Of a stretch of 64,000 bases of DNA, positions 1 to 64,000 are shown in pieces. Source of the DNA: Clostridia bacterium (lineage in GTDB: Bacteria; Bacillota; Clostridia; Oscillospirales; Acutalibacteraceae). The position numbers and the translations under genes are program-made. The notes below the pieces were generated by a model that made no database searches, was not told where the DNA came from, and was given only the letters and a program-made list of their open reading frames with translations. Location: the NCBI GenBank assembly GCA_017516485.1, contig JAFXCH010000013.1:59195-123194 (forward strand), in the 5' to 3' direction. Every line of letters starts with the position of its first letter. The stretch's first letter is position 1.

Positions 1-456
1 GCAACAGAGGGCTTTATCGGCACGACTACCGTTAAGGATTCTTCAAGTAAAACCGGATATTCAATTATTACGGAAGCAGGTTACATAGAAATAGGTAAAG
101 ATATCGTATTGCTTACCGCACCGGGTGAAATTGTTCCTCAGCTTATTTACGGTAACGTTGTTTCGGCAGAAGACTCCTACCTCGGTACGGAATGGACTTA
201 TGAAATAACCTCAGAACTTATTCCCGAAGAAAAAACAGTTCTTGTTATGGGCCTTTGCAATGATGCAATCGGATATATTATGCCTGATAATGACTTTGCT
301 CACTTTATGACTGATGTCATTTGGGACATTGACGGTGCCGATAAATTTTTCGGTCCCTATCACAGACATTATGAAGAGCTTCTTTCAGCCGGAGGCTCGG
401 CGGGTTCAACAACCATTTCTGTCCTTAACGAGCTTGTAAGAAGCGAAAATCCTTAA
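1..456 (+). CDS. C-terminal part of a neutral-ceramidase-like protein (5' end outside window)
   Basis: The reading frame is open from the first base, so the gene starts upstream of the window; 151 codons remain before TAA. The tail resembles the neutral/alkaline non-lysosomal ceramidase superfamily: a segment reading PGEIVPQ is followed by VMGLCNDAIGYIMP and then a HRHYEELLSAG block. These correspond to the PGE, GLxNDxIGYI and YE.xxS elements that end the ceramidase N-terminal domain. Many clostridial members are annotated only as hypothetical and probably hydrolyse some other amide or ester. It ends 28 bp before the GH3 gene, which has its own strong ribosome site, so the two may be co-transcribed. 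The active-site region is not visible, so the substrate cannot be assigned. Confidence 0.6.
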   Translation, partial: ATEGFIGTTTVKDSSSKTGYSIITEAGYIEIGKDIVLLTAPGEIVPQLIYGNVVSAEDSYLGTEWTYEITSELIPEEKTVLVMGLCNDAIGYIMPDNDFAHFMTDVIWDIDGADKFFGPYHRHYEELLSAGGSAGSTTISVLNELVRSENP

Positions 457-484
457 AAACAAACTTTATTACGGAGGTTCTGGA

Positions 485-2584
485 ATGACGAAGGAAACCG
501 CCAGACAAAAAGCCGGACAGCTTGTTGCAAAAATGACAGTTGAAGAAAAGATTTCACAGCTTCTCTATAATGCACCTGCAATAGAAAGATTAGGTGTAGA
601 AGAATATAACTGGTGGAACGAAAGCTCTCACGGCATTCACGGCGCAGGCACAACCACTGTTTTCCCTCACGCAATAGCAATGGCTTCAACCTTTGACCCC
701 GAGCTTGTGGGCAAGGTTGCCGATGCTATTTCGACAGAAGGCAGAGCAAAATATAACAAGCATGTAAAATACGGCGATCATGATATTTTCAAGGGTATCA
801 CCTTCTGGGCACCCAACATCAACATTTTCCGTGATCCCCGTTGGGGAAGAGGGCAGGAAACCTTCGGTGAAGATCCCTTTCTTACCTCTGAACTGGCAAT
901 TTCCTATATCAACGGAATTCAGGGTAACGGCGAATTTCTGAAAGCAGCAGCCTGTTCAAAGCATTTTGCCGTTCATTCAGGCCCCGAAAAAACAAGACAC
1001 GGATTTAATGCCGTTGTCGATATGCACGATATGTGGGAAACATATCTTCCTGCGTTTGAAAAAACCGTTAAAGCAGGTGTTGCCGGTGTTATGGGTGCGT
1101 ATAACCGCTTGAACGGTGAGCCCTGTTGCTCTCATTCATATCTGATTTCACAGATTCTCCGCAAGCAATGGAATTTTGACGGTTACGTTGTATCCGACTG
1201 CGGGGCACTAAAGGATATCTATAAATTCCACAAATTTGTTGAAACAAAGGCAGAAGCAGCCGCAGCCGCGCTTAAAAGCACCTGTGACCTCAACTGTGGT
1301 GAAACATACGATGCACTTGTTGATGCGTATGAGCAGGATTTAATCAGCGAAGAAGATATAACTGCGGCGGCTGAAAACCTTTTCACAATCCGCTATCTTC
1401 TTGGTGAATTCGAAGAGGTGAGACCGTATTCGGATATCGGATTTGATAAGCTTGACAGTAAGGAGCACAAGGCTCTTAACCTGAAAACTGCAGAGCAATG
1501 CATCGTTCTTCTTGAAAACAAGGATAATTTCCTTCCGCTCGATAAGAATACCGACAAAAAGATTGCTGTTGTAGGTCCCAACTCACTTTCCGTTACCGCA
1601 TTGGAAGGTAACTACAATGGTTATGCATCCGAATATGTGACGGTTGCTGACGGTATCAGAAGAGTTTTTAAGAATGCTGCAATCAGCGTTGAAAAAGGCT
1701 GCAACTACTGTGATGAAAGCCTTAACCACTGGAGTGGCTTCCGGAATATGATAAGCGACGGCATCGCAACAGCAGCCGAAGCGGATATAACAATTCTTGC
1801 ATTGGGGCTTGACCAATCAATTGAGGGTGAAGATACGGGCTATGACAACGACTACACCGTATGCGGAGATAAGAGAACTCTTTATCTTCCCGAAACTCAG
1901 CAGAAGCTTGCGGAAGCAGTCTGCGATGTTTGTGATAACGTTATTGTCGTTCTTCTCTGCGGAAGCTCAATCGATGTCGGTGAAAAGGTAAGGACCCATG
2001 CAAAGGCTGTTATTCACGCATGGTATCCCGGCTCAATGGGCGGCCTTGCTCTTGCAAACATTCTTGCAGGCGATGTAAATCCCTCAGCAAAGCTTCCCGT
2101 CACAATCTATAAAGGCGACCACAATATTCCCGATTTTGAAGATTACAGTATGAAGGGCAGAACCTACAGATACATTGACGGCGAGGCTCTCTATCCCTTT
2201 GGCTTCGGTCTCTCATACACAAAATATAAGTATGGCAACGCGAAGATTGTTTCGGCAGACTCTGACAAGATTACCGTAAGTGCAGAGGTTGAAAACACAG
2301 GCTGTATCGCAGGCAAGGAAATCATTCAGGTTTATGCTTCATATACCGACAGCCGTGTCCCGACTCCTCACAGTCAGCTTTGCTCAATTAAATCCGTTTC
2401 TCTTGAAGCGAAAGAAAAGAAGGAAGTTACTCTCGACATTGACCGCTATTGGGTCAAGGCAGTTACAACGGAAGGCGAAAGGGTTGAACCTGACGGAAAT
2501 ATTACTCTCCGGATCGGAGGACATCAGCCTGACAGCACAAGTGACAAGCTTCTCGGATATTCATGCCTTGAAATTGAACTTTAA
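485..2584 (+). CDS. Glycoside hydrolase family 3 (beta-xylosidase/beta-glucosidase type)
   Basis: A 699-residue GH3 enzyme without signal peptide, so cytoplasmic. It should release terminal beta-linked xylose or glucose from short oligosaccharides. The (alpha/beta)8 domain carries the KHF signature near residue 159 and the nucleophile Asp238 in VVSDCGA. The Cys after that Asp is commoner in xylan 1,4-beta-xylosidases than in beta-glucosidases. The alpha/beta sandwich follows at about 350-560 and a C-terminal fibronectin-III-like domain at about 590-690 (YPFGFGLSYT precedes it). GGAGG sits 8 bp before the ATG. The GH42 gene 61 bp downstream suggests joint breakdown of plant oligosaccharides. 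Family assignment is secure; xylose versus glucose preference is inferred. Confidence 0.93.
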   Translation: MTKETARQKAGQLVAKMTVEEKISQLLYNAPAIERLGVEEYNWWNESSHGIHGAGTTTVFPHAIAMASTFDPELVGKVADAISTEGRAKYNKHVKYGDHDIFKGITFWAPNINIFRDPRWGRGQETFGEDPFLTSELAISYINGIQGNGEFLKAAACSKHFAVHSGPEKTRHGFNAVVDMHDMWETYLPAFEKTVKAGVAGVMGAYNRLNGEPCCSHSYLISQILRKQWNFDGYVVSDCGALKDIYKFHKFVETKAEAAAAALKSTCDLNCGETYDALVDAYEQDLISEEDITAAAENLFTIRYLLGEFEEVRPYSDIGFDKLDSKEHKALNLKTAEQCIVLLENKDNFLPLDKNTDKKIAVVGPNSLSVTALEGNYNGYASEYVTVADGIRRVFKNAAISVEKGCNYCDESLNHWSGFRNMISDGIATAAEADITILALGLDQSIEGEDTGYDNDYTVCGDKRTLYLPETQQKLAEAVCDVCDNVIVVLLCGSSIDVGEKVRTHAKAVIHAWYPGSMGGLALANILAGDVNPSAKLPVTIYKGDHNIPDFEDYSMKGRTYRYIDGEALYPFGFGLSYTKYKYGNAKIVSADSDKITVSAEVENTGCIAGKEIIQVYASYTDSRVPTPHSQLCSIKSVSLEAKEKKEVTLDIDRYWVKAVTTEGERVEPDGNITLRIGGHQPDSTSDKLLGYSCLEIEL

Positions 2585-2594
2585 GATTTATTGA

Positions 2595-2624
2595 ATGGCC
2601 CGGACAAAATACGGTTCGGGTCAT
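2595..2624 (+). other. Intercistronic stem-loop between GH3 and GH42
   Basis: Eleven-base arms (ATGGCCCGGAC and GTTCGGGTCAT) pair fully with two G-U wobbles around an 8-nt loop. No strong U tract follows, so it is more likely an mRNA-processing or stability element, or a leaky terminator, than a full stop. The GH42 ribosome site begins about 10 nt later. Confidence 0.4.
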
Positions 2625-2645
2625 TTAATCCGAAAAGGAGAAAAA

Positions 2646-4655
2646 ATGGCAAAAAAATTTTTTGATCACATAATACATGGCGGAGATTACAACCCTGACC
2701 AATGGATAAGAACACCTGAAATATGGGACGAGGATATGCGTTTGATGAAGCTGGCGCACATCAACAGTGCCACTGTAGGCGTTTTTTCCTGGTCGGCAAT
2801 TGAGCGTGAGGAAGGCGTTTACGATTTCGAATGGCTTGATACAATACTTGATAAAATGCATCAGAACGGAATGTCGGCAATACTTGCCACTCCGTCGGGT
2901 GCCCGACCTGCCTGGCTCGCTGAAAAGTATCCTGAGGTGCTGAGAACCGATGAAAACGGGATACGCCGCAAATTCAGCGACAGACACAATCATTGTCTTA
3001 CCTCCCCCGTATACAGAGAAAAAGTCCGCAGCATCAACAGAATGCTTGCGGAAAGATACAAAAACCATCCTGCCCTGAAAATGTGGCATATTTCAAATGA
3101 ATACAGCGGAGAATGTCGCTGTGAGCTTTGCTGCGAGGCTTTCAGAAAATGGCTCAGAGAATATTACCACAACGATATTGATGAGCTGAATTTTAAATGG
3201 TGGAACGCATTCTGGTCGCATTCCTTTAACGATTTTGACCAGATTAATCCTCCCGAAAAAAACGGAGAAGACAGCGCGTCGGCTCTTAATCTTGCATGGC
3301 AACGTTTTATAACCGACAGCCACATTTCTTTTTTTAAAAATGAGATTGCACCTTTGCGTGAAATTACACCTGATATACCTGTTACCACTAACTTTATGAG
3401 AAGGTACAACGGTATTGATTACCAGAAGTTTGCCGAACATGTTGACCTTGTTTCGTGGGATAATTATCCTGCCTGGGATAAAGGAAGAAATTTTGACGAA
3501 GCTGTAGAAGCAGCGTTTTTACACGATTTTTTCAGGTCATTAAAAAACGGTCAGCCGTTTTTCCTTATGGAAAGTACACCGTCGCTGGTAAACTGGCAGG
3601 ATGTCAACAAGCTGCCTAAATCGGGAATAAATGAGCTGGCATCGATACAAGCGGTTGCACATGGTGCAGACAGCATACAATACTTCCAATGGAGAAAGAG
3701 CAGAGGCGGCGATGAGAAATTCCAAGGTGCTGTTGTAGACCATTGCGGACACGAAAATACAAGAGTTTTCAGAAATGTTACGAAGATAGGCAAAACACTC
3801 GAAGGACTAAGCAGTGTTGTCGGCTCGGAAGCCGAAAGCAAGGTTGCTTTAATATATGATTGGGAGAACGGTTGGGCAGTCAATGTTTTCCGGGGCTATA
3901 ACAACATCCGCAGAGATTATGTGAAGGAATGCAAAAAATGGTATGCTCCGTTTTATAAGAGAGGCATCAGCGTTGACGTCATTTCGATGCAGGATGATTT
4001 TTCAAAATATGATACTGTTATTGCACCGTTTCTCTATATGATGAAGGACGGCACGGAAGAACGGATAGAAGAGTTTGTCGAAAAAGGCGGATGCTTTGTT
4101 GGTACGTATCTTACGGGCATTGTCGATTCGGATGACCTTTGCAAGCTCGGAGGCTATCCCGCAGGTAAGCTGAAAGAGGTTTTCGGAATATGGTGTGAGG
4201 AAACGGATTCTCTGCCTGAGGACCTGCCCGGTAAAGCTGAGTTTAACGGCAAAACTTATGAAGTGAATCACGTCTGCGACATCATCCATTCGAACGGCGC
4301 AAAAATTCTGGGTGAATATAAAACCGATTTCTACAGCGGAATGCCTTGCGTCACTGAAAATGTATACGGAAAAGGCAAGGCTTATTATGCCGCTTTCAGA
4401 AATGACAACGATTTTGTCGACGATTTCTGTGAGATGCTTATTTGCGATAACTCCATTATGCCCGATGCAAATATTGTTCACGGTGACGGCGTGGTTTTGA
4501 GAAAACGCGGCAATAACATATTTGTTATGAATTTTGCTGATGACGAAAGAGAAATTGTTGTTGATAAGAAATACTTAAATGTAATAACGGGCGAAACCGT
4601 TTGCGGCAAAATAACCTTGCCTGTTTGCGGTTATCTTGTTATTAAACCATGCTGA
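2646..4655 (+). CDS. Glycoside hydrolase family 42 beta-galactosidase
   Basis: A cytoplasmic GH42 enzyme of 669 residues. The frame is open from an ATG at 2595, but that ATG lies in a stem-loop and lacks a ribosome site. The ATG at 2646 follows AAAAGGAG, and the family start (HGGDYNPDQW) comes directly after it. The acid/base is Glu152 in WHISNEYSG, the nucleophile Glu309 in FFLMEST, and the Cys cluster GECRCELCC just after Glu152 matches the zinc site of many GH42 enzymes. The C-terminal part contains the trimerisation and beta-sandwich domains. GH42 enzymes act on beta-galactosides of plant or milk origin rather than mainly lactose. Probably co-transcribed with the upstream GH3 gene. Confidence 0.93.
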   Translation: MAKKFFDHIIHGGDYNPDQWIRTPEIWDEDMRLMKLAHINSATVGVFSWSAIEREEGVYDFEWLDTILDKMHQNGMSAILATPSGARPAWLAEKYPEVLRTDENGIRRKFSDRHNHCLTSPVYREKVRSINRMLAERYKNHPALKMWHISNEYSGECRCELCCEAFRKWLREYYHNDIDELNFKWWNAFWSHSFNDFDQINPPEKNGEDSASALNLAWQRFITDSHISFFKNEIAPLREITPDIPVTTNFMRRYNGIDYQKFAEHVDLVSWDNYPAWDKGRNFDEAVEAAFLHDFFRSLKNGQPFFLMESTPSLVNWQDVNKLPKSGINELASIQAVAHGADSIQYFQWRKSRGGDEKFQGAVVDHCGHENTRVFRNVTKIGKTLEGLSSVVGSEAESKVALIYDWENGWAVNVFRGYNNIRRDYVKECKKWYAPFYKRGISVDVISMQDDFSKYDTVIAPFLYMMKDGTEERIEEFVEKGGCFVGTYLTGIVDSDDLCKLGGYPAGKLKEVFGIWCEETDSLPEDLPGKAEFNGKTYEVNHVCDIIHSNGAKILGEYKTDFYSGMPCVTENVYGKGKAYYAAFRNDNDFVDDFCEMLICDNSIMPDANIVHGDGVVLRKRGNNIFVMNFADDEREIVVDKKYLNVITGETVCGKITLPVCGYLVIKPC

Positions 4656-4663
4656 AAAAATAA

Positions 4664-4710
4664 CAAACCGTCTCATTGGTACTCTGTACCTGTGAGGCGG
4701 TTTGCTGTAA
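4664..4710. terminator. Bidirectional terminator between convergent genes
   Basis: CAAACCG-CTCA at 4664-4675 pairs with TGAG-CGGTTTG at 4693-4704. The loop holds a second perfect hairpin (GGTAC TCT GTACC). A-rich sequence before and a moderate T content after let it serve both the GH42 gene and the minus-strand gene ending at 4732. Confidence 0.7.
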
Positions 4711-4731
4711 TTTATGTGTTATGTAATACTA

Positions 4732-5274
4732 TCATTTCATACTTCTGTTTAATACTTTTGTTTTTTCAAAAAGCATAACAACTACAGGTATAATAATTAT
4801 CTGAATAATGATTCCCGGCAGTGCATTAACAACGGCTCCCGCATAAAAAGCGGAAAAGCCGAACTTTGTTGCATCGAGTCCCATGCAGCAGAACTGCACA
4901 AGTCCCCATACAAGCCTGCCTGAAATCATTGACAAAATAAGAGAAACATAGATGTTAATCTTCTTTTTGGGAAGCACACGGTATAAAACACCTGACATAA
5001 GCCCGTAAACAGCCAGCTCGAACGCCATAGCAAAAGCTTTCGGGAATAAGGTCGGCATACCGAGAGTGAATGAGCGTAACAAGGGTGCTGCAGCACCTAT
5101 AACAAATCCCCAGGGGCCTCCACAGAAATATCCGCAAAGAATTACGGGAATATGCATAGGACACAGCATTGCGCCTATCTGAGGAATTTGTCCTGTTAAA
5201 AAGGGCATTACATAAGCAAGTGCGAGAAACATTGCCGCTAACGCAATATTAAGTGTATAGTTCTGTTTTTTCAT
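4732..5274 (-). CDS. ECF transporter S component (substrate-binding membrane subunit)
   Basis: A 180-residue hydrophobic protein with about six membrane segments, fitting the substrate-specific subunits of energy-coupling-factor importers. Such proteins bind a vitamin or related trace compound and share ATPase and T subunits encoded elsewhere. The string QIPQIGAMLCPMHIPV followed by a GGPWG turn and SFTLGMPTLFP is typical of a clostridial subgroup with unassigned substrate. No ATPase gene is near, so it belongs to group II. AAAGGA lies upstream of the ATG. The gene stands alone behind a consensus promoter and an attenuator-like leader, so expression probably depends on a ligand or another RNA-level signal. 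The substrate is unknown. Confidence 0.8.
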   Translation of the reverse strand: MKKQNYTLNIALAAMFLALAYVMPFLTGQIPQIGAMLCPMHIPVILCGYFCGGPWGFVIGAAAPLLRSFTLGMPTLFPKAFAMAFELAVYGLMSGVLYRVLPKKKINIYVSLILSMISGRLVWGLVQFCCMGLDATKFGFSAFYAGAVVNALPGIIIQIIIIPVVVMLFEKTKVLNRSMK

Positions 5275-5416
5275 GGGGAGTCCTTTCTTTTGCGACCGAA
5301 AAATAAAAAGGTGCAGTTATCTCTTCTGAGAAAACAACACCTTCACAGTATCGCATAATTAATGGAAATGCAAAATAAAAGAACTTCTGTTCTGTACATT
5401 ATTCTTCTGAATAACG
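5275..5416 (-). promoter_or_regulatory. Structured 5' leader of the S-component gene, candidate riboswitch or attenuator
   Basis: About 140 nt separate the predicted transcription start from the ATG. On the minus strand three hairpins carry the same AGAA loop closed by C-G: TTATTC/GAATAA (5399-5414), AGAAC/GTTCT (5380-5393), and the inner part of a terminator (5320-5331). A GCAT/ATGC pairing lies between the second and third. The arrangement of a short folded domain, terminator and transporter gene is typical of riboswitches, but it does not match any class I recognise. Confidence 0.5.
5300..5343 (-). terminator. Intrinsic terminator inside the S-component leader
   Basis: Read on the minus strand, AAGGTGT, GTT and TCTC pair with GAGA, AAC and GCACCTT, with two T-T mismatches and an AGAA loop. 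TTTATTTTT follows directly. It stands 25 nt before the start codon, so it would stop transcription before the gene unless antiterminated. Confidence 0.65.
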
Positions 5417-5421
5417 TAGTC

Positions 5422-5450
5422 ATTATATCACTTGAAATGTCTTATTTCAA
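5422..5450 (-). promoter_or_regulatory. Sigma-A promoter for the S-component gene
   Basis: On the minus strand TTGAAA (5445-5450) and TATAAT (5422-5427) are exactly 17 bp apart. The promoter overlaps the last codons of the DUF3842 gene and lies within a 12-bp-arm palindrome (5427-5438 and 5444-5455). Confidence 0.75.
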
Positions 5451-5861
5451 GTGATTATTTATAATTTCTTCAAGCTTCGACAATGCATCCTCAATCAGCG
5501 CGGAGAATGTCTGCATTGTAACACCCGCAACGAGATTTTCACATTTATTTATGGGTATGAGAATACGGACGGCATCGCTCTGACCGACGGCCTTTGCCGC
5601 GTCAGGAGTTATTTCACCGAGCAAAGCATCCGCAATAACAATTCCGATTGGTCCGATAATAACATCTGCTTTTCTGCAGGCAACAATTATGGGGTTTTCG
5701 CCGGTTGCTGCTTTTTTTGCACCTGCCTTTACCATTGCGGTTGTTGCTGCGGCATTTGTGCCGACTGCTGTTAAATCAATATCGGGGTATTTACCGATAA
5801 CTGTTTTAATTATCTGACCTCCCAACTGACCGCCCTGACCGTCGATTACCAGTATATTCAT
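5442..5861 (-). CDS. DUF3842 family protein
   Basis: A 139-residue soluble protein recognised as DUF3842 from its Rossmann-like start ILVIDGQGGQLGG, then AVGTNAAATTAMVKAGA, ATGENPI and DVIIGPIGIVIADALLGEITP. The glycine-rich start suggests nucleotide or dinucleotide binding, but no activity is established for the family. It is the last gene of a minus-strand operon after rlmCD (46-bp gap, AGAGGAG ribosome site). Its stop codon overlaps the promoter of the next gene. Length is normal for the family. Confidence 0.8.
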   Translation of the reverse strand: MNILVIDGQGGQLGGQIIKTVIGKYPDIDLTAVGTNAAATTAMVKAGAKKAATGENPIIVACRKADVIIGPIGIVIADALLGEITPDAAKAVGQSDAVRILIPINKCENLVAGVTMQTFSALIEDALSKLEEIINNHLK

Positions 5862-5907
5862 AGATATTCTCCTCTTAAACTCTTTGAAAATTTGGTTATA
5901 TAAAAAC

Positions 5908-7296
5908 TTAATACACTTGCGTATGCTTTGTATTAAGTTTGGACAAAAGACAAACCGTTTCTACGTGTGCTGTTCTCGGGAACATATCTACCGGGGTTGC
6001 GAGGTGGGTGCCGTCTGGCTTTTGTGCAATATTGTAGCCGAGTGTTGCAAATACGGCACAGTCGCGTGCGAGAGTTGCAGGGTCGCACGATACATACACT
6101 ATACGCTCGGGTGACATTTCGGCAACTGTTTTTATCAGTGCTTCGTCGCAGCCTTTTCTCGGTGGGTCGAGGATTATTACATCGGGCTTTATGCCTTCTT
6201 TTTTGAGCTGTTCTGCCGCCTTTGATGCATCGCCGCATATGAAGCGTGCGTTTGTGATTGAATTGAGCGCCGCATTTTTCTTTGCATCTTCAATAGCAGG
6301 CTCAACAATCTCGACGCCAATCAGTTCTTTAACTTTTTTTGCCATTGTCAGACCTATTGTGCCGACTCCGCAGTACATATCGAGCAGTACGGTTTCGGGC
6401 GTTAGTGCGGCATACTCTGCGGCAATCGAATACAGCCTTTCTGTCTGGTCGCGGTTGACCTGATAGAAAGACAGCGGCGAAATTTTAAACACCGTGTCAA
6501 GCAGAGAGTCCTCAATATAAGCCTTGCCGTAAAGCTCTTTTACTGTGTCGCCGAGGATTACGTTTGTTTTGTCACGGTTTATGTTTATGCTCAGCCCTGT
6601 TACACCGAGCGAAGATATTGCCTTCCAAAGTGCATCTGCTTCGGGCAGGGTATTACCGTTGATTACAACGCAGACGGATATGTTTTTGTTTGCCTTTGAA
6701 CCTCTGATATAAAGGTGACGCAGAAGTCCTTTATGAGTGACTTCATCATAAACAGATATGTTGTTTTCTTCTGCCCAGCTCTTGAATTTTTCAGCGATTT
6801 CCGAAAAAACTTCGGGCTGTAATTTGCAGCAGCCGCAGTCAACAATGTTGTGGCTGTGGAATGAATAAAAGCCGACTTTGACTTTGTCTTTTTCACTGCC
6901 TACCGGCAATTGTGCCTTGTTGCGGTAGAAGTCGGTTTTAGCCGAGCCGACTATTGGTTGAAGTGTTACATCAAGTCCGCCGATTCTTCTGAATGCATCG
7001 TCAACCTTCTGCTGCTTTATTTTAAGCTCTGCATCGTAGCTGATATGGCGGTAAACACAGCCGCCGCATCTGTTGAATACAGGGCAGTCGACCTCAACTC
7101 TGTCAGCAGAGGGGGTAATAATCTGCATAGCCTTTGCAACGGCGTAATTCTTCTTAACTTTTATTGCATGGGCAAGTACGGTGTCGCCCACTGCGGTGTT
7201 GCTGACAAAAACAGCCATACCGTCCTTGTGACCTACACCGTTACCTTCGGCTGTCATACCGGTTATTTCAAGTTCAAATTCATCGTTTTTCTTCAA
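5908..7296 (-). CDS. rlmCD: 23S rRNA (uracil-5-)-methyltransferase, RlmCD/RumA type
   Basis: SAM-dependent RNA methyltransferase of about 462 residues that converts uridines in 23S rRNA to 5-methyluridine. It has an N-terminal TRAM domain (about residues 5-60), then cysteines of an iron-sulphur site (CPVFNRCGGC, and later CGCC), the SAM loop LLDMYCGVGTIGL, DPPRKGC and the catalytic Cys in VSCDPATLARD. I place the start at a TTG (7296) preceded by AGAGG. This overlaps the VanZ gene by 17 bp; the longer frame to 7353 would add residues foreign to the TRAM domain. It is translationally coupled to vanZ and followed by DUF3842. A single RumA-type enzyme in Firmicutes usually modifies both U747 and U1939; that is family knowledge. 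Confidence 0.9.
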   Translation of the reverse strand: MKKNDEFELEITGMTAEGNGVGHKDGMAVFVSNTAVGDTVLAHAIKVKKNYAVAKAMQIITPSADRVEVDCPVFNRCGGCVYRHISYDAELKIKQQKVDDAFRRIGGLDVTLQPIVGSAKTDFYRNKAQLPVGSEKDKVKVGFYSFHSHNIVDCGCCKLQPEVFSEIAEKFKSWAEENNISVYDEVTHKGLLRHLYIRGSKANKNISVCVVINGNTLPEADALWKAISSLGVTGLSININRDKTNVILGDTVKELYGKAYIEDSLLDTVFKISPLSFYQVNRDQTERLYSIAAEYAALTPETVLLDMYCGVGTIGLTMAKKVKELIGVEIVEPAIEDAKKNAALNSITNARFICGDASKAAEQLKKEGIKPDVIILDPPRKGCDEALIKTVAEMSPERIVYVSCDPATLARDCAVFATLGYNIAQKPDGTHLATPVDMFPRTAHVETVCLLSKLNTKHTQVY

Positions 7297-7744
7297 GTTT
7301 TTTACCTCTGAAATGACAGATAATTTTGTATATTGCGTAGCCCGCGGCAACACCTACAGCGCTTCCGAGTGCGTCTACCGCAAGGTCAATAAACTGAAAA
7401 GCTCTGCCCTCAATGAATATCTGGTGTATTTCATCCGTAAGAGAATAAAACACACTGATTATAAAAGGAAGTAACATTTTCGGCTGCTTTGTTGTCTGAT
7501 AAATCGCGTTGAATAAAAGCAGACCGAGTCCGCAGTATTCGAGTCCGTGAGCGATTGAGCGGAATACGTCGTGCCCTATAAATTCGACAAATTCGTTAAA
7601 CAGCTTTGCGACAAAGCCCATTACCGCCATACTCAGTTCAGCTGACTCGGTTGAGGGCTGATGTGACAGCGCAAATATTACCGACATACATACGGCAACG
7701 AGAATCCAGCTGACCGCTGATATTGCTTTTTGTTTTTTGCTCAT
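7280..7744 (-). CDS. VanZ-like membrane protein
   Basis: A 154-residue protein with four to five membrane segments. The VanZ signature is clear: FALSHQPS early, and SLTDEIHQIFIEGR followed by DLAVDALGSAVG near the end. VanZ itself gives low-level teicoplanin resistance; the role of most homologues is unknown and no vancomycin-resistance genes are nearby. Start codon 17 bp after the lipoprotein gene, with AAGGA upstream. The end overlaps rlmCD, so it belongs to the lipoprotein - vanZ - rlmCD - DUF3842 operon. Confidence 0.87.
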   Translation of the reverse strand: MSKKQKAISAVSWILVAVCMSVIFALSHQPSTESAELSMAVMGFVAKLFNEFVEFIGHDVFRSIAHGLEYCGLGLLLFNAIYQTTKQPKMLLPFIISVFYSLTDEIHQIFIEGRAFQFIDLAVDALGSAVGVAAGYAIYKIICHFRGKKLEEKR

Positions 7745-7761
7745 AAAATTTATTCCTTGCT

Positions 7762-9393
7762 TTATTTGAGAAGCTCCGTTTCACACAGTGAAACAACATC
7801 GCCGGAGCTGAGAATTTTTACCGATGTGATTTTCGGGTTTGTTGCAATATATCTGCTTTGGAAAAAAAGCGGTATAATTACGGCGTTTTGCACCAGATAT
7901 GTTTGTGCTGCCGCACAGCCTTCGGCTACGCTTTTGGCAGAGCTTGCAGTAAGAAGCTGTGAGAGGAGAGTGTTGAAATTCTCCGAAGTGTAACGGCAGA
8001 TGTTGTTACTGTCGCGGAAAGAGTAGAGGAATTCCACTGCAGTTTCGGCGTTGGTTGATATTGGCGCAACCGCACACTGGTAGTTGCCTTTGCTTACTCT
8101 TTCCTTGAGTTCATCGGCGTCAGTAACTTCAACTTTTGCTGAGAATTTGATGCCGAAAAGCTGCTGCCAATCCTGTATCGTTTTGCGAATTGCTGTTTCG
8201 TATTCGGGTGTACAAAGAACATTGAAAGAACATTCTTTGCCCTGCATACATTCGTCAAAATACTTCTTTGCGGTTGTGGTATTATTGGCAGGCAGGCCGA
8301 CGGCAGGTAAAATATTCTGACAGGATTTACCGTCGATGGTGCAGGACGGAGGAATTATACCTGATGCTTGGCTCGGCTTGTCGTTTGCCGATGAAAGTAT
8401 CTCGTTAAAATCGGTTGACATTACGAGTGCAAGCCTGAATTTGGGGTTGCTCATAATCGGGTCAGAACAGTTGAAAGCCAAACCCCATAAGGTGTTCTGT
8501 ATTTCGTAAACATTACACTTCTTGTCTTTTGCCTTCTCTACCTGTGCGGCAGTCAATTCGGCAACGGCATACTTCTGGTCGAGCAGGTTATCCAGGATTA
8601 CCTGCTCATCCTGTGTGAATGCGTAGGTCAGTGAGTATATTTTTGCCGCAGAGTGAGAGTTGTCCTCGTTGCGACGCAGTACTATGTTGTTTCCGGAATA
8701 CCATCTTGAAAGATAAAACGAGCCGTTGCAGAGTATTGCTTCAGCACTGAGTCCGTATCTGCCCTTGGTGGCTTCAAAAAACTCTTGGTTACACGGTGCG
8801 GTAATCGGTTCGGTAAGTACCTGCATAAACTCACTGCTTGCATATTCAAGCTCAATCTGCAAGGTGAAGTCGTCTATTGCGGTAACGCCGAGTTGTTCAG
8901 GCGGCAGAAGACCTTTGTGTACCTTTTCGGCATTTTTAATCATATAAAGTCGGTATGCACCGGGCGACTTGGTGTCGGGCATAAGAGCACGACGGATACC
9001 GAAAACAAAGTCATGGGCGGTAACTCTCAGGTCAATTGCATTTTCATAATTTTCGCCGAATATTTCTTCGTGGTTGGAGTTGATATGCCATTTGTTGTCG
9101 TTGTAAAGGGTGAATCTGTATGCAAGTCCGTTAGTTGACGGTGTCACTTTTTCGGCTGCCGCAGGCAGGATTTTACCTTCGGAGTCAGTTTTCATCAGCA
9201 TTTCATAGCAGTTTGCCGCAATGGTAAGACTTTCAGATGTATCTGCAGTCTGCGGGTCGAGCGAAACAGGTTCGTTTGCCATAGGACAGCGCAGTTCAGC
9301 ATCCTTTACCGTGCTTGAACAGGCGGTAAAAGACAGACATATTATTAAGGCTGTAAGGATTGCGGATATTATCTTAAATGCGATTTTTGACAT
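7762..9393 (-). CDS. Oligopeptide ABC transporter substrate-binding lipoprotein (OppA/SBP_bac_5)
   Basis: A 543-residue extracellular lipoprotein. The chosen ATG at 9393 follows GTGAGG and gives a normal lipoprotein signal ending FTAC with lipidated Cys25; the open frame further upstream runs through the promoter. The mature part opens with the family motif NEPVSLDPQTADTSES. Later WHINSNHEEI and DFVFGIRRAL match the SBP_bac_5 fold, which binds peptides or other solutes at the cell surface for import. No permease or ATPase genes accompany it, so it either uses a transporter encoded elsewhere or acts as an independent receptor. First gene of a four-gene operon with its own promoter. Confidence 0.9.
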   Translation of the reverse strand: MSKIAFKIISAILTALIICLSFTACSSTVKDAELRCPMANEPVSLDPQTADTSESLTIAANCYEMLMKTDSEGKILPAAAEKVTPSTNGLAYRFTLYNDNKWHINSNHEEIFGENYENAIDLRVTAHDFVFGIRRALMPDTKSPGAYRLYMIKNAEKVHKGLLPPEQLGVTAIDDFTLQIELEYASSEFMQVLTEPITAPCNQEFFEATKGRYGLSAEAILCNGSFYLSRWYSGNNIVLRRNEDNSHSAAKIYSLTYAFTQDEQVILDNLLDQKYAVAELTAAQVEKAKDKKCNVYEIQNTLWGLAFNCSDPIMSNPKFRLALVMSTDFNEILSSANDKPSQASGIIPPSCTIDGKSCQNILPAVGLPANNTTTAKKYFDECMQGKECSFNVLCTPEYETAIRKTIQDWQQLFGIKFSAKVEVTDADELKERVSKGNYQCAVAPISTNAETAVEFLYSFRDSNNICRYTSENFNTLLSQLLTASSAKSVAEGCAAAQTYLVQNAVIIPLFFQSRYIATNPKITSVKILSSGDVVSLCETELLK

Positions 9394-9438
9394 TTGCCTC
9401 ACTCGCTTTATATTGTGGTTTTTATATGTATTATTTCT

Positions 9439-9467
9439 ATTATATATCATTATAAGCGATATAGCAA
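9439..9467 (-). promoter_or_regulatory. Promoter for the OppA-like lipoprotein operon
   Basis: Minus-strand TTGCTA (9462-9467) and TATAAT (9439-9444) with 17-bp spacing, 45 bp upstream of the lipoprotein start. It diverges from the EF-G-like gene promoter. Confidence 0.6.
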
Positions 9468-9553
9468 ATGTTTTTGCATAGGTTTGCAAAAAAGAATTTC
9501 ATAAAAAGAAGTGCTGTGAATGTAAAAATTTTGTGCAATTTCCAAAAAAATTC

Positions 9554-9582
9554 TTGAAATAGTGAAAAGGTTATGTTATAAT
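9554..9582 (+). promoter_or_regulatory. Sigma-A promoter for the EF-G paralogue
   Basis: TTGAAA (9554-9559) and TATAAT (9577-9582) are 17 bp apart. The 85-nt leader that follows contains two small hairpins (TTCGCC/GGCGGA near 9595-9611 and CGGAA/TTCCG near 9642-9656) before AAGGAGG. Confidence 0.75.
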
Positions 9583-9675
9583 TCACCATAGTATTCGCCT
9601 TTTTGGCGGATATAGACTTCATTTTTGTATTTTTATCGGTCGGAATTAAGTTCCGGCTGCAAGGAGGAAACCACA

Positions 9676-11727
9676 TTGAAAGCGTATAACGCAAAAGACA
9701 TCCGTAACATAGCTCTTGCAGGCCACGGTGACAGAGGTAAGACAACTCTCGCCGAAGCTATGCTTTATATTGCCAAGGCAACTGACCGTCTCGGCCGTGT
9801 TGCTGACGGAAATACAGTGCTTGACTTCGATCCTGAAGAAAAGCGCCGCACAGCGTCCGTTTCTACTGCTGTTGCTCCTCTTGAGTGGAACAACTGCAAA
9901 ATCAATCTTCTTGATACTCCCGGTATGTTCGACTTTGCAGGCGGTATTGCTGAGGGTATCCGTGCAGCTGAGTGCGCACTTATCGTAGTCGGCGGCAGCA
10001 TGGAGAAGTTTGATGTCGGTGCAGAGAAGGCTCTCAAGGCAGCAGACAAGAGAGGCATCGCAAAGATGTTTGCTGTCACAAGACTCGATACAGAGCACAA
10101 CGACTTCTACCGTACATTCAATACAATCGTTGCTCAGGTTGGTGCATCTGCTTGCCCGATGGTAGTACCCCAGATTGTTGACGGTAAGATTGTAAGTTAT
10201 GTAAACCTTGTTACAAACAAGGCTTATTCATACACATACGGCAACGCAAACGAAATCGATATGCCCGACGATACACGCGTAAACGCTATGAGAGACATCT
10301 TCAACGAGGCTGTTGCTTCTGCTGACGATGCACTTATGGAGAAGTTCTTTGAGGGTGAAGAATTCACTCATGAAGAAATAGTAAACGGTCTTAAGGCAGG
10401 TATTGCTTCAGGTGCTGTCGTACCCGTATTTGCTTGCGCAGGTTATACAATGGATGCTGTCGATATGCTTCTCGACGGTATTGCAAACTTTGCTCCCGAT
10501 GCTACAAACCTTAAAGAGGGCGGCATTGAGTGCGACGAAAACGGTCCTCTTGCAGCAATCTGCTTCAAGACTGTTGCTGACCCGTTTGTCGGTAAGATGT
10601 CCTACTTCAAGGTTGTATCCGGTAAGCTCACATCTGACGTTCAGGCTGTCAACTCCCGTACAGGCGAGCCCGAGCGTATGGGTAAGCTTGTTACCGTGCG
10701 CGGCGGCAAGCAGGAAGATGCTGCTTGTATCCCTGCAGGTGATATCGGTGCTGCTACAAAGCTTGCTAATACTGTTACAGGCGATACACTTTATGCACCT
10801 AAAAACGAGGTTGAGCTTGACCCCGTTTCATTCCCTGCACCCTGCTTCTCAATGGCAATAAATGTACGCAAGAAGGGCGAGGAAGAGAAGGTTGCTTCCG
10901 GTATGCTCCGCCTTGCAGAAGAAGATCCTACAATCAAATTTGCTATAAATAAAGAAACACGTGAGCAGGTTGTCAGCGGCCTTGGTGAGCAGCATCTTGA
11001 TGTTGTAAAGTCCAAGCTCAAGGCAAAGTTCGGCGTAGAGGTTGACCTCACAGTACCGAGAGTTGCATACAGAGAAACTATCCGTAAGGTTGTTGACAAG
11101 CAGGGACGTCATAAGAAACAGTCCGGCGGTCACGGCCAGTTCGGTGACGTCTGGATTCGTTTTGAGCCGTATATGGGCGAAGAGGATTTCGTATTCACAT
11201 CTGACGAAGTTGTCGGCGGCGCAGTTCCGAAGAATTTCTTCCCTGCAGTTGAAAAGGGTCTTCGCGAGTGTATCGCAAAGGGCCTTATCGCAGGTTACCC
11301 GATGGTAGGTATCAAGGCAGCTCTTCACGACGGCTCTTATCATCCGGTTGACTCTTCCGAAATGGCGTTCAAGACTGCTGCTGCTCTTGCTTTCAAGGCA
11401 GCTATTCCTGAGGCACAGCCCACAATTCTCGAGCCTGTCGGCCTTCTCAAGGTCTATATGCCCGAGTCAAAGTTCGGCGATATCATGGGCGATATTACAA
11501 AGCGTCGCGGCCGTGTTATCGGTATGGGTCCGTGCGATGAGCCTTCTCTTCAGGAGTTTGTCGCAGAAGTTCCCATGGCTGAAATGGGCGACTTTGCAAC
11601 TGTTCTCCGTCAGGTAACTCAGGGCAGAGGCTACTTCAACTTCGAGTTTGTCCGTTATGAGGATGCTCCGATGAACGTTCAGCAGAAGGTTATCGAAGAC
11701 GCAAAGGCAAGAATGGAAGAAGAATAA
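9676..11727 (+). CDS. Elongation factor G-like translational GTPase
   Basis: A 683-residue EF-G paralogue of the type found beside canonical fusA in Clostridia. Start is a TTG with AAGGAGG 8 bp upstream. The P-loop is GHGDRGKT (residues 16-23), switch II DTPG from Asp80, and domains III-V include GLGEQHLDVV, SGGHGQFGDV, the HDGSYHPVDSSE region and TKRRGRVIGM. The NKxD guanine motif reads TRLD at 135-138, a departure from the canonical form. Canonical fusA normally sits in the str operon with rpsL, rpsG and tuf, none of which is here. This copy is probably an auxiliary factor acting in translocation, ribosome recycling or stress. It stands alone with its own promoter and terminator. Confidence 0.88.
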   Translation: MKAYNAKDIRNIALAGHGDRGKTTLAEAMLYIAKATDRLGRVADGNTVLDFDPEEKRRTASVSTAVAPLEWNNCKINLLDTPGMFDFAGGIAEGIRAAECALIVVGGSMEKFDVGAEKALKAADKRGIAKMFAVTRLDTEHNDFYRTFNTIVAQVGASACPMVVPQIVDGKIVSYVNLVTNKAYSYTYGNANEIDMPDDTRVNAMRDIFNEAVASADDALMEKFFEGEEFTHEEIVNGLKAGIASGAVVPVFACAGYTMDAVDMLLDGIANFAPDATNLKEGGIECDENGPLAAICFKTVADPFVGKMSYFKVVSGKLTSDVQAVNSRTGEPERMGKLVTVRGGKQEDAACIPAGDIGAATKLANTVTGDTLYAPKNEVELDPVSFPAPCFSMAINVRKKGEEEKVASGMLRLAEEDPTIKFAINKETREQVVSGLGEQHLDVVKSKLKAKFGVEVDLTVPRVAYRETIRKVVDKQGRHKKQSGGHGQFGDVWIRFEPYMGEEDFVFTSDEVVGGAVPKNFFPAVEKGLRECIAKGLIAGYPMVGIKAALHDGSYHPVDSSEMAFKTAAALAFKAAIPEAQPTILEPVGLLKVYMPESKFGDIMGDITKRRGRVIGMGPCDEPSLQEFVAEVPMAEMGDFATVLRQVTQGRGYFNFEFVRYEDAPMNVQQKVIEDAKARMEEE

Positions 11728-11746
11728 TTTTCCAATATAAATAATC

Positions 11747-11790
11747 AATCCCCGTCTGTGATGATGAGTCGCAGACGGGGATTTTTTGTT
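11747..11790. terminator. Strong terminator after the EF-G paralogue
   Basis: AATCCCCGTCTG (11747-11758) pairs perfectly with CAGACGGGGATT (11772-11783), followed by TTTTTGTTTT. The minus-strand gene ends at 11791, so the hairpin may serve both directions. Confidence 0.85.
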
Positions 11791-12309
11791 TTAATAGCTG
11801 TTGGTTTTAGGGGTTAATCTTTTAAGCAGTATTATCAGCGGACATATCAGCAGGCCGCACACAAAGTTGCTTATGCCGTGGGTTATGTCAAAGGCGAAGC
11901 CTGCGGCAATCCAGGTCAGCATTCCTTTGAAATTAAGGCCGAAAATCAGTGCCTGGGCAGGTGCATAAAGAATTCCGTAAAGAAATCCGTGCAAGGCACA
12001 TACCGCGGAGTAAATGAACGGTTTTGCTTTTTCGGGCAGCTTTTTCGGCAGTAACATTACCGCACCCCAGAGCAGAGTCCATATATACAAATATGCAATC
12101 CACCATGTTGCAAAGCCGTTGAGCAGACCTGTAACAAATATAAAAATATATATCGGATACAGTGCTTTTTTGCGATAAACCACGGTTATTGCGACGATGA
12201 ATGTGCCTATAAGGTGAATGTTCGGCAGTACATCCATCAGTACTTTTGACGCAAACATCATTGCGCCAAGCATACTGAAAACTGCAATTTCGCGTACGTT
12301 CAGTTTCAT
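11791..12309 (-). CDS. ECF transporter S component, probable cobalamin/corrinoid type (CblT-like)
   Basis: A 172-residue membrane protein with about five or six hydrophobic segments and the S-component style start KLNVREIAVFSMLGAMMFASK. It begins inside the stop codon of the DUF4430 lipoprotein gene (ATGA overlap), so the pair is translationally coupled and both are under the upstream cobalamin riboswitch. B12-regulated S components without their own ATPase are known in Firmicutes as CblT/CbrT-type importers that use a shared energising module. The B12 assignment therefore rests on the riboswitch and partner gene rather than on a diagnostic motif. Confidence 0.75.
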   Translation of the reverse strand: MKLNVREIAVFSMLGAMMFASKVLMDVLPNIHLIGTFIVAITVVYRKKALYPIYIFIFVTGLLNGFATWWIAYLYIWTLLWGAVMLLPKKLPEKAKPFIYSAVCALHGFLYGILYAPAQALIFGLNFKGMLTWIAAGFAFDITHGISNFVCGLLICPLIILLKRLTPKTNSY

Positions 12310-12716
12310 TTTTCTGCCTTGAATGCGTATACTTCACCGGGTTTGATTTCTGTCATATCTACACCTGCCGGAGCCATTTCTCCGTTGATGTAAAAAGCCC
12401 AGTACATACCGTCTTTGTCGTAGTCAAGAGTGATGCCGTTTACCGTTTTTACATACAGTCCGTACTGTCCTTCTTCGCCTGAAATAAGGCCTTCGTCCTG
12501 CAATGCTTCACCGACAATTTTCTTGTTTGTGCTTACAGTAAAGTCTGTTGTTTTGCCGTCAGCATCGGTTACGCTGAATTTGAATTCTGTCGTAACGGCA
12601 TTGGTTTCGCCTTCGGTTGGCTTTTGTCCGCATCCGAATGTGCCGAGTGCTATGGCCGCAACAAGCACCGCACAAACAAGCGCAGACAACGTTTTTTTCA
12701 TTCGTGTCTTTTGCAT
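12306..12716 (-). CDS. DUF4430 (transcobalamin-like) lipoprotein
   Basis: A 136-residue lipoprotein. The ATG at 12716 follows AAAGGAGAC; the longer open frame upstream runs through the riboswitch and is not coding. The signal ends with Cys29 in TFGC. The exported part is a single DUF4430 domain (TVSTNKKIVGEALQDEGLI, then YVKTVNGI, YWAFYINGE and KPGEVYAFK), the fold that also forms the C-terminal part of eukaryotic transcobalamin and intrinsic factor. Together with the cobalamin riboswitch and the coupled S component this suggests a surface-anchored corrinoid-capture protein feeding the importer. The function is inferred; the domain is also found in proteins not linked to B12. Confidence 0.82.
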   Translation of the reverse strand: MQKTRMKKTLSALVCAVLVAAIALGTFGCGQKPTEGETNAVTTEFKFSVTDADGKTTDFTVSTNKKIVGEALQDEGLISGEEGQYGLYVKTVNGITLDYDKDGMYWAFYINGEMAPAGVDMTEIKPGEVYAFKAEK

Positions 12717-12782
12717 GGTTGTGTCTCCTTTGATTATTTGATTTTGTTTTGTCCCTTTGCTGTCGGCACTCGCAACATTCGC

Positions 12783-12960
12783 ATTCCGGGCAATTGTCAT
12801 CCGGGTATTTCGACTGCGGTATCTGTCTTTCCGCCTTCTCGGGAATAAAAATCCCAATGGCTTGTCCCCGATTTGCGGCATCGGGCAGGAGAGACAGTGA
12901 TTATATACCTCACGGCGACGGGCTCGTGCAGGAGTTTCACCTGCTTCCCCGACAATGACA
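12783..12960 (-). promoter_or_regulatory. Cobalamin riboswitch
   Basis: The minus strand shows the typical elements in order. GGGAAGCAGGTGAAACTCCT is followed by GCACGAGCCCGTCGCCGTGA, then GACAAGCCATTGGGATTTTT with a pairing CCCGAGAAGGCGG, then the B12-box-like GCAGTCGAAATACCCGG. TGTCAT and ATGACA near the two ends form the closing P1 stem. The element begins at the predicted transcription start and ends about 65 nt before the DUF4430 lipoprotein gene. B12 riboswitches normally repress when the ligand is bound. A GC hairpin (CCGG..CCGG) at the 3' end could be part of the expression platform. Confidence 0.88.
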
Positions 12961-12965
12961 CAGGA

Positions 12966-12994
12966 ATTATAGCATATTTTTTCATTACGGGCAA
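12966..12994 (-). promoter_or_regulatory. Promoter of the B12-regulated operon
   Basis: Minus-strand TTGCCC (12989-12994) and TATAAT (12966-12971), 17 bp apart, place the transcription start at the 5' edge of the riboswitch. Confidence 0.65.
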
Positions 12995-13044
12995 TATGTA
13001 ACTGCGTTAAGCTGATTTCTCATAAATTTTTTAAAAAATTTCTC

Positions 13045-13073
13045 TTGCAGATAGTGACAAATCAATATATATA
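13045..13073 (+). promoter_or_regulatory. Possible promoter in an AT-rich tract before the subtilase gene
   Basis: TTGCAG (13045-13050) lies 17 bp before TATATA in a run of alternating AT (13064-13090). The run offers several possible -10 hexamers, so the position is uncertain. The rest of 12995-13115 holds nothing else I can identify. Confidence 0.35.
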
Positions 13074-13115
13074 TATTATTATATATAAGATATAGTAGAA
13101 GTGGAGGTGTTTTTG

Positions 13116-14801
13116 ATGAAGGCTGTTTTTAGTTTTATTATTGCTGTGCTTACCGCTTTATCGGGTTTCGGCGGAGAAATCGGCTTTGCCGGTGTTGAAG
13201 AGCTTTTTACCGACGTGCTTTCGATGTTTGTTCAGCGTGACGAATTTATCGGCGGAATTGACGACGGCGATATTGAGGCGATTGATGAAACTACAGGTTA
13301 TGTCAAAAACACCGTAATGATAATATTCAATGAGGATGCAGGCTTTTTCTCAAAGCTTGATGTACTTAAGGCTTCGGGCGGTGTTACCGTAGGCAGTATA
13401 CCTGACCTCGGGATTTGTGTTGTCAGAACTGCTCCTACAGACCTTGACGGACTTACAGCACTTTGCGATAAACTCAACTCTCACAGTGCGGTTGCTGTGG
13501 CTACGGTCACTCCTGCACGTAAGATTGAAGCGCAGTACACACCCGATGACCCGTTTACCGATTACGATTGGTATGAGGAGTATTGGAATGAATCAAGCCC
13601 ATACGGTAACAATTGGTGGCTTGAGGCAATCGATGCAAGAGGTGCGTGGGGTTACGACAGCCTTTACGAGAATATCGATATCGGCGTTGTCGACGGCGGA
13701 TTTGATATATCACACGATGAGCTTGACGGTAAGATAGTTTTTCCGAGCTCAAAGGAAGCTTCGCGTAACCGACCTAACAGCCACGGCACCCACGTTGCAG
13801 GTATTATCGCTGCCGAGGGTAACAACGGTACGGGTATCAGCGGTATATGTCAGGATTCAACACTTATCTGTGTAGATTGGACTCCGTCTGACGGTCAGCT
13901 CTGGATCCCTGACCTGGCAGTGCTTATCGGCTTTGTTGAGGTTGTAAAAGCAGGTGCCAAGGTAATCAATTTCTCTGTCGGCATCTCATCTTCAATTTCA
14001 GAGAAATCCGAAAAGTTTCCCTCAATTGTAAATAATTTCGATGCAATGCTTTATTCCTACGCGATGGGCTCACTGCTCAGTAAGGGATACGAATTCCTTG
14101 TTGTACAGTCTGCGGGCAACGGTAATGACGGCGGCTATGCGGTAAACGCATCGCAGAACGGTCTTTTCTGTTCATTTAAAGAGGGCAGGGTTTTCCTTCC
14201 GTTTGCAGGTGTTACCAAGCAGGATTTGCTGGACAGAGTTATTATCGTGGGCAGTGCGGCTAACAACGGCAACCGATATATGCAGTCGTCATCGTCCAAT
14301 GTCGGTGATACGGTTGATATTTGTGCACCCGGCGTTATGGTTTACAGCTGCACTACCGAAAATGACTACACAACAAAGTCGGGTACATCAATGGCAGCCC
14401 CTGTTGTAACGGGTGTTGCTTCACTCGTCTGGTCGGTTGACCCGAGTCTTACCGCACCCGAGGTAAAAAAGATTGTCTGTGAAAACACGGTTGATACCGT
14501 TGAAGCGTCCGAAGAAAAGCATTTTACCGACATAGGCTACAGAAGTTACCCGATGGTTAATGCAAAGCTCGCTGTTGAGGCGGCAATTATGCAGATGGGT
14601 AATGCCTATGCCGTTGAATTCAGCGGCTATGCGGACGAAGAAGTTGTTTTTACAAATGCAAGCGGTGATGAGTTTGTGTTTGAAACAGATATAAGCGGCA
14701 ACCTCAGCTGTGTGCTTCCCGAGGGTGAGTATACCGTTGAATCACGCGATACAGAGGCAGAAATTACTGTTGATAAAGACACGGCGGTTAACCTGATATA
14801 A
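13116..14801 (+). CDS. Secreted subtilisin-family (S8) serine protease
   Basis: A 561-residue exported protease. Start is the ATG at 13116, 6 bp after GGAGGTG; a GTG at 13101 lies inside that ribosome site. The hydrophobic N-terminus (MKAVFSFIIAVLTALSGF) serves as signal or anchor. A pro-region of about 150 residues follows. The catalytic triad is Asp193 (VVDGGFD), His223 (SHGTHVAG) and Ser425 (SGTSMAAP), with the oxyanion Asn in QSAGNGND. About 60 residues after the catalytic domain form a small beta-rich tail. No sorting motif, membrane anchor or S-layer domain is visible, so it is probably released. Neighbours give no clear substrate. Confidence 0.92.
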   Translation: MKAVFSFIIAVLTALSGFGGEIGFAGVEELFTDVLSMFVQRDEFIGGIDDGDIEAIDETTGYVKNTVMIIFNEDAGFFSKLDVLKASGGVTVGSIPDLGICVVRTAPTDLDGLTALCDKLNSHSAVAVATVTPARKIEAQYTPDDPFTDYDWYEEYWNESSPYGNNWWLEAIDARGAWGYDSLYENIDIGVVDGGFDISHDELDGKIVFPSSKEASRNRPNSHGTHVAGIIAAEGNNGTGISGICQDSTLICVDWTPSDGQLWIPDLAVLIGFVEVVKAGAKVINFSVGISSSISEKSEKFPSIVNNFDAMLYSYAMGSLLSKGYEFLVVQSAGNGNDGGYAVNASQNGLFCSFKEGRVFLPFAGVTKQDLLDRVIIVGSAANNGNRYMQSSSSNVGDTVDICAPGVMVYSCTTENDYTTKSGTSMAAPVVTGVASLVWSVDPSLTAPEVKKIVCENTVDTVEASEEKHFTDIGYRSYPMVNAKLAVEAAIMQMGNAYAVEFSGYADEEVVFTNASGDEFVFETDISGNLSCVLPEGEYTVESRDTEAEITVDKDTAVNLI

Positions 14802-14848
14802 GGTAACTCACGGAATTGATTATAAAAACAACTGAAAGGAAGAAAGAT

Positions 14849-15196
14849 ATGATTAAAAGAGCAGAAGAAATGAACAGCTCCGTTAAAGTAAATATGCGTG
14901 ACGGCGACGGTCAGGTTGTTGTTACAAACCTGCTTGATGCAGGCGAGTATAAAGGCAAGTCAAGACTTGTCGCGACACTTACTCTCGAGCCCGGTTGCTC
15001 AATCGGTGAGCACGTGCACGAAAACGAAGAGGAAATCTTCTACATCGTTGAGGGCGAGGCTCAGTACTACGACGACGGCGAATGGGTAACACTTTATAAG
15101 GGTGACAGTTGCCTTTGCCTTGGCGGTCAGAAACATTCAATAGCAAACCGCAGCGACAAAACACTTGTTGTTGCCGCAGTAATTCTCACTTACTGA
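14849..15196 (+). CDS. Small cupin-domain protein
   Basis: A 115-residue single-domain cupin. The ATG at 14849 follows AAAGGAAG; an in-frame start 33 bp upstream has no ribosome site. Cupin motif 1 is GCSIGEHVHENEEEIFYIVEG, which provides the two His and the Glu that bind a metal. Motif 2 ends GGQKHSIANRSD with the fourth ligand His. Proteins of this size act as isomerases, dioxygenases or sugar-binding sensors, and no specific role can be read from the sequence. It lies between the subtilase gene and alaS with no obvious link to either. Confidence 0.85.
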   Translation: MIKRAEEMNSSVKVNMRDGDGQVVVTNLLDAGEYKGKSRLVATLTLEPGCSIGEHVHENEEEIFYIVEGEAQYYDDGEWVTLYKGDSCLCLGGQKHSIANRSDKTLVVAAVILTY

Positions 15197-15215
15197 TATA
15201 TCGGTAACCTTTTTT

Positions 15216-15240
15216 GCGGACGCCCGATGGGCGCCCCTAC
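15216..15240 (+). repeat. Short intergenic palindromic repeat ending GCCCCTAC
   Basis: GGACGCCC-GAT-GGGCGCCCC forms a small hairpin followed by TAC. Its end (CGCCCCTAC) recurs in the element at 29703-29728. It looks like a dispersed non-coding repeat; no ORF or terminator U tract is associated. Confidence 0.5.
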
Positions 15241-15254
15241 GGTATACGGTTAAA

Positions 15255-15284
15255 TTGATATACCATTGGTTATTAAAATATTAA
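15255..15284 (+). promoter_or_regulatory. Possible alaS promoter
   Basis: TTGATA (15255-15260) and TATTAA (15279-15284) with 18-bp spacing, next to an inverted repeat GGTATAC/GATATACC. The short leader has no T-box anticodon stem or T-box consensus. Confidence 0.35.
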
Positions 15285-15329
15285 ATCAAAAACAGCAATC
15301 AATACAGCTTGGAAAGGATTTTGAATAAA

Positions 15330-17966
15330 ATGCAGTGGACAGGTCTTAACGAATTAAGAGAAAAATATCTCGCTTTTTTTGAGTCGAAAGAGCATCTGAG
15401 AATGCCCAGCTTCTCTCTTGTGCCTCAGGGTGACAAGAGTATCCTGCTTATCAACGCAGGTATGACTCCTATGAAAAAATACTTCACAGGCGAAGTAACT
15501 CCCCCCAGAAAGAGAGTTACAACCTGCCAGAAGTGTATCCGTACACCCGATATTGAGAATGTCGGTAAAACAGCACGTCACGGCACGTACTTTGAAATGC
15601 TTGGCAATTTCTCATTCGGCGATTACTTCAAGCGTGAGGCAACAGCCTGGGCATGGGAGTTCTTTACAAAGGTGCTCGAAATTCCCGCAGAGCTTCTCTA
15701 TGTCAGCGTATACCTCGAAGACGATGAAGCTTACGATATCTGGACTAAAGAGGTCGGTGTTGACCCCTCACATATGGTCCGTTTTGGTAAAGAGGACAAC
15801 TTCTGGGAGCACGGTGCAGGCCCCTGCGGTCCCTGTTCCGAGATTTATTTTGACAGAGGCCCTTCAAAGGGTTGCGGCAGCCCCGACTGTAAGGTAGGCT
15901 GTGAGTGCGACAGATTTATCGAAGTCTGGAACCTTGTTTTCACTCAGTTCGAAAACGACGGCAAGAATAACTATACTCGCCTTGCAAACCCCAATATCGA
16001 CACAGGTATGGGTCTTGAAAGACTTGCTTGCATAATGCAGGATGTTGACAACCTTTTCGAGGTTGATACCGTTCAGAACATTATGAAGCACATTATCAGC
16101 ATCGCAGGTATCAACTACCACGACGATGCAAAGAAGGATGTTTCACTTCGTGTTATCACCGACCATATCCGCAGCACAACCTTTATGGTAGGCGACGGTG
16201 TCCTTCCCTCCAACAGCGGCAGAGGCTATGTTCTTCGCCGTCTTCTCCGCCGTGCAGCTCGTCACGGCAGACTCATCGGTATCGACAGACCTTTCCTTGC
16301 TGAAGTATGCGACACTGTTATTGAGGAAAACAAGAACGCTTACCCCAACCTTGTTGAGAAGCAGGATTACATCAAGAAGGTTATCTCAATGGAAGAGGAG
16401 AGCTTCTACAAGACTATCGACTCGGGTCTCGGTCTGCTGAACGAGATGATGGACAAAGCCGAAGGCGGTGTGCTTTCGGGAGAAGATGCGTTCAAGCTTC
16501 AGGACACATACGGATTCCCGATTGACCTTACAAAGGAAATCGCAAGCGAAAAGAATATGACAGTTGACGAGGAGAAATTCCGTCAGCTTGTTGAAGAAGC
16601 AAGACTCCTTGCAAAGAGCGTAAAGAGAAACGCAGCAGACTCCGACTGGAGAAGCAACGGCGTTTCATTCAAGGATATTGCCGCAACTCAGTTTACAGGC
16701 TACACCGAAAACAACACAGATGCTGTTGTGCTCGCACTTGTTGCCGACGGCGAAAGAAAAGATTTCATCAACGATGGCGACAGTGCAGTAGTTGTGCTTG
16801 ATAAAACATCATTCTATGCAGAAAGCGGCGGTCAGGTAGGCGACAGCGGTGTAATCAGAATAGGCGAGAGCGTATTTGAGGTTACAAAGACTACAAAAGA
16901 CCCCGACGGTGCATACCTTCACCAGGGTACACTTGTCGGCGACGGCATAAAGGTTGGCGATAAGGCTGTTACCGTATACAACGAAGAAGTAAGAGAGTCT
17001 ACAAAGAGAAACCACACAGCTGCTCACCTTCTTCAGGCAGCTCTTCGTGAAATCCTCGGCTCACATGTTGAGCAGGCAGGTCAGCTTGTAAATGACAGCG
17101 CTATGAGATTTGACTTTACTCATTTCTCCGCTCTTACATCAGAAGAGCTTGCAGCTGTTGAAAATAAAGTTAATGAGGTTATTCTTTCTGCCTGTGCAGT
17201 GTCAAGCACAGAAATGCCTATTGAAGAGGCAAAGAAGATGGGTGCTATGGCACTCTTCGGTGAGAAGTACGGCGATGTTGTTCGTGTTGTAAAAGCAGGC
17301 GAATTCTCAACAGAGCTTTGCGGCGGTACACACGTTGACAATGCAGGTAAGCTCGGCCTGTTTAAGATTGTTTCCGAGTCATCGGTTGCTTCCGGTGTAC
17401 GCAGAATTGAAGCTGTAACAGGTAAGGGTGTTGTTGAGTACATTGCTTCTCTCAATTCACTTATCGCAAACACAGCAAAGGCTATGAAGCTCGGCAACGT
17501 AAATGAGCTTGAACGTAAGGCGACTGCTATGGCTGCTGAGCTTAAAGAAAAAGAGAGAGAGATTGCCGCTCTTTCCGCACAGCTTACAGACCTTAAGTCT
17601 GCCGACATCTTCTCTGCACCTGAGCAGATCGGTGCAGTCAAGCTTATCATCGCAAGAGCAGAGGATATGTCTGCTGACGATATCCGCTCCCTCGGTGACA
17701 AGGCAAAAGAGCAGGGCGACGACGTAGTTGCTGTTATTGCCTGTGTCAACAACGAAAAGGGCAGTGCAAACATTGCTGTTGCCTGCGGTAAGGCTGCTGT
17801 TGCGGCAGGTGCAAATGCAGGCGCAATCGTACGCGCAGTTGCACAGCTTGCAGGCGGTAACGGCGGCGGTAAGCCCGACTTTGCTATGGCAGGCGCAAAA
17901 GACCTTTCAAAGCTTGACGATGCTGTTGCGGCTGCAAACGGTATCGTTGCAGGTATGCTTAAATAA
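15330..17966 (+). CDS. alaS: Alanyl-tRNA synthetase
   Basis: An 878-residue class II synthetase that charges tRNA-Ala and edits mischarged Ser and Gly. It has full length and all domains. The catalytic core includes NAGMTPMKKYF and RTPDIENVGKTARHGTYFEM. The editing domain has HTAAHLL and CGGTHVDNAGKLG, which together supply the zinc ligands, and the C-terminal DHHA1-type domain ends with a Gly-rich GGNGGGKPDFAMAGA segment. The ATG at 15330 follows GGAAAGGA. A TTG at 15321 is too close to that site and a TTG at 15309 precedes it. A HIT-family gene follows after 27 bp with its own ribosome site, probably on the same transcript. Confidence 0.97.
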   Translation: MQWTGLNELREKYLAFFESKEHLRMPSFSLVPQGDKSILLINAGMTPMKKYFTGEVTPPRKRVTTCQKCIRTPDIENVGKTARHGTYFEMLGNFSFGDYFKREATAWAWEFFTKVLEIPAELLYVSVYLEDDEAYDIWTKEVGVDPSHMVRFGKEDNFWEHGAGPCGPCSEIYFDRGPSKGCGSPDCKVGCECDRFIEVWNLVFTQFENDGKNNYTRLANPNIDTGMGLERLACIMQDVDNLFEVDTVQNIMKHIISIAGINYHDDAKKDVSLRVITDHIRSTTFMVGDGVLPSNSGRGYVLRRLLRRAARHGRLIGIDRPFLAEVCDTVIEENKNAYPNLVEKQDYIKKVISMEEESFYKTIDSGLGLLNEMMDKAEGGVLSGEDAFKLQDTYGFPIDLTKEIASEKNMTVDEEKFRQLVEEARLLAKSVKRNAADSDWRSNGVSFKDIAATQFTGYTENNTDAVVLALVADGERKDFINDGDSAVVVLDKTSFYAESGGQVGDSGVIRIGESVFEVTKTTKDPDGAYLHQGTLVGDGIKVGDKAVTVYNEEVRESTKRNHTAAHLLQAALREILGSHVEQAGQLVNDSAMRFDFTHFSALTSEELAAVENKVNEVILSACAVSSTEMPIEEAKKMGAMALFGEKYGDVVRVVKAGEFSTELCGGTHVDNAGKLGLFKIVSESSVASGVRRIEAVTGKGVVEYIASLNSLIANTAKAMKLGNVNELERKATAMAAELKEKEREIAALSAQLTDLKSADIFSAPEQIGAVKLIIARAEDMSADDIRSLGDKAKEQGDDVVAVIACVNNEKGSANIAVACGKAAVAAGANAGAIVRAVAQLAGGNGGGKPDFAMAGAKDLSKLDDAVAAANGIVAGMLK

Positions 17967-17993
17967 ACCAATAAAAACAAAGGAGATTTCAAG

Positions 17994-18335
17994 ATGTCCG
18001 ATTGTATTTTCTGTAAAATTGCTGCAGGCGAAATCCCCAGCAATAAGGCTTATGAGGACGATAAGGTTTTAGCTTTTTATGACCTTGACCCTCAGGCACC
18101 CACACATATACTCGTTATCCCCAAGCAGCACATCAAGTCTGCGGCTGAGATTGATGAGAGCAACTCCGCACTTATTGCCCACGTTTTCGAGGTTGCGGCA
18201 AAGCTTGCAAAGCAGCTCGGCCTTGACAACGGCTTCCGCGTTGTAACAAACTGCGGCGAGAGTGCAGGCCAGAGCGTGCACCATATCCACTTCCACCTTC
18301 TTGGTGGCAGAGATTTCACCTGGCCTCCGGGCTAA
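17994..18335 (+). CDS. HIT-family nucleotide-binding protein (HinT-like)
   Basis: A 113-residue histidine-triad protein. Markers are CIFCKIAAGEIPS at the start, ILVIPKQHI in the middle and the active-site triad SVHHIHFHLLGGR near the end. HinT-type proteins hydrolyse adenosine phosphoramidates and acyl-adenylates. That fits a position behind an aminoacyl-tRNA synthetase, because lysyl- and other aminoacyl-AMPs are known HinT substrates. CxxC at residues 4-7 resembles the zinc site of many members. AAAGGAG precedes the ATG. The coding region stops where the hairpin array begins. Confidence 0.93.
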   Translation: MSDCIFCKIAAGEIPSNKAYEDDKVLAFYDLDPQAPTHILVIPKQHIKSAAEIDESNSALIAHVFEVAAKLAKQLGLDNGFRVVTNCGESAGQSVHHIHFHLLGGRDFTWPPG

Positions 18336-18538
18336 GAAAATCCGCAAAGCGGATTTTCAGCGATATAAATTCCTTACGGAATTTGTTATATGCCTGTCGG
18401 CACGATATGTCACTTCGTGACGCGATATGCGCTGCGGCGTGCGGAGGAATTTATATCATATCGCAGCTGAGATTTATCGAGGCTATATCGCAACCGAACG
18501 CAAGTGAGGTTATATCGCATTTGCCTGACAAGGCAAAT
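18336..18538. repeat. Intergenic array of small hairpins with GATAT spacers
   Basis: At least six compact hairpins stand side by side: GAAAATCCGC/GCGGATTTTC (18336-18358), AAATTCC/GGAATTT (18367-18384), TGCC/GGCA (18391-18402), GTCAC/GTGAC (18409-18421), an AACC/GGTT hairpin near 18492-18511, and ATTTGCCT/AGGCAAAT (18519-18538). They are separated by GATATA/GATATG in the left half and TATATCGC/CATATCGC in the right half, so the array is roughly symmetrical about its middle. GCGATATG (18422) also pairs with CATATCGC (18457), and CGATATAAATTCC (18361) with GGAATTTATATC (18445). It is non-coding and separates the HIT gene from the phosphoribosyltransferase gene. Confidence 0.75.
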
Positions 18539-18576
18539 ATTTCACTATTGCTCATAACTGAAAGGAACGATTTTAA

Positions 18577-19116
18577 ATGGGCGAGTTTTATACAATGAAA
18601 ATTGCGGGTCTGGAGCGTCAGCTTCCGATCTGCCCGCTTAACGATAAGGTAAGCATTGCAGGCTTTATCATTTTCGGCGATGTTGAGCTTACGGTAAAGG
18701 CCTGTGAGGAGCTTCTCAAGAAGTTGCCCGAGTTTGACTACATAGTTACACCTGAGGCAAAGAGTATTCCTCTGGCTTACGAAATGTCCAGACAGAGCGG
18801 CAAAAAATACTTTGTTGCACGTAAAAAGGCAAAGCTCTATATGCAGGCACCTGTTACCGTTGATGTCCGCTCTATCACTACCGATGCAGAGCAGGTGCTT
18901 ATTCTTGACGGTGCAGACGGTGAACAGATAAGAGGCAAGAAGGTTGTTATTGTCGACGACGTTATAAGCACAGGTGAATCACTTACCGCTATGGAGAAGT
19001 TGATGGCTCACTTTGATGCAGATATTGTTGCCAAGGCCGCAGTACTTGCCGAGGGCGATGCTGCAAAACGTGACGATATTGTTTTCCTTGAAGAATTACC
19101 TCTGATATTTACATGA
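18577..19116 (+). CDS. Adenine-phosphoribosyltransferase-like protein
   Basis: A 179-residue type I phosphoribosyltransferase. The PRPP-binding loop is VVIVDDVISTGESL (about residues 125-138), preceded by PEAKSIPLAYEMSR and KKYFVARKKAKLYM, the pattern of the Apt/Xpt group. Apt-type enzymes transfer ribose-5-phosphate from PRPP to a purine base. Similar proteins in Clostridia are annotated as adenine phosphoribosyltransferase, but base specificity cannot be fixed here. The ATG follows AAAGGA just after the hairpin array. The stop overlaps the comEC start (ATGA), so the two genes are translationally coupled. Confidence 0.82.
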   Translation: MGEFYTMKIAGLERQLPICPLNDKVSIAGFIIFGDVELTVKACEELLKKLPEFDYIVTPEAKSIPLAYEMSRQSGKKYFVARKKAKLYMQAPVTVDVRSITTDAEQVLILDGADGEQIRGKKVVIVDDVISTGESLTAMEKLMAHFDADIVAKAAVLAEGDAAKRDDIVFLEELPLIFT

Positions 19117-21278
19117 TTTCACGTCCTTTTGCACTTGTAGGATTCAGCTTTGTATTCACTTTGCTGGCTCTGGGTATTGTGTCCGATGTAGTAACGGTGT
19201 TCGTTGTATGTGCGGTTGCTTTGATTGCTGTTGCAATTTTTATAAAGCGGCTTTCGGGCAGGGCAGAGTATGCCGTATGCGGACTTTGTGTGATTGCGGC
19301 TTGTATCAGCTTTAACTTTGCACAGAAGGTGCTTTATGCTCCTGCATTAAGCTTTGTCGGTAATAACCTTGAGGTCAGAGCTACGGTTGAAGATATTGAG
19401 AGTGCAAATGCAAACACATACTATACTCTTCGCACATCACACATAGGTGATATCGAAACTGAACAGACCTTAAGGCTCAGGCAAAAAGAGCCTCTTGAAA
19501 TATCGGTAGGCGACGGCATAGAGCTTACAGGCGATATATCAAAAATCGGTCGGAGTGAAGAGACACATAATTATTACAAGTCAAAAGGGATTTTTCTCAG
19601 ATGTGAGAGCGATGATATAACTCAGATTATCCCGACGGATAAAAAGCCGACAGCTTATTATATTTATATGCTTCGGCATAGTGCAAGCGAAAATCTTCTT
19701 AAGTTTGTCGGTGAAGAGGTCGGCGGCCTTGCAATAGGTATGCTGACGGGTGATAAGGTTTACCTGAGTCCGCTTGTCAATAATTCTTTCAGAGTCTGCG
19801 GCCTTTCTCATACGCTTGCCGTTTCGGGTCTGCATATGAATATTATCGTTATGGCTCTCTACACTCTGGTGAGTCGGTTGCTGCCGAGGTTTAAAAGAAT
19901 TGCGGCGGCGATTTGTATACCGATTGCACTGTTTTATTGTGCGTTTTCGGGTTTTTCGGTGTCTGCGGTGCGTGCCTGTGTAATGATAGTTGTCATAATG
20001 TTGGCAAAGGTTATTTCGCGTAGGGATGATTCACTCAATTCACTCGGTCTGGCGGCTTTGCTGATTTCGCTTTTCAGCCCGTTTGCCGTGCTTGACTGGT
20101 CGTTTATGCTCTCGTTTTCTTCAACGCTCGGAATTGTTGTATGTGCTCCGTTTATACGTAAATTGAGCCTTGCGATACTGAGCAGAATAAAGGTAAGAAA
20201 ACTTGCAGGGCTGATTGTAAGCATTTATGAAACGGCGGCAATTACCTGCGTTGCAACGGCATTTACTTTGCCCGTTATGGTTATGTTTGTCGGTCAGGTT
20301 TCACTCGTATTCCTGCCTGCAAACCTTGCGACATTTTTCGCAGTGCCTGCTTTTATGGTTTTATCCGCTTTTACTGCGGTGTTCGGATTTTTGCCTTTTG
20401 CATTTCCTGCAGAGGCTTCGGCTTTTGTGTGCAGGTGGATAGGAAAATATCTGCTAAAAACTGTTGAGTTGCTTTCAGGCTCTTCTTTTGTAAGTGTTAA
20501 ATCAAATTCATTTGCACTCAAACTCTGGCTGGGCGGTGCACTTATTGCAGTTGCACTTGCGGTATATCTGGTAAGAAACAGGAAAAAGGCTTTCAGGTTT
20601 AGTACAGCTTTTGTGAGTGCTTCACTTGCACTTACCTGTACTGTCAGTGCTGTTGAAAATAAAGGTACGGTTTCGGTTACGGCGGTTAATGTAAAAGACG
20701 ATGCGTGCTATATCGTGTCGCACGGTACGTCGGCTGTTGTTATAGGTTGTGCGTGTGCTGATTATGTTATGAGCGGTGTGCTCGATGAGCTTGGTGTAAT
20801 ACGCATCGAGCTTGCGCTTGTTACAGCGTGTACCGATGAAAACGACCTTGAACTTATCGAAATTTCCAAACAATATGCTGTTGAGCGTGTTGTTGTGCCG
20901 TGCGGATATTCTGCAGAAAACTTACCTAAAGGTTACGAAGAATCGGACGATTTTTCATATGATTTTTACGGCAGTAAGATTACATATAAAAACTTAAACG
21001 GATATGATTTATGCAGGCTCGATTCAGAGTCGGGCAGTGTGCTGTTTACTTTCGGTACGCTTACACCATCAGAGCTTTTGGAAGACCTATCGGCAGATTT
21101 CCTTTTTACAAAGGCACAGCCTCCGTTGACAATTAATACGGCAAGCTACAAAGCTGTTGTGATTTCGGCAGGCGGCAATACTTATATAAACAGTAAGAAT
21201 TCATATTCAACAAACGATTACGGTAATATTATTCTTCGTTTCAATGCGTGGTGCAAATATAAAATAAATTCATTTTAA
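19113..21278 (+). CDS. comEC: ComEC/Rec2-family membrane protein with degenerate nuclease-like domain
   Basis: A 721-residue polytopic protein. The N-terminal third contains an OB-like segment (about 100-150). The Competence core begins with MLTGDKVYLSPLV and SHTLAVSGLHMNIIVM, followed by about eight membrane segments. In competent bacteria ComEC forms the channel for single-stranded DNA uptake. The C-terminal beta-lactamase-like domain (about 510-721) is recognisable by fold cues (VTAVNVKDDACYIVSHG), but the metal-ligand motif usually reading HxHxDH is replaced by ACTDEND, so no nuclease activity is expected. Coupled to the phosphoribosyltransferase gene and followed after 15 bp by holA, the usual Firmicutes order comEC-holA. 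comEA is not present. Confidence 0.9.
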   Translation: MISRPFALVGFSFVFTLLALGIVSDVVTVFVVCAVALIAVAIFIKRLSGRAEYAVCGLCVIAACISFNFAQKVLYAPALSFVGNNLEVRATVEDIESANANTYYTLRTSHIGDIETEQTLRLRQKEPLEISVGDGIELTGDISKIGRSEETHNYYKSKGIFLRCESDDITQIIPTDKKPTAYYIYMLRHSASENLLKFVGEEVGGLAIGMLTGDKVYLSPLVNNSFRVCGLSHTLAVSGLHMNIIVMALYTLVSRLLPRFKRIAAAICIPIALFYCAFSGFSVSAVRACVMIVVIMLAKVISRRDDSLNSLGLAALLISLFSPFAVLDWSFMLSFSSTLGIVVCAPFIRKLSLAILSRIKVRKLAGLIVSIYETAAITCVATAFTLPVMVMFVGQVSLVFLPANLATFFAVPAFMVLSAFTAVFGFLPFAFPAEASAFVCRWIGKYLLKTVELLSGSSFVSVKSNSFALKLWLGGALIAVALAVYLVRNRKKAFRFSTAFVSASLALTCTVSAVENKGTVSVTAVNVKDDACYIVSHGTSAVVIGCACADYVMSGVLDELGVIRIELALVTACTDENDLELIEISKQYAVERVVVPCGYSAENLPKGYEESDDFSYDFYGSKITYKNLNGYDLCRLDSESGSVLFTFGTLTPSELLEDLSADFLFTKAQPPLTINTASYKAVVISAGGNTYINSKNSYSTNDYGNIILRFNAWCKYKINSF

Positions 21279-21293
21279 AAGGAGGCGGACGGT

Positions 21294-22325
21294 ATGGCGG
21301 TTATGACCGAGCAGGAATTTAAAAAGCAGATATCTTCGGGCAATTTGCCGCAGGTCTGCCTTATATACGGCGATGAGGAATACCTCAAAAAGCATTATGT
21401 TTCACTGCTTGAAAAAAAGAGTGTGGACGAAGCTATGGCAAGTTTTAATCTTCATCGCATTAACGGTGAAGGCTTTGTGTTTGACGAGCTGTATCAGGCT
21501 GTGCAGTCAATGCCTTTTATGAGCGACTACAGCTGTGTTGTTGTAAAAGACCTTGCAATTGATAAACTCAAAAATGATGAATTTGAGCCGCTTCTCGATA
21601 TTCTTGGTGACCCTAACGAAACCTGCGTGCTTGTTTTCTGGATGGACAGTGTTGTGCCTGATGAAAAGAAGGATAAGGTCAAGAACTTTATCGATGCTGT
21701 AAACGAGGTCGGCGTTGTGCTTCGGCTCGATAAAATGAGCGGAGCACAGCTTTATAAGCTGCTTGAAAACGGTGCGGCAAAGCGTGGCTGCACAATGTCA
21801 CGTGACGTGTCGACCTACCTTGCAAACCGTGTGGGCGATGACCTCAATACACTGCTCAATGAGCTCGAAAAGCTTTGTTTTTACAAGGGCGAGGGCGAGG
21901 TAACAAGGCGCGATGTCGACGCAATCTGCACACGTTCGCTTGATGCAAGTGTGTTTGATTTGTCAAAGGCACTCGTTGGCGGTACGGCACAGCAGGCGTT
22001 TGGTATTCTGAATGACCTGCTTGCACAAAAAGAAAAGCCCGTTGTAATTCTCGGCACGCTCATATCAGCTTACGTCGATATGTACCGCGCACAGGTTGCA
22101 CTGAGTTCGGGTGAGGCTGCTGATGCGGCGGCAAAGGTTTTCAATTACAAGCGCCGTGAATTCAGGCTCAAAAACGGTGCAAGAAGCAGTGCGAATATGT
22201 CCCTTGAGCAGATACGTAACTGTCTTGATATTCTGGCTGATGCCGATATGAGGCTCAAGAGCACCGCACTTGATGAAAGACGAATTTTAGAGGAGCTGAT
22301 GCTCCGTTTAATGCTTATAAGTTAG
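21294..22325 (+). CDS. holA: DNA polymerase III delta subunit
   Basis: A 343-residue clamp-loader subunit that opens the sliding clamp. Family signs are VCLIYGDEEYLKKHY at the start, HRINGEGFVFDELYQAVQSM, FWMDSVVPDEKKDKVKNF, and the AAA+ lid and collar with ANRVGDDLNTLLNELEKL. The C-terminal helical domain ends RILEELMLRLML. Length is typical for Gram-positive HolA (330-350). AAAGGAGG precedes the ATG. The position directly after comEC supports the call. It is followed after about 10 bp by a TOPRIM protein. Confidence 0.93.
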   Translation: MAVMTEQEFKKQISSGNLPQVCLIYGDEEYLKKHYVSLLEKKSVDEAMASFNLHRINGEGFVFDELYQAVQSMPFMSDYSCVVVKDLAIDKLKNDEFEPLLDILGDPNETCVLVFWMDSVVPDEKKDKVKNFIDAVNEVGVVLRLDKMSGAQLYKLLENGAAKRGCTMSRDVSTYLANRVGDDLNTLLNELEKLCFYKGEGEVTRRDVDAICTRSLDASVFDLSKALVGGTAQQAFGILNDLLAQKEKPVVILGTLISAYVDMYRAQVALSSGEAADAAAKVFNYKRREFRLKNGARSSANMSLEQIRNCLDILADADMRLKSTALDERRILEELMLRLMLIS

Positions 22326-22336
22326 GACTTTGTGTG

Positions 22337-22939
22337 ATGATTAAGATTAAGCAGGCTGTCATTGTCGAGGGTAAGTACGATAAAATACGCCTCGAGTCGC
22401 TGATTGATGCGACGATTATACAAACCGACGGCTTTGCAATTTTTAAAGATAAAGAAAAACAGCGCCTTATAAGGCGGCTGGCAGAAAAAAACGGTATACT
22501 TATTCTGACCGACAGTGATTCAGCAGGCTTTAAAATCCGCTCGTTTCTGGGTGGATGCGTGCCGAAGGATAAGGTGATTCACGCTTATATTCCCGATGTG
22601 CTTGGCAAGGAGAAACGCAAGGATGCTCCTTCAAAAGAGGGCAAAATCGGTGTTGAGGGTATGCGTACGCAGGCACTTGTGGATGCACTTTCAAAAGCAG
22701 GTGTGTTTTATGAAAAAACTCTCGAGCCCGTCAGAAAAGTAACAGTTACCGATTTGTTTGAGGACGGACTCAGTGGCGGAGATAATTCGCAGGCAAAGAA
22801 AAAGTCTTTGCTTAAATATCTCGGTTTGCCCGAGCGCCTTTCAACCTCATCATTTTTACAGCTCATAAATACGTTTATGACGTACGATGAATACAAGTCA
22901 GCTGTTGAGTTCTGCAGAAAGGAGTGGGAGAATGGCTGA
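22337..22939 (+). CDS. TOPRIM-domain protein, RNase M5-like
   Basis: A 200-residue protein with an N-terminal TOPRIM domain: VIVEGKYDK with the conserved Glu, and ILTDSDSAGFKIR with the DxD metal motif. A C-terminal DUF4093-like part follows (VTVTDLFEDGLSGG and PERLSTSSFLQLINTFMTYDEY). This layout matches RNase M5, which matures 5S rRNA in Firmicutes, but canonical M5 usually has DPDxxGE rather than DSDSAG. I therefore leave the symbol blank. The ATG at 22337 is preferred to the GTG one codon earlier; the ribosome site is weak. It overlaps ispD by 8 bp. Confidence 0.8.
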   Translation: MIKIKQAVIVEGKYDKIRLESLIDATIIQTDGFAIFKDKEKQRLIRRLAEKNGILILTDSDSAGFKIRSFLGGCVPKDKVIHAYIPDVLGKEKRKDAPSKEGKIGVEGMRTQALVDALSKAGVFYEKTLEPVRKVTVTDLFEDGLSGGDNSQAKKKSLLKYLGLPERLSTSSFLQLINTFMTYDEYKSAVEFCRKEWENG

Positions 22940-23618
22940 TAAAGGTTTTGTAAGTGCGGTTATAGTTGCCGCAGGCAGCTCAAGACGAATGGGCGGTATC
23001 AATAAGCTCCTGCTCGAAATAAAAGGAAAAACAGTGCTTTGCCGCAGTGTTGAGGCATTTGAAAACAACGCTGATATAAATGAAATAATTGTTGCGGCAA
23101 GAGAAGAGGATATAGAAGAATACAGGGCTCTGCTTGCTCAGTATAAAAAGGTAAAATGCATTGTGCCCGGCGGTGAAACAAGGCAGAAAAGCGTTGCCTC
23201 GGCTATAGCCGCCTGCAGTGATAATTGCGATATGATTGCAATTCACGACGGTGCAAGGCCGCTTGTTTCGCAGGATGTAATCAGCCGTACGGTTGATGCC
23301 GCTTTTGAGTGCGGCGGTGCCGCCTGCGGTGTAAGAGTAAAGGACACGATAAAGGTTACCGATTCCGACGGTATGATTACCGACACACCCGACAGAGCTA
23401 CACTCTGGGCTGTGCACACTCCGCAGTGCTTTGATAAAAAGCTCTATGTTTCCTGCGTTGAGTCGCTCGGTGAAAAAGCAAAGGATATGACTGATGATTG
23501 CCGCCTTGTCGAAAATTGCGGCGGTAAGGTCAGAATGATAGAAGGCTCTTACTCAAATATTAAGATTACGACAGCAGAGGATATTCCTATGGCAGAGTCG
23601 CTTTTGGGAGATGAGTAA
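22932..23618 (+). CDS. ispD: 2-C-methyl-D-erythritol 4-phosphate cytidylyltransferase
   Basis: Third step of the MEP isoprenoid pathway: joins CTP and MEP to give CDP-ME. The 228-residue protein has the nucleotide loop [11 protein letters not shown] (residues 10-20), HDGARPLVS and the C-terminal [12 protein letters not shown]. The ATG at 22932 follows AAAGGAGTGGGAG, inside the end of the TOPRIM gene. ispF begins immediately after the stop, the common ispDF pairing, which separates this gene from the TarI-type paralogue at 56239. Confidence 0.94.
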
Positions 23619-23619
23619 A

Positions 23620-24099
23620 ATGTTAAGAATAGGTCACGGTTACGATGTGCACCGTCTTGTCGAGGGCAGAAAGCTTATACTCGGCGGTGTTGAAATAGAA
23701 TATACAAAGGGTTTGCTCGGTCACTCCGATGCTGATGTATTGCTTCACGCAATTTCCGATGCACTTCTCGGTGCCGCTGCAATGGGCGACATCGGCGGAA
23801 TGTTTCCCGACACTGACCCTGCTTTTAAAGATGCCGACAGCCTTGAGCTTTTGCGTCAGGTTGTAAAAAGGCTCAATTCGGCAGGCTATACCGTAGGTAA
23901 TATCGATGCTACGGTAATTGCTCAGGCACCAAAGCTCAAACCGCACATAGAAAAAATGCGTGAGAATATTGCATCTGCCTGCGGTGTTGATATTTCTTTC
24001 GTAAACGTCAAGGCTACAACGGAAGAAGGCCTTGGCTTCAGCGGCAGCGGTGAGGGAATTGCCTCACATTCTGTTTGTACAATATTAATCGGAGAATAA
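23620..24099 (+). CDS. ispF: 2-C-methyl-D-erythritol 2,4-cyclodiphosphate synthase
   Basis: Fifth step of the MEP pathway: cyclises CDP-ME 2-phosphate to MEcPP with loss of CMP. The 159-residue protein starts at the second in-frame ATG (23620), where GGGAG has good spacing; the ATG at 23611 overlaps that site. The start [12 protein letters not shown] carries the metal ligands Asp and His, then [19 protein letters not shown] and [11 protein letters not shown] follow. The end has [20 protein letters not shown]. All family blocks are intact. Confidence 0.95.
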
Positions 24100-24104
24100 T
24101 AAAA

Positions 24105-24950
24105 TTGTTCGGATATGTTAAAATATATAAGCCTGAGCTTAAAGTAAAGGATTACGAGGCTTATCAGGGAGTTTATTGCTCACTCTGTAAGCGAATCGGT
24201 AAGGATTACGGTCAGCTCGCAAGGCTTACTCTCAATTACGATTTTACAATGCTTGCTCTTACAAGGCTTGCATTCGCGGATGAATGCTGCGGGTTCAAGG
24301 ATTCACGCTGCAGCTTTAATCCGACAAAGAAATGCCGTCAGTGCATAAACGGTGAAAAAGAGCTCCGCTTTGCAGCAGCTGCTGCCATGATAATGGTTTA
24401 CTATAAGCTCTGCGACGATATAAACGATTCATCTTTTTTTAAAGGGCTTCTCAAGCGTTTACTGCGCCCTTTTTTTGCTCTCAAACGAAGGAAAGCGAAA
24501 AAGCTTTTCCCTGAAGCGGATGAGATTATCGGCAGTGCAATCGCCGAGCAAAGCAAGGTAGAGCAGAGGTCTGACGCAGGAGTTGATGCATCTGCTCACC
24601 CTTCGGCAACAGCTATGGGTAAATTACTTTCATATGGTTTTGAGGGTGAAAAAGCTATCAAGCTTGAGCGTATTGGTTACCTTGTCGGCAGGTGGGTTTA
24701 CCTGATGGATGCATACGATGATTTGTATGATGATAAAAAGACATCATCTTATAATGTTTTTAATAATATATTGACAAATGAAAAAGAAGCGGAGGAATAT
24801 GCCGAAGGTGTGCTGAATGTAACAGCTGCCGAGCTTTCAAGAGCGGTTGAGACAGCAAAGCCTGCACGCTTAGGCGAAATCCTCGAGAACATCGTGTTTG
24901 ACGGAATGTTTGCCACGATGAAACAAATCAAAAAGGAGAGAGATAAATGA
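24105..24950 (+). CDS. DUF5685 family protein
   Basis: A 281-residue, probably helical, soluble protein of unknown function. The TTG at 24105 follows GGAG and gives the family start FGYVKIYKPELKVKDYEAY; an upstream ATG lies inside ispF. Conserved features include YCSLCKRIGKDYG and later cysteines (DECCGFKDSRCSFNPTKKC), which could bind metal, and a second half with VGRWVYLMDAYDDLYDD. The Asp-rich helix in particular looks like polyprenyl-synthase-type all-alpha folds. Coupled to the following J-like gene by an ATGA overlap, a pairing common in Clostridia. Confidence 0.8.
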   Translation: MFGYVKIYKPELKVKDYEAYQGVYCSLCKRIGKDYGQLARLTLNYDFTMLALTRLAFADECCGFKDSRCSFNPTKKCRQCINGEKELRFAAAAAMIMVYYKLCDDINDSSFFKGLLKRLLRPFFALKRRKAKKLFPEADEIIGSAIAEQSKVEQRSDAGVDASAHPSATAMGKLLSYGFEGEKAIKLERIGYLVGRWVYLMDAYDDLYDDKKTSSYNVFNNILTNEKEAEEYAEGVLNVTAAELSRAVETAKPARLGEILENIVFDGMFATMKQIKKERDK

Positions 24951-25534
24951 GAGACCCGTTTGAGGTTTTAGGGCTTGAGCGCGACGCAAGTGATGACAGA
25001 ATCAAAGATGCTTACCGAGATCTTGCAAGGCTTTACAGTGATGCGGGTTCAATGCCTGACCCTGTAAGAATGCGAGAAATTGACGCCGCTTACGATGAGA
25101 TAATTCTCAGCCGTACGGGTAACGGCGGCAAATCATACAGCGAGCCGAGTTATACTTATACGGTGCCGAATGAATTTGGCGATATCAGAGCTAAAATCAA
25201 GAGCGGCAAAATAGAAGATGCCGATACACTGCTTGACGGTGTACCTGTTTCAAACCGCAATGCAGAATGGTATTATCTTAAAGGTACCGTGTTGCACCGC
25301 AGAGGCTGGCTTGAAGATGCTATGCGTTACTTTGAGCAGGCAACACGTCTTGACCCGGCAAATGCAGAATACAGGCGTGCATACAACACCATAAATTCCG
25401 ACAGGTCCGGCGGCTACCGTACCGAAAGAAGAAGTAACACTTCGGGCTGTTCAGGCTGCGAAATCTGCCAGGGTCTGCTTTGTGCCGATTGCTGTTGTGA
25501 GTGCTTCGGTTGTGACCTTATCAGGTGCTGTTGA
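24947..25534 (+). CDS. J-like domain protein with TPR and Cys-rich tail, HPD motif missing
   Basis: A 195-residue protein. The first 60 residues fold like a DnaJ J-domain (DPFEVLGLERDASDDRIKDAYRDLARL), but where HPD should follow the sequence reads YSDAGSMPDP, so it should not stimulate DnaK in the usual way. Residues about 85-150 form TPR-like helices (AEWYYLKGTVLHRRGWLEDA). The last 30 residues are extremely Cys-rich (CSGCEICQGLLCADCCCEC), suggesting metal binding or membrane association. Related clostridial proteins with the same tail usually keep HPD. It starts inside the DUF5685 stop codon, so the two probably act together. Confidence 0.8.
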   Translation: MRDPFEVLGLERDASDDRIKDAYRDLARLYSDAGSMPDPVRMREIDAAYDEIILSRTGNGGKSYSEPSYTYTVPNEFGDIRAKIKSGKIEDADTLLDGVPVSNRNAEWYYLKGTVLHRRGWLEDAMRYFEQATRLDPANAEYRRAYNTINSDRSGGYRTERRSNTSGCSGCEICQGLLCADCCCECFGCDLIRCC

Positions 25535-25543
25535 GGTGGTTAA

Positions 25544-26077
25544 ATGAAGCAATCATCCAAAACGGCTTTAGGCGGTATCGTCAGTGCACTGAGCATTACT
25601 CTGATGCTGATGACGGCTGTTATACCGTTTATGACCTATGCTTTGCCGCTGGCGGCAGGCTCATTGCTTATACTTGTAGTTATTGAAATCAATAAACGCT
25701 GGGCGTTTGTAGTTTATGCGGCGGTAAGTCTTATGAGCATATTCGTGGTGCCCGACAAAGAGGCGGCAGTTTTTTATATAGCTTTTTTCGGCTATTTTCC
25801 GATTATAAAATCGGCACTTGAAAAACACCTTAATATTGTGTTAGAGTGGATTATCAAGTTGCTTATTTTTAATACATCAACAGTTGCGGGTTACTTCTTC
25901 ACAACCTATGTGCTCGGAATTCCCTTTGATGAAACGGGCGAATTCGGCAAGTACAGCCTGGTTATTCTGCTTGCGCTTGCAAACGCCGTTTTTATCGCTT
26001 ACGATGTAATGCTTACAAAGTTTATAACTCTTTATCTGAAAAGATTCAGAAAGAGCTTTCATAAAATTTTCAAATAA
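25544..26077 (+). CDS. Integral membrane protein of unknown function
   Basis: A 177-residue protein with about five hydrophobic segments (near residues 10-30, 35-55, 58-78, 85-105 and 130-155) and a basic C-terminus. No family motif is recognised; the outline resembles small transporter or S-component-like proteins without a diagnostic signature. GAGGTGG precedes the ATG 9 bp after the J-like gene, so it is probably the last gene of the DUF5685 group. A GH109-like gene begins 21 bp later with a strong ribosome site, so transcription may continue. Confidence 0.7.
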   Translation: MKQSSKTALGGIVSALSITLMLMTAVIPFMTYALPLAAGSLLILVVIEINKRWAFVVYAAVSLMSIFVVPDKEAAVFYIAFFGYFPIIKSALEKHLNIVLEWIIKLLIFNTSTVAGYFFTTYVLGIPFDETGEFGKYSLVILLALANAVFIAYDVMLTKFITLYLKRFRKSFHKIFK

Positions 26078-26097
26078 TTTTCCGGAGGAATAAAAAT

Positions 26098-27366
26098 ATG
26101 TCAGAAAAAATCAAGTTTGCCGTAATCGGCGTCAGCGGAAGAGGTTCAGGTATGGCTCTCGAGCTTCAGAGTGTTGAGGGTGTTGAGATTGTCGCTGTAT
26201 GTGACCTTTATCAGGACAGAGTTGACGATATGATAGCACGCTTTGAAGAAGAGTGCGGCTTCAGACCCGACGGCTACACCGATTACAAAGAGATGATAAA
26301 GCGTGAAGATATCGGTGCGGTTATGATTTCAACCACATGGATTACTCACTCCCGTATTGCTGTAGACTGTATGAAGGCAGGTCTTCATGTAGGTATGGAA
26401 GTCGGCGGTGCAGCAAGCATTGAGGAGTGCTGGGAGCTCGTCCGTACAAGTGAAGAAACAGGCAAGTTCTGTATGCTTCTTGAAAACTGCTGTTATGACC
26501 GCTTCGAGATGGCTCTGTTCAATATGAAGCGTCAGGGTCTCTTCGGCGAGGTTGTACATACTCAGGGTGCATATCAGCACGACCTTCGTGACGAAATCGT
26601 ACTCGGCAGAGAGAATCGACACGGCAGACTTTACAACTTCATGAACCGTGACGGTGAAGTTTATCCGACCCACCAGCTCGGCCCGATCTGTAAACTTCTT
26701 GACATCAACCGCGGTAACAGAATGGTATCTGTTGTTTCAATGTCCAGCAAGGCAAGAGGTCTCAACCAGTGGATTAAGGACAACAAGGGTGAGGACTACG
26801 ACCTTTACGGCTATGATTTCACACTCGGCGATGTTGTTACAACAATGATCAAGTGTGCACACGGTGAAACAATCCTTCTCACACACGAGTGTTCACTGCC
26901 CAGACCTTACTCAAGAGGTTACCGTATTGACGGTACAAAGGGTATGTACACAGAGGATGACAATCAGATTTATATCGAGGGTCGTTCACCTCAGCACGAG
27001 TTTGAGCGTGTAGAGCCTTACATCGAGGAATTTGAGCATCCGCTGTGGAAGGAATATTTCCAGAAGGGTGTTCACGAGGCAGGTCACGGCGGTATGGATT
27101 TCCTTGTTCTTTCCGCATTTGCTGAGGCAGCCCTTAACGACACCAAGCCTCCGATTGACGTTTACGATACAGCAGCTTGGATGGCTGTTACCTGCCTTTC
27201 CGAGCAGTCTATTGCTACAGGCAGCCACCCGATTGCATTCCCCGATTTCACAAACGGTATGTGGATTGACAGAGAGCCGTATCGCAGAGGCAGATATTGT
27301 CTTGACGAAATCTGTCCCGAGTATTATGATATAAAAGAAGAAAGCAAAGAAGATAAAGCTGAATAA
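26098..27366 (+). CDS. Gfo/Idh/MocA-fold enzyme resembling GH109 glycosidases
   Basis: A 422-residue protein with an N-terminal NAD(P)-binding Rossmann fold (KFAVIGVSGRGSG). The usual EKP motif of sugar dehydrogenases is replaced by EVGGA. The sequence then follows the GH109 pattern: LLENCCYDRFEMALFNMKRQGLFGE, AYQHDLRDEI, YPTHQLGPI, VSMSSKARG, and GHGGMDF near residue 330. GH109 members such as N-acetylgalactosaminidases cleave glycosides through a transient NAD-dependent oxidation. There is no signal peptide, so it is intracellular. The following genes encode a sugar kinase, a GH4 enzyme and an esterase, consistent with breakdown of imported N-acetyl or phosphorylated sugars. The substrate is inferred only. 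Confidence 0.8.
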   Translation: MSEKIKFAVIGVSGRGSGMALELQSVEGVEIVAVCDLYQDRVDDMIARFEEECGFRPDGYTDYKEMIKREDIGAVMISTTWITHSRIAVDCMKAGLHVGMEVGGAASIEECWELVRTSEETGKFCMLLENCCYDRFEMALFNMKRQGLFGEVVHTQGAYQHDLRDEIVLGRENRHGRLYNFMNRDGEVYPTHQLGPICKLLDINRGNRMVSVVSMSSKARGLNQWIKDNKGEDYDLYGYDFTLGDVVTTMIKCAHGETILLTHECSLPRPYSRGYRIDGTKGMYTEDDNQIYIEGRSPQHEFERVEPYIEEFEHPLWKEYFQKGVHEAGHGGMDFLVLSAFAEAALNDTKPPIDVYDTAAWMAVTCLSEQSIATGSHPIAFPDFTNGMWIDREPYRRGRYCLDEICPEYYDIKEESKEDKAE

Positions 27367-27389
27367 TTAAACAGAAAGGGAATTTTATT

Positions 27390-28328
27390 ATGTATTACAT
27401 AGGCGTTGACGGCGGCGGTACAAAAACCGTCTACACTCTCTTTAACGAAAATAAGGAAACTCTCGACGAGGTAAAGACTCCGGGCAGTAACCACGAGAAT
27501 ATGGAAGGCTCATTTGACGAAGCAAGTGAAATCATCTGGAGCGGTCTTACAGCTCTTGTTGCAAAGCGCGGTATCTCACTTGACGATGTCAGCTTCACAC
27601 TTATGGGTCTTGCAGGTATTGACCACCCCTATCAGCACGATATTATGTGTGAAAAACTCAAGGCAAAGGGTCTTAAGAATTTTGAGATTTTCAATGACGG
27701 CTTCCTTGGTGTAAAGGCAGGCAGTGAAACAGGTGCGGCTATCGGTTACAATATGGGTACAGGTATGTGCTGTAACGCTATTGACCGCAAGGGTGAGATG
27801 CGTCAGCTTGCAGGTCTCGGTGAATTCTCAGGCGATATCGGCGGCGGTCATCAGATTGCTATCACTGCATACCGCATTATTTACGATGATGTTATGCTGA
27901 ATATTGAGAAGACAGCTATGACAGATATGTTCTTCGAGGAATTCGGAATCAAATCAAAGGAGGCATTCCTCGGTACAGTTGCAATGTATGAGGACGAGAC
28001 TCAGATGTCACGCTTCGTAATGCGCCTTATCGACTTCTTCTTTGCTGCTGCAAAGCTGGGCGATAAGCCCGTTATGGCAGCTGTTGATGCACTTGCAACA
28101 AGAGGCGCTTACCTTATTGCCGCTCACGCAAACCAGCTTGACTTTGACGATGAGGTTGAGGTTGTTCTCGCAGGCTCTATTCATACAAAGCTTCCCAGTG
28201 AAGAGTATGTTGACCTTATGATTGAGAAGGCAGGCAAGCTCACAGAGAAGAAGCTCTGCTTCAAGAAGCTCACAGCAGCTCCCGTATTCGGTTGTATAAA
28301 TTGGATTTTACAAGATTACGCAAAGTAA
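27390..28328 (+). CDS. BadF/BadG/BcrA/BcrD-type sugar kinase (N-acetylglucosamine kinase-like)
   Basis: A 312-residue ASKHA-fold ATPase. The phosphate loop is YIGVDGGGTKTVYTLF, followed by LMGLAGIDHPYQ, a second nucleotide contact in FEIFNDGFLGVKAG, and GLGEFSGDIGGGHQIA. The same family contains N-acetylglucosamine kinase and activators of 2-hydroxyacyl-CoA dehydratases; absence of the activator Fe-S cysteines and the sugar-gene context favour a kinase. It would phosphorylate a hexosamine or other sugar released by the neighbouring glycosidases. The 23-bp gap upstream and downstream indicates an operon with GH109 and GH4. Confidence 0.85.
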   Translation: MYYIGVDGGGTKTVYTLFNENKETLDEVKTPGSNHENMEGSFDEASEIIWSGLTALVAKRGISLDDVSFTLMGLAGIDHPYQHDIMCEKLKAKGLKNFEIFNDGFLGVKAGSETGAAIGYNMGTGMCCNAIDRKGEMRQLAGLGEFSGDIGGGHQIAITAYRIIYDDVMLNIEKTAMTDMFFEEFGIKSKEAFLGTVAMYEDETQMSRFVMRLIDFFFAAAKLGDKPVMAAVDALATRGAYLIAAHANQLDFDDEVEVVLAGSIHTKLPSEEYVDLMIEKAGKLTEKKLCFKKLTAAPVFGCINWILQDYAK

Positions 28329-28351
28329 TTTAACTTCGGAGGTAATATAAA

Positions 28352-29644
28352 ATGAAAGAAATCAATGTATGCGTTATCGGCTCAGGCAGTACATATTGCC
28401 CCGAGCTTGTAGACGGTTTCCTTCAGGCAAGGGATTCGCTCAAGCTCAAGAAGATTTCCTTTATGGATATTGATGACCGCAAGAGAAATATTGTCGGCAA
28501 CCTTTGCATCCGTATGCTTAAGGCTGCAGGTATCGACTGCGAAACAGTACTTACAGATGACCTTGATGTAGCTCTTCAGGGTGCAGACTTTGTTGTCACA
28601 CAGATTCGTGTAGGCAAGCTTCCCTGCAGACATCTTGACGAAACAATTCCGCTCAAGTACGGTCTTATCGGTCAAGAAACAACAGGTATCGGCGGCTTCT
28701 TCAAGGCTCTTCGTACAATTCCCGTTATGAAGAACATCTGTAACAAGATTGAGGAAATCTGCCCCGATGCATGGCTTATAAACTTCACAAATCCCTCGGG
28801 TATCGTTACCGAGTATGTTCTCAACAACACAAATGTCAAGTGTATCGGTCTTTGCAACGTGCCGATAGATATGCTTGACGACACAAAGGAAATTGTCGGC
28901 GAGGATGCTGAGATCAAGTATGTAGGTCTAAACCACCTCAGCTGGATGACATCCGTCAAGGTAAACGGTGAAGAGAAGATTGACGAGCTTATTGCAAACG
29001 GCTTCTCTCCCAAGGTTATGGCTAACATAAAGGATGACGGCTTCTCACTTGAGACTCTTGCTGCAATTCACGCTCTTCCTTCATCCTATCTCCAGTACTA
29101 CTACTGCCGTAATGCAAAGCTTGAGTACCTTCTCAAGAGTGAAAAGAGCCGTGCACAGAAGTGTATGGAAATTGAAGAGGAACTTCTCGAAATGTACTCC
29201 GACGAAGGTCTGTACGTAAAGCCTGCTCTGCTTGACCAGCGCGGAGGCCACAAGTATTCACTTGTTGCTGTTTCACTCATCAACGCTATTGCAAACGATA
29301 TCGGCGACGTTCAGGTTGTAAATATCAAGAACGGCAACACTCTTCCCTTCCTCAAGCCCGACGATGTTATCGAGGTGCCTGCACGCATCGGTAAGAACGG
29401 TGCAGAGCCGATTGACCTGGGCGAAATCAACAACCGCCACATTATCGGCCTTATGAGCATTGTCAAGGAGTATGAGCGTTACACAGTTGAGGCTGCAAAG
29501 ACAGGCTCCAACGAAGCTGCTCTCAACGCTCTTCTTGTTCATCCGCTTGTAGGTGACTGGGAGAAGGCTCTCAACTGCTTCAACGAAATGAAGGAAGCAC
29601 ACAAGGATTATCTCCCCCAATTCTTTAATACCTCAGATAAGTAA
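28352..29644 (+). CDS. Glycoside hydrolase family 4 (6-phospho-beta-glucosidase type)
   Basis: A 430-residue NAD- and metal-dependent glycosidase. The dinucleotide fold is NVCVIGSGSTYCPEL. Family blocks are QIRVGKLPCRHLDE, GQETTGIGGFFKALRTIP, INFTNPSGIVTEYV, and IGLCNVPI with the metal-ligand Cys, then KYVGLNHLSW with the metal-ligand His. GH4 enzymes cleave 6-phospho-glycosides, or some unphosphorylated alpha- or beta-glycosides, by an oxidation-elimination route. GGAGG precedes the ATG. With GH109 upstream, this operon has two different NAD-dependent glycosidases flanking a sugar kinase. Confidence 0.93.
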   Translation: MKEINVCVIGSGSTYCPELVDGFLQARDSLKLKKISFMDIDDRKRNIVGNLCIRMLKAAGIDCETVLTDDLDVALQGADFVVTQIRVGKLPCRHLDETIPLKYGLIGQETTGIGGFFKALRTIPVMKNICNKIEEICPDAWLINFTNPSGIVTEYVLNNTNVKCIGLCNVPIDMLDDTKEIVGEDAEIKYVGLNHLSWMTSVKVNGEEKIDELIANGFSPKVMANIKDDGFSLETLAAIHALPSSYLQYYYCRNAKLEYLLKSEKSRAQKCMEIEEELLEMYSDEGLYVKPALLDQRGGHKYSLVAVSLINAIANDIGDVQVVNIKNGNTLPFLKPDDVIEVPARIGKNGAEPIDLGEINNRHIIGLMSIVKEYERYTVEAAKTGSNEAALNALLVHPLVGDWEKALNCFNEMKEAHKDYLPQFFNTSDK

Positions 29645-29702
29645 GATACACTGATTAAAGTTGAGACACCGAGATAGGTTTATATCTTTGTCTTAACAAA
29701 TA

Positions 29703-29728
29703 GCGTGCGAACACAAGTTCGCCCCTAC
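29703..29728 (+). repeat. Short intergenic palindromic repeat ending GCCCCTAC
   Basis: GTGCGAAC-ACAA-GTTCGCCCCTAC forms a small hairpin between the GH4 and SGNH genes. Its end matches the element at 15216-15240. The remainder of this 111-bp gap shows only the ribosome site of the next gene. Confidence 0.5.
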
Positions 29729-29755
29729 TCAAAAAGTATCAGCGAGGAAATAAAA

Positions 29756-30382
29756 ATGAAAACCTTTTTGTTTCAGGGAGATTCCGTAACAGATGCAGGC
29801 AGAGATCATGAGGATGATTTCGATCTCGGTCCCGGATATCCGCGTATGGTTGCAGAGTATTTTGATAAGAAATATCCCGAACTGTTCAGCTTTGTAAACA
29901 CCGGAACAAGCGGAGACACAAGTGCTTGTATATACGCACGAATGGGTACGGAAATTTTAAACATACACCCCGACTATATGAGTCTCCTTGTCGGATTTAA
30001 TGATATTTCGCATCTCATTAATAAGGATGACGGTATAGCGTCTCATAGGTACGAGCAGCTGCTGTGTATGCTTATTGAGGATGTTACCGAGGCTCTGCCC
30101 GGGATTAAAATAATAATGCTTGAGCCGTATGTCCTCAAGGGTGTCAGCACCGCACCAAAATGGGATGAGCTTAACCCCGGTGTGAGAAATAACGCCGCCA
30201 TAGCAAAAAGAGTTGCGGAAAAATATGGCCTGCCTTTTGTTACGCTTCAGGATAAATTCGATGCGCTGTGCAATGAAAAGCCGGCAGATTTCTGGGTGCA
30301 GGATGGAATTCATCCTACCGAAAACGGCCACCGTGTCATTGCCGATGAGCTGATAAAGGCTGTAGAAAAAGAGCTTAAATGA
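29756..30382 (+). CDS. SGNH/GDSL-type hydrolase
   Basis: A 208-residue esterase or lipase-fold enzyme without signal peptide. Block I is FLFQGDSVTDAG (nucleophile Ser), block II includes NTGTSGDTS, block III is LLVGFND and block V is DGIHPTENGHRV (catalytic Asp and His). The family includes carbohydrate acetyl esterases. Following a glycosidase/kinase operon, removal of acetyl groups from imported sugars is the likeliest role. The ATG at 29756 follows GAGGAAA; the frame continues upstream through the short repeat, which is not coding. Confidence 0.9.
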   Translation: MKTFLFQGDSVTDAGRDHEDDFDLGPGYPRMVAEYFDKKYPELFSFVNTGTSGDTSACIYARMGTEILNIHPDYMSLLVGFNDISHLINKDDGIASHRYEQLLCMLIEDVTEALPGIKIIMLEPYVLKGVSTAPKWDELNPGVRNNAAIAKRVAEKYGLPFVTLQDKFDALCNEKPADFWVQDGIHPTENGHRVIADELIKAVEKELK

Positions 30383-30417
30383 GTACAGTCTGAAAATAAA
30401 AGGTAAACAAAAAATAA

Positions 30418-30449
30418 CCCGACCGTGTGATTGATTTCACACGGTCGGG
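30418..30449. terminator. Bidirectional terminator T1 beside the XRE module
   Basis: CCCGACCGTGTGA pairs perfectly with TCACACGGTCGGG around a 6-nt loop, with A-rich sequence before and T-rich after. It serves the SGNH gene and the minus-strand regulator. A near-identical hairpin occurs at 31294-31332. Confidence 0.8.
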
Positions 30450-30454
30450 TGCTG

Positions 30455-30670
30455 TTATTTATACGGTTTTATGTTATTTGTTCTGCCTAAAATATAGTCG
30501 GTTGAGGTCTTGTAGTAATCGGCGAGAATTATTAACAAGCGAGTAGGGATTTCTCTTTTGCCGGTTTCATAGTTGCTGTATACTCTTTGATCTATACCGA
30601 GTATTGCGGCTATCTCTTTTTGCATCAGGTCATGGTCTTCTCTTAAATCACGTAAACGCGGATAATACAT
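30455..30670 (-). CDS. XRE-family HTH transcriptional regulator
   Basis: A 71-residue Cro/CI-type DNA-binding protein consisting of little but the HTH: LRDLREDHDLMQKEIAAIL with recognition helix region QRVYSNYETGKREIP, then LIILADYYKTSTDYILGR. It has no sensing or protease domain. The ribosome site is GAGGTGAG. It is divergent from a small unknown gene, and the shared 89-bp gap holds two near-identical palindromes, so it very likely represses itself and its neighbour. The AT-rich setting and flanking duplicated terminators suggest an inserted module. Confidence 0.9.
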   Translation of the reverse strand: MYYPRLRDLREDHDLMQKEIAAILGIDQRVYSNYETGKREIPTRLLIILADYYKTSTDYILGRTNNIKPYK

Positions 30671-30695
30671 AAACTCACCTCAAGTTCAGTATATG

Positions 30696-30713
30696 TACTA
30701 TCAAAGAATAGTA
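30696..30713. promoter_or_regulatory. Operator-like palindrome O1
   Basis: TACTATCAAAGAATAGTA has 6-bp inverted arms (TACTAT/ATAGTA). It lies between the XRE gene and its divergent partner, 25 bp centre-to-centre from O2. Confidence 0.6.
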
Positions 30714-30742
30714 TTGATTTTACTATCAAAAGATAGTAAAAT
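30714..30742 (+). promoter_or_regulatory. Promoter of the small XRE-partner gene, overlapped by an operator
   Basis: TTGATT (30714-30719) and TAAAAT (30737-30742) with 17-bp spacing. O2 fills the spacer, so binding there would block RNA polymerase. Confidence 0.6.
30721..30738. promoter_or_regulatory. Operator-like palindrome O2
   Basis: TACTATCAAAAGATAGTA has perfect 7-bp arms (TACTATC/GATAGTA). It is the same half-site as O1, consistent with a dimeric XRE repressor binding two sites. Confidence 0.65.
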
Positions 30743-30759
30743 AGCTGTGAGGTGATAAT

Positions 30760-31041
30760 ATGAAAGCGGAAAAAGAAACGGAAGATTTATATTGCTTGCT
30801 GGAGAGTGCTTTGGATAATGAAGGCTTAGATGAGTTTCTGAAATGCGGTACAGATGAGATTTGGAAGAATCATTTTGGTATCGGGTTATGGCTGCGTAAC
30901 AATGTGCTTACATGCGACAATTCAATATACCGCAGTTTTATCCGACAAGGGATTACAGATAAGGATGAAATGTCAGCGATTATCATTGAGGGATTTTATT
31001 GGTATCTGAAATCAAAAGAGATTAATGATAAAAATTATTGA
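30760..31041 (+). CDS. Small acidic protein, possible DUF6794-like
   Basis: A 93-residue soluble protein. The second half, IWKNHFGIGLWLRNN followed by SIYRSFIRQGITDKDEMSA and a FYWYLKSK end, recalls the DUF6794 family. That match is from memory and tentative, and no function is known. The first 30 residues are strongly acidic. GAGGTG precedes the ATG. It is transcribed from a promoter carrying the O2 palindrome and faces the XRE gene, so the two form a minimal regulator-effector pair. It could be the effector of a toxin-antitoxin-like switch, but nothing in the sequence proves toxicity. Confidence 0.65.
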   Translation: MKAEKETEDLYCLLESALDNEGLDEFLKCGTDEIWKNHFGIGLWLRNNVLTCDNSIYRSFIRQGITDKDEMSAIIIEGFYWYLKSKEINDKNY

Positions 31042-31070
31042 TAAGTTATATCGCTGTAAATATGCTTGTC

Positions 31071-31192
31071 AAAAGCTCCCTTTGAAGGGAGCTGTCACGA
31101 AGTGACTGAGGGTTGCCATAAAATATAAATCAACATTTAATTTTGCAATCCTCCGTCTTTTGCTTCGCAAAATCCACCTCCTTTGAAAAGGA
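31071..31192. repeat. MITE-like hairpin element
   Basis: This gap (31042-31394) has no gene. The element contains GCTCCCTT/AAGGGAGC, GTCAC-GAA-GTGAC, GGGTTG facing CAATCC, TTTTGC-TTC-GCAAAA and TCCTT/AAGGA, in an imperfect overall inverted repeat. Similar elements with AAGGGAGCTGTCACGAAG-type ends are common between genes of gut Clostridia (recalled, not searched). Its GTCACGAAGTGAC hairpin is the exact reverse complement of one in the 18336-18538 array. Confidence 0.65.
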
Positions 31193-31293
31193 TGTTTTTT
31201 GATAGCCGCCGTAAAGAGGATATATTGGTGAAGTTTGATGAGATTATTTGCTGACGGTCAGAATTACATTATGAAAAAATTAAGATACAAATT

Positions 31294-31332
31294 AACACCG
31301 ACCGTGTGATTTGATTTCACACGGTCGGTGTT
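31294..31332. terminator. Bidirectional terminator T2 beside the XRE module
   Basis: AACACCGACCGTGTGA (31294-31309) pairs perfectly with TCACACGGTCGGTGTT (31317-31332). The core and loop are almost identical to T1 at 30418-30449. It serves the minus-strand beta-propeller gene and anything transcribed from the XRE module. Confidence 0.8.
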
Positions 31333-31361
31333 ATCATTAATTCAGTTGAAGTTTACCGATA

Positions 31362-31394
31362 ATTCCGCATTCCGAATTCCTAATTCCGAATTGC
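31362..31394. repeat. ATTCCGN heptamer repeat
   Basis: Four tandem copies of a 7-bp unit (ATTCCGC, ATTCCGA, ATTCCTA, ATTCCGA) end one base before the beta-propeller stop codon. Confidence 0.6.
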
Positions 31395-33401
31395 TTAAAA
31401 GTCCAGCGATGCAATTATCTTTCCGCCCTCAATCGGATATGAGCAGATTCTGTGCTCGGATACGGTGTAGAGAGTGTTGCCGATGTAGGTTGCACGCCTT
31501 ATTGCGAATGTTGAATACATCGTTTTATCATAAAGCATTATTTCTTCGCCGTCGGGTGAGTAGACAGTGCCGCTTTCGCCTTCGCCATCTTTTCTGTTGG
31601 TGTAGCTGCCTATATGCTCTATTTTACCTTCCTTTATTCTGAGTGTGGCAAGCTGTGAATCGCCCGTGCGTCTGTCGTAATAAATAAATCCGAGTATGTC
31701 TTTTTCGCTGCAGTCCATTACCGTTTTATGCCCGGTTTCGGCATAAGCGTTCTGCACTATGAATCTGTCAATTTCCTTTGGGTTTGTCGGGTCACTGATG
31801 TCAAAAAGTGAAACTTTGAGTGCATCAGTAGCACCGTTGTCATCACCGTCTCTGCCGATGCCTACGAGGTAACCGTTAAACGGATGAAGATAGCTCGAGA
31901 AGCCGGGAATCTTTAATTCTCCTACGATTTTTGGGTTTTTCATATCCTTAAAGTCGATTACAAACAGCGGGTCTGTCTGCCTGAATGTAACGACATAGCC
32001 GTAGTCGCCGATGTATCTTACCGACTGTATTGTTTCGCCCTTTGCAATATCTGTGATTTTCGATACCTCTTTCAGGTTTTTGTCCAGCACATACACTGAG
32101 TTTGCAGTGCCCGTTGTGGTTGCAACTCTGATATATTCGCCCTTTTCATCAATCGAAAACTGGTTGAGCATCCTGCCGTCAACTTCGCCCGTTGCCACGG
32201 CTTTGAAAGCACCGCCGTTTATTGAGTAGCGGTGTATTTTTGTTGTCGGTCCGTCATTTGTAACCGATACGACATCGTCGGTTACGGTTTCGGTGTAATT
32301 GTATTCGGTTTTGCAAACGTAGAGGTTTTCTGCCGTACAGTATACATTGTCGCCTGCACCGAGCACAGCGGATGTTTCAGGCTTAAGATTGTCGGAATCA
32401 AGGTCAACCGATGTCATAACCGTGTAGACTTCTGACCTTTTCTCTTGCTCCGGCAGTATTGTTATTGCATCGGGTGGAAGCGGCTGACATACGCCGTTAA
32501 CAGTGTATGTCGGTACGATTTCTTCGTAAACAGCACTGCCGTTTTTAAGCTTTATATCTTCGGGGTAGACATAGTGCTGTGAGAGAAGTACAACCTTGCC
32601 GCCGATAAGTCTGCTCGAAAAATATCCGCCGTCCTGTGAAAATTTATTGATGAGCTTCGGCTTTGCTTTGTCGGTTATATCGTAAATTTCAATAACTGTC
32701 TGATTGTTTTCGGTGTAATCGTGACCGACTACGGCGAGAATATTTTTATAAATATACATACCGTTTGAGCCGCGTGACGGGAAATCCGTCTTGCTCATCA
32801 GCTTCATACTTGCAGCATCGATTATCTTAACGGAAGAATCGCTGAGCACATAGATATATTTACCGTCATTCTTGACTATGTCGTCCTCGTCAATTCCCTG
32901 CACCTGCACATTTGTCGTACCGTGTGATGAGGATGTTGACCCCGCAGCAGAAGTGTTTGTGTCGGCTGCATCATCCTTCATAATGCCCGATTCGGGTACA
33001 ACTCCGTCAACTGCGCTGTTGTAAACAATTTCACCGTATAAATTGTAGTTGTTTTTGTACTGTGACTTAAGTGTTGTGAAATAGTCTATAATTGTCTGTT
33101 TGCTGTTTGAACTTACGGGTGCTTCACTCTGCATGATTATGTCGGGAGCCTGATCTGCTGCAGATGTCTGCGGCCTTTTAACAAACGCACCTATACCGAT
33201 GGCGATAATTATTGCCGCCGCAACAGAACCGATTGCTTTGAATGCAATTACCTTGCCGTGCTTGTTCTTTTTCTGCTCTTTTCCGCTGACGAGTGCGGTT
33301 ATATTCTCTGCCGAAAGCTCATCGGGCAGGGCAATTTTTTTATCGAGCGGTTTTAATGTGCTTCGTATATACTCTGCATTGTTTTTATCGTTTTTTCTCA
33401 T
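31395..33401 (-). CDS. Membrane-anchored beta-propeller protein, candidate anti-sigma factor
   Basis: A 668-residue protein. The ATG at 33401 follows GGAGGG and overlaps the sigma-factor stop by 4 bp. Residues 1-51 are cytoplasmic and include ALPDELSAENITALV, a helix resembling those found in sigma-linked membrane proteins. Residues 52-74 form one membrane span. A low-complexity linker is followed by the secreted C-terminal beta-propeller domain, recognised by NVQVQGIDEDDIVKNDGKYI and repeated blades such as YGYVVTFRQTDPLFVIDF. Tight coupling to an ECF sigma gene suggests that the cytoplasmic segment holds the sigma factor and the propeller senses an external signal; this role is inferred. 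Length is normal for the family. Confidence 0.82.
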   Translation of the reverse strand: MRKNDKNNAEYIRSTLKPLDKKIALPDELSAENITALVSGKEQKKNKHGKVIAFKAIGSVAAAIIIAIGIGAFVKRPQTSAADQAPDIIMQSEAPVSSNSKQTIIDYFTTLKSQYKNNYNLYGEIVYNSAVDGVVPESGIMKDDAADTNTSAAGSTSSSHGTTNVQVQGIDEDDIVKNDGKYIYVLSDSSVKIIDAASMKLMSKTDFPSRGSNGMYIYKNILAVVGHDYTENNQTVIEIYDITDKAKPKLINKFSQDGGYFSSRLIGGKVVLLSQHYVYPEDIKLKNGSAVYEEIVPTYTVNGVCQPLPPDAITILPEQEKRSEVYTVMTSVDLDSDNLKPETSAVLGAGDNVYCTAENLYVCKTEYNYTETVTDDVVSVTNDGPTTKIHRYSINGGAFKAVATGEVDGRMLNQFSIDEKGEYIRVATTTGTANSVYVLDKNLKEVSKITDIAKGETIQSVRYIGDYGYVVTFRQTDPLFVIDFKDMKNPKIVGELKIPGFSSYLHPFNGYLVGIGRDGDDNGATDALKVSLFDISDPTNPKEIDRFIVQNAYAETGHKTVMDCSEKDILGFIYYDRRTGDSQLATLRIKEGKIEHIGSYTNRKDGEGESGTVYSPDGEEIMLYDKTMYSTFAIRRATYIGNTLYTVSEHRICSYPIEGGKIIASLDF

Positions 33402-33925
33402 TTGCGTCCCTCCGTTTCCTCTCTCAACTTTGTGAGTGTGCGTGAAAGTTTTGAACGTACGGTGCCGTGAGGTATTCCCGTAACATCTGCAATTTCCTTG
33501 CCTGAGTAGCCGCATACTGCACTGAGCAGTACAATTTCACGCTCCTGCTCGCTGAGTGTGTTAATCAGCCTGATGAGGTCAAGTCCGATCAACAATTCTT
33601 CGCTTGTATCGGCGGATGAAAGCTCTTCGCATAAATCAAGCGATGTAAAATCTGTTTTGTATTTTTCGCGCTGAAAATGCTTGCAAACATTATAAAGAAT
33701 ACCAAAAAACCAAGCCTTTGCAGCACTTTCGTTTTTCAGCTTTCCGATGCTTCTGAATGCTTCAAGTGCCGTTTCCTGTACTGCGTCCTGTGCTGATTCC
33801 GCCGAGCCGAGGCTATAAAGTGCATAGCGGTACATTTCACCTGCAAAAAGCGAGTAAAGCTCGCCAAACGCAGTCGCATCGCCTTTTGTTGCTCTTTTTG
33901 CAAGCTGTGCAGTTTTGTCTTTCAT
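33398..33925 (-). CDS. ECF-type RNA polymerase sigma factor
   Basis: A 175-residue sigma-70-family factor. Region 2 contains FGELYSLFAGEMYRYALYSL and AQDAVQETALEAFRSI; region 4 contains LSEQEREIVLLSAVCGYSGKEIADVTGIPHG with the HTH and KLSRTLTKLREE. There is no N-terminal extension, so it is an ordinary extracytoplasmic-function factor. It lies second in a three-gene minus-strand operon, 15 bp after a small secreted-protein gene, and overlaps the beta-propeller gene (ATGA), the usual sigma/anti-sigma order. Target promoters are unknown; self-activation is likely but not shown. Confidence 0.92.
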   Translation of the reverse strand: MKDKTAQLAKRATKGDATAFGELYSLFAGEMYRYALYSLGSAESAQDAVQETALEAFRSIGKLKNESAAKAWFFGILYNVCKHFQREKYKTDFTSLDLCEELSSADTSEELLIGLDLIRLINTLSEQEREIVLLSAVCGYSGKEIADVTGIPHGTVRSKLSRTLTKLREETEGRK

Positions 33926-33940
33926 CCTTTCACCGCCTTT

Positions 33941-34216
33941 TCAGGTAATGCTTGCGCTTACTACCTTATCGCCGACATACATTGTAACCGCAATTATGTG
34001 TGAGCCGCAGCATTCGCAGTTACGGTCGGTTTCTACGGTTACGGTATAGCCTAAGCCTTTATACGTAGGGTCACCGCCGCCGTTAATGCATAAAGCAAAT
34101 AAGGGTGACATCAGGTGACCTGAGCGATAAAAATCCGTTATAAACATACCGCCCCACGCTGTTAAAGCTACAGCAAGAAGAATTATAAGCGCTTTAAATA
34201 TTTTCTTTGTTTTCAC
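33941..34216 (-). CDS. Small membrane-anchored or secreted protein
   Basis: A 91-residue protein starting at GTG. The hydrophobic segment KALIILLAVALTAWGGMFIT acts as signal or anchor. The short exterior part has GGGDPTYKGLGYTVTVE and a CECC motif, then a beta-rich end MYVGDKVVSASIT. Similar small proteins occur in ruminococcal genomes but I know no function. As first gene of the sigma-factor operon it may contribute to the signal sensed by the beta-propeller protein. Confidence 0.65.
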   Translation of the reverse strand: MKTKKIFKALIILLAVALTAWGGMFITDFYRSGHLMSPLFALCINGGGDPTYKGLGYTVTVETDRNCECCGSHIIAVTMYVGDKVVSASIT

Positions 34217-34425
34217 TTCTTTTACCCTTTTCGGTGTGTTTTTGAGCCGCTCATAAAGTAAGTGTATATTTTATGCCAATTTGTTGCATCATTAACAAAT
34301 ATTTTATCATAATTTTTTTAATTTTCCTATATCCATATTTTATAAATTGTGTTATAATGCCTATATATGTCTGAAATTATACCCAGAAGTATTTTTTTGG
34401 CTGAAACTGTCAGATTGGATAAAAG

Positions 34426-35076
34426 ATGAGCAAGCGGTTTGAAACGGTGATTTTTGATTTTGACGGCACTATTGCCGACACATTCAGGGGTGTAAGGCAT
34501 TGTTTTCTTGAAGCACTTCACGCTTTCGGATACGATGAGACCGACGAAGCCAAGCTCCACACCTACCTCGGTCCTCCGCTTTTCGACAGCTTTATGCTCT
34601 ACTGTCACGATGAAGAAACCGCACGGCAGATGGTTGCAAAATACCGCGAGGTTTACCGTGCAGGTGCAATGCTTCAGTGCGACTTGTATGACGGTATAGC
34701 CGATGTGTTTGCTCAGCTTGATGCGGCAGGAATTAAAATGGCAATTGCTTCTTCAAAACCGGGCGAGTTTGTAAAACGGCTGTTGGGTCATTTCGGCATA
34801 GAACAATTTTTCGATTTTATAAGTGCACCCGTTATCGGCAAGCCGGAGCCTACCAAGTACGACCTTATCACTGCCGCCGTGTCAGCACTCGGTGCGGATT
34901 TCTCGTCTGCCGCAATGGTGGGCGACAGAAAATTTGATATTGAGGGTGCAAAGCAGGCAGGCGTTTTTGCCGTTGGTGTGTCCTATGGCTTCGGCACTGT
35001 TGCCGAGCTTGAATCGCAAGGTGCAGACTGTATATGCGATACTCCAAAACAAATTTCGGAGCTGATATTACAATGA
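34426..35076 (+). CDS. HAD-superfamily phosphatase, phosphoglycolate-phosphatase-like
   Basis: A 216-residue HAD hydrolase of the Gph/PpaX type. Motif I is VIFDFDGTIADT with the nucleophile Asp, motif II IASSK, the conserved Lys in GKPEPTKYD, and motif IV VGDRKFDIEGAKQAG. A helical cap at about residues 20-85 is typical. These enzymes remove phosphate from small phosphorylated metabolites; the precise substrate is open. A TATAAT-like hexamer lies about 70 bp upstream without a good -35. The stop overlaps the start of a small membrane protein gene. Confidence 0.87.
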   Translation: MSKRFETVIFDFDGTIADTFRGVRHCFLEALHAFGYDETDEAKLHTYLGPPLFDSFMLYCHDEETARQMVAKYREVYRAGAMLQCDLYDGIADVFAQLDAAGIKMAIASSKPGEFVKRLLGHFGIEQFFDFISAPVIGKPEPTKYDLITAAVSALGADFSSAAMVGDRKFDIEGAKQAGVFAVGVSYGFGTVAELESQGADCICDTPKQISELILQ

Positions 35077-35453
35077 AAATAATCGGTAAAATTATCAGAT
35101 TTATAATAGCTTTTCTTTTTACCGCGGTAGTTATCGTGGTTGGCAGCTTTTCTGCGATTTTCTTTGTTTCAAAGGATGAGCCGAAGGAGATATTCCTTTT
35201 TGACTATGCACTCATTTACGAGGTCGGCGAGGATGAAAAGCTTGATATATGGGTTGTCAGAAAAACCAATGATTTCGATATGAGCAACGGTGACGGAATA
35301 GTTTACTATGACGGTACATATAAATCGGCAAACGTGATGCTTGGTCACGACGGCAGATTTATGTATTTTGATTCGGATAATCTTGAGATGACAGTCGATT
35401 TTGAAGAAGACGAGATAGTCGGCAAAATAGTTGCACTCTGGCAGCAAAAATAA
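35073..35453 (+). CDS. Small single-span membrane protein of unknown function
   Basis: A 126-residue protein starting inside the HAD stop codon (ATGA). One membrane segment at about residues 8-30 is followed by an 85-residue exterior domain rich in beta strands and acidic residues (YEVGEDEKLDIWVV, NGDGIVYYDGTY, EDEIVGKIVAL). The pattern vaguely recalls the beta-barrel of type I signal peptidases, but there is no catalytic Ser or Lys pattern. It is coupled to the phosphatase gene and followed after 75 bp by an iscS-like gene. Confidence 0.6.
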   Translation: MKIIGKIIRFIIAFLFTAVVIVVGSFSAIFFVSKDEPKEIFLFDYALIYEVGEDEKLDIWVVRKTNDFDMSNGDGIVYYDGTYKSANVMLGHDGRFMYFDSDNLEMTVDFEEDEIVGKIVALWQQK

Positions 35454-35528
35454 AACTTTGCAGTATAATGTAAATGGAGTAATTTTTTATTCCGTATCCT
35501 AATCTACTGCAGGGGGAAAGCATTTACA

Positions 35529-36662
35529 ATGGAAGCTTATCTTGATAACAGCGCTACGACCTGCCTGTGCTCCTCGGCAAAGGAAAGAATGGTCGAAGCG
35601 ATAAACAAATATTACGGTAATCCGTCATCACTTCACAGTGTGGGCACTGCGGCACAGCGTCAGCTTGACGCGGCAAGGGTTGCAGTTGCAAAGTCACTCT
35701 CGTGTGAGGCGGAGGAAATAGTTTTTACCGGCAGCGGTACGCTTGCAAACAATGCCGCGGTTTTCGGTGCGGCTCACGCACTCAGGCGCAGAGGTAACCG
35801 TATCGTTACAACCTGTGTGGAGCATCCGAGTGTTTCGGAGTGTATGGCACAGCTCGAAAAAGAGGGATTTGAGGTTATTTACCTCAAGGTTGACAAGTGC
35901 GGCAGAATCAGCAAGTCCGAGCTTATGCAGGCTGTTAATTCAAAGACAATTCTTGTCAGTCTTATGTATGTCAATAATGAGGTTGGCAGTATAATGCCGG
36001 TCGAAACTGCAAGGCTTGCCGTTAAGAAGGCAGGCGCACCTGCACTTATCCACTGCGACGCCGTACAGGCTTACGGTAAGATGCTGATTAAGCCGTCAAG
36101 GCTCGGTGTTGACCTGATGAGTGCAAGTGCTCACAAAATCAACGGCCCCAAGGGTGTCGGTTTCCTCTATGTGCGTAAGGGTGTGCGGCTTATGCCGTAT
36201 ATCTGCGGCGGCAATCAGGAGGGCAAGATTTATTCGGGTACTCAGCCAATGCCCGCAATTTTGGGTCTGTACGGTGCAGTTGAAGAATTGCCTGACCTTA
36301 CTGCACAGCTCGAAAAAACAACAGCTTTGCGCGACTATCTTGTACAGGAAGCACGCAAGATAAACGGTATAGTTATCAATTCGGGTGACGAAGCATTACC
36401 TTATATAGTCAACCTTTCTGCGGTAGGGCATCCTTCGCAGACGATGCTCAATTATCTTTCCGATTCCGGAGTATATGTTTCGGGTGGCTCTGCCTGTTCA
36501 AAGGGTCACAGAAGCAAGGTGCTTACCGCTATGGGGATAGAGCCTGAGCGGATTGACAGTGCACTGCGAATCAGTCTTTCGCGTTTTACAACCCGTGAAG
36601 AAATCGATATGTTTTTGTGCGCACTTGAAAACGGTGTAAACACACTCAGAAAAAAGAAATAA
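35529..36662 (+). CDS. Cysteine desulfurase (IscS/NifS-type)
   Basis: A 377-residue PLP enzyme that takes sulphur from cysteine. It begins EAYLDNSATTCLC, and the PLP Lys203 lies in SASAHKINGPKG. The mobile catalytic Cys323 is in GGSACSKGHRS, a loop with the short spacing of the IscS group. It is followed after 28 bp by thiI, so its main role is probably sulphur donation to ThiI for 4-thiouridine in tRNA and possibly thiamine. A TATAAT at 35464-35469 without a good -35 could provide its own start. AGGGGGAAAG precedes the ATG. Confidence 0.92.
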   Translation: MEAYLDNSATTCLCSSAKERMVEAINKYYGNPSSLHSVGTAAQRQLDAARVAVAKSLSCEAEEIVFTGSGTLANNAAVFGAAHALRRRGNRIVTTCVEHPSVSECMAQLEKEGFEVIYLKVDKCGRISKSELMQAVNSKTILVSLMYVNNEVGSIMPVETARLAVKKAGAPALIHCDAVQAYGKMLIKPSRLGVDLMSASAHKINGPKGVGFLYVRKGVRLMPYICGGNQEGKIYSGTQPMPAILGLYGAVEELPDLTAQLEKTTALRDYLVQEARKINGIVINSGDEALPYIVNLSAVGHPSQTMLNYLSDSGVYVSGGSACSKGHRSKVLTAMGIEPERIDSALRISLSRFTTREEIDMFLCALENGVNTLRKKK

Positions 36663-36690
36663 ATTATTTTAACAGTAAAAGGATATATTA

Positions 36691-37857
36691 ATGAAAGAAG
36701 TAATTTTGATTAAAAACGGTGAGCTTGCCCTCAAGGGTCTCAACCGCCGCACATTTGAAGATATAATGATTAAAAATATGCGCCGTAAACTTTCAGACCT
36801 CGGCACATTTACCTTCACACCTGCACAGTCAACTATCAAGGTTGAGGGTGAGGACGGTGCTGACCTTGAAGAGGCAGTTGACCGCCTTTCACGCGTTTTC
36901 GGTATAGCAGGTTTCTCACGTGCACTCAAGCTCGATAAGGATTTTGACCTTGTGCTTGAGCAGACAGGCAAGTATCTTGAAGAGCAGCTTCTCTGTGCTT
37001 CAACCTTTAAGGTTTGTGCAAAGCGCTCCGATAAAAAATTCCCTTACGATTCACCGAAGATTTGTCTTCTTCTCGGCGAAAGACTTCTTGACGAATATCC
37101 TCACCTTACGGTTGACGTGCGTAACCCCGAGCTTACCGTCACCGTTGAGGTCAGAGATAACGATATATTTGTACACGCAAACCAGCTCAAGGGTGCAGGC
37201 GGTATGCCCGTAGGCTCTGCAGGCAGAGCGGCACTTATGGTGTCCGGCGGTATTGACAGCCCTGTTGCAGGCTGGATGATGGCAAAACGCGGTATTGAGC
37301 TGACTGCAATTCACTTTGCTTCACCACCCTATACGAGTGAGAGAGCAGAGCAGAAAGTGCACGACCTGCTCGGCAAGGTTGCACGCTATGCAGGCAGAAT
37401 TGAGCTTAGCGTTGTGCCGTTTACCGAGTTTCAGGAGGCAATCCGTGACAAGTGTCCCGAGGACCTCTTTACAATTATTATGCGCCGTATGATGGTACTT
37501 TGTGCACAGCGTATCGCATCTCACACAGGTTGCGGTGCACTTATTACGGGTGAGAGCCTCGGTCAGGTTGCAAGCCAGACTCTCGGTGCGATTGCGTGTA
37601 CTGATGAGGCGGCAACAATGCCCGTTTTCCGCCCTCTTATCGGTATGGATAAGGACGAAATCATTTCAATTTCAAGGAAGATTGATACATTTGAAATTTC
37701 AATTCTTCCGTTCGAGGATTGCTGTACGGTCTTTACTCCCCGTCATCCCCGTACACGTCCCAAGCTGCCCGATGTAATCGAGGCAGAGTCAAGGCTTGAT
37801 GTTGATGCGCTCGTTGAACGTGCGGTCGCAGGTACAAGAAAAATTATTATTAATTAA
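36691..37857 (+). CDS. thiI: tRNA 4-thiouridine synthase
   Basis: A 388-residue sulfurtransferase that adenylates U8 of tRNA and adds sulphur. The N-terminal ferredoxin-like and THUMP domains include LIKNGELALKGLNRRTFE. The PP-loop ATP site is MVSGGIDSPVAGWMM (about residues 183-197). ITGESLGQVASQTL and a C-terminal CCTVFTPRHPRTRP follow. As usual in Firmicutes it lacks the rhodanese domain and relies on a partner cysteine desulfurase, here encoded directly upstream. Confidence 0.95.
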   Translation: MKEVILIKNGELALKGLNRRTFEDIMIKNMRRKLSDLGTFTFTPAQSTIKVEGEDGADLEEAVDRLSRVFGIAGFSRALKLDKDFDLVLEQTGKYLEEQLLCASTFKVCAKRSDKKFPYDSPKICLLLGERLLDEYPHLTVDVRNPELTVTVEVRDNDIFVHANQLKGAGGMPVGSAGRAALMVSGGIDSPVAGWMMAKRGIELTAIHFASPPYTSERAEQKVHDLLGKVARYAGRIELSVVPFTEFQEAIRDKCPEDLFTIIMRRMMVLCAQRIASHTGCGALITGESLGQVASQTLGAIACTDEAATMPVFRPLIGMDKDEIISISRKIDTFEISILPFEDCCTVFTPRHPRTRPKLPDVIEAESRLDVDALVERAVAGTRKIIIN

Positions 37858-37875
37858 CGGAAAGAACTTTTTTAT

Positions 37876-39123
37876 ATGAATTGTGAGATTATCGGAGTCG
37901 GCACAGAGTTGCTGCTTGGTGACATTGTAAATACAGATGCTCAGTATCTCGCCCGGGAGCTTGCCGCTATGGGCATAGTTATCCATTATCAAGAGGTAGT
38001 GGGTGATAATCCCGAGCGTATGAGGGCGTGTATCTCAAACGCTGTTTCACGCAGTGACCTTGTAATTCTTACGGGCGGCCTCGGTCCTACGGCAGACGAC
38101 CTTACCAAGGAAATCAGCTGTGAGGTAATGGGTGCCGAGCTTGTGCTTGATGAAGATATTCTTGAAGGAATAAGGAGCTATTTCAGCTCAAAGGGCATAG
38201 TGATGCCCGAAAGTAATGCAAAGCAAGCTTACGTGCCAAAGGGCGGTACGGTTTTTGCGAACCGCAACGGTACTGCACCCGGCTGTGCTGTTGAAAAAGA
38301 CGGCAAGACCGTCATTATGCTGCCCGGTCCGCCAAGAGAGCTCAAGGTGATGTTTGAGTATGAGGTCAAGCCCTACCTTGCTCAAAAGACCGGTGGTGTA
38401 ATCCTCTCAAAGCAGGTGCGCACCTTTGGTATAGGTGAGTCCGATATGGCTCAGCGTGTAGCTGATTTGCTCGACGGTGAAAACCCCACCGTTGCACCCT
38501 ACGCCAAAGACGGTGAGGCTTTGCTGAGAGTTACCGCAAGGGCTGAAACCAAAGAAAAAGCAGAGCAGATGTGCGATGAAACAATAGAAAAAATACGCGA
38601 AAAAATAGGCGGATATATTTATTCAACGGATTCGCTGAATCTCGAGCAGACAGTTGTGAAGCTGCTTCGGGAAAAAGGCAAAAAAATCGCCCTTGCAGAA
38701 AGCTGTACGGGCGGATACATTGCAAAACGCATCACCGATGTGCCCGGCTCATCGGAGGTTTTTGAGTACGGAATCGTGTCCTACTCAAATGAAGTTAAAA
38801 TGAAACTGCTCGGCGTTAAAAGTGAAACGATAGAGCAATTTACAGAGGTAAGCGAGCAGACTGCTGCTGAAATGGCAGAGGGTGTCCGTAAGCTGTCGGG
38901 TGCCGATATCGGTATCAGTGTTACGGGCATTTCAGGTCCGGGCGGAGGCACCGAGGATAAGCCCGTTGGTCTGGCTTATATAGGCTTTTCTCATTCAGGC
39001 GGCACTTATGTGCACGAGGTCAGGACGGGCAGAAGCCTTGATTCGAGAGAATATAACAGATATGTTACGGCATCAAATGCCCTGCATATGGTCATACAGC
39101 ATTTTTATGAAAGGGACGAGTAA
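37876..39123 (+). CDS. cinA: CinA: competence/damage-inducible protein, NMN amidohydrolase
   Basis: A 415-residue protein with both CinA domains. The N-terminal molybdopterin-binding-like (COG1058) domain shows EIIGVGTELLLGDIVNTDA, LTGGLGPTADDLT and a VIMLPGPPREL block, and has pyrophosphatase activity in homologues. The C-terminal domain contains AESCTGGYIAKRITDVPG and SVTGISGPGGGTEDKP, the nicotinamide-mononucleotide deamidase signature. It is intact and shares a neighbourhood with an unusual sortase and a protein whose N-terminus is a degenerate CinA, which suggests local duplication. It follows thiI after 18 bp. Confidence 0.95.
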   Translation: MNCEIIGVGTELLLGDIVNTDAQYLARELAAMGIVIHYQEVVGDNPERMRACISNAVSRSDLVILTGGLGPTADDLTKEISCEVMGAELVLDEDILEGIRSYFSSKGIVMPESNAKQAYVPKGGTVFANRNGTAPGCAVEKDGKTVIMLPGPPRELKVMFEYEVKPYLAQKTGGVILSKQVRTFGIGESDMAQRVADLLDGENPTVAPYAKDGEALLRVTARAETKEKAEQMCDETIEKIREKIGGYIYSTDSLNLEQTVVKLLREKGKKIALAESCTGGYIAKRITDVPGSSEVFEYGIVSYSNEVKMKLLGVKSETIEQFTEVSEQTAAEMAEGVRKLSGADIGISVTGISGPGGGTEDKPVGLAYIGFSHSGGTYVHEVRTGRSLDSREYNRYVTASNALHMVIQHFYERDE

Positions 39124-39128
39124 TCTCA

Positions 39129-41033
39129 ATGGCAGAAGAAAACAACGTATTCGGTCAGTTTGGCACAAGAAGCGCCAAGTTTGACGAGCTGCTAAAGAAA
39201 TATCAGACTATAGATGAGGGCGATACCGTAGCTTCTCCGAAGCCGATTGTTCCTCAACCCGAATCTGTCGAAGAGCCGCAGGAAGAGATAGTTCCAGAAC
39301 CTGCAGAAGAACCGCAGGAAGAGGTAATTCCAGAACCTGCCGAAGAACCGCAGGAAGAGATAATTCCCGAACCTGCAGAAGAACCGCAGGAAGAGGTAAT
39401 TCCAGAACCTGCCGAAGAACCGCAGGAAGAGGAAATTCCCGAACCTGCAGAAGAACCGCAGGAAGAGGAAATTCCCGAGCCTGCAGAAGAACCGCAAGAG
39501 GAAGAAATTTCCGAGCCTGAAGAACCCGGTTTTTCGTATGACATCGATATATTCAGTGCAAACGGTGTAAGCTCTACAGCCGACATTGACAGCTTTGACG
39601 ATTCTTGGATTGACAGCGCTCTGGATGATTCACTGTTTTACAGACCTGTTCCTATGCCGGAGACAGAACCGGAATACAAGTACGAAGAAGATGCGGAAGA
39701 CGAGCCTGCACCCGAAGAGACGGAATCTGTTCCCGTAACCGAGTATGAGCAGGAATATTATACTGACGACCCCGTACAGTACGACCCCGAAGTTTTTGTC
39801 GATCCGATACAGCCCGAGCCTGAAAAAGATGTTATGGCAGGCGGATATATTGCTCCGTCCGATTTCGGCAATTTTGAGTTTGATCCCGAAAGCGGTATGG
39901 ATTTTGATGTTGATGAAGATGAAAATGAGCCTGAGCCCGAAGTTGAACACAAGGCGATAAAGTCAAAGAAAAAGATCACCCGTGAGAAAAAGGACAGTGG
40001 CAAAAATGAGATGTCCTCCGTAACGGGTTTTTCGAAGAATTATAAGGCTTCGGAAGGAAAAGGCTCGAAAAAAGACGGCTTTTTTGTACGCAACTTTATA
40101 CCCAAAAGCAGTGATACGGGTCTGGAAAAGGCAAGAAAAATCATAATGATTGTCTGTGTTCTGACCTTTGTCTTTGCCGCTGTTTATCTGTTCAGCGATT
40201 TTGTTATTCAGCCTTTTATTACGGCAAACCGCCTTGAAAAGCTTGAGTCTATGGTGGGCAAAAGTAACGAAGTTGCAGATGCACAAGAGCTTGCCGAAAA
40301 ATATCCCGATGTTGAGTTTCCCGATGGTATGCTTGGAAAATATGCCGAGCTTTATGCAAAAAATTCCGACCTTGCAGGATGGATAAACATTGAAGCGCTT
40401 GATATTTCTCTGCCTGTTGTTCAGGGCGAGGATAATAAGGAATATCTTAAGGTTGATTTCGACGGCAACCGTAATAAGTACGGCTCCGTTTTTGCCAACA
40501 GTGAAAACGATATGAAAAATCTCAACTACAATACCGTGTTGTTCGGTCATCATATGCTTGATTCCAAGATGTTCGGTAACCTTACCCTTTACAAGGATGT
40601 TGAGAATTACAAAAAGGCACCCGTAATTGAGTTCAACACCATTTACGGTGATTACAAGTGGAAGATTTTTGCAGTGTTTATCACAAACGGCACGGCTGAA
40701 GGTGACGACGGTTATATATTCGATTATACATTTACCGACCTTTCTTCACCCGAAGCTGTTGAGAGATTCCTCGGTGAAATTGACCAGCGTGCAATTTACA
40801 AGCCTGAGGTTGATATATCCGTTTCTGATAAGATTCTGACGCTTTCCACCTGCTCTTATGAGTTTGATGAGGCACGCCTTGTCGTTATGGCACGTATGGT
40901 GCGTCCGGGAGAAAGCGAAGAAGTCAGCGGGGTAGTCAGAGTGAATGACAACCCGAGGTATCCTGCAGCATATTACGAAGAAAAAGGACTTACAAATCCT
41001 TATGAATCGGCTTACAAATGGCAACCGACATAA
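39129..41033 (+). CDS. Class B sortase with long acidic-repeat cytoplasmic tail
   Basis: A 634-residue membrane-bound transpeptidase. Residues 1-335 are cytoplasmic and highly acidic, with seven 12-residue repeats (EEPQEEVIPEPA type) at 48-131 and then Asp/Glu/Tyr-rich sequence. One membrane segment lies at about 337-360. The sortase B domain follows: LAGWINIEALDISLPVVQG, His474 in FGHHMLDSKMFG, Cys575 in LSTCSYE and Arg583. Ordinary SrtB proteins have only a short cytoplasmic end and total about 220-300 residues. Class B sortases anchor proteins or assemble pili, and no substrate with a clear sorting signal is visible in the window. It lies 5 bp after cinA and 44 bp before the CinA-SpoIID chimera. 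Confidence 0.9.
   Translation: MAEENNVFGQFGTRSAKFDELLKKYQTIDEGDTVASPKPIVPQPESVEEPQEEIVPEPAEEPQEEVIPEPAEEPQEEIIPEPAEEPQEEVIPEPAEEPQEEEIPEPAEEPQEEEIPEPAEEPQEEEISEPEEPGFSYDIDIFSANGVSSTADIDSFDDSWIDSALDDSLFYRPVPMPETEPEYKYEEDAEDEPAPEETESVPVTEYEQEYYTDDPVQYDPEVFVDPIQPEPEKDVMAGGYIAPSDFGNFEFDPESGMDFDVDEDENEPEPEVEHKAIKSKKKITREKKDSGKNEMSSVTGFSKNYKASEGKGSKKDGFFVRNFIPKSSDTGLEKARKIIMIVCVLTFVFAAVYLFSDFVIQPFITANRLEKLESMVGKSNEVADAQELAEKYPDVEFPDGMLGKYAELYAKNSDLAGWINIEALDISLPVVQGEDNKEYLKVDFDGNRNKYGSVFANSENDMKNLNYNTVLFGHHMLDSKMFGNLTLYKDVENYKKAPVIEFNTIYGDYKWKIFAVFITNGTAEGDDGYIFDYTFTDLSSPEAVERFLGEIDQRAIYKPEVDISVSDKILTLSTCSYEFDEARLVVMARMVRPGESEEVSGVVRVNDNPRYPAAYYEEKGLTNPYESAYKWQPT
39270..39521 (+). repeat. Seven 36-bp tandem repeats inside the sortase gene
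   Basis: Each unit encodes 12 residues of EEPQEExIPEPA type. Adjacent units alternate at several positions in the first part, giving a 72-bp higher-order period, and then become uniform. Such tracts can change copy number by slippage or recombination without shifting the frame. Confidence 0.9.
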
Positions 41034-41077
41034 GCCGTTTGAGTAAGCTAATATAATGAAAGGATTGTTTACCTATA

Positions 41078-43417
41078 ATGAACATCAGTTTTATTGCACT
41101 GAATACAAGCGGTGTGGAAGCAGCGCAGTCTGCGGCGGATAAAATTCGCGGCTCTTTATCGAGCCTCGGCAGATGTGATTTCAGACTTTGCGGCTCTATG
41201 CAGCAGGTTTCCGCAGCTCTTTCCGATGCGTTTGCAAACAGTGATATAGTAGCAGTCGGTGCTGAGCCATCGGTATATTCGAAGGCTAAGCTTGCCATAC
41301 TGCGTGCAATGCATATCAAAACTGCACTCAACAGCACTGTCAGAGAGAGCATAAAAGACGAATCCGCTCTTGATGCCCAGCAGCTTTCCTCTCACTGTGC
41401 TATGCCTGAAAATGCACGGGTATTTCTCTCGGATGACGGACTTTTTTCGGGTTTTGCTATCCGCTCGGGTAAGCAGCATTTTGTTATGCTGCCGTTGGAT
41501 GACAGCAGAATCGACAGCCAGCTGGACGGCGGTATGTTGCCGTATTTTGCCGAGGCAGGTGTTTTGGTCGGACAAAAAACGCAGGGTGAAGCTGAAGGTG
41601 CAGTGAATGACAGCTGTGCTGCAAAGGCTGTCGAAATGCTCAAAGAGAAAAAAATCAAGGTGTATTTTGCTGCAACGCCTTCCTGCGAAATGGTTAAGGA
41701 TATGTGCGGTGAGGATGTAATCAAGGATGAGTTTATCTTTACCGAGTATACATCCGACCGTGGAGATGAAGCTCCCCGCAGTTACATAGCTGACCTTGCC
41801 CGTTACTCAATTCCCGACGATGCAGAGGGCTTCGGTGCGGCTGTGTCTAACGTTTATACAGGTACTTCACAGGAAACGGGCAATCAGAAGTATAATATCT
41901 ATGTTGCGCTTGCCGATAAAAATGCTTCACGCGTGCTTCGCTTTGCTTCTCAGCCGGGCGAAACACCCGATGAGCTTATTTCTGCATCGATTGAGCTGCT
42001 GATGGATATGATTTGCGAGAAGTGCAAAACAGTAAATGCACCCGTGTCCGATTCTGATGAGGACAAGCCTTTCACTGCAGGTCCCGTTGAAGAAATCGAA
42101 ATGCCTACACCGCAGGAAACACGCAAAAAGAAGTGGAGAGCCCTGCGTACGGTTATTTATGTTTTACTTGCAATCATACTTGCATTTGTAGGATATTTTG
42201 CGTTCAACGGATATAACAACGCAGAAGAAAATAAAGAAGCTGCAGAGCATAGCTTTGCAAGCTATTATTCACAGGGAGCCGCCGTAGAAAACGGCTCTCT
42301 TCTTGTTTTTAACGATGATTTTTCAGAAGAGTACAGTGAAGAATTCTCAGCAACGGAGGATTTTACAACTGCTTTGAGTGAACCCGAATCAAGCACATCG
42401 GATGAAACCGAAACTCTGCTTGGTGCACTGACAACTGTTGCAACAACTGTACATTCAACAGCTGAAAAAACAACTAAGCCGAACGCTACGACTAAACCGA
42501 ATACTACGGCAAAGCCTGTAACAACAGCCAAACCGACTACCACTGCAAAGCCGACTACAACAGCCAAGCCGATTACTACGGCAAAGCCTTCGGGTAACTC
42601 AAAAGCAGACGGCAAATTCGTTTTCACTGTTTACGGCTACGGTCACGGTGTAGGTATGAGTCAGGAGGGTGCTATCGGCTACTCAAAAAGCGGCAGCTCC
42701 TATACCAACATTCTGCTCCATTATTATCCGGGTGTAACTCTTGTTAAGGATGACCCCGAAATGCCCGAAACGGTAAAATTCGGCAGCAAAGAATATTCGC
42801 TTATCGAGTATCTCTGCCGCAGTGTCGTTGGTGAAATCGGCTCCGGATGTAACAGCTCAACTGCAGAAGCATTCAAGGCTCAAGCGGTAGCGATTTATAC
42901 ATACGCAAAGCGCTATAAATTCAATATGGGTGCTTCTCATCACGCTTTCAATACCAGCTACAAGTATGAAGGTACTGCTGTTGAAACCGCAGTAAAGTCT
43001 GTGCTCGGTGAGTATCTTGTGCATAACGGCAAACCTATAATGGCAACATATTATGCTATGTCAGCGGGTAAAACTGTCAGGGCATCTACCGTATGGAGCG
43101 GCGATACACATCCGTATCTTGAGAAGGCAGTTGACAGTCCGCACGACAAAAAATGTAAAAACTATATAACGACCTATACAATCTCGGCAGAGGATTTCAA
43201 GGATTTGATGAAGGAAACTCTCGGTGTTGAGCTTAGCGGTGACCCGTCAAAATGGATAGTAATCGAAAAGCACGATTCTGCCGTTAGCTCATCTGTCGGT
43301 TATGTCGAGCGTATGACTGTGGGCGGTAAGCGTATAACAGGTGCTTATTTCCGCCAGAACGCAATGAAATATAAAATCAGGTCACACTGCTTCAGCGTGT
43401 CTTATGTGGAGGAATAA
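41078..43417 (+). CDS. Degenerate-CinA / SpoIID chimeric membrane protein
   Basis: A 779-residue type II membrane protein. Residues 1-350 are cytoplasmic and can be laid along CinA by eye: NISFIALNTSG with DKIRGSLSSLG and SDIVAVGAEPS, then AMPENARVFLSDDGLFSGF with HFVMLPLDD, EMLKEKKIKVYFAATPSCE, and IYVALADKNASRVLRF. Both CinA signatures are lost (GGLGPTxDD becomes GAEPSVYSK, ESCTGG becomes TPSCEM). A membrane span lies at about 357-378, then an acidic stretch and a TTAKP stalk (465-504). A SpoIID-type domain follows, with GYGHGVGMSQ around His523 and EAFKAQAVAIYTYA at about 597-610. SpoIID proteins are lytic transglycosylases or amidase activators acting on peptidoglycan. The role of the CinA-like half is unknown. 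Confidence 0.8.
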   Translation: MNISFIALNTSGVEAAQSAADKIRGSLSSLGRCDFRLCGSMQQVSAALSDAFANSDIVAVGAEPSVYSKAKLAILRAMHIKTALNSTVRESIKDESALDAQQLSSHCAMPENARVFLSDDGLFSGFAIRSGKQHFVMLPLDDSRIDSQLDGGMLPYFAEAGVLVGQKTQGEAEGAVNDSCAAKAVEMLKEKKIKVYFAATPSCEMVKDMCGEDVIKDEFIFTEYTSDRGDEAPRSYIADLARYSIPDDAEGFGAAVSNVYTGTSQETGNQKYNIYVALADKNASRVLRFASQPGETPDELISASIELLMDMICEKCKTVNAPVSDSDEDKPFTAGPVEEIEMPTPQETRKKKWRALRTVIYVLLAIILAFVGYFAFNGYNNAEENKEAAEHSFASYYSQGAAVENGSLLVFNDDFSEEYSEEFSATEDFTTALSEPESSTSDETETLLGALTTVATTVHSTAEKTTKPNATTKPNTTAKPVTTAKPTTTAKPTTTAKPITTAKPSGNSKADGKFVFTVYGYGHGVGMSQEGAIGYSKSGSSYTNILLHYYPGVTLVKDDPEMPETVKFGSKEYSLIEYLCRSVVGEIGSGCNSSTAEAFKAQAVAIYTYAKRYKFNMGASHHAFNTSYKYEGTAVETAVKSVLGEYLVHNGKPIMATYYAMSAGKTVRASTVWSGDTHPYLEKAVDSPHDKKCKNYITTYTISAEDFKDLMKETLGVELSGDPSKWIVIEKHDSAVSSSVGYVERMTVGGKRITGAYFRQNAMKYKIRSHCFSVSYVEE
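42470..42589 (+). repeat. TTAKP stalk repeats
   Basis: Forty codons encode seven variants of a 5- or 6-residue Thr-Thr-x-Lys-Pro unit just outside the membrane. They form an extended, possibly glycosylated stalk holding the SpoIID domain away from the membrane. Confidence 0.8.
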
Positions 43418-43420
43418 ATT

Positions 43421-45031
43421 ATGACTCAGATTAAAGTTGTTTCATCACTTGAAAAAATATTTCCGCAGTGCAACGGAGATTTTTATGAAATAAACATCCT
43501 TTCCATGCTTATAGGTGAGCGTGCGAGTTTTCAGCTTGCGATAAATACCGACGAGCCGCTTCGCTTTACGGTTGAAGGTGCGGATTCTGTTTGCGTTAAT
43601 TCGTATAATATAGGTTTTGTACCGTCAAAGTTACCTTACTATGAGGATCATGATGACGATATTATTACTTCGCCCGACGGTTATTATCCCGACGTGCTTT
43701 ACCCGACAGAAAACGGTGAGGTCGAATTTGTAAACGGCGGCTGGTGCTCTGTGTGGTTTGAGCTTGAGGCAAAAACGGCAGGGCTGAACAATATTGTTAT
43801 TACACTTTTTAACGAAGATAATGACGAGGTCGGTAAGGCTGAAATCTGCGTTAAAGTTATAAATGCAGTTTTACCCGAGCAGGAACTTATACACACAAAC
43901 TGGTTTCACTGCGACTGCCTTGCAACATGGTATAATGTTGATGCCTTCAGTGATGAGCACTGGCAGATAATTGAAAACTTTATGCGTGTCGGTAATGCTC
44001 ACGGCCTTAATATGATTCTTACACCGCTCTTTACGCCTCCGCTTGATACTGAGGTAGGCGGTGAAAGACCGACTATGCAGCTTGTTGATGTCACCGTAAC
44101 AGGTAAGGATGAGTATGCTTTCGGTTTTGATAAGCTTGATCGCTGGATTGAAATCGCAACAAGAAGCGGTATGAAGTGGTTTGAGCTTTCGCATCTCTTT
44201 ACACAGTGGGGAGCAAAGCACGCACCCAAAATTGTTGATGTAAACGGCAAAAAGCTTTTTGGATGGAAAACTGCGGCAGGCGGCAAAAAGTACAAGGTGT
44301 TTTTGACACAGTTTGCGACAGCACTTGATGAATTCCTTGCTGCAAAAGGTGTAAAAGATAAGTGCTGGCTTCACGTTTCGGATGAGCCTAACGATATGCA
44401 GGTGCGTCCTTATGCAAAGGCAAGCAGACTCATTTCAACACTTTTCCCCGATTATAAGACACTCGACGCACTCAGCGATTTTAAGTTCTACAAAAAAGGT
44501 CTTGTCAAAACTCCTGTGCCTTCACTTGATCATGCACATATATTCTACGGTAAGGTGCCGAATTTCTGGACTTATTACTGCTGCGGTCAGTATAAGGGTA
44601 CGTCAAATCGCTTTATGGCTATGCCGTCATACAGAACGAGAGTACTCGGCCTGCAGCTTTATAAATTCGGCTGTGTCGGATTCCTGCAGTGGGGCTTCAA
44701 TTTCTGGTATTCCCAGTATTCAAAGCGCCATATAAATCCGTTTGAGATAACGGATGCAGGTGAAGCATTCCCCTCAGGCGATGCGTTTGTAGTCTATCCG
44801 GGTGAAGGCGGTCAGCCGCTTGTGTCACTCAGGTATAAAGTGTTTTACGACGCATTCCAGGATTTGAGTGCACTCAAACTCCTCGAAAGCAAAATTGGTT
44901 ACGAAAAAACACTTGAGATTATAGAGAATAAGTCCGGTGAGCCTCTCAGCTTCGTAAATTATGAGCGCGGTATAGATGTAATGCTCGCGAAGCGTGAAGC
45001 GGTAAATAAAGCGATAGAAGAAAACCTTTGA
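43421..45031 (+). CDS. DUF4091-containing glycosidase-like protein
   Basis: A 536-residue protein without signal peptide. After an N-terminal beta-sandwich (residues 1-150) comes a TIM-barrel-like part with LIHTNWFHCDCLATWYNV and NMILTPLFTPPLD, then CWLHVSDEPNDMQ, in which the acidic pair sits where a catalytic Glu/Asp would be expected, and FLQWGFNFWYSQ near the end. This is the DUF4091 pattern, considered glycoside-hydrolase-like although few members are characterised. It begins 3 bp after the chimera stop with GTGGAGG as ribosome site, so it shares that transcript. The substrate is unknown. Confidence 0.8.
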   Translation: MTQIKVVSSLEKIFPQCNGDFYEINILSMLIGERASFQLAINTDEPLRFTVEGADSVCVNSYNIGFVPSKLPYYEDHDDDIITSPDGYYPDVLYPTENGEVEFVNGGWCSVWFELEAKTAGLNNIVITLFNEDNDEVGKAEICVKVINAVLPEQELIHTNWFHCDCLATWYNVDAFSDEHWQIIENFMRVGNAHGLNMILTPLFTPPLDTEVGGERPTMQLVDVTVTGKDEYAFGFDKLDRWIEIATRSGMKWFELSHLFTQWGAKHAPKIVDVNGKKLFGWKTAAGGKKYKVFLTQFATALDEFLAAKGVKDKCWLHVSDEPNDMQVRPYAKASRLISTLFPDYKTLDALSDFKFYKKGLVKTPVPSLDHAHIFYGKVPNFWTYYCCGQYKGTSNRFMAMPSYRTRVLGLQLYKFGCVGFLQWGFNFWYSQYSKRHINPFEITDAGEAFPSGDAFVVYPGEGGQPLVSLRYKVFYDAFQDLSALKLLESKIGYEKTLEIIENKSGEPLSFVNYERGIDVMLAKREAVNKAIEENL

Positions 45032-45038
45032 TAATGCA

Positions 45039-45073
45039 AAAACGGCAGAGAGCGCTGAACTCTCTGCCGTTTT
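45039..45073. terminator. Bidirectional terminator between DUF4091 and nth
   Basis: AAAACGGCAGAGAG pairs perfectly with CTCTCTGCCGTTTT around a 7-nt loop. The A tract and T tract on either side allow termination in both directions of these convergent genes. Confidence 0.88.
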
Positions 45074-45074
45074 G

Positions 45075-45704
45075 TTATTCATTTGCTGTTTTACATACTT
45101 TTTTCAGGTTGCAGATTTCGCATTTGGGTTTGCGTGCGTCGCATACTGCTCTGCCGTGCAGCACGCACCTGTGGCAGAAGTCGTTGCTTTCTTCGGGCGG
45201 TAAAATCTTTTTTAAATCCATCTCAACTTTGAGCGGATCTTTTGTGTTTACCAGACCGAGTCGGTTTGAAATTCTTATCAGATGTGTATCTGCAACAACT
45301 GCGGGCTTACCGTAAACGTCACCTACAATCAGGTTTGCTGTCTTTCTGCCGACACCGGGTAACTTTGTCAGCTCTTCAATTGTGTCGGGCACTGTGCCGC
45401 CGTAAACATTGCGTATCATCTGTGCCATTCCGATTATGTCGCGCGCCTTCATATGGTAGAATCCGCAGGGACGCACGATTGCTTCAACGTCCTCAATGTT
45501 TGCCGAAGCGTAGTCGTCAAGTGTAGGATATTTCGCAAAAAGCTCGGGTGTTACGAGGTTAACTCTCGCATCCGTGCACTGTGCAGAGAGCCTTGTTGCG
45601 ATTATAAGCTGTAACGGGTCTTCTGCATCAAGTGAGCATATTGCATCTGGGTAGTCCTTTTTGAGTTGCTCAACCGCAAACAGAGCGATTTCTTTATTTG
45701 TCAA
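45075..45704 (-). CDS. nth: Endonuclease III
   Basis: A 209-residue bifunctional DNA glycosylase/AP lyase that removes oxidised pyrimidines. The helix-hairpin-helix is LPGVGRKTANLI with catalytic Lys121, and the catalytic Asp139 lies in VVADTH. The [4Fe-4S] cluster uses Cys188, Cys195, Cys198 and Cys204 in the correct 6-2-5 spacing. The start is a TTG with AGGA upstream; an ATG in between is out of frame. It follows galM after 7 bp and is probably co-transcribed with it. Confidence 0.95.
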   Translation of the reverse strand: MTNKEIALFAVEQLKKDYPDAICSLDAEDPLQLIIATRLSAQCTDARVNLVTPELFAKYPTLDDYASANIEDVEAIVRPCGFYHMKARDIIGMAQMIRNVYGGTVPDTIEELTKLPGVGRKTANLIVGDVYGKPAVVADTHLIRISNRLGLVNTKDPLKVEMDLKKILPPEESNDFCHRCVLHGRAVCDARKPKCEICNLKKVCKTANE

Positions 45705-45711
45705 TTGATGG

Positions 45712-46755
45712 TCATTCCTTTATGCCGAATTTGTAGATTGTCTTTGCCTTGTATTCTTCTCCTGCCTGATATGTGCACTGCGGGAAGTTATCGTGGTTGG
45801 GTGCATCGGGATAAACCTGAGTTTCAAGGCAGAAGCCTGCGTGCTGAATCATCGGACAGCCGCTCTTGCCGGCTCTCGTACCGTCAAGGAAGTTGCCTGT
45901 GTAAAGCTGTACACCGGGCTGGTCGGTCCATACGGACATTGTCCTGCCGCTTGTAGGCTCATAAACGGTAATCTTGTCGTGCTCGCCTGCGTTGAGGCAG
46001 AAGTTGTGGTCATAGCCTCTTGCGGCTGTGAGCTGGTCGTAATCAGCCTTGATATCCTTGCCGATAGCCTTTGTTTCGCGGAAATCGTATGGCGTGCCCT
46101 CGACAGAGCGGATTTCGCCTGTCGGAATGCTGTCGGGTGTTGTTGGTGTGAATGCATCGGCATCAATCCACAGAATGTGACCGAGCACATCACCGCTGTT
46201 GCAGCCTGCGAGGTTGAAATATGCGTGGTTTGTGAAGTTGATTATTGTAGCTTTGTCGGATACGGCACTGTATTCGATTACTACCTGATTGTCGTCTGTA
46301 AGTGTGTAGCGGCACTTTGCTGTAAGTGTGCCGGGGAATCCGTATGTGCCGTCGGGTGAAACAAAGGAAAAATCAACACTGTTGTCACCGATTTCCTCTG
46401 CAGACCAGTTTGCGTGAGCAAATTCACCGTTTGAGTGAAGGCTCTTTACGCCGTCCTCGTTGCAGTCAACCTGATACTCGGTGCCGTTTACGGTAAACTT
46501 ACCGCCTGCGATACGGTTTGCATATCTGCCGACGCACTGACCCTGATAGTCCGAGCGGTTGATGTGACCCTCCATATCGTCAAAGCCGAGGAGTACATCC
46601 TGCAAAGTATTGTTCTTGTCATACATAAATGCGCTCAGCCAGGTTGCACCGTAGGTGATAAACTCTGCAAAGCAACCCTTTGCGTTTTGGATTTTATATT
46701 TCAGTACTTCACTGCCGTCGGGCATTGTGCCGAAAACACTTTTTGTAATGCTCAT
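45712..46755 (-). CDS. galM: Aldose 1-epimerase
   Basis: A 347-residue mutarotase interconverting alpha and beta anomers of galactose or glucose. The ATG at 46755 follows AAGGAG. Family blocks are GQCVGRYANRIAGGKF, LHSNGEFAHANW, IINFTNHAYFNLAG with the acid His, and the base Glu in GFCLETQVYPDAPNH. Probably cytoplasmic, feeding galactose released by the beta- and alpha-galactosidases in this window into the Leloir pathway. It has a consensus promoter that diverges from that of the FHA/FtsW operon. Confidence 0.94.
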   Translation of the reverse strand: MSITKSVFGTMPDGSEVLKYKIQNAKGCFAEFITYGATWLSAFMYDKNNTLQDVLLGFDDMEGHINRSDYQGQCVGRYANRIAGGKFTVNGTEYQVDCNEDGVKSLHSNGEFAHANWSAEEIGDNSVDFSFVSPDGTYGFPGTLTAKCRYTLTDDNQVVIEYSAVSDKATIINFTNHAYFNLAGCNSGDVLGHILWIDADAFTPTTPDSIPTGEIRSVEGTPYDFRETKAIGKDIKADYDQLTAARGYDHNFCLNAGEHDKITVYEPTSGRTMSVWTDQPGVQLYTGNFLDGTRAGKSGCPMIQHAGFCLETQVYPDAPNHDNFPQCTYQAGEEYKAKTIYKFGIKE

Positions 46756-46789
46756 ATTAAATCTCCTTAACAAAATCAAGATTATATTC

Positions 46790-46818
46790 AGTATAAATTC
46801 AACTTATAAAAATGTCAA
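46790..46818 (-). promoter_or_regulatory. galM promoter
   Basis: Minus-strand TTGACA (46813-46818) and TATACT (46790-46795), 17 bp apart, 35 bp before the galM start. Confidence 0.75.
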
Positions 46819-46833
46819 TCAAAATCGTTGCTA

Positions 46834-46862
46834 TTGACACTTTGCCTTATTAATATTACAAT
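46834..46862 (+). promoter_or_regulatory. Promoter of the FHA-FtsW-PBP operon
   Basis: TTGACA (46834-46839) and TACAAT (46857-46862), 17 bp apart, followed by a 45-nt leader with a strong GGAGG. It is back-to-back with the galM promoter, the two -35 boxes being 15 bp apart. Confidence 0.78.
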
Positions 46863-46913
46863 ATTATTTATATAAGTATATTTTAAAAGCATAGAGGAAG
46901 GAGGGGCTTACCG

Positions 46914-47735
46914 TTGGATTTTGAATTTGTATTCGATTTTATTGAAAGCTCAAGCCGCTATCTGCTTGCAGGGCTTGCATTGCTGATTATCGGCAGCTGT
47001 GTTTTTTCACTTGTAACAAGGCACTTCGGCTCAAGGGTCGGCTCCTACCTTGTAGAAACAAAAACCAACAAAAAGATTCCGCTTACCCGTTGGGAAAACT
47101 CAATCGGCCGCAGTCCTACCTGCGATGTTATACTTACAAATGCAACCGTCTCACGTTTCCACGCCGTAATTTCAAAGCGGCGTACGGGCTGGGTTGTTGC
47201 CGATACAGGCTCACGTACGGGTGTTTTTGTCGGCGGTGAAAAAATAGGCAAGCCGGTCAAACTCAATCACGGCGATAAGATTTCTTTCGGCACTGCAAGG
47301 TACGAGTTTTTTGATGTCGATGTTGATGACCTGGAGCGTGAAAAAGAGAGGGCACGTATGAGGCAGGCGAGAGCTGCCGCACGCTCTCCGATGCGTGTGC
47401 CTACGCGTGCCGGTAATGATTCTGTCGGATTTATGCCGGCGCTTATAGATGAAGCGTCAGAAAAAGCTTATGTACTCGGTTGCGACAGCTGTATTGTAGG
47501 TCGTTCTCCCGAGTGCGATATCAAGCTCAGATATCCTACGGTTGCTTCAAAACATACAAAAATTTATAAAATCGGTAATTCCTGGTTTATCGAAGATCTC
47601 GGCTCTACAACAGGTACCAAGCTCAATGCACGCACTGTGTCTGCAGGCAGACGCAGGCTGAAAAGCGGCGATATAATCAGCCTTGGCGGTGCAATATTTG
47701 TGTTTAATGAGCGGTATAAAATCCGCAGAAAATAA
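46914..47735 (+). CDS. Membrane protein with two FHA domains
   Basis: A 273-residue protein starting at TTG after GAAGGAGG. One membrane segment (about residues 15-34) places the rest in the cytoplasm. FHA domain 1 (about 60-130) has SIGRSPTCDVILTN and TVSRFHAVI; FHA domain 2 (about 190-265) has IVGRSPECDIKL, VASKHTKIY and GSTTGTKLN. Both keep the Arg, Ser, His and Asn/Thr positions used to bind phosphothreonine. It is the first gene of a cell-wall operon. In Actinobacteria FHA proteins beside RodA and PbpA dock Ser/Thr-kinase-phosphorylated partners; a similar scaffolding role is inferred, although no kinase gene is here. Confidence 0.88.
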   Translation: MDFEFVFDFIESSSRYLLAGLALLIIGSCVFSLVTRHFGSRVGSYLVETKTNKKIPLTRWENSIGRSPTCDVILTNATVSRFHAVISKRRTGWVVADTGSRTGVFVGGEKIGKPVKLNHGDKISFGTARYEFFDVDVDDLEREKERARMRQARAAARSPMRVPTRAGNDSVGFMPALIDEASEKAYVLGCDSCIVGRSPECDIKLRYPTVASKHTKIYKIGNSWFIEDLGSTTGTKLNARTVSAGRRRLKSGDIISLGGAIFVFNERYKIRRK

Positions 47736-47768
47736 TCGGACATAAAAAACTTACGGGAGGTGAAACGC

Positions 47769-49082
47769 TTGGCAACAAACGGCAACGGACAAAGAAGACA
47801 ATCGCAGACAGATTTGATGCAGCAGGCTGCTTCAAAGTCTCAATCTTCGAAACCTAAACGACATTTTCGTTGGATGACCATGCTTCTTTTTGCAACAATG
47901 TTTCAGCTGATTTCGATGATGCCCGTAATGGTTAATGCAGAGGAGTCTGAGTTGGAAATTGCTACCGTTTTCGGTGGGTTCATTCTTGTTGAATGGCTTT
48001 ATTTTATATGTGCACGTGCTTTTGCAAAGCAGCGCGCAACCGAGCTGGAAATAATAGCTTTTACGCTTTCGGGTGTAGGTCTGGTTACTGTTGCAAGCGT
48101 TAATCCCGATTATGCCCTCAAGCAGTTTGTGGCAATTCTTATAGGTCTTGCAGCATTTATTATCCTGCTTGCGATAATGCGTAATGTTGAGGTTATATCT
48201 GCGCTTCGTATACCTGTTGCCGTTGCGGCTGTAGGTTTACTTGGTGTCAACCTCGTTATGGCAGAAACGGTCAACGGTGCACTTAACTGGATAACTTTAG
48301 GTTCGTTTTCAATTCAGCCGTCGGAGCTTGTTAAGGTTGCGTTTATTTTTGTCGGTGCAGCTACGCTCGAAAAGCTGCAGTCTACACAAAGCCTTACGCG
48401 CTACCTGATATTCTCACTCGGCTGTGTAGGTGCACTTTTCCTTATGAGGGATTTCGGTACTGCACTGATATTCTTCTCAACATTCCTTGTTATTGCTTTT
48501 ATGCGCTCGGGCGATATCAAGACAATCGGTCTTATCAGCGTTGCGGCTGTGCTTGGTGCAGGTCTTATAATTTATTTTAAGCCCTATGTTGCATCGCGTT
48601 TTGAAGCATACCGACATGTATGGGAGTATGCAAGCGAAGGCGGATATCAGCAGACAAGAGTGCTCAGCTACTCTGCGAGCGGCGGATTTTTTGGTCTGGG
48701 AATAGGTAATGGCAGACTCAGAAACGTTTTTGCTTCTACAACTGACCTTATATTCGGCGTTGTTTGTGAGGAGTGGGGTCTGGTTGTCGGTTTCTGCGTT
48801 ATTCTTTGCTTCGCTTTTGTTGCGGTTTACGCTCTCAGGCTTGCTCGCCACGCACGCTCAACGGTTTACTCAATTGCGGCTGTGGCATCTGCGGCACTTC
48901 TGCTTGTGCAGTTGAGTCTTAACGTTTTCGGCGTTACGGATTTGCTTCCGCTTACGGGTGTTACACTTCCCTTTGTAAGCCGCGGCGGTACGAGCATGAT
49001 TTGCTCGTGGGCACTGTTTGCGTTTATCAAAAGCTCCGATATCAAAACGTATCCCATACTTGAAAAACAAATGGATGAATAA
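47769..49082 (+). CDS. FtsW/RodA/SpoVE-family peptidoglycan polymerase
   Basis: A 437-residue SEDS glycosyltransferase polymerising lipid II. The TTG at 47769 has GGGAGG at good spacing; a GTG at 47760 overlaps that site. About ten membrane segments follow a basic cytoplasmic tail. Conserved SEDS elements are GALNWITLGSFSIQPSELVK, LMRDFGTALIFF, the YQQTRVL region, GIGNGRLRN and TLPFVSRGGTS. It is followed by a class B PBP gene, the usual SEDS partner. Whether it serves elongation, division or sporulation cannot be decided from sequence alone. Confidence 0.92.
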   Translation: MATNGNGQRRQSQTDLMQQAASKSQSSKPKRHFRWMTMLLFATMFQLISMMPVMVNAEESELEIATVFGGFILVEWLYFICARAFAKQRATELEIIAFTLSGVGLVTVASVNPDYALKQFVAILIGLAAFIILLAIMRNVEVISALRIPVAVAAVGLLGVNLVMAETVNGALNWITLGSFSIQPSELVKVAFIFVGAATLEKLQSTQSLTRYLIFSLGCVGALFLMRDFGTALIFFSTFLVIAFMRSGDIKTIGLISVAAVLGAGLIIYFKPYVASRFEAYRHVWEYASEGGYQQTRVLSYSASGGFFGLGIGNGRLRNVFASTTDLIFGVVCEEWGLVVGFCVILCFAFVAVYALRLARHARSTVYSIAAVASAALLLVQLSLNVFGVTDLLPLTGVTLPFVSRGGTSMICSWALFAFIKSSDIKTYPILEKQMDE

Positions 49083-49098
49083 GAAAGGAAGGTGACTT

Positions 49099-50445
49099 AT
49101 GAATACGGTAACAAAACGAGCCTATGTGTTGCTTGCGATAATACTTGCTTTTATTGCAGGTGTTTCTGTACTCGGTGCTGAGTTTGCACTCAAGGGTGAA
49201 ACCTGGGCGACAAGCCGTGTCAACGGTCATCTTTACTCCGGTAATGAAGTGAAAATTGCGGGCAAGATTCTTGACCGCAACGGTGTGGTGCTTGCTGAAA
49301 CCGAAGGCAGCAAAAGAGTTTTCAACTCCGATAAAACAGTGCGTATGGCTACGCTTCATACTGTCGGTGATACCTACGGTTATATTTCCTCCGGTGCACA
49401 TACCGTTTGCCGTGATATGCTTACGGGTTACAGCTTTGTCGACGGAATTTATACGCTTATCAATACCGGTGAGGGTAAGGATATCAGCCTTACGATTGAT
49501 GCCAACCTTTGTGCCGAAGCTTACAATGCACTCGGTGGAAAAAAAGGCGCAATCGGAGTTTATAACTACAAGACGGGCGAAATAGTATGTATGGTTTCCG
49601 CGCCTACCTACGACCCTGAAAACAAGCCTGCAGATATGGACTCAAAGGATGAGTATGAGGCAGTTTATATGAACCGTTTTCTCAACGGACTTTTTACTCC
49701 CGGCTCAACCTTTAAAACGGTTACCACTGTTGCCGCAATTGAAAATCTGTCCGATATACAAAACCGCGAATTTAACTGTACGGGTGAACTCGGTACAGCG
49801 CAGGGCGGCAAAATTATATGCAACAAAACTCACGGCAAAATAGACTTCGGCACAGCATTTACAAAATCGTGCAACAGTGCCTATGCTGAAATGGGTATTG
49901 CCATGGGTGCTGATACCCTCGAGTCAACAGCTTCTTCAATCGGGTTTGGCAGAAGTTTCAATGTAAGCGGTGTAAATACGGCGAAGAGTCGCTTCAGCCT
50001 TGACGGTGCAGTCGAAATCGATATCGGTTGGGCATCGATAGGTCAGTATACGACTCTTATAAATCCGCTTCATCTTATGATGGTTGCGGGCAGTGTCGCT
50101 TCCGACGGCTCAACTCCCGTGCCTTACTTTGTTGTTGATAAAAAAAGAGAAGAGGTAACCGAGCAGCTTATAAAGAAGTCCACTGCTTCACAAGTCAGGA
50201 CGATGATGAGAAATAACGTTATAAATAATTACGGCGATGCCCTTTTCCCCGATATGAGCTTTGGCGGTAAGACGGGTACTGCACAGGTTGCAGGCGAAGC
50301 TTCACACGCTTGGTTTATGGGCTTTAGCGGAGATGAAAATTTCCCGTATGCAATAGTGGTGCTTGTTGAAAACGGCGGCGGAGGAAGCGATGTAGCCGTG
50401 CCGATTGCAAGCAAAGTTATGAAAGAACTCAAAAATTCTCTTTAA
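49099..50445 (+). CDS. Class B penicillin-binding protein (PbpA-like)
   Basis: A 448-residue transpeptidase with an N-terminal membrane anchor (about residues 8-30) and a short pedestal containing KILDRNGVVLAE. The penicillin-binding domain has all three motifs: S203TFK, S257CN and K391TG. The size is close to actinobacterial PbpA rather than the larger PBP2 or FtsI proteins. It cross-links peptidoglycan made by the adjacent SEDS protein. It begins 16 bp after that gene with AAAGGAAGGTG upstream. Confidence 0.92.
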   Translation: MNTVTKRAYVLLAIILAFIAGVSVLGAEFALKGETWATSRVNGHLYSGNEVKIAGKILDRNGVVLAETEGSKRVFNSDKTVRMATLHTVGDTYGYISSGAHTVCRDMLTGYSFVDGIYTLINTGEGKDISLTIDANLCAEAYNALGGKKGAIGVYNYKTGEIVCMVSAPTYDPENKPADMDSKDEYEAVYMNRFLNGLFTPGSTFKTVTTVAAIENLSDIQNREFNCTGELGTAQGGKIICNKTHGKIDFGTAFTKSCNSAYAEMGIAMGADTLESTASSIGFGRSFNVSGVNTAKSRFSLDGAVEIDIGWASIGQYTTLINPLHLMMVAGSVASDGSTPVPYFVVDKKREEVTEQLIKKSTASQVRTMMRNNVINNYGDALFPDMSFGGKTGTAQVAGEASHAWFMGFSGDENFPYAIVVLVENGGGGSDVAVPIASKVMKELKNSL

Positions 50446-50457
50446 TGAGTGTGTGGA

Positions 50458-51144
50458 ATGATTGGAAATAAATTTGGTAACAATTCAAACAGAGGAAAAC
50501 GTAAAACCGTATTTGCGGTGCTGTGCGTCGGAATACTATGTATTGCCGCACTTTCATTATGGCGTATAGGCAGCGTTGCACCGTCGGGTGAGCCGATAAT
50601 ATGTATTGATGCAGGTCACGGAGGCAGTGATGTCGGTGCAACTTATGAGGGCAGATATGAGAAGGATGATAACCTTCGCCTTGCACTTGCTGTTGGTGAA
50701 ATTCTCGAGGAAAACGGCATAAAGGTTGTGTATACACGCACAAAGGATGAATTTGTCAGCCTTGAGGACAGAGCGAAGTTTGCAAACAAAAAGTATGCTA
50801 CGTATTTTGTATCGCTTCACCGTAACAGTGCAGATACTGATGTGAGCGGCGTAGAAATATGGATAAGAAGCGACTCTCACAATGATGAGGCGAAGCTTGC
50901 CGCAAAGATACTCGATAAAATTGATGAGGTCGGCTTCGGTAAAAACCGAGGTGTGAAGCGCGGATATCAGAGCAATCCCAATGCCGATTATGTCGTGAAC
51001 AAAAGCACCGATATGCCAAGCTGTCTTATTGAAATGGGCTTTATAACAACAGCGCGCGATAATGAGCTGTTTGACAAAAATTTTGATGAGTATGCTCGTG
51101 CTGTTGCTGAAGGAATTATGGCAGGTATTGAGCCGAAGGAGTAA
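50458..51144 (+). CDS. N-acetylmuramoyl-L-alanine amidase (Amidase_3)
   Basis: A 228-residue peptidoglycan amidase cleaving the bond between MurNAc and the peptide stem. A membrane anchor lies at about residues 20-38, followed directly by the catalytic domain: ICIDAGHGGSDVG (zinc His54), EGRYEKD (zinc Glu), FVSLHRNSA (zinc His121) and LIEMGFITT (catalytic Glu192). There is no SPOR, SH3 or LysM targeting domain. I prefer the ATG at 50458; a GTG at 50449 is possible because neither has a strong ribosome site. It follows the PBP gene and is probably part of the same operon. Confidence 0.9.
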   Translation: MIGNKFGNNSNRGKRKTVFAVLCVGILCIAALSLWRIGSVAPSGEPIICIDAGHGGSDVGATYEGRYEKDDNLRLALAVGEILEENGIKVVYTRTKDEFVSLEDRAKFANKKYATYFVSLHRNSADTDVSGVEIWIRSDSHNDEAKLAAKILDKIDEVGFGKNRGVKRGYQSNPNADYVVNKSTDMPSCLIEMGFITTARDNELFDKNFDEYARAVAEGIMAGIEPKE

Positions 51145-51147
51145 TAT

Positions 51148-51621
51148 ATGGAATACAAAACACTCAGTAAAAAAGCAAAACACCTGATGACTGTTACCGC
51201 ACTTATACAGAGCTTATTGTTGCTTGCTGCCTGCGTGGCGGCTGTTATTATAGGTGACCTCTACGGTGCGGTAAAGGTTGCGGTTTTGGTAAGTTGTGCA
51301 GTGGTTGCAATAGTCTGGGCGGCTGTTTTCCCCGTACTCAGATTCAAACGATATAAGTACCTCATCACTCCCGACAGAGTGGAGATAGTTTGCGGTGTGT
51401 TTTTTGTTTCGCGTACTGTAGTGCCCGTAAACAGAATCCATCAGATTAATGTTGCACGCGGCCCTCTCGATACATCTTTCGGTGTTGCAAAGGTGTCTGT
51501 TATAACTGCAGGCTCAACCGCAGTGCTTCGCTTCCTTGATGAAGATAAAGCACAGGAGCTTGCGCTCTATCTCAATGAAAAGGTAGAAAACAAAATCGGA
51601 GGCAACAGCGATGTTCAGTAA
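51148..51621 (+). CDS. Bacterial PH-domain membrane protein (YdbS-like)
   Basis: A 157-residue protein with two membrane segments near the N-terminus (about 18-38 and 42-62) and one bPH2 (DUF304) domain: YKYLITPDRVEIVCGVFFVSRTVVPVNRIHQINVA in two overlapping halves, ending with a helix of LDEDKAQELALYLNEKV type. It overlaps the next gene by 11 bp, which encodes the larger partner. In Bacilli YdbS and YdbT occur as a similar pair that affects envelope stress and bacteriocin resistance. The function here is inferred from that. Confidence 0.86.
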   Translation: MEYKTLSKKAKHLMTVTALIQSLLLLAACVAAVIIGDLYGAVKVAVLVSCAVVAIVWAAVFPVLRFKRYKYLITPDRVEIVCGVFFVSRTVVPVNRIHQINVARGPLDTSFGVAKVSVITAGSTAVLRFLDEDKAQELALYLNEKVENKIGGNSDVQ

Positions 51622-53032
51622 GCCGACGAGAAATCACATTACAATAATTTTAGAACAGATAGGTGCTGTAGGTGTTGTACTGATTACAGGTGCTTTTTCG
51701 TTATTGTTTGACCTTGTGGCAGAGCTCAGGAGAGGTGTCAGCTTCTCGGAGCTTTTACGTTATTCGGCTGTAGGCAGAATTCCTGCTCCCGTAAATATTG
51801 TTGTGGCTTTGCTTTTGATAGTGCTTGTTGTGTGGCTGATTTTGCGTTGGAGCAGGACAGTGTTTTATATTGAATCCGGTTATCTTATTGTTGAAAAACG
51901 CACGCTGATGCATCGTTCTTCCCGTCTGCCGCTCAGCAGCATTTCAACAGTTAATCTGGAACGCAGCCTTTTTGAGCGTATTGTAGGTACGGCGAAAATC
52001 AAGCTCGATATCAACTCTGCGGCTACCGCAAACAAGACGGATTTTATTTTCGTGCTTCCTCTTGCAAAGGCAAAGGCTTTTGAACAGGAGCTTACTCATC
52101 AGCAGAATGATCAGGTTGAAGATTCTCATTCGGCTTCACGCAGGCTTGTTTGTTCTTTTACCGTCAGTCAGGTAATCCGTGATGTGATTTTGGGTCAGCC
52201 GATTGTACAGATTCTGATTTTTTTTGCACTGCTTGCTTTGGGTATACCTGTTGATAAGCTTACTTTAAGTTCGGAAGCTTTATACAATTTTCTGCCTGCC
52301 GCAGCGCTTGCTTTTCTGAGTTGGGGTGCAGGTATTGTTGCACAGTTTATGTCGGCATACGGCTTCAAGGTTGAGAGGGATGATAACAGCTTTTTCATTA
52401 CCTCGGGTCTGCTTAAGAAGAAACAGTATGTTTTTGATAAAAATAAAGTTAATGCCGTTATTGTGCGTCGACCGCTGCTGGCACGCTTTTTCGGTTACTA
52501 CCGTGCAGATGTTGCAGTTGTCGGTCTGGGTAACGATAAGCACGAAACTCCGCAGATTTGTCTGCTTGTCAAAAAGCAGGAGCTTGACCGCATACTCAGT
52601 GAGTGTGCTCCCGATTTTATGTGCAGTGCAGAGCTTGTCAAATCGCATAAAGCAGGCCTTGTTGCTTCGCTTGGTTTTTATCTTCTGCTGTCGTCTGTTG
52701 TTGCGGTTGCAGTGTTCAGAGTTCATTTTCTGCTGAGTATTGCCGCTGTATTGCTTGGTACTGTTTTTGCAGTGCTCAGCTATCATTCTAAAAAGCTTGC
52801 CGCAGATGATAAGGTATTTTCTTATTCGAGAGGTCTTTTTACCGTTACGCAAGGTTATTTTAGGTATAATGGTATTCAGACTGCAGGGTATAAAACAAAT
52901 ATACTCTTTTTGAATAAAGATGCAGGTAAAATACGCATCTCAATCCTTTCTTCAAGTACGGTAAGTCTGCATACAACGGGTTGGTTCGACAAAAATCATT
53001 ACGAATCATTGGTCAATAAACTTGGTTATTAA
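51611..53032 (+). CDS. Bacterial PH-domain membrane protein (YdbT-like)
   Basis: A 473-residue protein with repeated bPH2 (DUF304) domains. There are membrane pairs near residues 15-75, 190-250 and 350-395, each followed by a PH-like unit such as VFYIESGYLIVEKRTLMH with RLPLSSISTVNLERSLFER, and FFITSGLLKKKQYVFDKNKV. The ATG follows GGAGG inside the preceding gene. Pairs of this type are common membrane proteins of unclear biochemical role. It is the last gene before the teichoic-acid leader. Confidence 0.86.
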   Translation: MFSKPTRNHITIILEQIGAVGVVLITGAFSLLFDLVAELRRGVSFSELLRYSAVGRIPAPVNIVVALLLIVLVVWLILRWSRTVFYIESGYLIVEKRTLMHRSSRLPLSSISTVNLERSLFERIVGTAKIKLDINSAATANKTDFIFVLPLAKAKAFEQELTHQQNDQVEDSHSASRRLVCSFTVSQVIRDVILGQPIVQILIFFALLALGIPVDKLTLSSEALYNFLPAAALAFLSWGAGIVAQFMSAYGFKVERDDNSFFITSGLLKKKQYVFDKNKVNAVIVRRPLLARFFGYYRADVAVVGLGNDKHETPQICLLVKKQELDRILSECAPDFMCSAELVKSHKAGLVASLGFYLLLSSVVAVAVFRVHFLLSIAAVLLGTVFAVLSYHSKKLAADDKVFSYSRGLFTVTQGYFRYNGIQTAGYKTNILFLNKDAGKIRISILSSSTVSLHTTGWFDKNHYESLVNKLGY

Positions 53033-53039
53033 TAATTTG

Positions 53040-53149
53040 TTAACATTTATATGCTAAAATTGCTCTACTTATAATGTGCTTGTATACCCTGAATCGGTTC
53101 GGGGTAAGGGAAGTATGGCTCTTCCTCGGGCGGAAAGGTGTCAGAAACT
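53040..53149 (+). promoter_or_regulatory. Promoter and structured leader of the wall-polymer operon
   Basis: TATAAT (53070-53075) has only a weak -35 (TTATAT, 17 bp upstream). Just after the predicted start, TACCCTGAA pairs with TTCGGGGTA (53085-53106). Next GGGAAG (53108-53113) can pair with CTTCCT (53121-53126). Alternatively CTTCC can pair with the ribosome site GGAAAGG (53132-53138). The two pairings exclude each other, as in translational switches. No known riboswitch class is recognised. Confidence 0.4.
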
Positions 53150-53839
53150 GTGAAGGTATCGGTTCTTATTGCCGCATATAATGGCGGAGCTTATATAAAA
53201 GAACAGCTTTTGTCTGTTGTTTCTCAGCTCGGTGCGGATGATGAAATCATTATTTCCGATGATAAGCCCGACGGTGATACCTATGCCGCAATCGAGCCTT
53301 TTCTTAACGACCCCCGTATACGCTATATCCACGGCCCTGCAAAGGGCGTTGATGCAAACAAAGAGTTTCTTCTGCGTGAATGTACGGGCGACGTTGCCTT
53401 CCTCTGTGATCAGGACGATGTATGGCTTGACGGCAAGGTTAAACGCGTGCTGTCTGCTGTCGAGGGCGGTGCGTGCTGTGTGCTTCACAATGCGTATATT
53501 ACCGATGAGAATCTCAACAAGAGCGGCAAGACTCTTTTTGAGGACAGAGGTGCTAAGCCCGGTATACTCCACAATATAATCAGAAATTGCTATACAGGTG
53601 CTTGTATGGCACTGACACGGCAGGCGTTTACGGCCGCACTGCCTTTTCCCGATTCTTTGCCGATGCACGACCAGTGGCTCGGCCTTGTGAGTGAAAAAGT
53701 CGGTAAGGTAGAATTCATAGATGAGCCGCTTCTGCTGTACAGACGTAATCCCGGCAGTATGACGGGCGGCAAAACAAGCCTTGCGCAAAAGATAAAATGG
53801 CGTATAAATATCGTCAGAAGTATCTGCGCATTCAGGTGA
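53150..53839 (+). CDS. Family 2 glycosyltransferase
   Basis: A 229-residue GT-A-fold transferase. It starts KVSVLIAAYNGGAYIKEQL, with IIISDDKPDGD binding the nucleotide-sugar and CDQDDVWLDGKV as the DxD-containing block, followed by LPMHDQWLG. This is the pattern of rhamnosyl- and other sugar transferases in cell-wall polymer clusters. The GTG at 53150 is preferred to the GTG at 53138, which abuts the ribosome site. First gene of the cluster, which also contains export and TarIJ-type genes. The sugar and acceptor are unknown. Confidence 0.88.
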   Translation: MKVSVLIAAYNGGAYIKEQLLSVVSQLGADDEIIISDDKPDGDTYAAIEPFLNDPRIRYIHGPAKGVDANKEFLLRECTGDVAFLCDQDDVWLDGKVKRVLSAVEGGACCVLHNAYITDENLNKSGKTLFEDRGAKPGILHNIIRNCYTGACMALTRQAFTAALPFPDSLPMHDQWLGLVSEKVGKVEFIDEPLLLYRRNPGSMTGGKTSLAQKIKWRINIVRSICAFR

Positions 53840-53844
53840 AAGGA

Positions 53845-54633
53845 ATGGTAAACATTAATAGCTATGTAACAGGCTGTATTGTTACCCATAACAATATGAG
53901 CAGCATAGATGAAACTGTATCAACCCTGCTTGAGCATACCAAGGGTGTCGAATTCAAGCTGATGGTTGTTGATAATATGTCGACCGATGCTACCCCCAAT
54001 CATATAAGAGAGAAGTACCCCGAGGTTGAGGTTTACGAACCGCATACAAATAACGGCTTCGGTAGCGGACACAACAATGCTCTGTCGGTTATCAATTCAA
54101 AATATCACTGTGTTATAAATCCCGATATAAGTGTCAGCGATGATGTTATCGCAAAAATGGCAGCTTATATGGATGAACACCCGGAAATCGGTCTGCTTTC
54201 GCCTAAAATCTGTTTCCCCGACGGCAGAATGCAGATTTTAGGTAAGCGTAACCCCAAAATCAAATACCTTGTTGCAAGCCGTATGCGCGGTGAAGATGAG
54301 CCGGGCAAGCTGCTCAGAGAGTACGCAATGCTCGACGAGAATCTTGACGTGCCATGCGAAATCGAAAATGCAACCGGCTGCTTTATGATGTTCCGTACCG
54401 AGCTTTTCAAGCAGATAGGCGGATTTGACGACAGGTACTTTATGTATTTTGAGGATTGCGATATTACCCGTACCGTACGCCGTCACGCAAAGGCGGTTTT
54501 CTACCCCGAGGCAGTTGTATACCACGTATGGGGCAGAGAGAGTAAAAAGAATTTCAAGCTTATGCTTGTGCAGATTTCGTCAATGTTCAAGTACTTTATC
54601 AAGTGGGCGAAGCCTGCAAACAGGAGTAAATAA
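53845..54633 (+). CDS. Family 2 glycosyltransferase (rhamnosyltransferase-like)
   Basis: A 262-residue GT2 enzyme. The ATG at 53845 follows AAAGGA; the upstream extension overlaps the previous gene. Blocks are TGCIVTHNNMSSIDETV, LMVVDNMSTDATPNHI, NNGFGSGHNNAL, VINPDISV and ATGCFMMFRTELFKQIGGFDDRYFMYFEDCD in separate parts, typical of WbbL/RfbF-like rhamnosyltransferases. It probably adds a sugar to the lipid-linked linkage unit or the polymer. It is 5 bp after the first transferase. Confidence 0.9.
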   Translation: MVNINSYVTGCIVTHNNMSSIDETVSTLLEHTKGVEFKLMVVDNMSTDATPNHIREKYPEVEVYEPHTNNGFGSGHNNALSVINSKYHCVINPDISVSDDVIAKMAAYMDEHPEIGLLSPKICFPDGRMQILGKRNPKIKYLVASRMRGEDEPGKLLREYAMLDENLDVPCEIENATGCFMMFRTELFKQIGGFDDRYFMYFEDCDITRTVRRHAKAVFYPEAVVYHVWGRESKKNFKLMLVQISSMFKYFIKWAKPANRSK

Positions 54634-54635
54634 GA

Positions 54636-55454
54636 ATGAACAGATTAAAAGGCTATTTTAAAAATTTCTGGAAATACCGCTTTCTCCTGCAGGAGATAGT
54701 GCGTAAAAACGTCAAGCTCCAGTACCGTAACTCGGTTCTCGGTATTTTCTGGACCTTCCTTCAGCCGTTGCTTACAAGTATCGTACTTGCTCTTGTTTTC
54801 GGCGGCATCTTCGGTCAGCGCAGTGCAGATGTCGGCTGCTATATGGTTTACCTTCTTTGCGGCCGTCTTCTTTATGAGTTTTTCACTCAGTCTACAAAGC
54901 GTGCGATGCGTTCAATACGCCTGAGTGCAAGCGTTATCAAAAAGGTATATGTGCCAAAATATATATATCCGCTTTCAAACGTTCTTGCAAACTTCGTAAC
55001 CTTTGCGATGTCACTTCTTGTGCTTGTTGTTATGGTTATTTACTTCAAGTGCTTTACGGATGAAGTTATAATTATAAACGGATATGCTTTGCTTGCAATT
55101 GTACCTATTATTATTCTGCTTGTCCTTTCACTCGGTGCAGGTATGATTCTTGCAACGCTCAATGTTTTCTTCAAAGATATTGAGTATATCTATGAAGTTT
55201 TCTGTATGCTTCTTTTCTACCTGACTCCTATTTTCTATCATCCGGCTCAACTTGGCACTCACAAGCTTGTCAGTATGGGCCTTATGGCGAACCCGCTGTA
55301 TTCTATTGTTGAGATGTTCCGCGATTGCGTGCTTTTCGGCAGAATGTGGAACTGGAATCACTTCATTTATGCATCAGGTTTCGCACTTGTTACACTTGTT
55401 ATCGGCTTCATTTTCTTCCAGAAGAAGCAGGATAAGTTTATTCTTCACATCTGA
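54636..55454 (+). CDS. ABC-2 permease for teichoic acid or polysaccharide export (TagG-like)
   Basis: A 272-residue membrane protein with six segments and the family start FWKYRFLLQEIVRKNVKLQYRNS broken by SVLGIFWTFLQPLL. It forms the channel of a polymer exporter with the ATPase encoded next. TagG-type systems move lipid-linked wall teichoic acid, and Wzm-type ones O-antigen-like polysaccharide. The presence of TarIJ and a CDP-alditol transferase downstream favours teichoic acid. Confidence 0.92.
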   Translation: MNRLKGYFKNFWKYRFLLQEIVRKNVKLQYRNSVLGIFWTFLQPLLTSIVLALVFGGIFGQRSADVGCYMVYLLCGRLLYEFFTQSTKRAMRSIRLSASVIKKVYVPKYIYPLSNVLANFVTFAMSLLVLVVMVIYFKCFTDEVIIINGYALLAIVPIIILLVLSLGAGMILATLNVFFKDIEYIYEVFCMLLFYLTPIFYHPAQLGTHKLVSMGLMANPLYSIVEMFRDCVLFGRMWNWNHFIYASGFALVTLVIGFIFFQKKQDKFILHI

Positions 55455-55465
55455 GGTAACTGTCA

Positions 55466-56212
55466 ATGGCAAAAAAAGCAGTAACGGTTGATAATGTAAG
55501 CATTCTTTTCAACCTGAACAAAGAAAAAGTTGACAACATAAAAGAATATTTTATAAAGCTCGTTACACGTAAGCTTCACTATAACGAGTTCTGGGCACTT
55601 ACCGATATATCCTTTGAAATTGAAGAGGGCGAGCGACTTGGCATACTCGGCTTCAACGGTGCAGGTAAGAGTACAATGCTCAAGGTTATTGCCGGCGTTC
55701 TCAAGCCCACTAAGGGTTCAGTCAAGGTCAACGGCGTAATTGCTCCGTTGCTTGAGCTTGGTGCAGGCTTTGATATGAACTATACCGGTGCCGAAAACAT
55801 CTATCTCTACGGTGCTACAATGGGCTACTCCCGTAAGTATATTCAGGAGCGTTACGATGAGATTGTTGAGTTCTCCGAGCTTGGCGAGTTTATCGATGTA
55901 CCCGTCAAGAATTATTCATCGGGTATGAGAGCACGTCTCGGCTTTGCGATTGCTACCGCGGTTGAGCCTGAAGTTCTTATTCTCGACGAAGTTCTTTCCG
56001 TCGGTGATGCAAAGTTCCGTATCAAGAGCGAGAACAAAATCAAGAGTATGTTTGACAAGGGCGTTACAGTGCTTTTTGTTTCTCACAATACCGCTCAGGT
56101 ACGTCGCCTTTGCACAAAGGCAATTCTACTCGACCACGGCAAGATAATCGCAAACGGTGATGTCAACGAGGTCTGCGATATTTACGACGAGAGAGTAAAA
56201 AGTAAACAATAA
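55466..56212 (+). CDS. ABC transporter ATPase for teichoic acid or polysaccharide export (TagH-like)
   Basis: A 248-residue ATPase with Walker A GFNGAGKSTMLK, signature YSSGMRARLGFAIA, Walker B EVLILDEVLSVGD and switch His in LFVSHNT. The N-terminal helical part before Walker A is typical of the TagH/Wzt group. It lacks the C-terminal carbohydrate-binding or SH3-like extension found in Wzt or Bacillus TagH, so it is a minimal ATPase. It powers the preceding permease. Confidence 0.92.
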   Translation: MAKKAVTVDNVSILFNLNKEKVDNIKEYFIKLVTRKLHYNEFWALTDISFEIEEGERLGILGFNGAGKSTMLKVIAGVLKPTKGSVKVNGVIAPLLELGAGFDMNYTGAENIYLYGATMGYSRKYIQERYDEIVEFSELGEFIDVPVKNYSSGMRARLGFAIATAVEPEVLILDEVLSVGDAKFRIKSENKIKSMFDKGVTVLFVSHNTAQVRRLCTKAILLDHGKIIANGDVNEVCDIYDERVKSKQ

Positions 56213-56238
56213 ATCTATTTTTACAAAGGAATGATATT

Positions 56239-56958
56239 ATGGTATTCGCCATTGTACTTGCAGGCGGTAAGGGCAGCAGAATGGGTAACACCGATATGCC
56301 CAAGCAGTTTATGAAGCTCGGCTCAAAGCCGATTCTTGTGCACACCGTCGAAAAGTTTTTTGTAAACTCACGCTTCGAAAAAGTAATCGTGCCCACCCAC
56401 AAGTCATGGGTTGAGCACGCACGCAACCTCATCACCAAAAACCTTGGTGATACCGACAAGGTTGTTGTTATCGACGGCGGCGAAACACGCAACGATACAA
56501 TAATGAATGCTATTGCATATATCGAAGTAAATTACGGCCTTGATGATGATACAATTGTTGTCACTCACGATTCCGTACGTCCCTTCGTAACCCACAGAAT
56601 TATTGATGAGAATATCGACTTTGCTGCAAAGTACGGTGCTTGTGACACGATGGTGCCCGCAGCCGATACAATCGTCGAAAGCTGTGACGGTGAGGCTATC
56701 ACCTCAATCCCGATTCGTGACCATATGTATCAGGGTCAGACTCCGCAGTCCTTCAAAGCAAAGAGACTTAAGGAGATTTTTGAGTCGCTTACCGATGAGG
56801 AAAAGAATATCCTTACAGATGCCTGTAAGATGTATGTGCTCAAGGGCGAGCATGTGCACGTACTTAAGGGCGAAGTTTTCAATATCAAAATCACATATCC
56901 GTTTGATATGAAGGTTGCACAGTCACTCATCGGTGCAGCTGAAGATTTAGAGGGATAA
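56239..56958 (+). CDS. tarI: Ribitol-5-phosphate cytidylyltransferase (TarI-like)
   Basis: A 239-residue IspD-family enzyme predicted to make CDP-ribitol (or a related CDP-alditol) from CTP. Motifs are VLAGGKGSRMGNTDMPKQF, THDSVRPFVT and QTPQSFKAKRL. The N-terminal MGNxxMPKQF block and the downstream TarJ-type dehydrogenase distinguish it from the true IspD at 22932. AAAGGA precedes the ATG. The substrate is inferred from the TarI/TarJ pairing. Confidence 0.88.
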   Translation: MVFAIVLAGGKGSRMGNTDMPKQFMKLGSKPILVHTVEKFFVNSRFEKVIVPTHKSWVEHARNLITKNLGDTDKVVVIDGGETRNDTIMNAIAYIEVNYGLDDDTIVVTHDSVRPFVTHRIIDENIDFAAKYGACDTMVPAADTIVESCDGEAITSIPIRDHMYQGQTPQSFKAKRLKEIFESLTDEEKNILTDACKMYVLKGEHVHVLKGEVFNIKITYPFDMKVAQSLIGAAEDLEG

Positions 56959-56961
56959 GAA

Positions 56962-57987
56962 ATGATTAATGCTGTATATCAGTTGGTTGCCCCGAGAATG
57001 ATAGAGGTTGCCTATAAGGAAATAGACCTTACCGCAGGTGAGGTTGTAATGCGTCCTTATAAGGTCTCTGTCTGTAAAGCAGACCAGCGTTATTACCAGG
57101 GTATGCGCTCACCCGAAGCGCTCAAAGCAAAGCTGCCTATGGCACTCACTCACGAGTGTGTGGCACAGGTTGTCTATGACCCTACCGGTACATATTCGGT
57201 AGGCGACTTTGTTGTGCCCGTACCCAATACTCCGACAGAAACGGACAGTGTTGTGGCAGAGAATTATCTGCGCTCCAGCTACTTCCGCTCAAGCGGTTAC
57301 GACGGTTTTCTTCAGGATTTCATTACTGCCGCACCTGACCGTGTTGTAAAACTCCCGAGCGATATGAATATGAACGTGGCGTCTTTTACCGAGCTTATCA
57401 GTGTTAGTGTGCACGCAATATCACGCTTTGATAAAATCGCTCATTCACGCCGCAATAAAATCGGTATCTGGGGTGACGGCAACGTAGGCTATATAACTGC
57501 ACTTGTTATGCACTACCTCTATCCCGAAACCGAGCTTTATATCTTCGGTACTGTGGAAGAAAAGCTGTCATACTTCTCTTTTGCCAAGGCGGCTTACCAT
57601 GTCGATCACGTGCCCGAGGGTATTTCGGTTGACCATGCATTTGAATGTGTAGGCGGCGGCGGATGTCAGCCTGCAATCAATCAGATTATCGACCTTATCA
57701 ACCCGGAGGGTACAATTTCCCTTATGGGTGTAAGTGAGAATAATGTTGGCATCAATACCCGTATGGTGCTCGAAAAAGGTCTTCGTCTTTTTGGTTCATC
57801 ACGCAGCGGTGTTGAGGATTTTGCAAAGGCTGTTGAGCTTTGCAGTGAGCATCCGCGGCTTGTCAATTATCTGGATAATCTCGTCGGTGATGTTGTCAGA
57901 GTTGAGAGTATTCCGGATATTCACCGAGCTTTCGACCTGGATTATCACCGCAGCTTCGGCAAAACTGTTATTGATTGGGCTAAATAA
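56962..57987 (+). CDS. tarJ: Ribulose-5-phosphate reductase (TarJ-like alcohol dehydrogenase)
   Basis: A 341-residue medium-chain dehydrogenase predicted to reduce ribulose-5-phosphate to ribitol-5-phosphate. Family features are PYKVSVCKADQRYYQG, LTHECVAQVV, the Rossmann fold IGIWGDGNVGYITALVM and HAFECVGGGGCQPAIN. The order tarI-tarJ is that of ribitol teichoic-acid loci in Staphylococcus and Streptococcus. Its stop shares a base with the start of the next gene (TAATG). Confidence 0.87.
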   Translation: MINAVYQLVAPRMIEVAYKEIDLTAGEVVMRPYKVSVCKADQRYYQGMRSPEALKAKLPMALTHECVAQVVYDPTGTYSVGDFVVPVPNTPTETDSVVAENYLRSSYFRSSGYDGFLQDFITAAPDRVVKLPSDMNMNVASFTELISVSVHAISRFDKIAHSRRNKIGIWGDGNVGYITALVMHYLYPETELYIFGTVEEKLSYFSFAKAAYHVDHVPEGISVDHAFECVGGGGCQPAINQIIDLINPEGTISLMGVSENNVGINTRMVLEKGLRLFGSSRSGVEDFAKAVELCSEHPRLVNYLDNLVGDVVRVESIPDIHRAFDLDYHRSFGKTVIDWAK

Positions 57988-59084
57988 TGAAAAGTTTATT
58001 TTACCGTTTGTTCGCTCTTTTCTTCAATATTTCACGCACCCTGTTTGGCATCAAGTCAAACAGGGTTGTGTTGCTTTCGCCGCACAACGCTTCGTTTAAC
58101 GACAGCCTCGGTGAAGTGAGATCAGAGCTTGAAAAACGCGGTGGCTACGATATAGTTTATATCTCTCACGCCGATTTTGCTTCGGTGCCAAAGGCTATGG
58201 TTTTCTTTACCAAAAAAGCATACCTGCTTGCAACTGCAAAGTATGTTTTTATGAACGATAATTTTATGCCGCTCGGCTATCTGAAATTCCGTGATGAGGC
58301 TGTTATAGTCCAGCTCTGGCACGCAGAGGGTGCATTCAAAAAGTTCGGTCTTGATATTGAACAGCCTGCCGATATACGTGCACGTGAGATTGCGGCAAAC
58401 AGTAAGCTGACATATGTCACCTGTTCGTCAACCGAGGTTGCGGATATATATGCAAGTGCCTTCGGTGTCGATAAATCAAAAGTCCTTCCCATAGGCTCAC
58501 TCAGAGCTGACGTGCTTTTAAGGTCTGATAATGCGGAAAAACTCCGTACAGAGTTTGAAGAAAAATATCCGCAGTGTAAGGGCAAAAAAATCGTGCTCTA
58601 TGCTCCTACTTTCCGTGATGATCCGGAGCTAGACAAGGTTTTCCTTTCATCGTTCGATTATTCGTTGTTTGAAAAAGAACTTGGCGATACACATTGTCTG
58701 CTTGTAAGGCTTCATCCGCAGATTCACGGCGAAACAAGAATTGAAGGTGCTGTTGATGTGACGGATTTTAAGAGCATAAACGACCTGACGCTTATCAGCG
58801 ATGTGCTCATTACCGACTATTCATCAGTCTGTATGGATTTTGTTCTGCTCGATAAGCCCTGCGTTTTCTTTGTGCCTGACCTTGACGAGTACACCTCACG
58901 CAGACCGTTTTATTCCGATTACCGCTCCTATGTTCCGGGTGAAACCGCAGGCAATACGGCGGAGCTTGTCGCTTGTATAAAGACTGCGGCTGTGTCTGAT
59001 AAGGCAGAGAAGTTTAAATTCATCAATCTGAATATGGTCGACGGCAAGTCTGCTGAGCGACTGTTCGATATTATTCTTAAGTAA
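57987..59084 (+). CDS. CDP-glycerol/CDP-ribitol phosphotransferase (TarF/TarL-like)
   Basis: A 365-residue member of the CDP-glycerol glycerophosphotransferase family, which adds alditol-phosphate units to a lipid-linked acceptor. Motifs are VVLLSPHNASFNDSLGEVR, VQLWHAEGAFKKFG, KIVLYAPTFRDD, LLVRLHPQIHGE and LITDYSSVCMDF. The N-terminus (FYRLFALFFNISRTLFGI) is amphipathic and likely membrane-associated. It is coupled to tarJ and is the only alditol transferase in the cluster, so one enzyme may both prime and polymerise, or further transferases lie elsewhere. Confidence 0.9.
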   Translation: MKSLFYRLFALFFNISRTLFGIKSNRVVLLSPHNASFNDSLGEVRSELEKRGGYDIVYISHADFASVPKAMVFFTKKAYLLATAKYVFMNDNFMPLGYLKFRDEAVIVQLWHAEGAFKKFGLDIEQPADIRAREIAANSKLTYVTCSSTEVADIYASAFGVDKSKVLPIGSLRADVLLRSDNAEKLRTEFEEKYPQCKGKKIVLYAPTFRDDPELDKVFLSSFDYSLFEKELGDTHCLLVRLHPQIHGETRIEGAVDVTDFKSINDLTLISDVLITDYSSVCMDFVLLDKPCVFFVPDLDEYTSRRPFYSDYRSYVPGETAGNTAELVACIKTAAVSDKAEKFKFINLNMVDGKSAERLFDIILK

Positions 59085-59103
59085 AAGGAAGAGGTGTAAT
59101 CAA

Positions 59104-61290
59104 ATGCCGATTTGTTTTGACAGTGAAAACAAAATCTTCAAGCTTGACACAAAAACTTCAAGCTATATTTTTCAGGTGTTTGAGGAGGATTATCTTATCC
59201 ACCTCTACTACGGTGCCTATATTCCCGACAACGGCGTAGAAGATCTTGCAATGCGTTGCTGTAATGCATCCTTCAGCCCTGCAAATGCAGTAATAGGTGA
59301 GCATGGCTTCAGCTGTGACTCGTGGCCGTTTGAGTATGCCTGCAACGGTACGGGCGATATGCGTATATCAGCACTTGCAATCCGTAATCATCACGGCAAT
59401 GCTTCTACCGATATTCGCTATGTTTCCCATAAGATTATCAAAGGCAAGCCTGCACTCGAAGGTCTGCCGTCACTTTATACAATGAGTGACGACGATGCAA
59501 CGACCCTCGAGGTTGAGACACTTGACAAGGTTACGGGTGCAAAGGTTTATCTTTATTATACTGTTTTTGAAAATTACGGTGCTATGACCCGTTGGGTAAA
59601 GGTAGAAAACACATCCGACAAGCCTATGGATATTCAGCGTGCATACAGTGCCTGTATCGACTTGCCTACAATGAATTACAATATGCTTCATCACTACGGT
59701 ATGTGGTGTAAGGAGCGTACGCTTGTTTCACGCCATCTTGAGCACGGCATCCAGTCTGTTGCAAGTAAGCGTGGCTCCTCAAGTCATACATACAATCCCT
59801 TCGTTGCTCTTGCAGACGATAAGGCAACGGAAGATTACGGCGATGTTTACGGCTTCAACCTTGTTTACAGCGGTAACTTTGCTGCTGATATCGAGGTCGA
59901 CTTCAACTCCGCCCCCCGTCTTATTATGGGTATCAACCCCACAGATTTCTGCTGGCGTCTTGAGTCGGGCGAGTGCTTCACAACACCCGAGCTCGTTATG
60001 GTCTATACCGACAGCGGTATCGGCGAAATGAGCCGTATCTTCCACAGACTTTACAACAATCACCTTATCAGGGGTGAGTGGAAGAACAAAAAGCGTCCTT
60101 TGCTTATCAACAGCTGGGAAGCAGCATTCTTCGATTTTGATGATGATAAGCTTGTTTCCTTTGCCGAGCGTGCAAAAGAAATCGGCATAGAGATGCTCGT
60201 TATGGATGACGGCTGGTTTGGCAAGCGTAATGACGACAGAAGCTCACTCGGCGACTGGTACGTAAACGAAAACAAGCTCAAGGGTGGCCTTTCAAGCCTT
60301 ATCGAGCGTGTAAATGCACTCGGCCTCAAATTCGGCATATGGTTTGAGCCGGAGATGATTTCTCCCGATTCTGATCTCTACCGTGCTCATCCCGATTGGT
60401 GCATCCATGTGCCTGAGCGTGCAAACTCAATCGGCAGAAATCAGTACATACTCGATATGACACGCAAGGATGTCCGTGACAATATCTACGAGCAGATGTG
60501 TGCTATACTCAGAAACAACAAGATTGACTACGTAAAGTGGGATTTCAACCGTAATATCTCCGAGGCTGGCTCAGCTCTTCTTCCTGCAGAGCGTCAGCAG
60601 GAGTTCTTCCACCGTTTTGTCCTCGGTACTTATGAGCTTATGGGCAGAATTGTCGACGAATTTCCGCACATCCTTCTCGAAAACTGTTCGGGCGGCGGCG
60701 GTCGTTTCGACCCCGGTATGCTCTACTTCTCACCGCAGATATGGTGCAGTGACAATACTGACCCGATTGAACGCCTTACAATCCAGTTCGGTACATCAAT
60801 CTGCTACCCCGTTTCCACTGTCGGTGCTCACGTTTCCGCTTGCGACCGTACAGGCTACGAAACCAAGGGTAATGTTGCAATGAGCGGCACTTTCGGCTAT
60901 GAGCTTGACCCGATTAAGCTCAGCGATGCTGACCTTGCTATTATAAAAAAGCAGGTTAAGGAATACCACAAGTATTACGATACAATTCACTACGGTGACC
61001 TTTACAGACTTATTCTTCCCACAGAGGACAGACATCGCTGTGCCTGGGGTTACGTATCGCAGGATAAGAATGAGGCTATCTTTACTTTTGTTACCATGCT
61101 CAGGTGTCAGAATCCGACCTTCTATGTAAGGCTCAAGGGTCTTGACCCCGATAAGTATTATTACGATGATGAAACCTGCGAGGTTCATTCAGGTGCTCTG
61201 CTTATGAAGGCAGGCCTCAACCTCAAAAATGCACCTTGTTCTGACGGTTCCAGCTTCGTAATACATCTTAAAGCTGTGGATAAAAAATAA
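59104..61290 (+). CDS. Alpha-galactosidase, glycoside hydrolase family 36
   Basis: A 728-residue intracellular enzyme releasing alpha-1,6-galactose from raffinose-type sugars or galactomannan. The N-terminal beta-sandwich is followed by the catalytic barrel: INSWEAAFFDF, MLVMDDGWFGKRNDD, KFGIWFEPEMISPDS, nucleophile Asp480 in YVKWDFNR, CSGGGGRFD and acid/base Asp550 in WCSDNTDPIER. The size and domain order are those of bacterial AgaA/RafA-type enzymes. It stands 19 bp after the phosphotransferase gene and may share the transcript. Its function fits the GH3/GH42/galM genes of the window rather than teichoic acid. Confidence 0.95.
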   Translation: MPICFDSENKIFKLDTKTSSYIFQVFEEDYLIHLYYGAYIPDNGVEDLAMRCCNASFSPANAVIGEHGFSCDSWPFEYACNGTGDMRISALAIRNHHGNASTDIRYVSHKIIKGKPALEGLPSLYTMSDDDATTLEVETLDKVTGAKVYLYYTVFENYGAMTRWVKVENTSDKPMDIQRAYSACIDLPTMNYNMLHHYGMWCKERTLVSRHLEHGIQSVASKRGSSSHTYNPFVALADDKATEDYGDVYGFNLVYSGNFAADIEVDFNSAPRLIMGINPTDFCWRLESGECFTTPELVMVYTDSGIGEMSRIFHRLYNNHLIRGEWKNKKRPLLINSWEAAFFDFDDDKLVSFAERAKEIGIEMLVMDDGWFGKRNDDRSSLGDWYVNENKLKGGLSSLIERVNALGLKFGIWFEPEMISPDSDLYRAHPDWCIHVPERANSIGRNQYILDMTRKDVRDNIYEQMCAILRNNKIDYVKWDFNRNISEAGSALLPAERQQEFFHRFVLGTYELMGRIVDEFPHILLENCSGGGGRFDPGMLYFSPQIWCSDNTDPIERLTIQFGTSICYPVSTVGAHVSACDRTGYETKGNVAMSGTFGYELDPIKLSDADLAIIKKQVKEYHKYYDTIHYGDLYRLILPTEDRHRCAWGYVSQDKNEAIFTFVTMLRCQNPTFYVRLKGLDPDKYYYDDETCEVHSGALLMKAGLNLKNAPCSDGSSFVIHLKAVDKK

Positions 61291-61307
61291 AAAGGAGATA
61301 TAACACA

Positions 61308-62747
61308 ATGAAAAACTTCAAGCGAATTCTCAGCGTAGTTCTTTGTGTCTGCCTTCTTACAACAAGCTCAATCGGCTTTGCTTATGCAGAGGATGCAACA
61401 TCCGGTGCACCGACAAGAGTTTCTGTTGTTGTAAACGGCGACACATCTTCATCACGCGGCTTCTGCTGGTATACAGCTCAGCAGGCTGACACAAAAATCG
61501 AGTTTGAGGGCGTTGACGCTTCTGCTTACACAGTCAAAGACGTAGTCTGTGAAGAGTGGGAAGGCAACTTTATGCACAAGCTTGTTGTAACAGGCCTCGA
61601 GGCAGGCGTTACTTACACCTACCGTGTAGGTGACGGCGAAAACTGGAGCGACTGGGGTACATTCACTACCGATAACGGTGACGATAAGGTCAGCTTCATC
61701 AACATCGCAGATGTTCAGGCAAGCGATTACGAAGGCTTTATGAAGGGTGCAGATACTCTTACAGCTGCTTTCGCAACACTTCCCGGTGCAGACTTCGTTT
61801 CTAACTGTGGCGACTTTACAAACGACAGCACAAACGAAGAGTGGGATGCTTATGATAAGGCTTTCGCAGCTCTCAACAGAACTTATACACTTGCTCCCGT
61901 ATCGGGTAATCACGACGGTCTCGGTGTTGAATACTGGTTTAACAATATGTTCGCACTCGATACATCCGAGAGCGTACAGGTTAAGGACGGCGTAAACTAT
62001 TCTTACGATTACGGCAATGCTCACTTTGCAGTGCTCAATACAAACGACCTTCTTTCAATCTCATACGCACAGCTCAAGTGGCTTGAGAATGATATGAACT
62101 CAACAGATAAGGATTGGAAAATCGTATTCTTCCACAAAGCACCATACTCACTCGGTAAGGATGCAAAGTGGCCTGATGCTCTCTATCTCCAGAAGTCACT
62201 TACAAAGGTGCTTGACGAGTGCAATGTTGATATGGCATTCTACGGTCACGACCATCAGTATATCCGTACAAAGCCTCTTACAGACAATAAGATTGACGAG
62301 AACGGTACAACATACGTCCTCTCCGGTACAGCAGGCGGCAAGAGATACGAAGTCCGTCCTTTCCTCAAGAATCATTTCCTTGATGAAGACTTTATCGACA
62401 GAATCGTTATTCAGCGTGAAGGTGTAGGCTTTGAGAAGGAAGAGTATATCGGCGGTTGCTTCGAGGCTGTTGAAATCAATGGCGATACACTCACCCTTAA
62501 GACATACATCGTAAACGATGCAACAGGCGAGACAATCCTTGTTGATGAGTACTCTGTAACAAAGAAGCTTGGCGAAAACAAGGCAACATTCGACGGCGAT
62601 AATACAACATCAGAGCTTGAGTATATCCTCGGTGTTGTCCCCTCATTCCTCGGCCTTGCTGTATACGCACTTGGCGAGTGGCTCCCTGAGTTCCTCTCAC
62701 TTGTTCCCGAACTTCTTTACTCCGTAATCAAGTACGACGTATTTTAA
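61308..62747 (+). CDS. Secreted metallophosphoesterase (purple-acid-phosphatase-like)
   Basis: A 479-residue exported phosphatase. Signal peptide of about 27 residues (ending FAYAED), then a fibronectin-III-like domain (about 30-125; VTGLEAGVTYTYRVGDG), then the metallophosphatase domain. Ligands are Asp135 (NIADVQ), Asp169 (NCGDFTND), Asn201 and His202 (SGNHDG), His276 (FFHKAP), and His314 and His316 (YGHDHQY), a complete two-metal site. The C-terminal 45 residues are hydrophobic and may associate with the membrane; no sorting motif is present. It probably scavenges phosphate from extracellular esters. GGAG precedes the ATG 17 bp after the alpha-galactosidase. Confidence 0.9.
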   Translation: MKNFKRILSVVLCVCLLTTSSIGFAYAEDATSGAPTRVSVVVNGDTSSSRGFCWYTAQQADTKIEFEGVDASAYTVKDVVCEEWEGNFMHKLVVTGLEAGVTYTYRVGDGENWSDWGTFTTDNGDDKVSFINIADVQASDYEGFMKGADTLTAAFATLPGADFVSNCGDFTNDSTNEEWDAYDKAFAALNRTYTLAPVSGNHDGLGVEYWFNNMFALDTSESVQVKDGVNYSYDYGNAHFAVLNTNDLLSISYAQLKWLENDMNSTDKDWKIVFFHKAPYSLGKDAKWPDALYLQKSLTKVLDECNVDMAFYGHDHQYIRTKPLTDNKIDENGTTYVLSGTAGGKRYEVRPFLKNHFLDEDFIDRIVIQREGVGFEKEEYIGGCFEAVEINGDTLTLKTYIVNDATGETILVDEYSVTKKLGENKATFDGDNTTSELEYILGVVPSFLGLAVYALGEWLPEFLSLVPELLYSVIKYDVF

Positions 62748-62769
62748 TCAACCGAATATCCTATAATTA

Positions 62770-62808
62770 TGCGGCATCTTCCGTGACGGAAGGTGCCGCA
62801 GTTTTGTT
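62770..62808 (+). terminator. Terminator after the metallophosphatase gene
   Basis: TGCGGCATCTTCCG pairs with CGGAAGGTGCCGCA (one wobble) around TGA, followed by GTTTTGTT. The next promoter begins within its T tract. Confidence 0.85.
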
Positions 62809-62835
62809 GACAATGTAAGAGAGTTGTATTATATT
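62807..62835 (+). promoter_or_regulatory. Promoter of the final secreted-protein gene
   Basis: TTGACA (62807-62812) and TATATT (62830-62835) with 17-bp spacing, 33 bp before the start codon. Confidence 0.65.
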
Positions 62836-62868
62836 AAAAATGTGATTAACAATAAAGGAGTGTCGGTT

Positions 62869-64000
62869 ATGACGTTTTGCAAAAAATTAGTTTCTTTAAT
62901 TCTTGCGGCTATATTACTGTTTTCAACGGTTGCTTTTAATATATCCGCCGGAGCTTATGAAGATTATGAAGATGTCGATTATATGATTCATAGTGCAGAA
63001 TGGTATTTCCGAGAGGTTAATGAGCCTCTTTGTTTTGAAAATGTTAACGGTTCGGATTTCATTTATATAGTTCGCGATAATGAAGCTGTCCTTTTAAGTT
63101 TTACAACTAATTTCAAGGGACCTGAAAAATCCGTTTTTACTCTGCCAACCGTTCTTGGCGGTTATCCGGTTACTGCTATAGGTTATGAAACTAGTGATGA
63201 ATATGGTCTTGATGCGACATGGTATATTCATCATGGTAAAAATGTTTTTGAAGAATATCCTGAATATCTGGAATATGGCTATTATCCGGATTGGGATCCG
63301 GGTTTAGATTATGTTTCGCAGTTAGTTATTCCGGAAGGTTATAAAACAATATATAACGGTTCACTTAAAGGCTTTTTTTGTCCTGTATCGTTTCCGAAAA
63401 GTTTAAGGCTGATTACCGGTGCACCGTTTGAAAGTCTGTATCCTCATAAAGATGCAAATGGAAGAAAATACACCGTATTGCCCGAATGTCAATATTCCGA
63501 CGATTATGATTTTTATAATTTTGCTGTCTTTTTTTACGGAGATATTTATTTCCCGTCAAGGCTTGGGTCAGAATGGCTGGTGGACAACAGTTTTCTATTT
63601 TATCCCGGTACGCTTTATATTCCCTCTAACTACAGTTATGAAACAATACGTTATGCACTTTTTGACACAGATTGGGACGATAAACTCGATATGCCTGCGT
63701 TGATAGGCGATGAGGATAAAGGATTTGGTGAAGGTACAACAATCCACTGTGCACCTGACAGTGATTTTTTAAGAGTCTTAAATGAGCACATATTATTAAA
63801 TTATTACACCATCATCACCGATGTAGTTCCTGCCGAATACATCGAATTCCCGAAAGAAACGGTGAATGTATGTGTTGGCGATGTTGTTGACCTTGAGGCA
63901 AAGACATACCCTGCCGAGGCAGTCTGGACAGCGTGTGATTACACTGTCAGCGACCCGAGCATAGTCCAAATCGACGATTATTCCGGCAGAATTACAGCAC
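62869..64000 (+). CDS. Secreted protein with BspA-like LRR traces and Big_2 Ig-like domain (3' end outside window)
   Basis: The frame is open from the ATG at 62869 (after AAAGGAG) to the end of the window, 377 codons. A clear signal peptide (CKKLVSLILAAILLFSTVAF, then SAGA) is followed by a Tyr/Asp-rich region. FTLPTVLGGYPVTAIGYE and LVIPEGYKTIYNGS are the sort of pieces found in BspA-type leucine-rich repeats, here sparse and degenerate. The last 55 codons begin a bacterial Ig-like group 2 domain (YIEFPKETVNVCVGDVVDL, AKTYPAEAVWTA). Proteins of this design are adhesins or surface proteins. Base use is noticeably richer in A and T (TTA, TTT, TAT codons) than in the preceding genes. It has its own promoter. 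Confidence 0.75.
   Translation, partial: MTFCKKLVSLILAAILLFSTVAFNISAGAYEDYEDVDYMIHSAEWYFREVNEPLCFENVNGSDFIYIVRDNEAVLLSFTTNFKGPEKSVFTLPTVLGGYPVTAIGYETSDEYGLDATWYIHHGKNVFEEYPEYLEYGYYPDWDPGLDYVSQLVIPEGYKTIYNGSLKGFFCPVSFPKSLRLITGAPFESLYPHKDANGRKYTVLPECQYSDDYDFYNFAVFFYGDIYFPSRLGSEWLVDNSFLFYPGTLYIPSNYSYETIRYALFDTDWDDKLDMPALIGDEDKGFGEGTTIHCAPDSDFLRVLNEHILLNYYTIITDVVPAEYIEFPKETVNVCVGDVVDLEAKTYPAEAVWTACDYTVSDPSIVQIDDYSGRITA

Follow-up and report, generated by a model that had tools for sequence, protein, structure and literature searches.

A protein encoded in the genome of a gut Clostridia bacterium of the Acutalibacteraceae consists, as established by sequence comparison, of a CinA paralogue that has lost the KH domain and both catalytic sites, followed by a membrane helix and a circularly permuted SpoIID domain. 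The degenerate CinA part, hereafter called dead CinA, belongs to an old family that is kept in a row with a CinA or PncC gene and class B sortase genes, and we tentatively read the protein as a pseudoenzyme adaptor held in the membrane. The gene lies on contig JAFXCH010000013.1 of assembly GCA_017516485.1; the window, i.e. the whole stretch of 64,000 nucleotides analysed, covers positions 59,195 to 123,194 of its forward strand. Five genes on the + strand of the window, thiI, cinA, a class B sortase gene, the dead CinA-SpoIID gene and a GH123 glycosidase gene, follow each other with gaps of 3 to 44 bases, a spacing that suggests a single operon from thiI to GH123. The genes and the parts of the fusion protein are as follows:

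36691-37857, + strand: thiI
37876..39123, + strand: intact-looking CinA with MoCF/COG1058, KH and PncC domains, 415 aa (NF001813, 509.6 bits, cut-off 379)
39129..41033, + strand: class B sortase, 634 aa (TIGR03064, 162 bits, cut-off 153.75)
41078..43417, + strand: fusion of dead CinA, transmembrane (TM) helix, linker and SpoIID, 779 aa
41078..41557, + strand: degenerate MoCF/COG1058 half, residues 1-160 (family hhalign against CinA MoCF; key residues lost)
41612..42040, + strand: degenerate PncC half, residues 179-321 (family hhalign against CinA PncC)
42149..42205, + strand: TM helix, residues 358-376 (hydropathy scan)
42470..42592, + strand: Thr/Pro/Lys-rich linker stretch, residues 465-505 (sequence)
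42614..42751, + strand: GHGVGMSQ block of SpoIID, residues 513-558, ahead of the core (circular permutation)
42776..43402, + strand: SpoIID core, residues 567-775, with the catalytic-type Glu586 (TIGR02669, 119.4 bits for the whole protein, cut-off 83.3)
43421-45031, + strand: GH123 glycosidase gene

The 779 residues of the fusion protein are thereby divided into degenerate CinA (1-321), one membrane helix (358-376), a Thr/Pro linker and SpoIID (513-775). The segment TRKKKWRALR (residues 348-357) stands directly before the helix and, by the positive-inside rule, the N-terminus is probably inside. An earlier sequence-only reading had described a CinA-like half fused to a SpoIID domain beyond the membrane, and the match to TIGR02669 does follow a single TM helix, in line with this predicted topology. 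The real cinA (37876-39123) is indeed two genes upstream, as that reading had it, with the class B sortase gene (39129-41033) in between. This CinA has E11, D44, D75 and E155 as well as S276, Y303, K308, T350 and R391. The sortase is built of an acidic region of PAEEPQEE-type repeats, a hydrophobic helix (judged by eye) and a sortase domain in which the active-site His, Cys and Arg are all retained.

Profile alignment with CinA puts the blocks recognized in the earlier reading at the same places and in the same order: SDIVAVGAEPS at the GGLGPT position, AMPENARVFLSDDGLFSGF at the NGTAPG block, HFVMLPLDD at the LPGPP block, VYFAATPSCE at the AESCTGG block and IYVALADK at the GLAYIGF block. The CinA start, NISFIALNTSG, is placed by joint MAFFT alignment alone, as the profile alignment begins at residue 39. 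The description of the protein as following a whole CinA is correct in that both halves are present and colinear, and incorrect for the KH domain (approximately residues 172-252 of CinA), which is absent between the halves of the window fusion protein and of which a remnant was found solely at locus L165 among the proteins looked at.

The CinA ancestry was assessed with a 50-member profile of the N-terminal half, made from phmmer matches at the fetched loci, with the window protein included and the CinAs excluded. Aligned by hhalign with the 37 CinAs of the same loci, this profile gave 99.6% (E 2.7e-24). The alignment is colinear from 39-320 of the dead family to 44-414 of CinA, and its one big gap corresponds to the KH domain and surroundings. 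Taken separately, the dead MoCF half aligned with the CinA MoCF half at 98.9% (2.1e-17) and the dead PncC half with the CinA PncC half at 98.2% (3.2e-14), identifying them as homologs of MoCF/COG1058 and PncC, respectively. Controls run against the dead-family halves by hhalign (crossed halves, KH, sortase and reversed CinA halves) gave 4% or less, which rules out a chance resemblance to CinA. The same profile recovers the true CinAs of these loci with E values down to 2e-24, and its C half matches stand-alone PncC proteins.

In the single sequence the signal is weak. A Pfam scan of the first 361 residues of the fusion protein returned no family at E 1 or better, NCBIfam gave only a trace of CinA (NF002291, E 0.046), and the protein alone falls below all Pfam and NCBIfam CinA cut-offs; a CinA HMM matched it at 8.4e-8 in a set of 7 proteins. 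In a 52-member alignment (A1), 28 members match NF001813 singly at E 0.1 or better (the best at 4.2e-6), and the window protein is not among them. A PDB profile search with A1 has the solved CinA 6mr3 as its best natural match (6.2e-6). The top match in that search, the designed repeat protein 6xr1, sums weak repeats and is taken to be an artefact, as are four other designed proteins.

When 300 genomes of the same family (Acutalibacteraceae) were searched with the window protein, full-length matches were found in its genus and a few other genera, together with many partial matches. The protein at locus L034, from the goat caecum MAG RGIG1745 of the same genus, is 76% identical. The dead-CinA domain itself is present in 70 of the 300 family genomes and in 29 of 135 genera (E 1e-25). 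A search of 291 class-level genomes with A1 gave matches in 193 at E 1e-3, and the 19 class loci opened (L107-L125) are true CinAs; the window N half alone, searched against 295 order genomes, found 10, and five of these matches are CinAs in other families. Between the window and L034, dN is 0.132 and dS 0.995 for the dead domain, compared to 0.046 and 0.675 for the true CinA. As dN is far below dS, the dead domain is under purifying selection, less strict than that on CinA. The failure of the window protein to reach any Pfam or NCBIfam CinA cut-off would be expected of a protein that is not CinA, or of a decaying pseudogene. The former is contradicted by the profile evidence for both halves with its clean controls, the latter is ruled out by the spread over the family genomes and the low dN relative to dS, and we find either explanation scarcely credible.

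In a tree of 77 rows, all 25 dead copies group in a single clade with an SH-aLRT support of 100, and the stem leading to them is about 3 changes per column long. Another clade, supported at 98, unites 17 CinAs taken from dead-CinA loci. The single old clade indicates that dead CinA arose once, long ago, and rules out a recent copy of the window's own cinA. Small groups (window/L047/L049; L053/L090/L076; L054/L055) recur in the dead and the CinA parts of the tree, which fits vertical descent of the dead-CinA and CinA pair. The local duplication that had been offered as the simplest history remains plausible: a position of the dead copies beside the CinAs of the module is accepted (p-AU 0.917), although one beside class-level CinAs is accepted about equally (p-AU 0.884). 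Both constrained trees beat the free quick tree, by 37.2 log units when held to the 17 module CinAs and by 33.5 when held to the 8 class-level CinAs. The dead CinA of L165 (523 aa) carries KH remnants between its halves (KH model E 0.0077, CinA model 2.8e-15, in a set of 7 proteins), and it is possible that it represents a halfway form between CinA and dead CinA.

The loss of both catalytic signatures, noted for the window protein in the sequence-only reading, extends to the whole family. If a half is called dead when it retains no more than one key catalytic residue, all 72 MoCF halves and all 70 scored PncC halves are dead. In Thermus CinA, as given in excerpts of PMC4246079, E12, D45, D76 and E156 serve Mg and ADP-ribose, E187 lies in the GIGES loop of KH, and the NMN residues are Y296, K301, T314, T340 and R377. 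On the basis of conservation and spacing, we paired E11, D44, D75, E155, Y303, K308, T350 and R391 of the window CinA with Thermus residues; S276 of the AESCTGG block was included as a further key residue in the scoring. Among the dead members, D75 and E155 are retained in none of 50, D44 in 7 of 50, Y303 in 1 of 49, R391 in 0 of 48 and S276 in 4 of 48; the position of K308 is a gap, and the T350 column holds S in 32 and T in 15 of 49. The PncC half of the window fusion protein has likewise lost the Y, K and R of the NMN site and has S for T350.

The dead family has a motif set of its own, comprising K71, P110, DGLYSGF (120-126), PLDxxR (139-144), A241, G253 and E295. Fourteen columns are conserved in at least 75% of the 50 dead members, ten of them in the MoCF half, and eight (D120, G121, L122, S124, G125, F126, P139 and L140) fall at the places of the NGTAPG and LPGPPxE loops of CinA. 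Across the dead-CinA loci, K71 is retained in 68 of 70, D141 in 44 of 70 and R144 in 47 of 70. Such a pattern, and the near-invariance of K71, would fit a ligand sensor, as proposed in the earlier reading, in which the dead CinA pocket binds ADP-ribose, NMN or another metabolite and signals across the membrane to SpoIID, although the pattern does not itself show sensing. The NGTAPG loop presumably also lines the CinA site. The E of the LPGPPxE loop, in our pairing, corresponds to Thermus Glu156, which is described in excerpts of PMC4246079 as contacting the ribose. Nevertheless, the residues of both sites are lost at the rates listed above for D75, E155, D44, Y303 and R391, with K308 in a gap, the dead family lacks the KH domain, which in Thermus CinA closes the site, and a single helix with a linker of about 135 residues would make a poor allosteric route. 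We consider a sensor rather unlikely, while still a serious candidate. The conserved charged residues in the former pocket region (K71, D120, D141 and R144) might instead mean that the loops were rebuilt as another enzyme, but D141 and R144 are less constant than most active sites, and new catalysis is highly improbable.

The gene row is nearly unbroken. The surroundings of dead CinA were surveyed in all 70 genomes, which together hold 72 such genes, and the order is CinA or PncC, class B sortase(s), then dead CinA with or without SpoIID. A same-strand sortase gene lies upstream at 69 of the 70 loci and CinA/PncC also upstream at 61. Five of the other nine loci run off the contig, and in L059, L078, L079 and L163 CinA/PncC is absent from the 5.9 to 7.9 kb upstream that were examined. 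The CinA of the locus is full-length in 32 cases and PncC alone in 28, and that of L077 is interrupted by a contig end. The NMN-site residues are kept in all 61 CinA/PncC proteins as far as these are covered (54 SYKTR, 6 SYKSR, one cut by a contig end). SpoIID is fused to the dead domain in 29 of the 72 genes, follows as a separate gene in 16 and is carried by a subsequent dead CinA-SpoIID copy in two, with overlapping genes allowed and tandem copies set apart; in the remaining 25 the 1.5 kb downstream contain no SpoIID, the available sequence being shorter than this in two cases. Downstream of the dead domain, 62 of the 72 genes encode a membrane helix, namely 29/29 of the fused, 24/25 of those without SpoIID, 7/16 of those with a separate SpoIID gene and 2/2 of the tandem class. 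No match to the LPXTG model lies inside the row, and the search of the genome gave one match above the cut-off (17.4 bits, E 0.02); as all 14 control genomes also give matches, this search is hardly informative on sortase substrates, and class B sortases may recognize signals other than LPXTG.

The fusion protein passes curated SpoIID/LytB models, TIGR02669 in two stretches (119.4 vs. 83.3 bits) and PF08486 (23.7 vs. 23), and does not reach the threshold of TIGR02870, the sporulation equivalog model for stage II sporulation protein D (105.9 vs. 234.75 bits). Its GHGVGMSQ block (residue 522) precedes Glu586 and the EAFKAQA core (597), departing from the canonical order with the block last, which is seen in another SpoIID of the same genome (L001). 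The permuted order was found in 41 of 45 SpoIID domains that are fused to dead CinA or lie in its locus, and in none of 23 sortase-fused SpoIID domains. Excerpts of PMC6221140 describe E101 of Clostridioides difficile SpoIID as a catalytic-type glutamate and the zinc site as particular to C. difficile. We paired Glu586 with E101 by motif; a catalytic-type Glu is retained in 73 of 76 SpoIID core matches, and from this Glu the SpoIID domain of the fusion is predicted to be lytic transglycosylase-like.

CinA, sortase and SpoIID are joined in other ways in relatives. At 16 fetched loci CinA and sortase form a single chain, accompanied by a second protein in which a dead sortase is joined to SpoIID; five of the 16 second proteins (L102, L217, L221, L225 and L227) have an MoCF remnant in front (13 to 45 bits). 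All three parts are in one chain in L230-L232; here the sortase of L230 and L232 is dead, and L231 and L232 have altered MoCF sites. In L088 a dead sortase is attached to a degenerate CinA with KH. L252 and L253, which belong to another family of the order, carry separate genes for PncC, SpoIID and two or four sortases. The catalytic His is lost in 21 of 23 sortases that share a chain with SpoIID, a biased rate given that L215-L234 were chosen for likeness to the dead sortase-SpoIID protein of L103; other sortases retain His and Cys in 145 of 157, and some of the other 12 are cut by contig ends. In a family sample of 41 genomes, CinA/PncC occurs in 37, and by our count a sortase is fused to it or nearby in 26 of these (17/17 loci fetched earlier and 9/20 fetched later). 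In the other 11 the sortase is not nearby, and two of these end close to CinA. No sortase match was found at the 20 order loci L275-L294, which were selected as stand-alone CinA frames, with fused or sortase-linked ones of other families fetched separately, or within the short flanks of the 19 class CinA loci L107-L125. CinA-sortase links do occur in other order genomes. These sister architectures, the conserved row with the sortase and the permutation of SpoIID had escaped the earlier reading, as had the loss of KH.

The best explanation for this arrangement, to which we give a little less than an even chance, is that the fusion protein is a membrane-held pseudoenzyme adaptor placing the lytic transglycosylase-like domain beside CinA and sortase. 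The gene row and the parallel pairs of active and dead proteins suggest that the dead CinA would dock in the cytoplasm, its most likely partner being either the CinA/PncC encoded in the same operon or the cytoplasmic tail of the sortase. Docking would set the SpoIID domain next to the sortase at the wall, where it might open glycan strands at the place where the sortase attaches its protein. The pairs seen in relatives, CinA-sortase with dead sortase-SpoIID, may similarly consist of an active subunit and its dead paralogue, the latter bearing the cutting domain. The adaptor reading draws on the sortase and CinA/PncC genes upstream and the NMN-site residues kept in the latter, on the physical joining of the same parts (CinA-sortase, dead sortase-SpoIID and CinA-sortase-SpoIID), and on the retained SpoIID Glu, the purifying selection on the dead domain and the frequent helix after it.

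How the docking would occur is constrained by the loci with PncC alone. K71, P110 and P139 are each kept in 27 of the 28 dead MoCF halves at these loci, so that a contact between MoCF domains cannot be required, and MoCF-MoCF pairing as the sole docking mode is weakened. D141 and R144 are kept in 12/28 and 15/28 with PncC alone vs. 27/32 and 26/32 with full CinA, a difference that could reflect either coupling or descent. The 25 genes without SpoIID nearby imply that the dead domain also has a role without SpoIID. Some observations speak against an adaptor. CinA/PncC is missing over at least 5.9 kb upstream at four loci, the 11 family genomes mentioned above have no nearby sortase, and the rows of L243, L252 and L253 contain all three parts with no dead copy matched. 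Moreover, conservation is highest at the loops of the former pocket, a pattern not expected of a domain that serves docking alone.

The dead domain might also do no more than anchor the wall domain, as a cytoplasmic stop or by oligomerisation. Such passive placement would suit its modular nature, with 24 copies that have a helix but no SpoIID within 1.5 kb and nine copies without a helix that are followed by a separate SpoIID gene. The conserved DGLYSGF and PLDxxR motifs, the one-clade origin and the nearly unbroken gene row point to a specific role, however, and we judge passive placement distinctly unlikely. An extension of the adaptor reading, possible rather than probable in our view, is that cytosolic PncC/CinA, sortase and a SpoIID-type cutting domain make up one trans-envelope machine, which would have arisen repeatedly through fusion of the cutting domain with a dead version of a partner (dead CinA or dead sortase, depending on the branch), the permutation of SpoIID being part of the refit.

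Compared to Thermus thermophilus CinA as presented in excerpts of PMC4246079, the dead CinA has the same order of MoCF/COG1058 and PncC, with a colinear profile match, and differs in lacking KH and the catalytic residues of both sites and in being membrane-tethered and fused to a wall domain. The Escherichia coli proteins YfaY and YdeJ, reported in excerpts of PMC3855486 as CinA relatives without NMN deamidase activity, are a precedent. The YxNxxK block is described there as deleted in the YfaY lineage, and in dead CinA the alignment has a gap at the K of this block, a likeness drawn from the published description of YfaY. Unlike those proteins, dead CinA has a TM helix, a SpoIID fusion and a sortase row, none of which is mentioned for YfaY/YdeJ in the excerpts of PMC3855486. 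In the same excerpts CinA domains are stated to be “occasionally fused with other domains”, cases that the study set aside. With the spore-engulfment lytic transglycosylase SpoIID, as outlined in excerpts of PMC6221140, the window protein shares a SpoIID/LytB domain with Glu at the catalytic position, but its domain is permuted, scores under the TIGR02870 cut-off and is tied to CinA and sortase genes. The middle gene of the row resembles class B sortase systems in passing TIGR03064 and keeping the active site, and is unlike them in that no LPXTG-model match lies in the row, acidic repeats precede the domain and the sortase is CinA-linked or, in relatives, CinA-fused.

The earlier statement that no CinA-SpoIID fusion had been described agrees with the literature searched, outside which subscription papers and bioRxiv preprints largely fall. 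This search gave no paper on SpoIID with CinA and none on circular permutation of SpoIID. Among the matches listed for combinations of CinA, sortase and pncC no fusion is described, as far as titles and the beginnings of abstracts tell, and those for a sortase and SpoIID fusion are only works unrelated by title. Each part is already known, and the combination was not found in the literature searched.

CinA is widespread and has been linked to competence and drug tolerance, and its role beyond NAD salvage is not settled. The CinA-sortase-SpoIID fusions and the conserved, membrane-held dead copy physically tie CinA to the cell envelope, and the fusion proteins provide means of testing this tie. 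They also add a membrane pseudoenzyme family and a case of natural circular permutation in SpoIID. The conserved row of dead CinA with an intact-looking CinA and sortase hints at an undescribed envelope machine.

Fusion of CinA to the sortase was found as a single chain in a number of the fetched loci (L-numbers), and in three of them SpoIID is carried on the same polypeptide:

L102:10918-13755 and L103:3174-6095, CinA and sortase in a single chain
L215, L217-L229, L235, L236, L239-L242 and L247, CinA and sortase in a single chain
L230:5100-8576, L231 (1209 aa) and L232:4754-8233, CinA, sortase and SpoIID in one polypeptide

The key residues of both parts are intact in most CinA-sortase chains, and no description of such a single-chain fusion was found among the papers listed in the literature searches.

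An acidic repeat region of the PAEEPQEE type (39129-39590) opens the sortase gene of the window; the ORFs on the opposite strand at 39192-39586 look like its mirror images rather than genes. No LPXTG-like frame neighbours this sortase within the gene row. Directly before the only other PF04203 sortase match in the genome, G000:C24:21754-22754 (L298, L296), stands a frame whose LPXTG-like match is weak (E 0.15).

Upstream of the row lies a HAD-type phosphatase, named by eye (34426-35076), with similar frames in L046, L047 and L049. Such frames match the dead-CinA profile weakly (residues about 181-256, E 3e-5 to 3e-3), which probably reflects a common strand pattern. FHA-domain, FtsW/RodA-like and penicillin-binding-like genes, judged from translations only, form a row at 46914-50445.

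Dead CinAs occur as tandem pairs at L056:8353-12239 and L057:8513-12387, one copy with SpoIID and the other without. The SpoIID domain of the window (42614-43402) is circularly permuted; L174 encodes a permuted SpoIID as a stand-alone protein of 331 aa. Among the 45 SpoIID copies linked to dead CinA, those of the window, L062, L064, L069 and L090 included, 41 are circularly permuted and four retain the canonical order.
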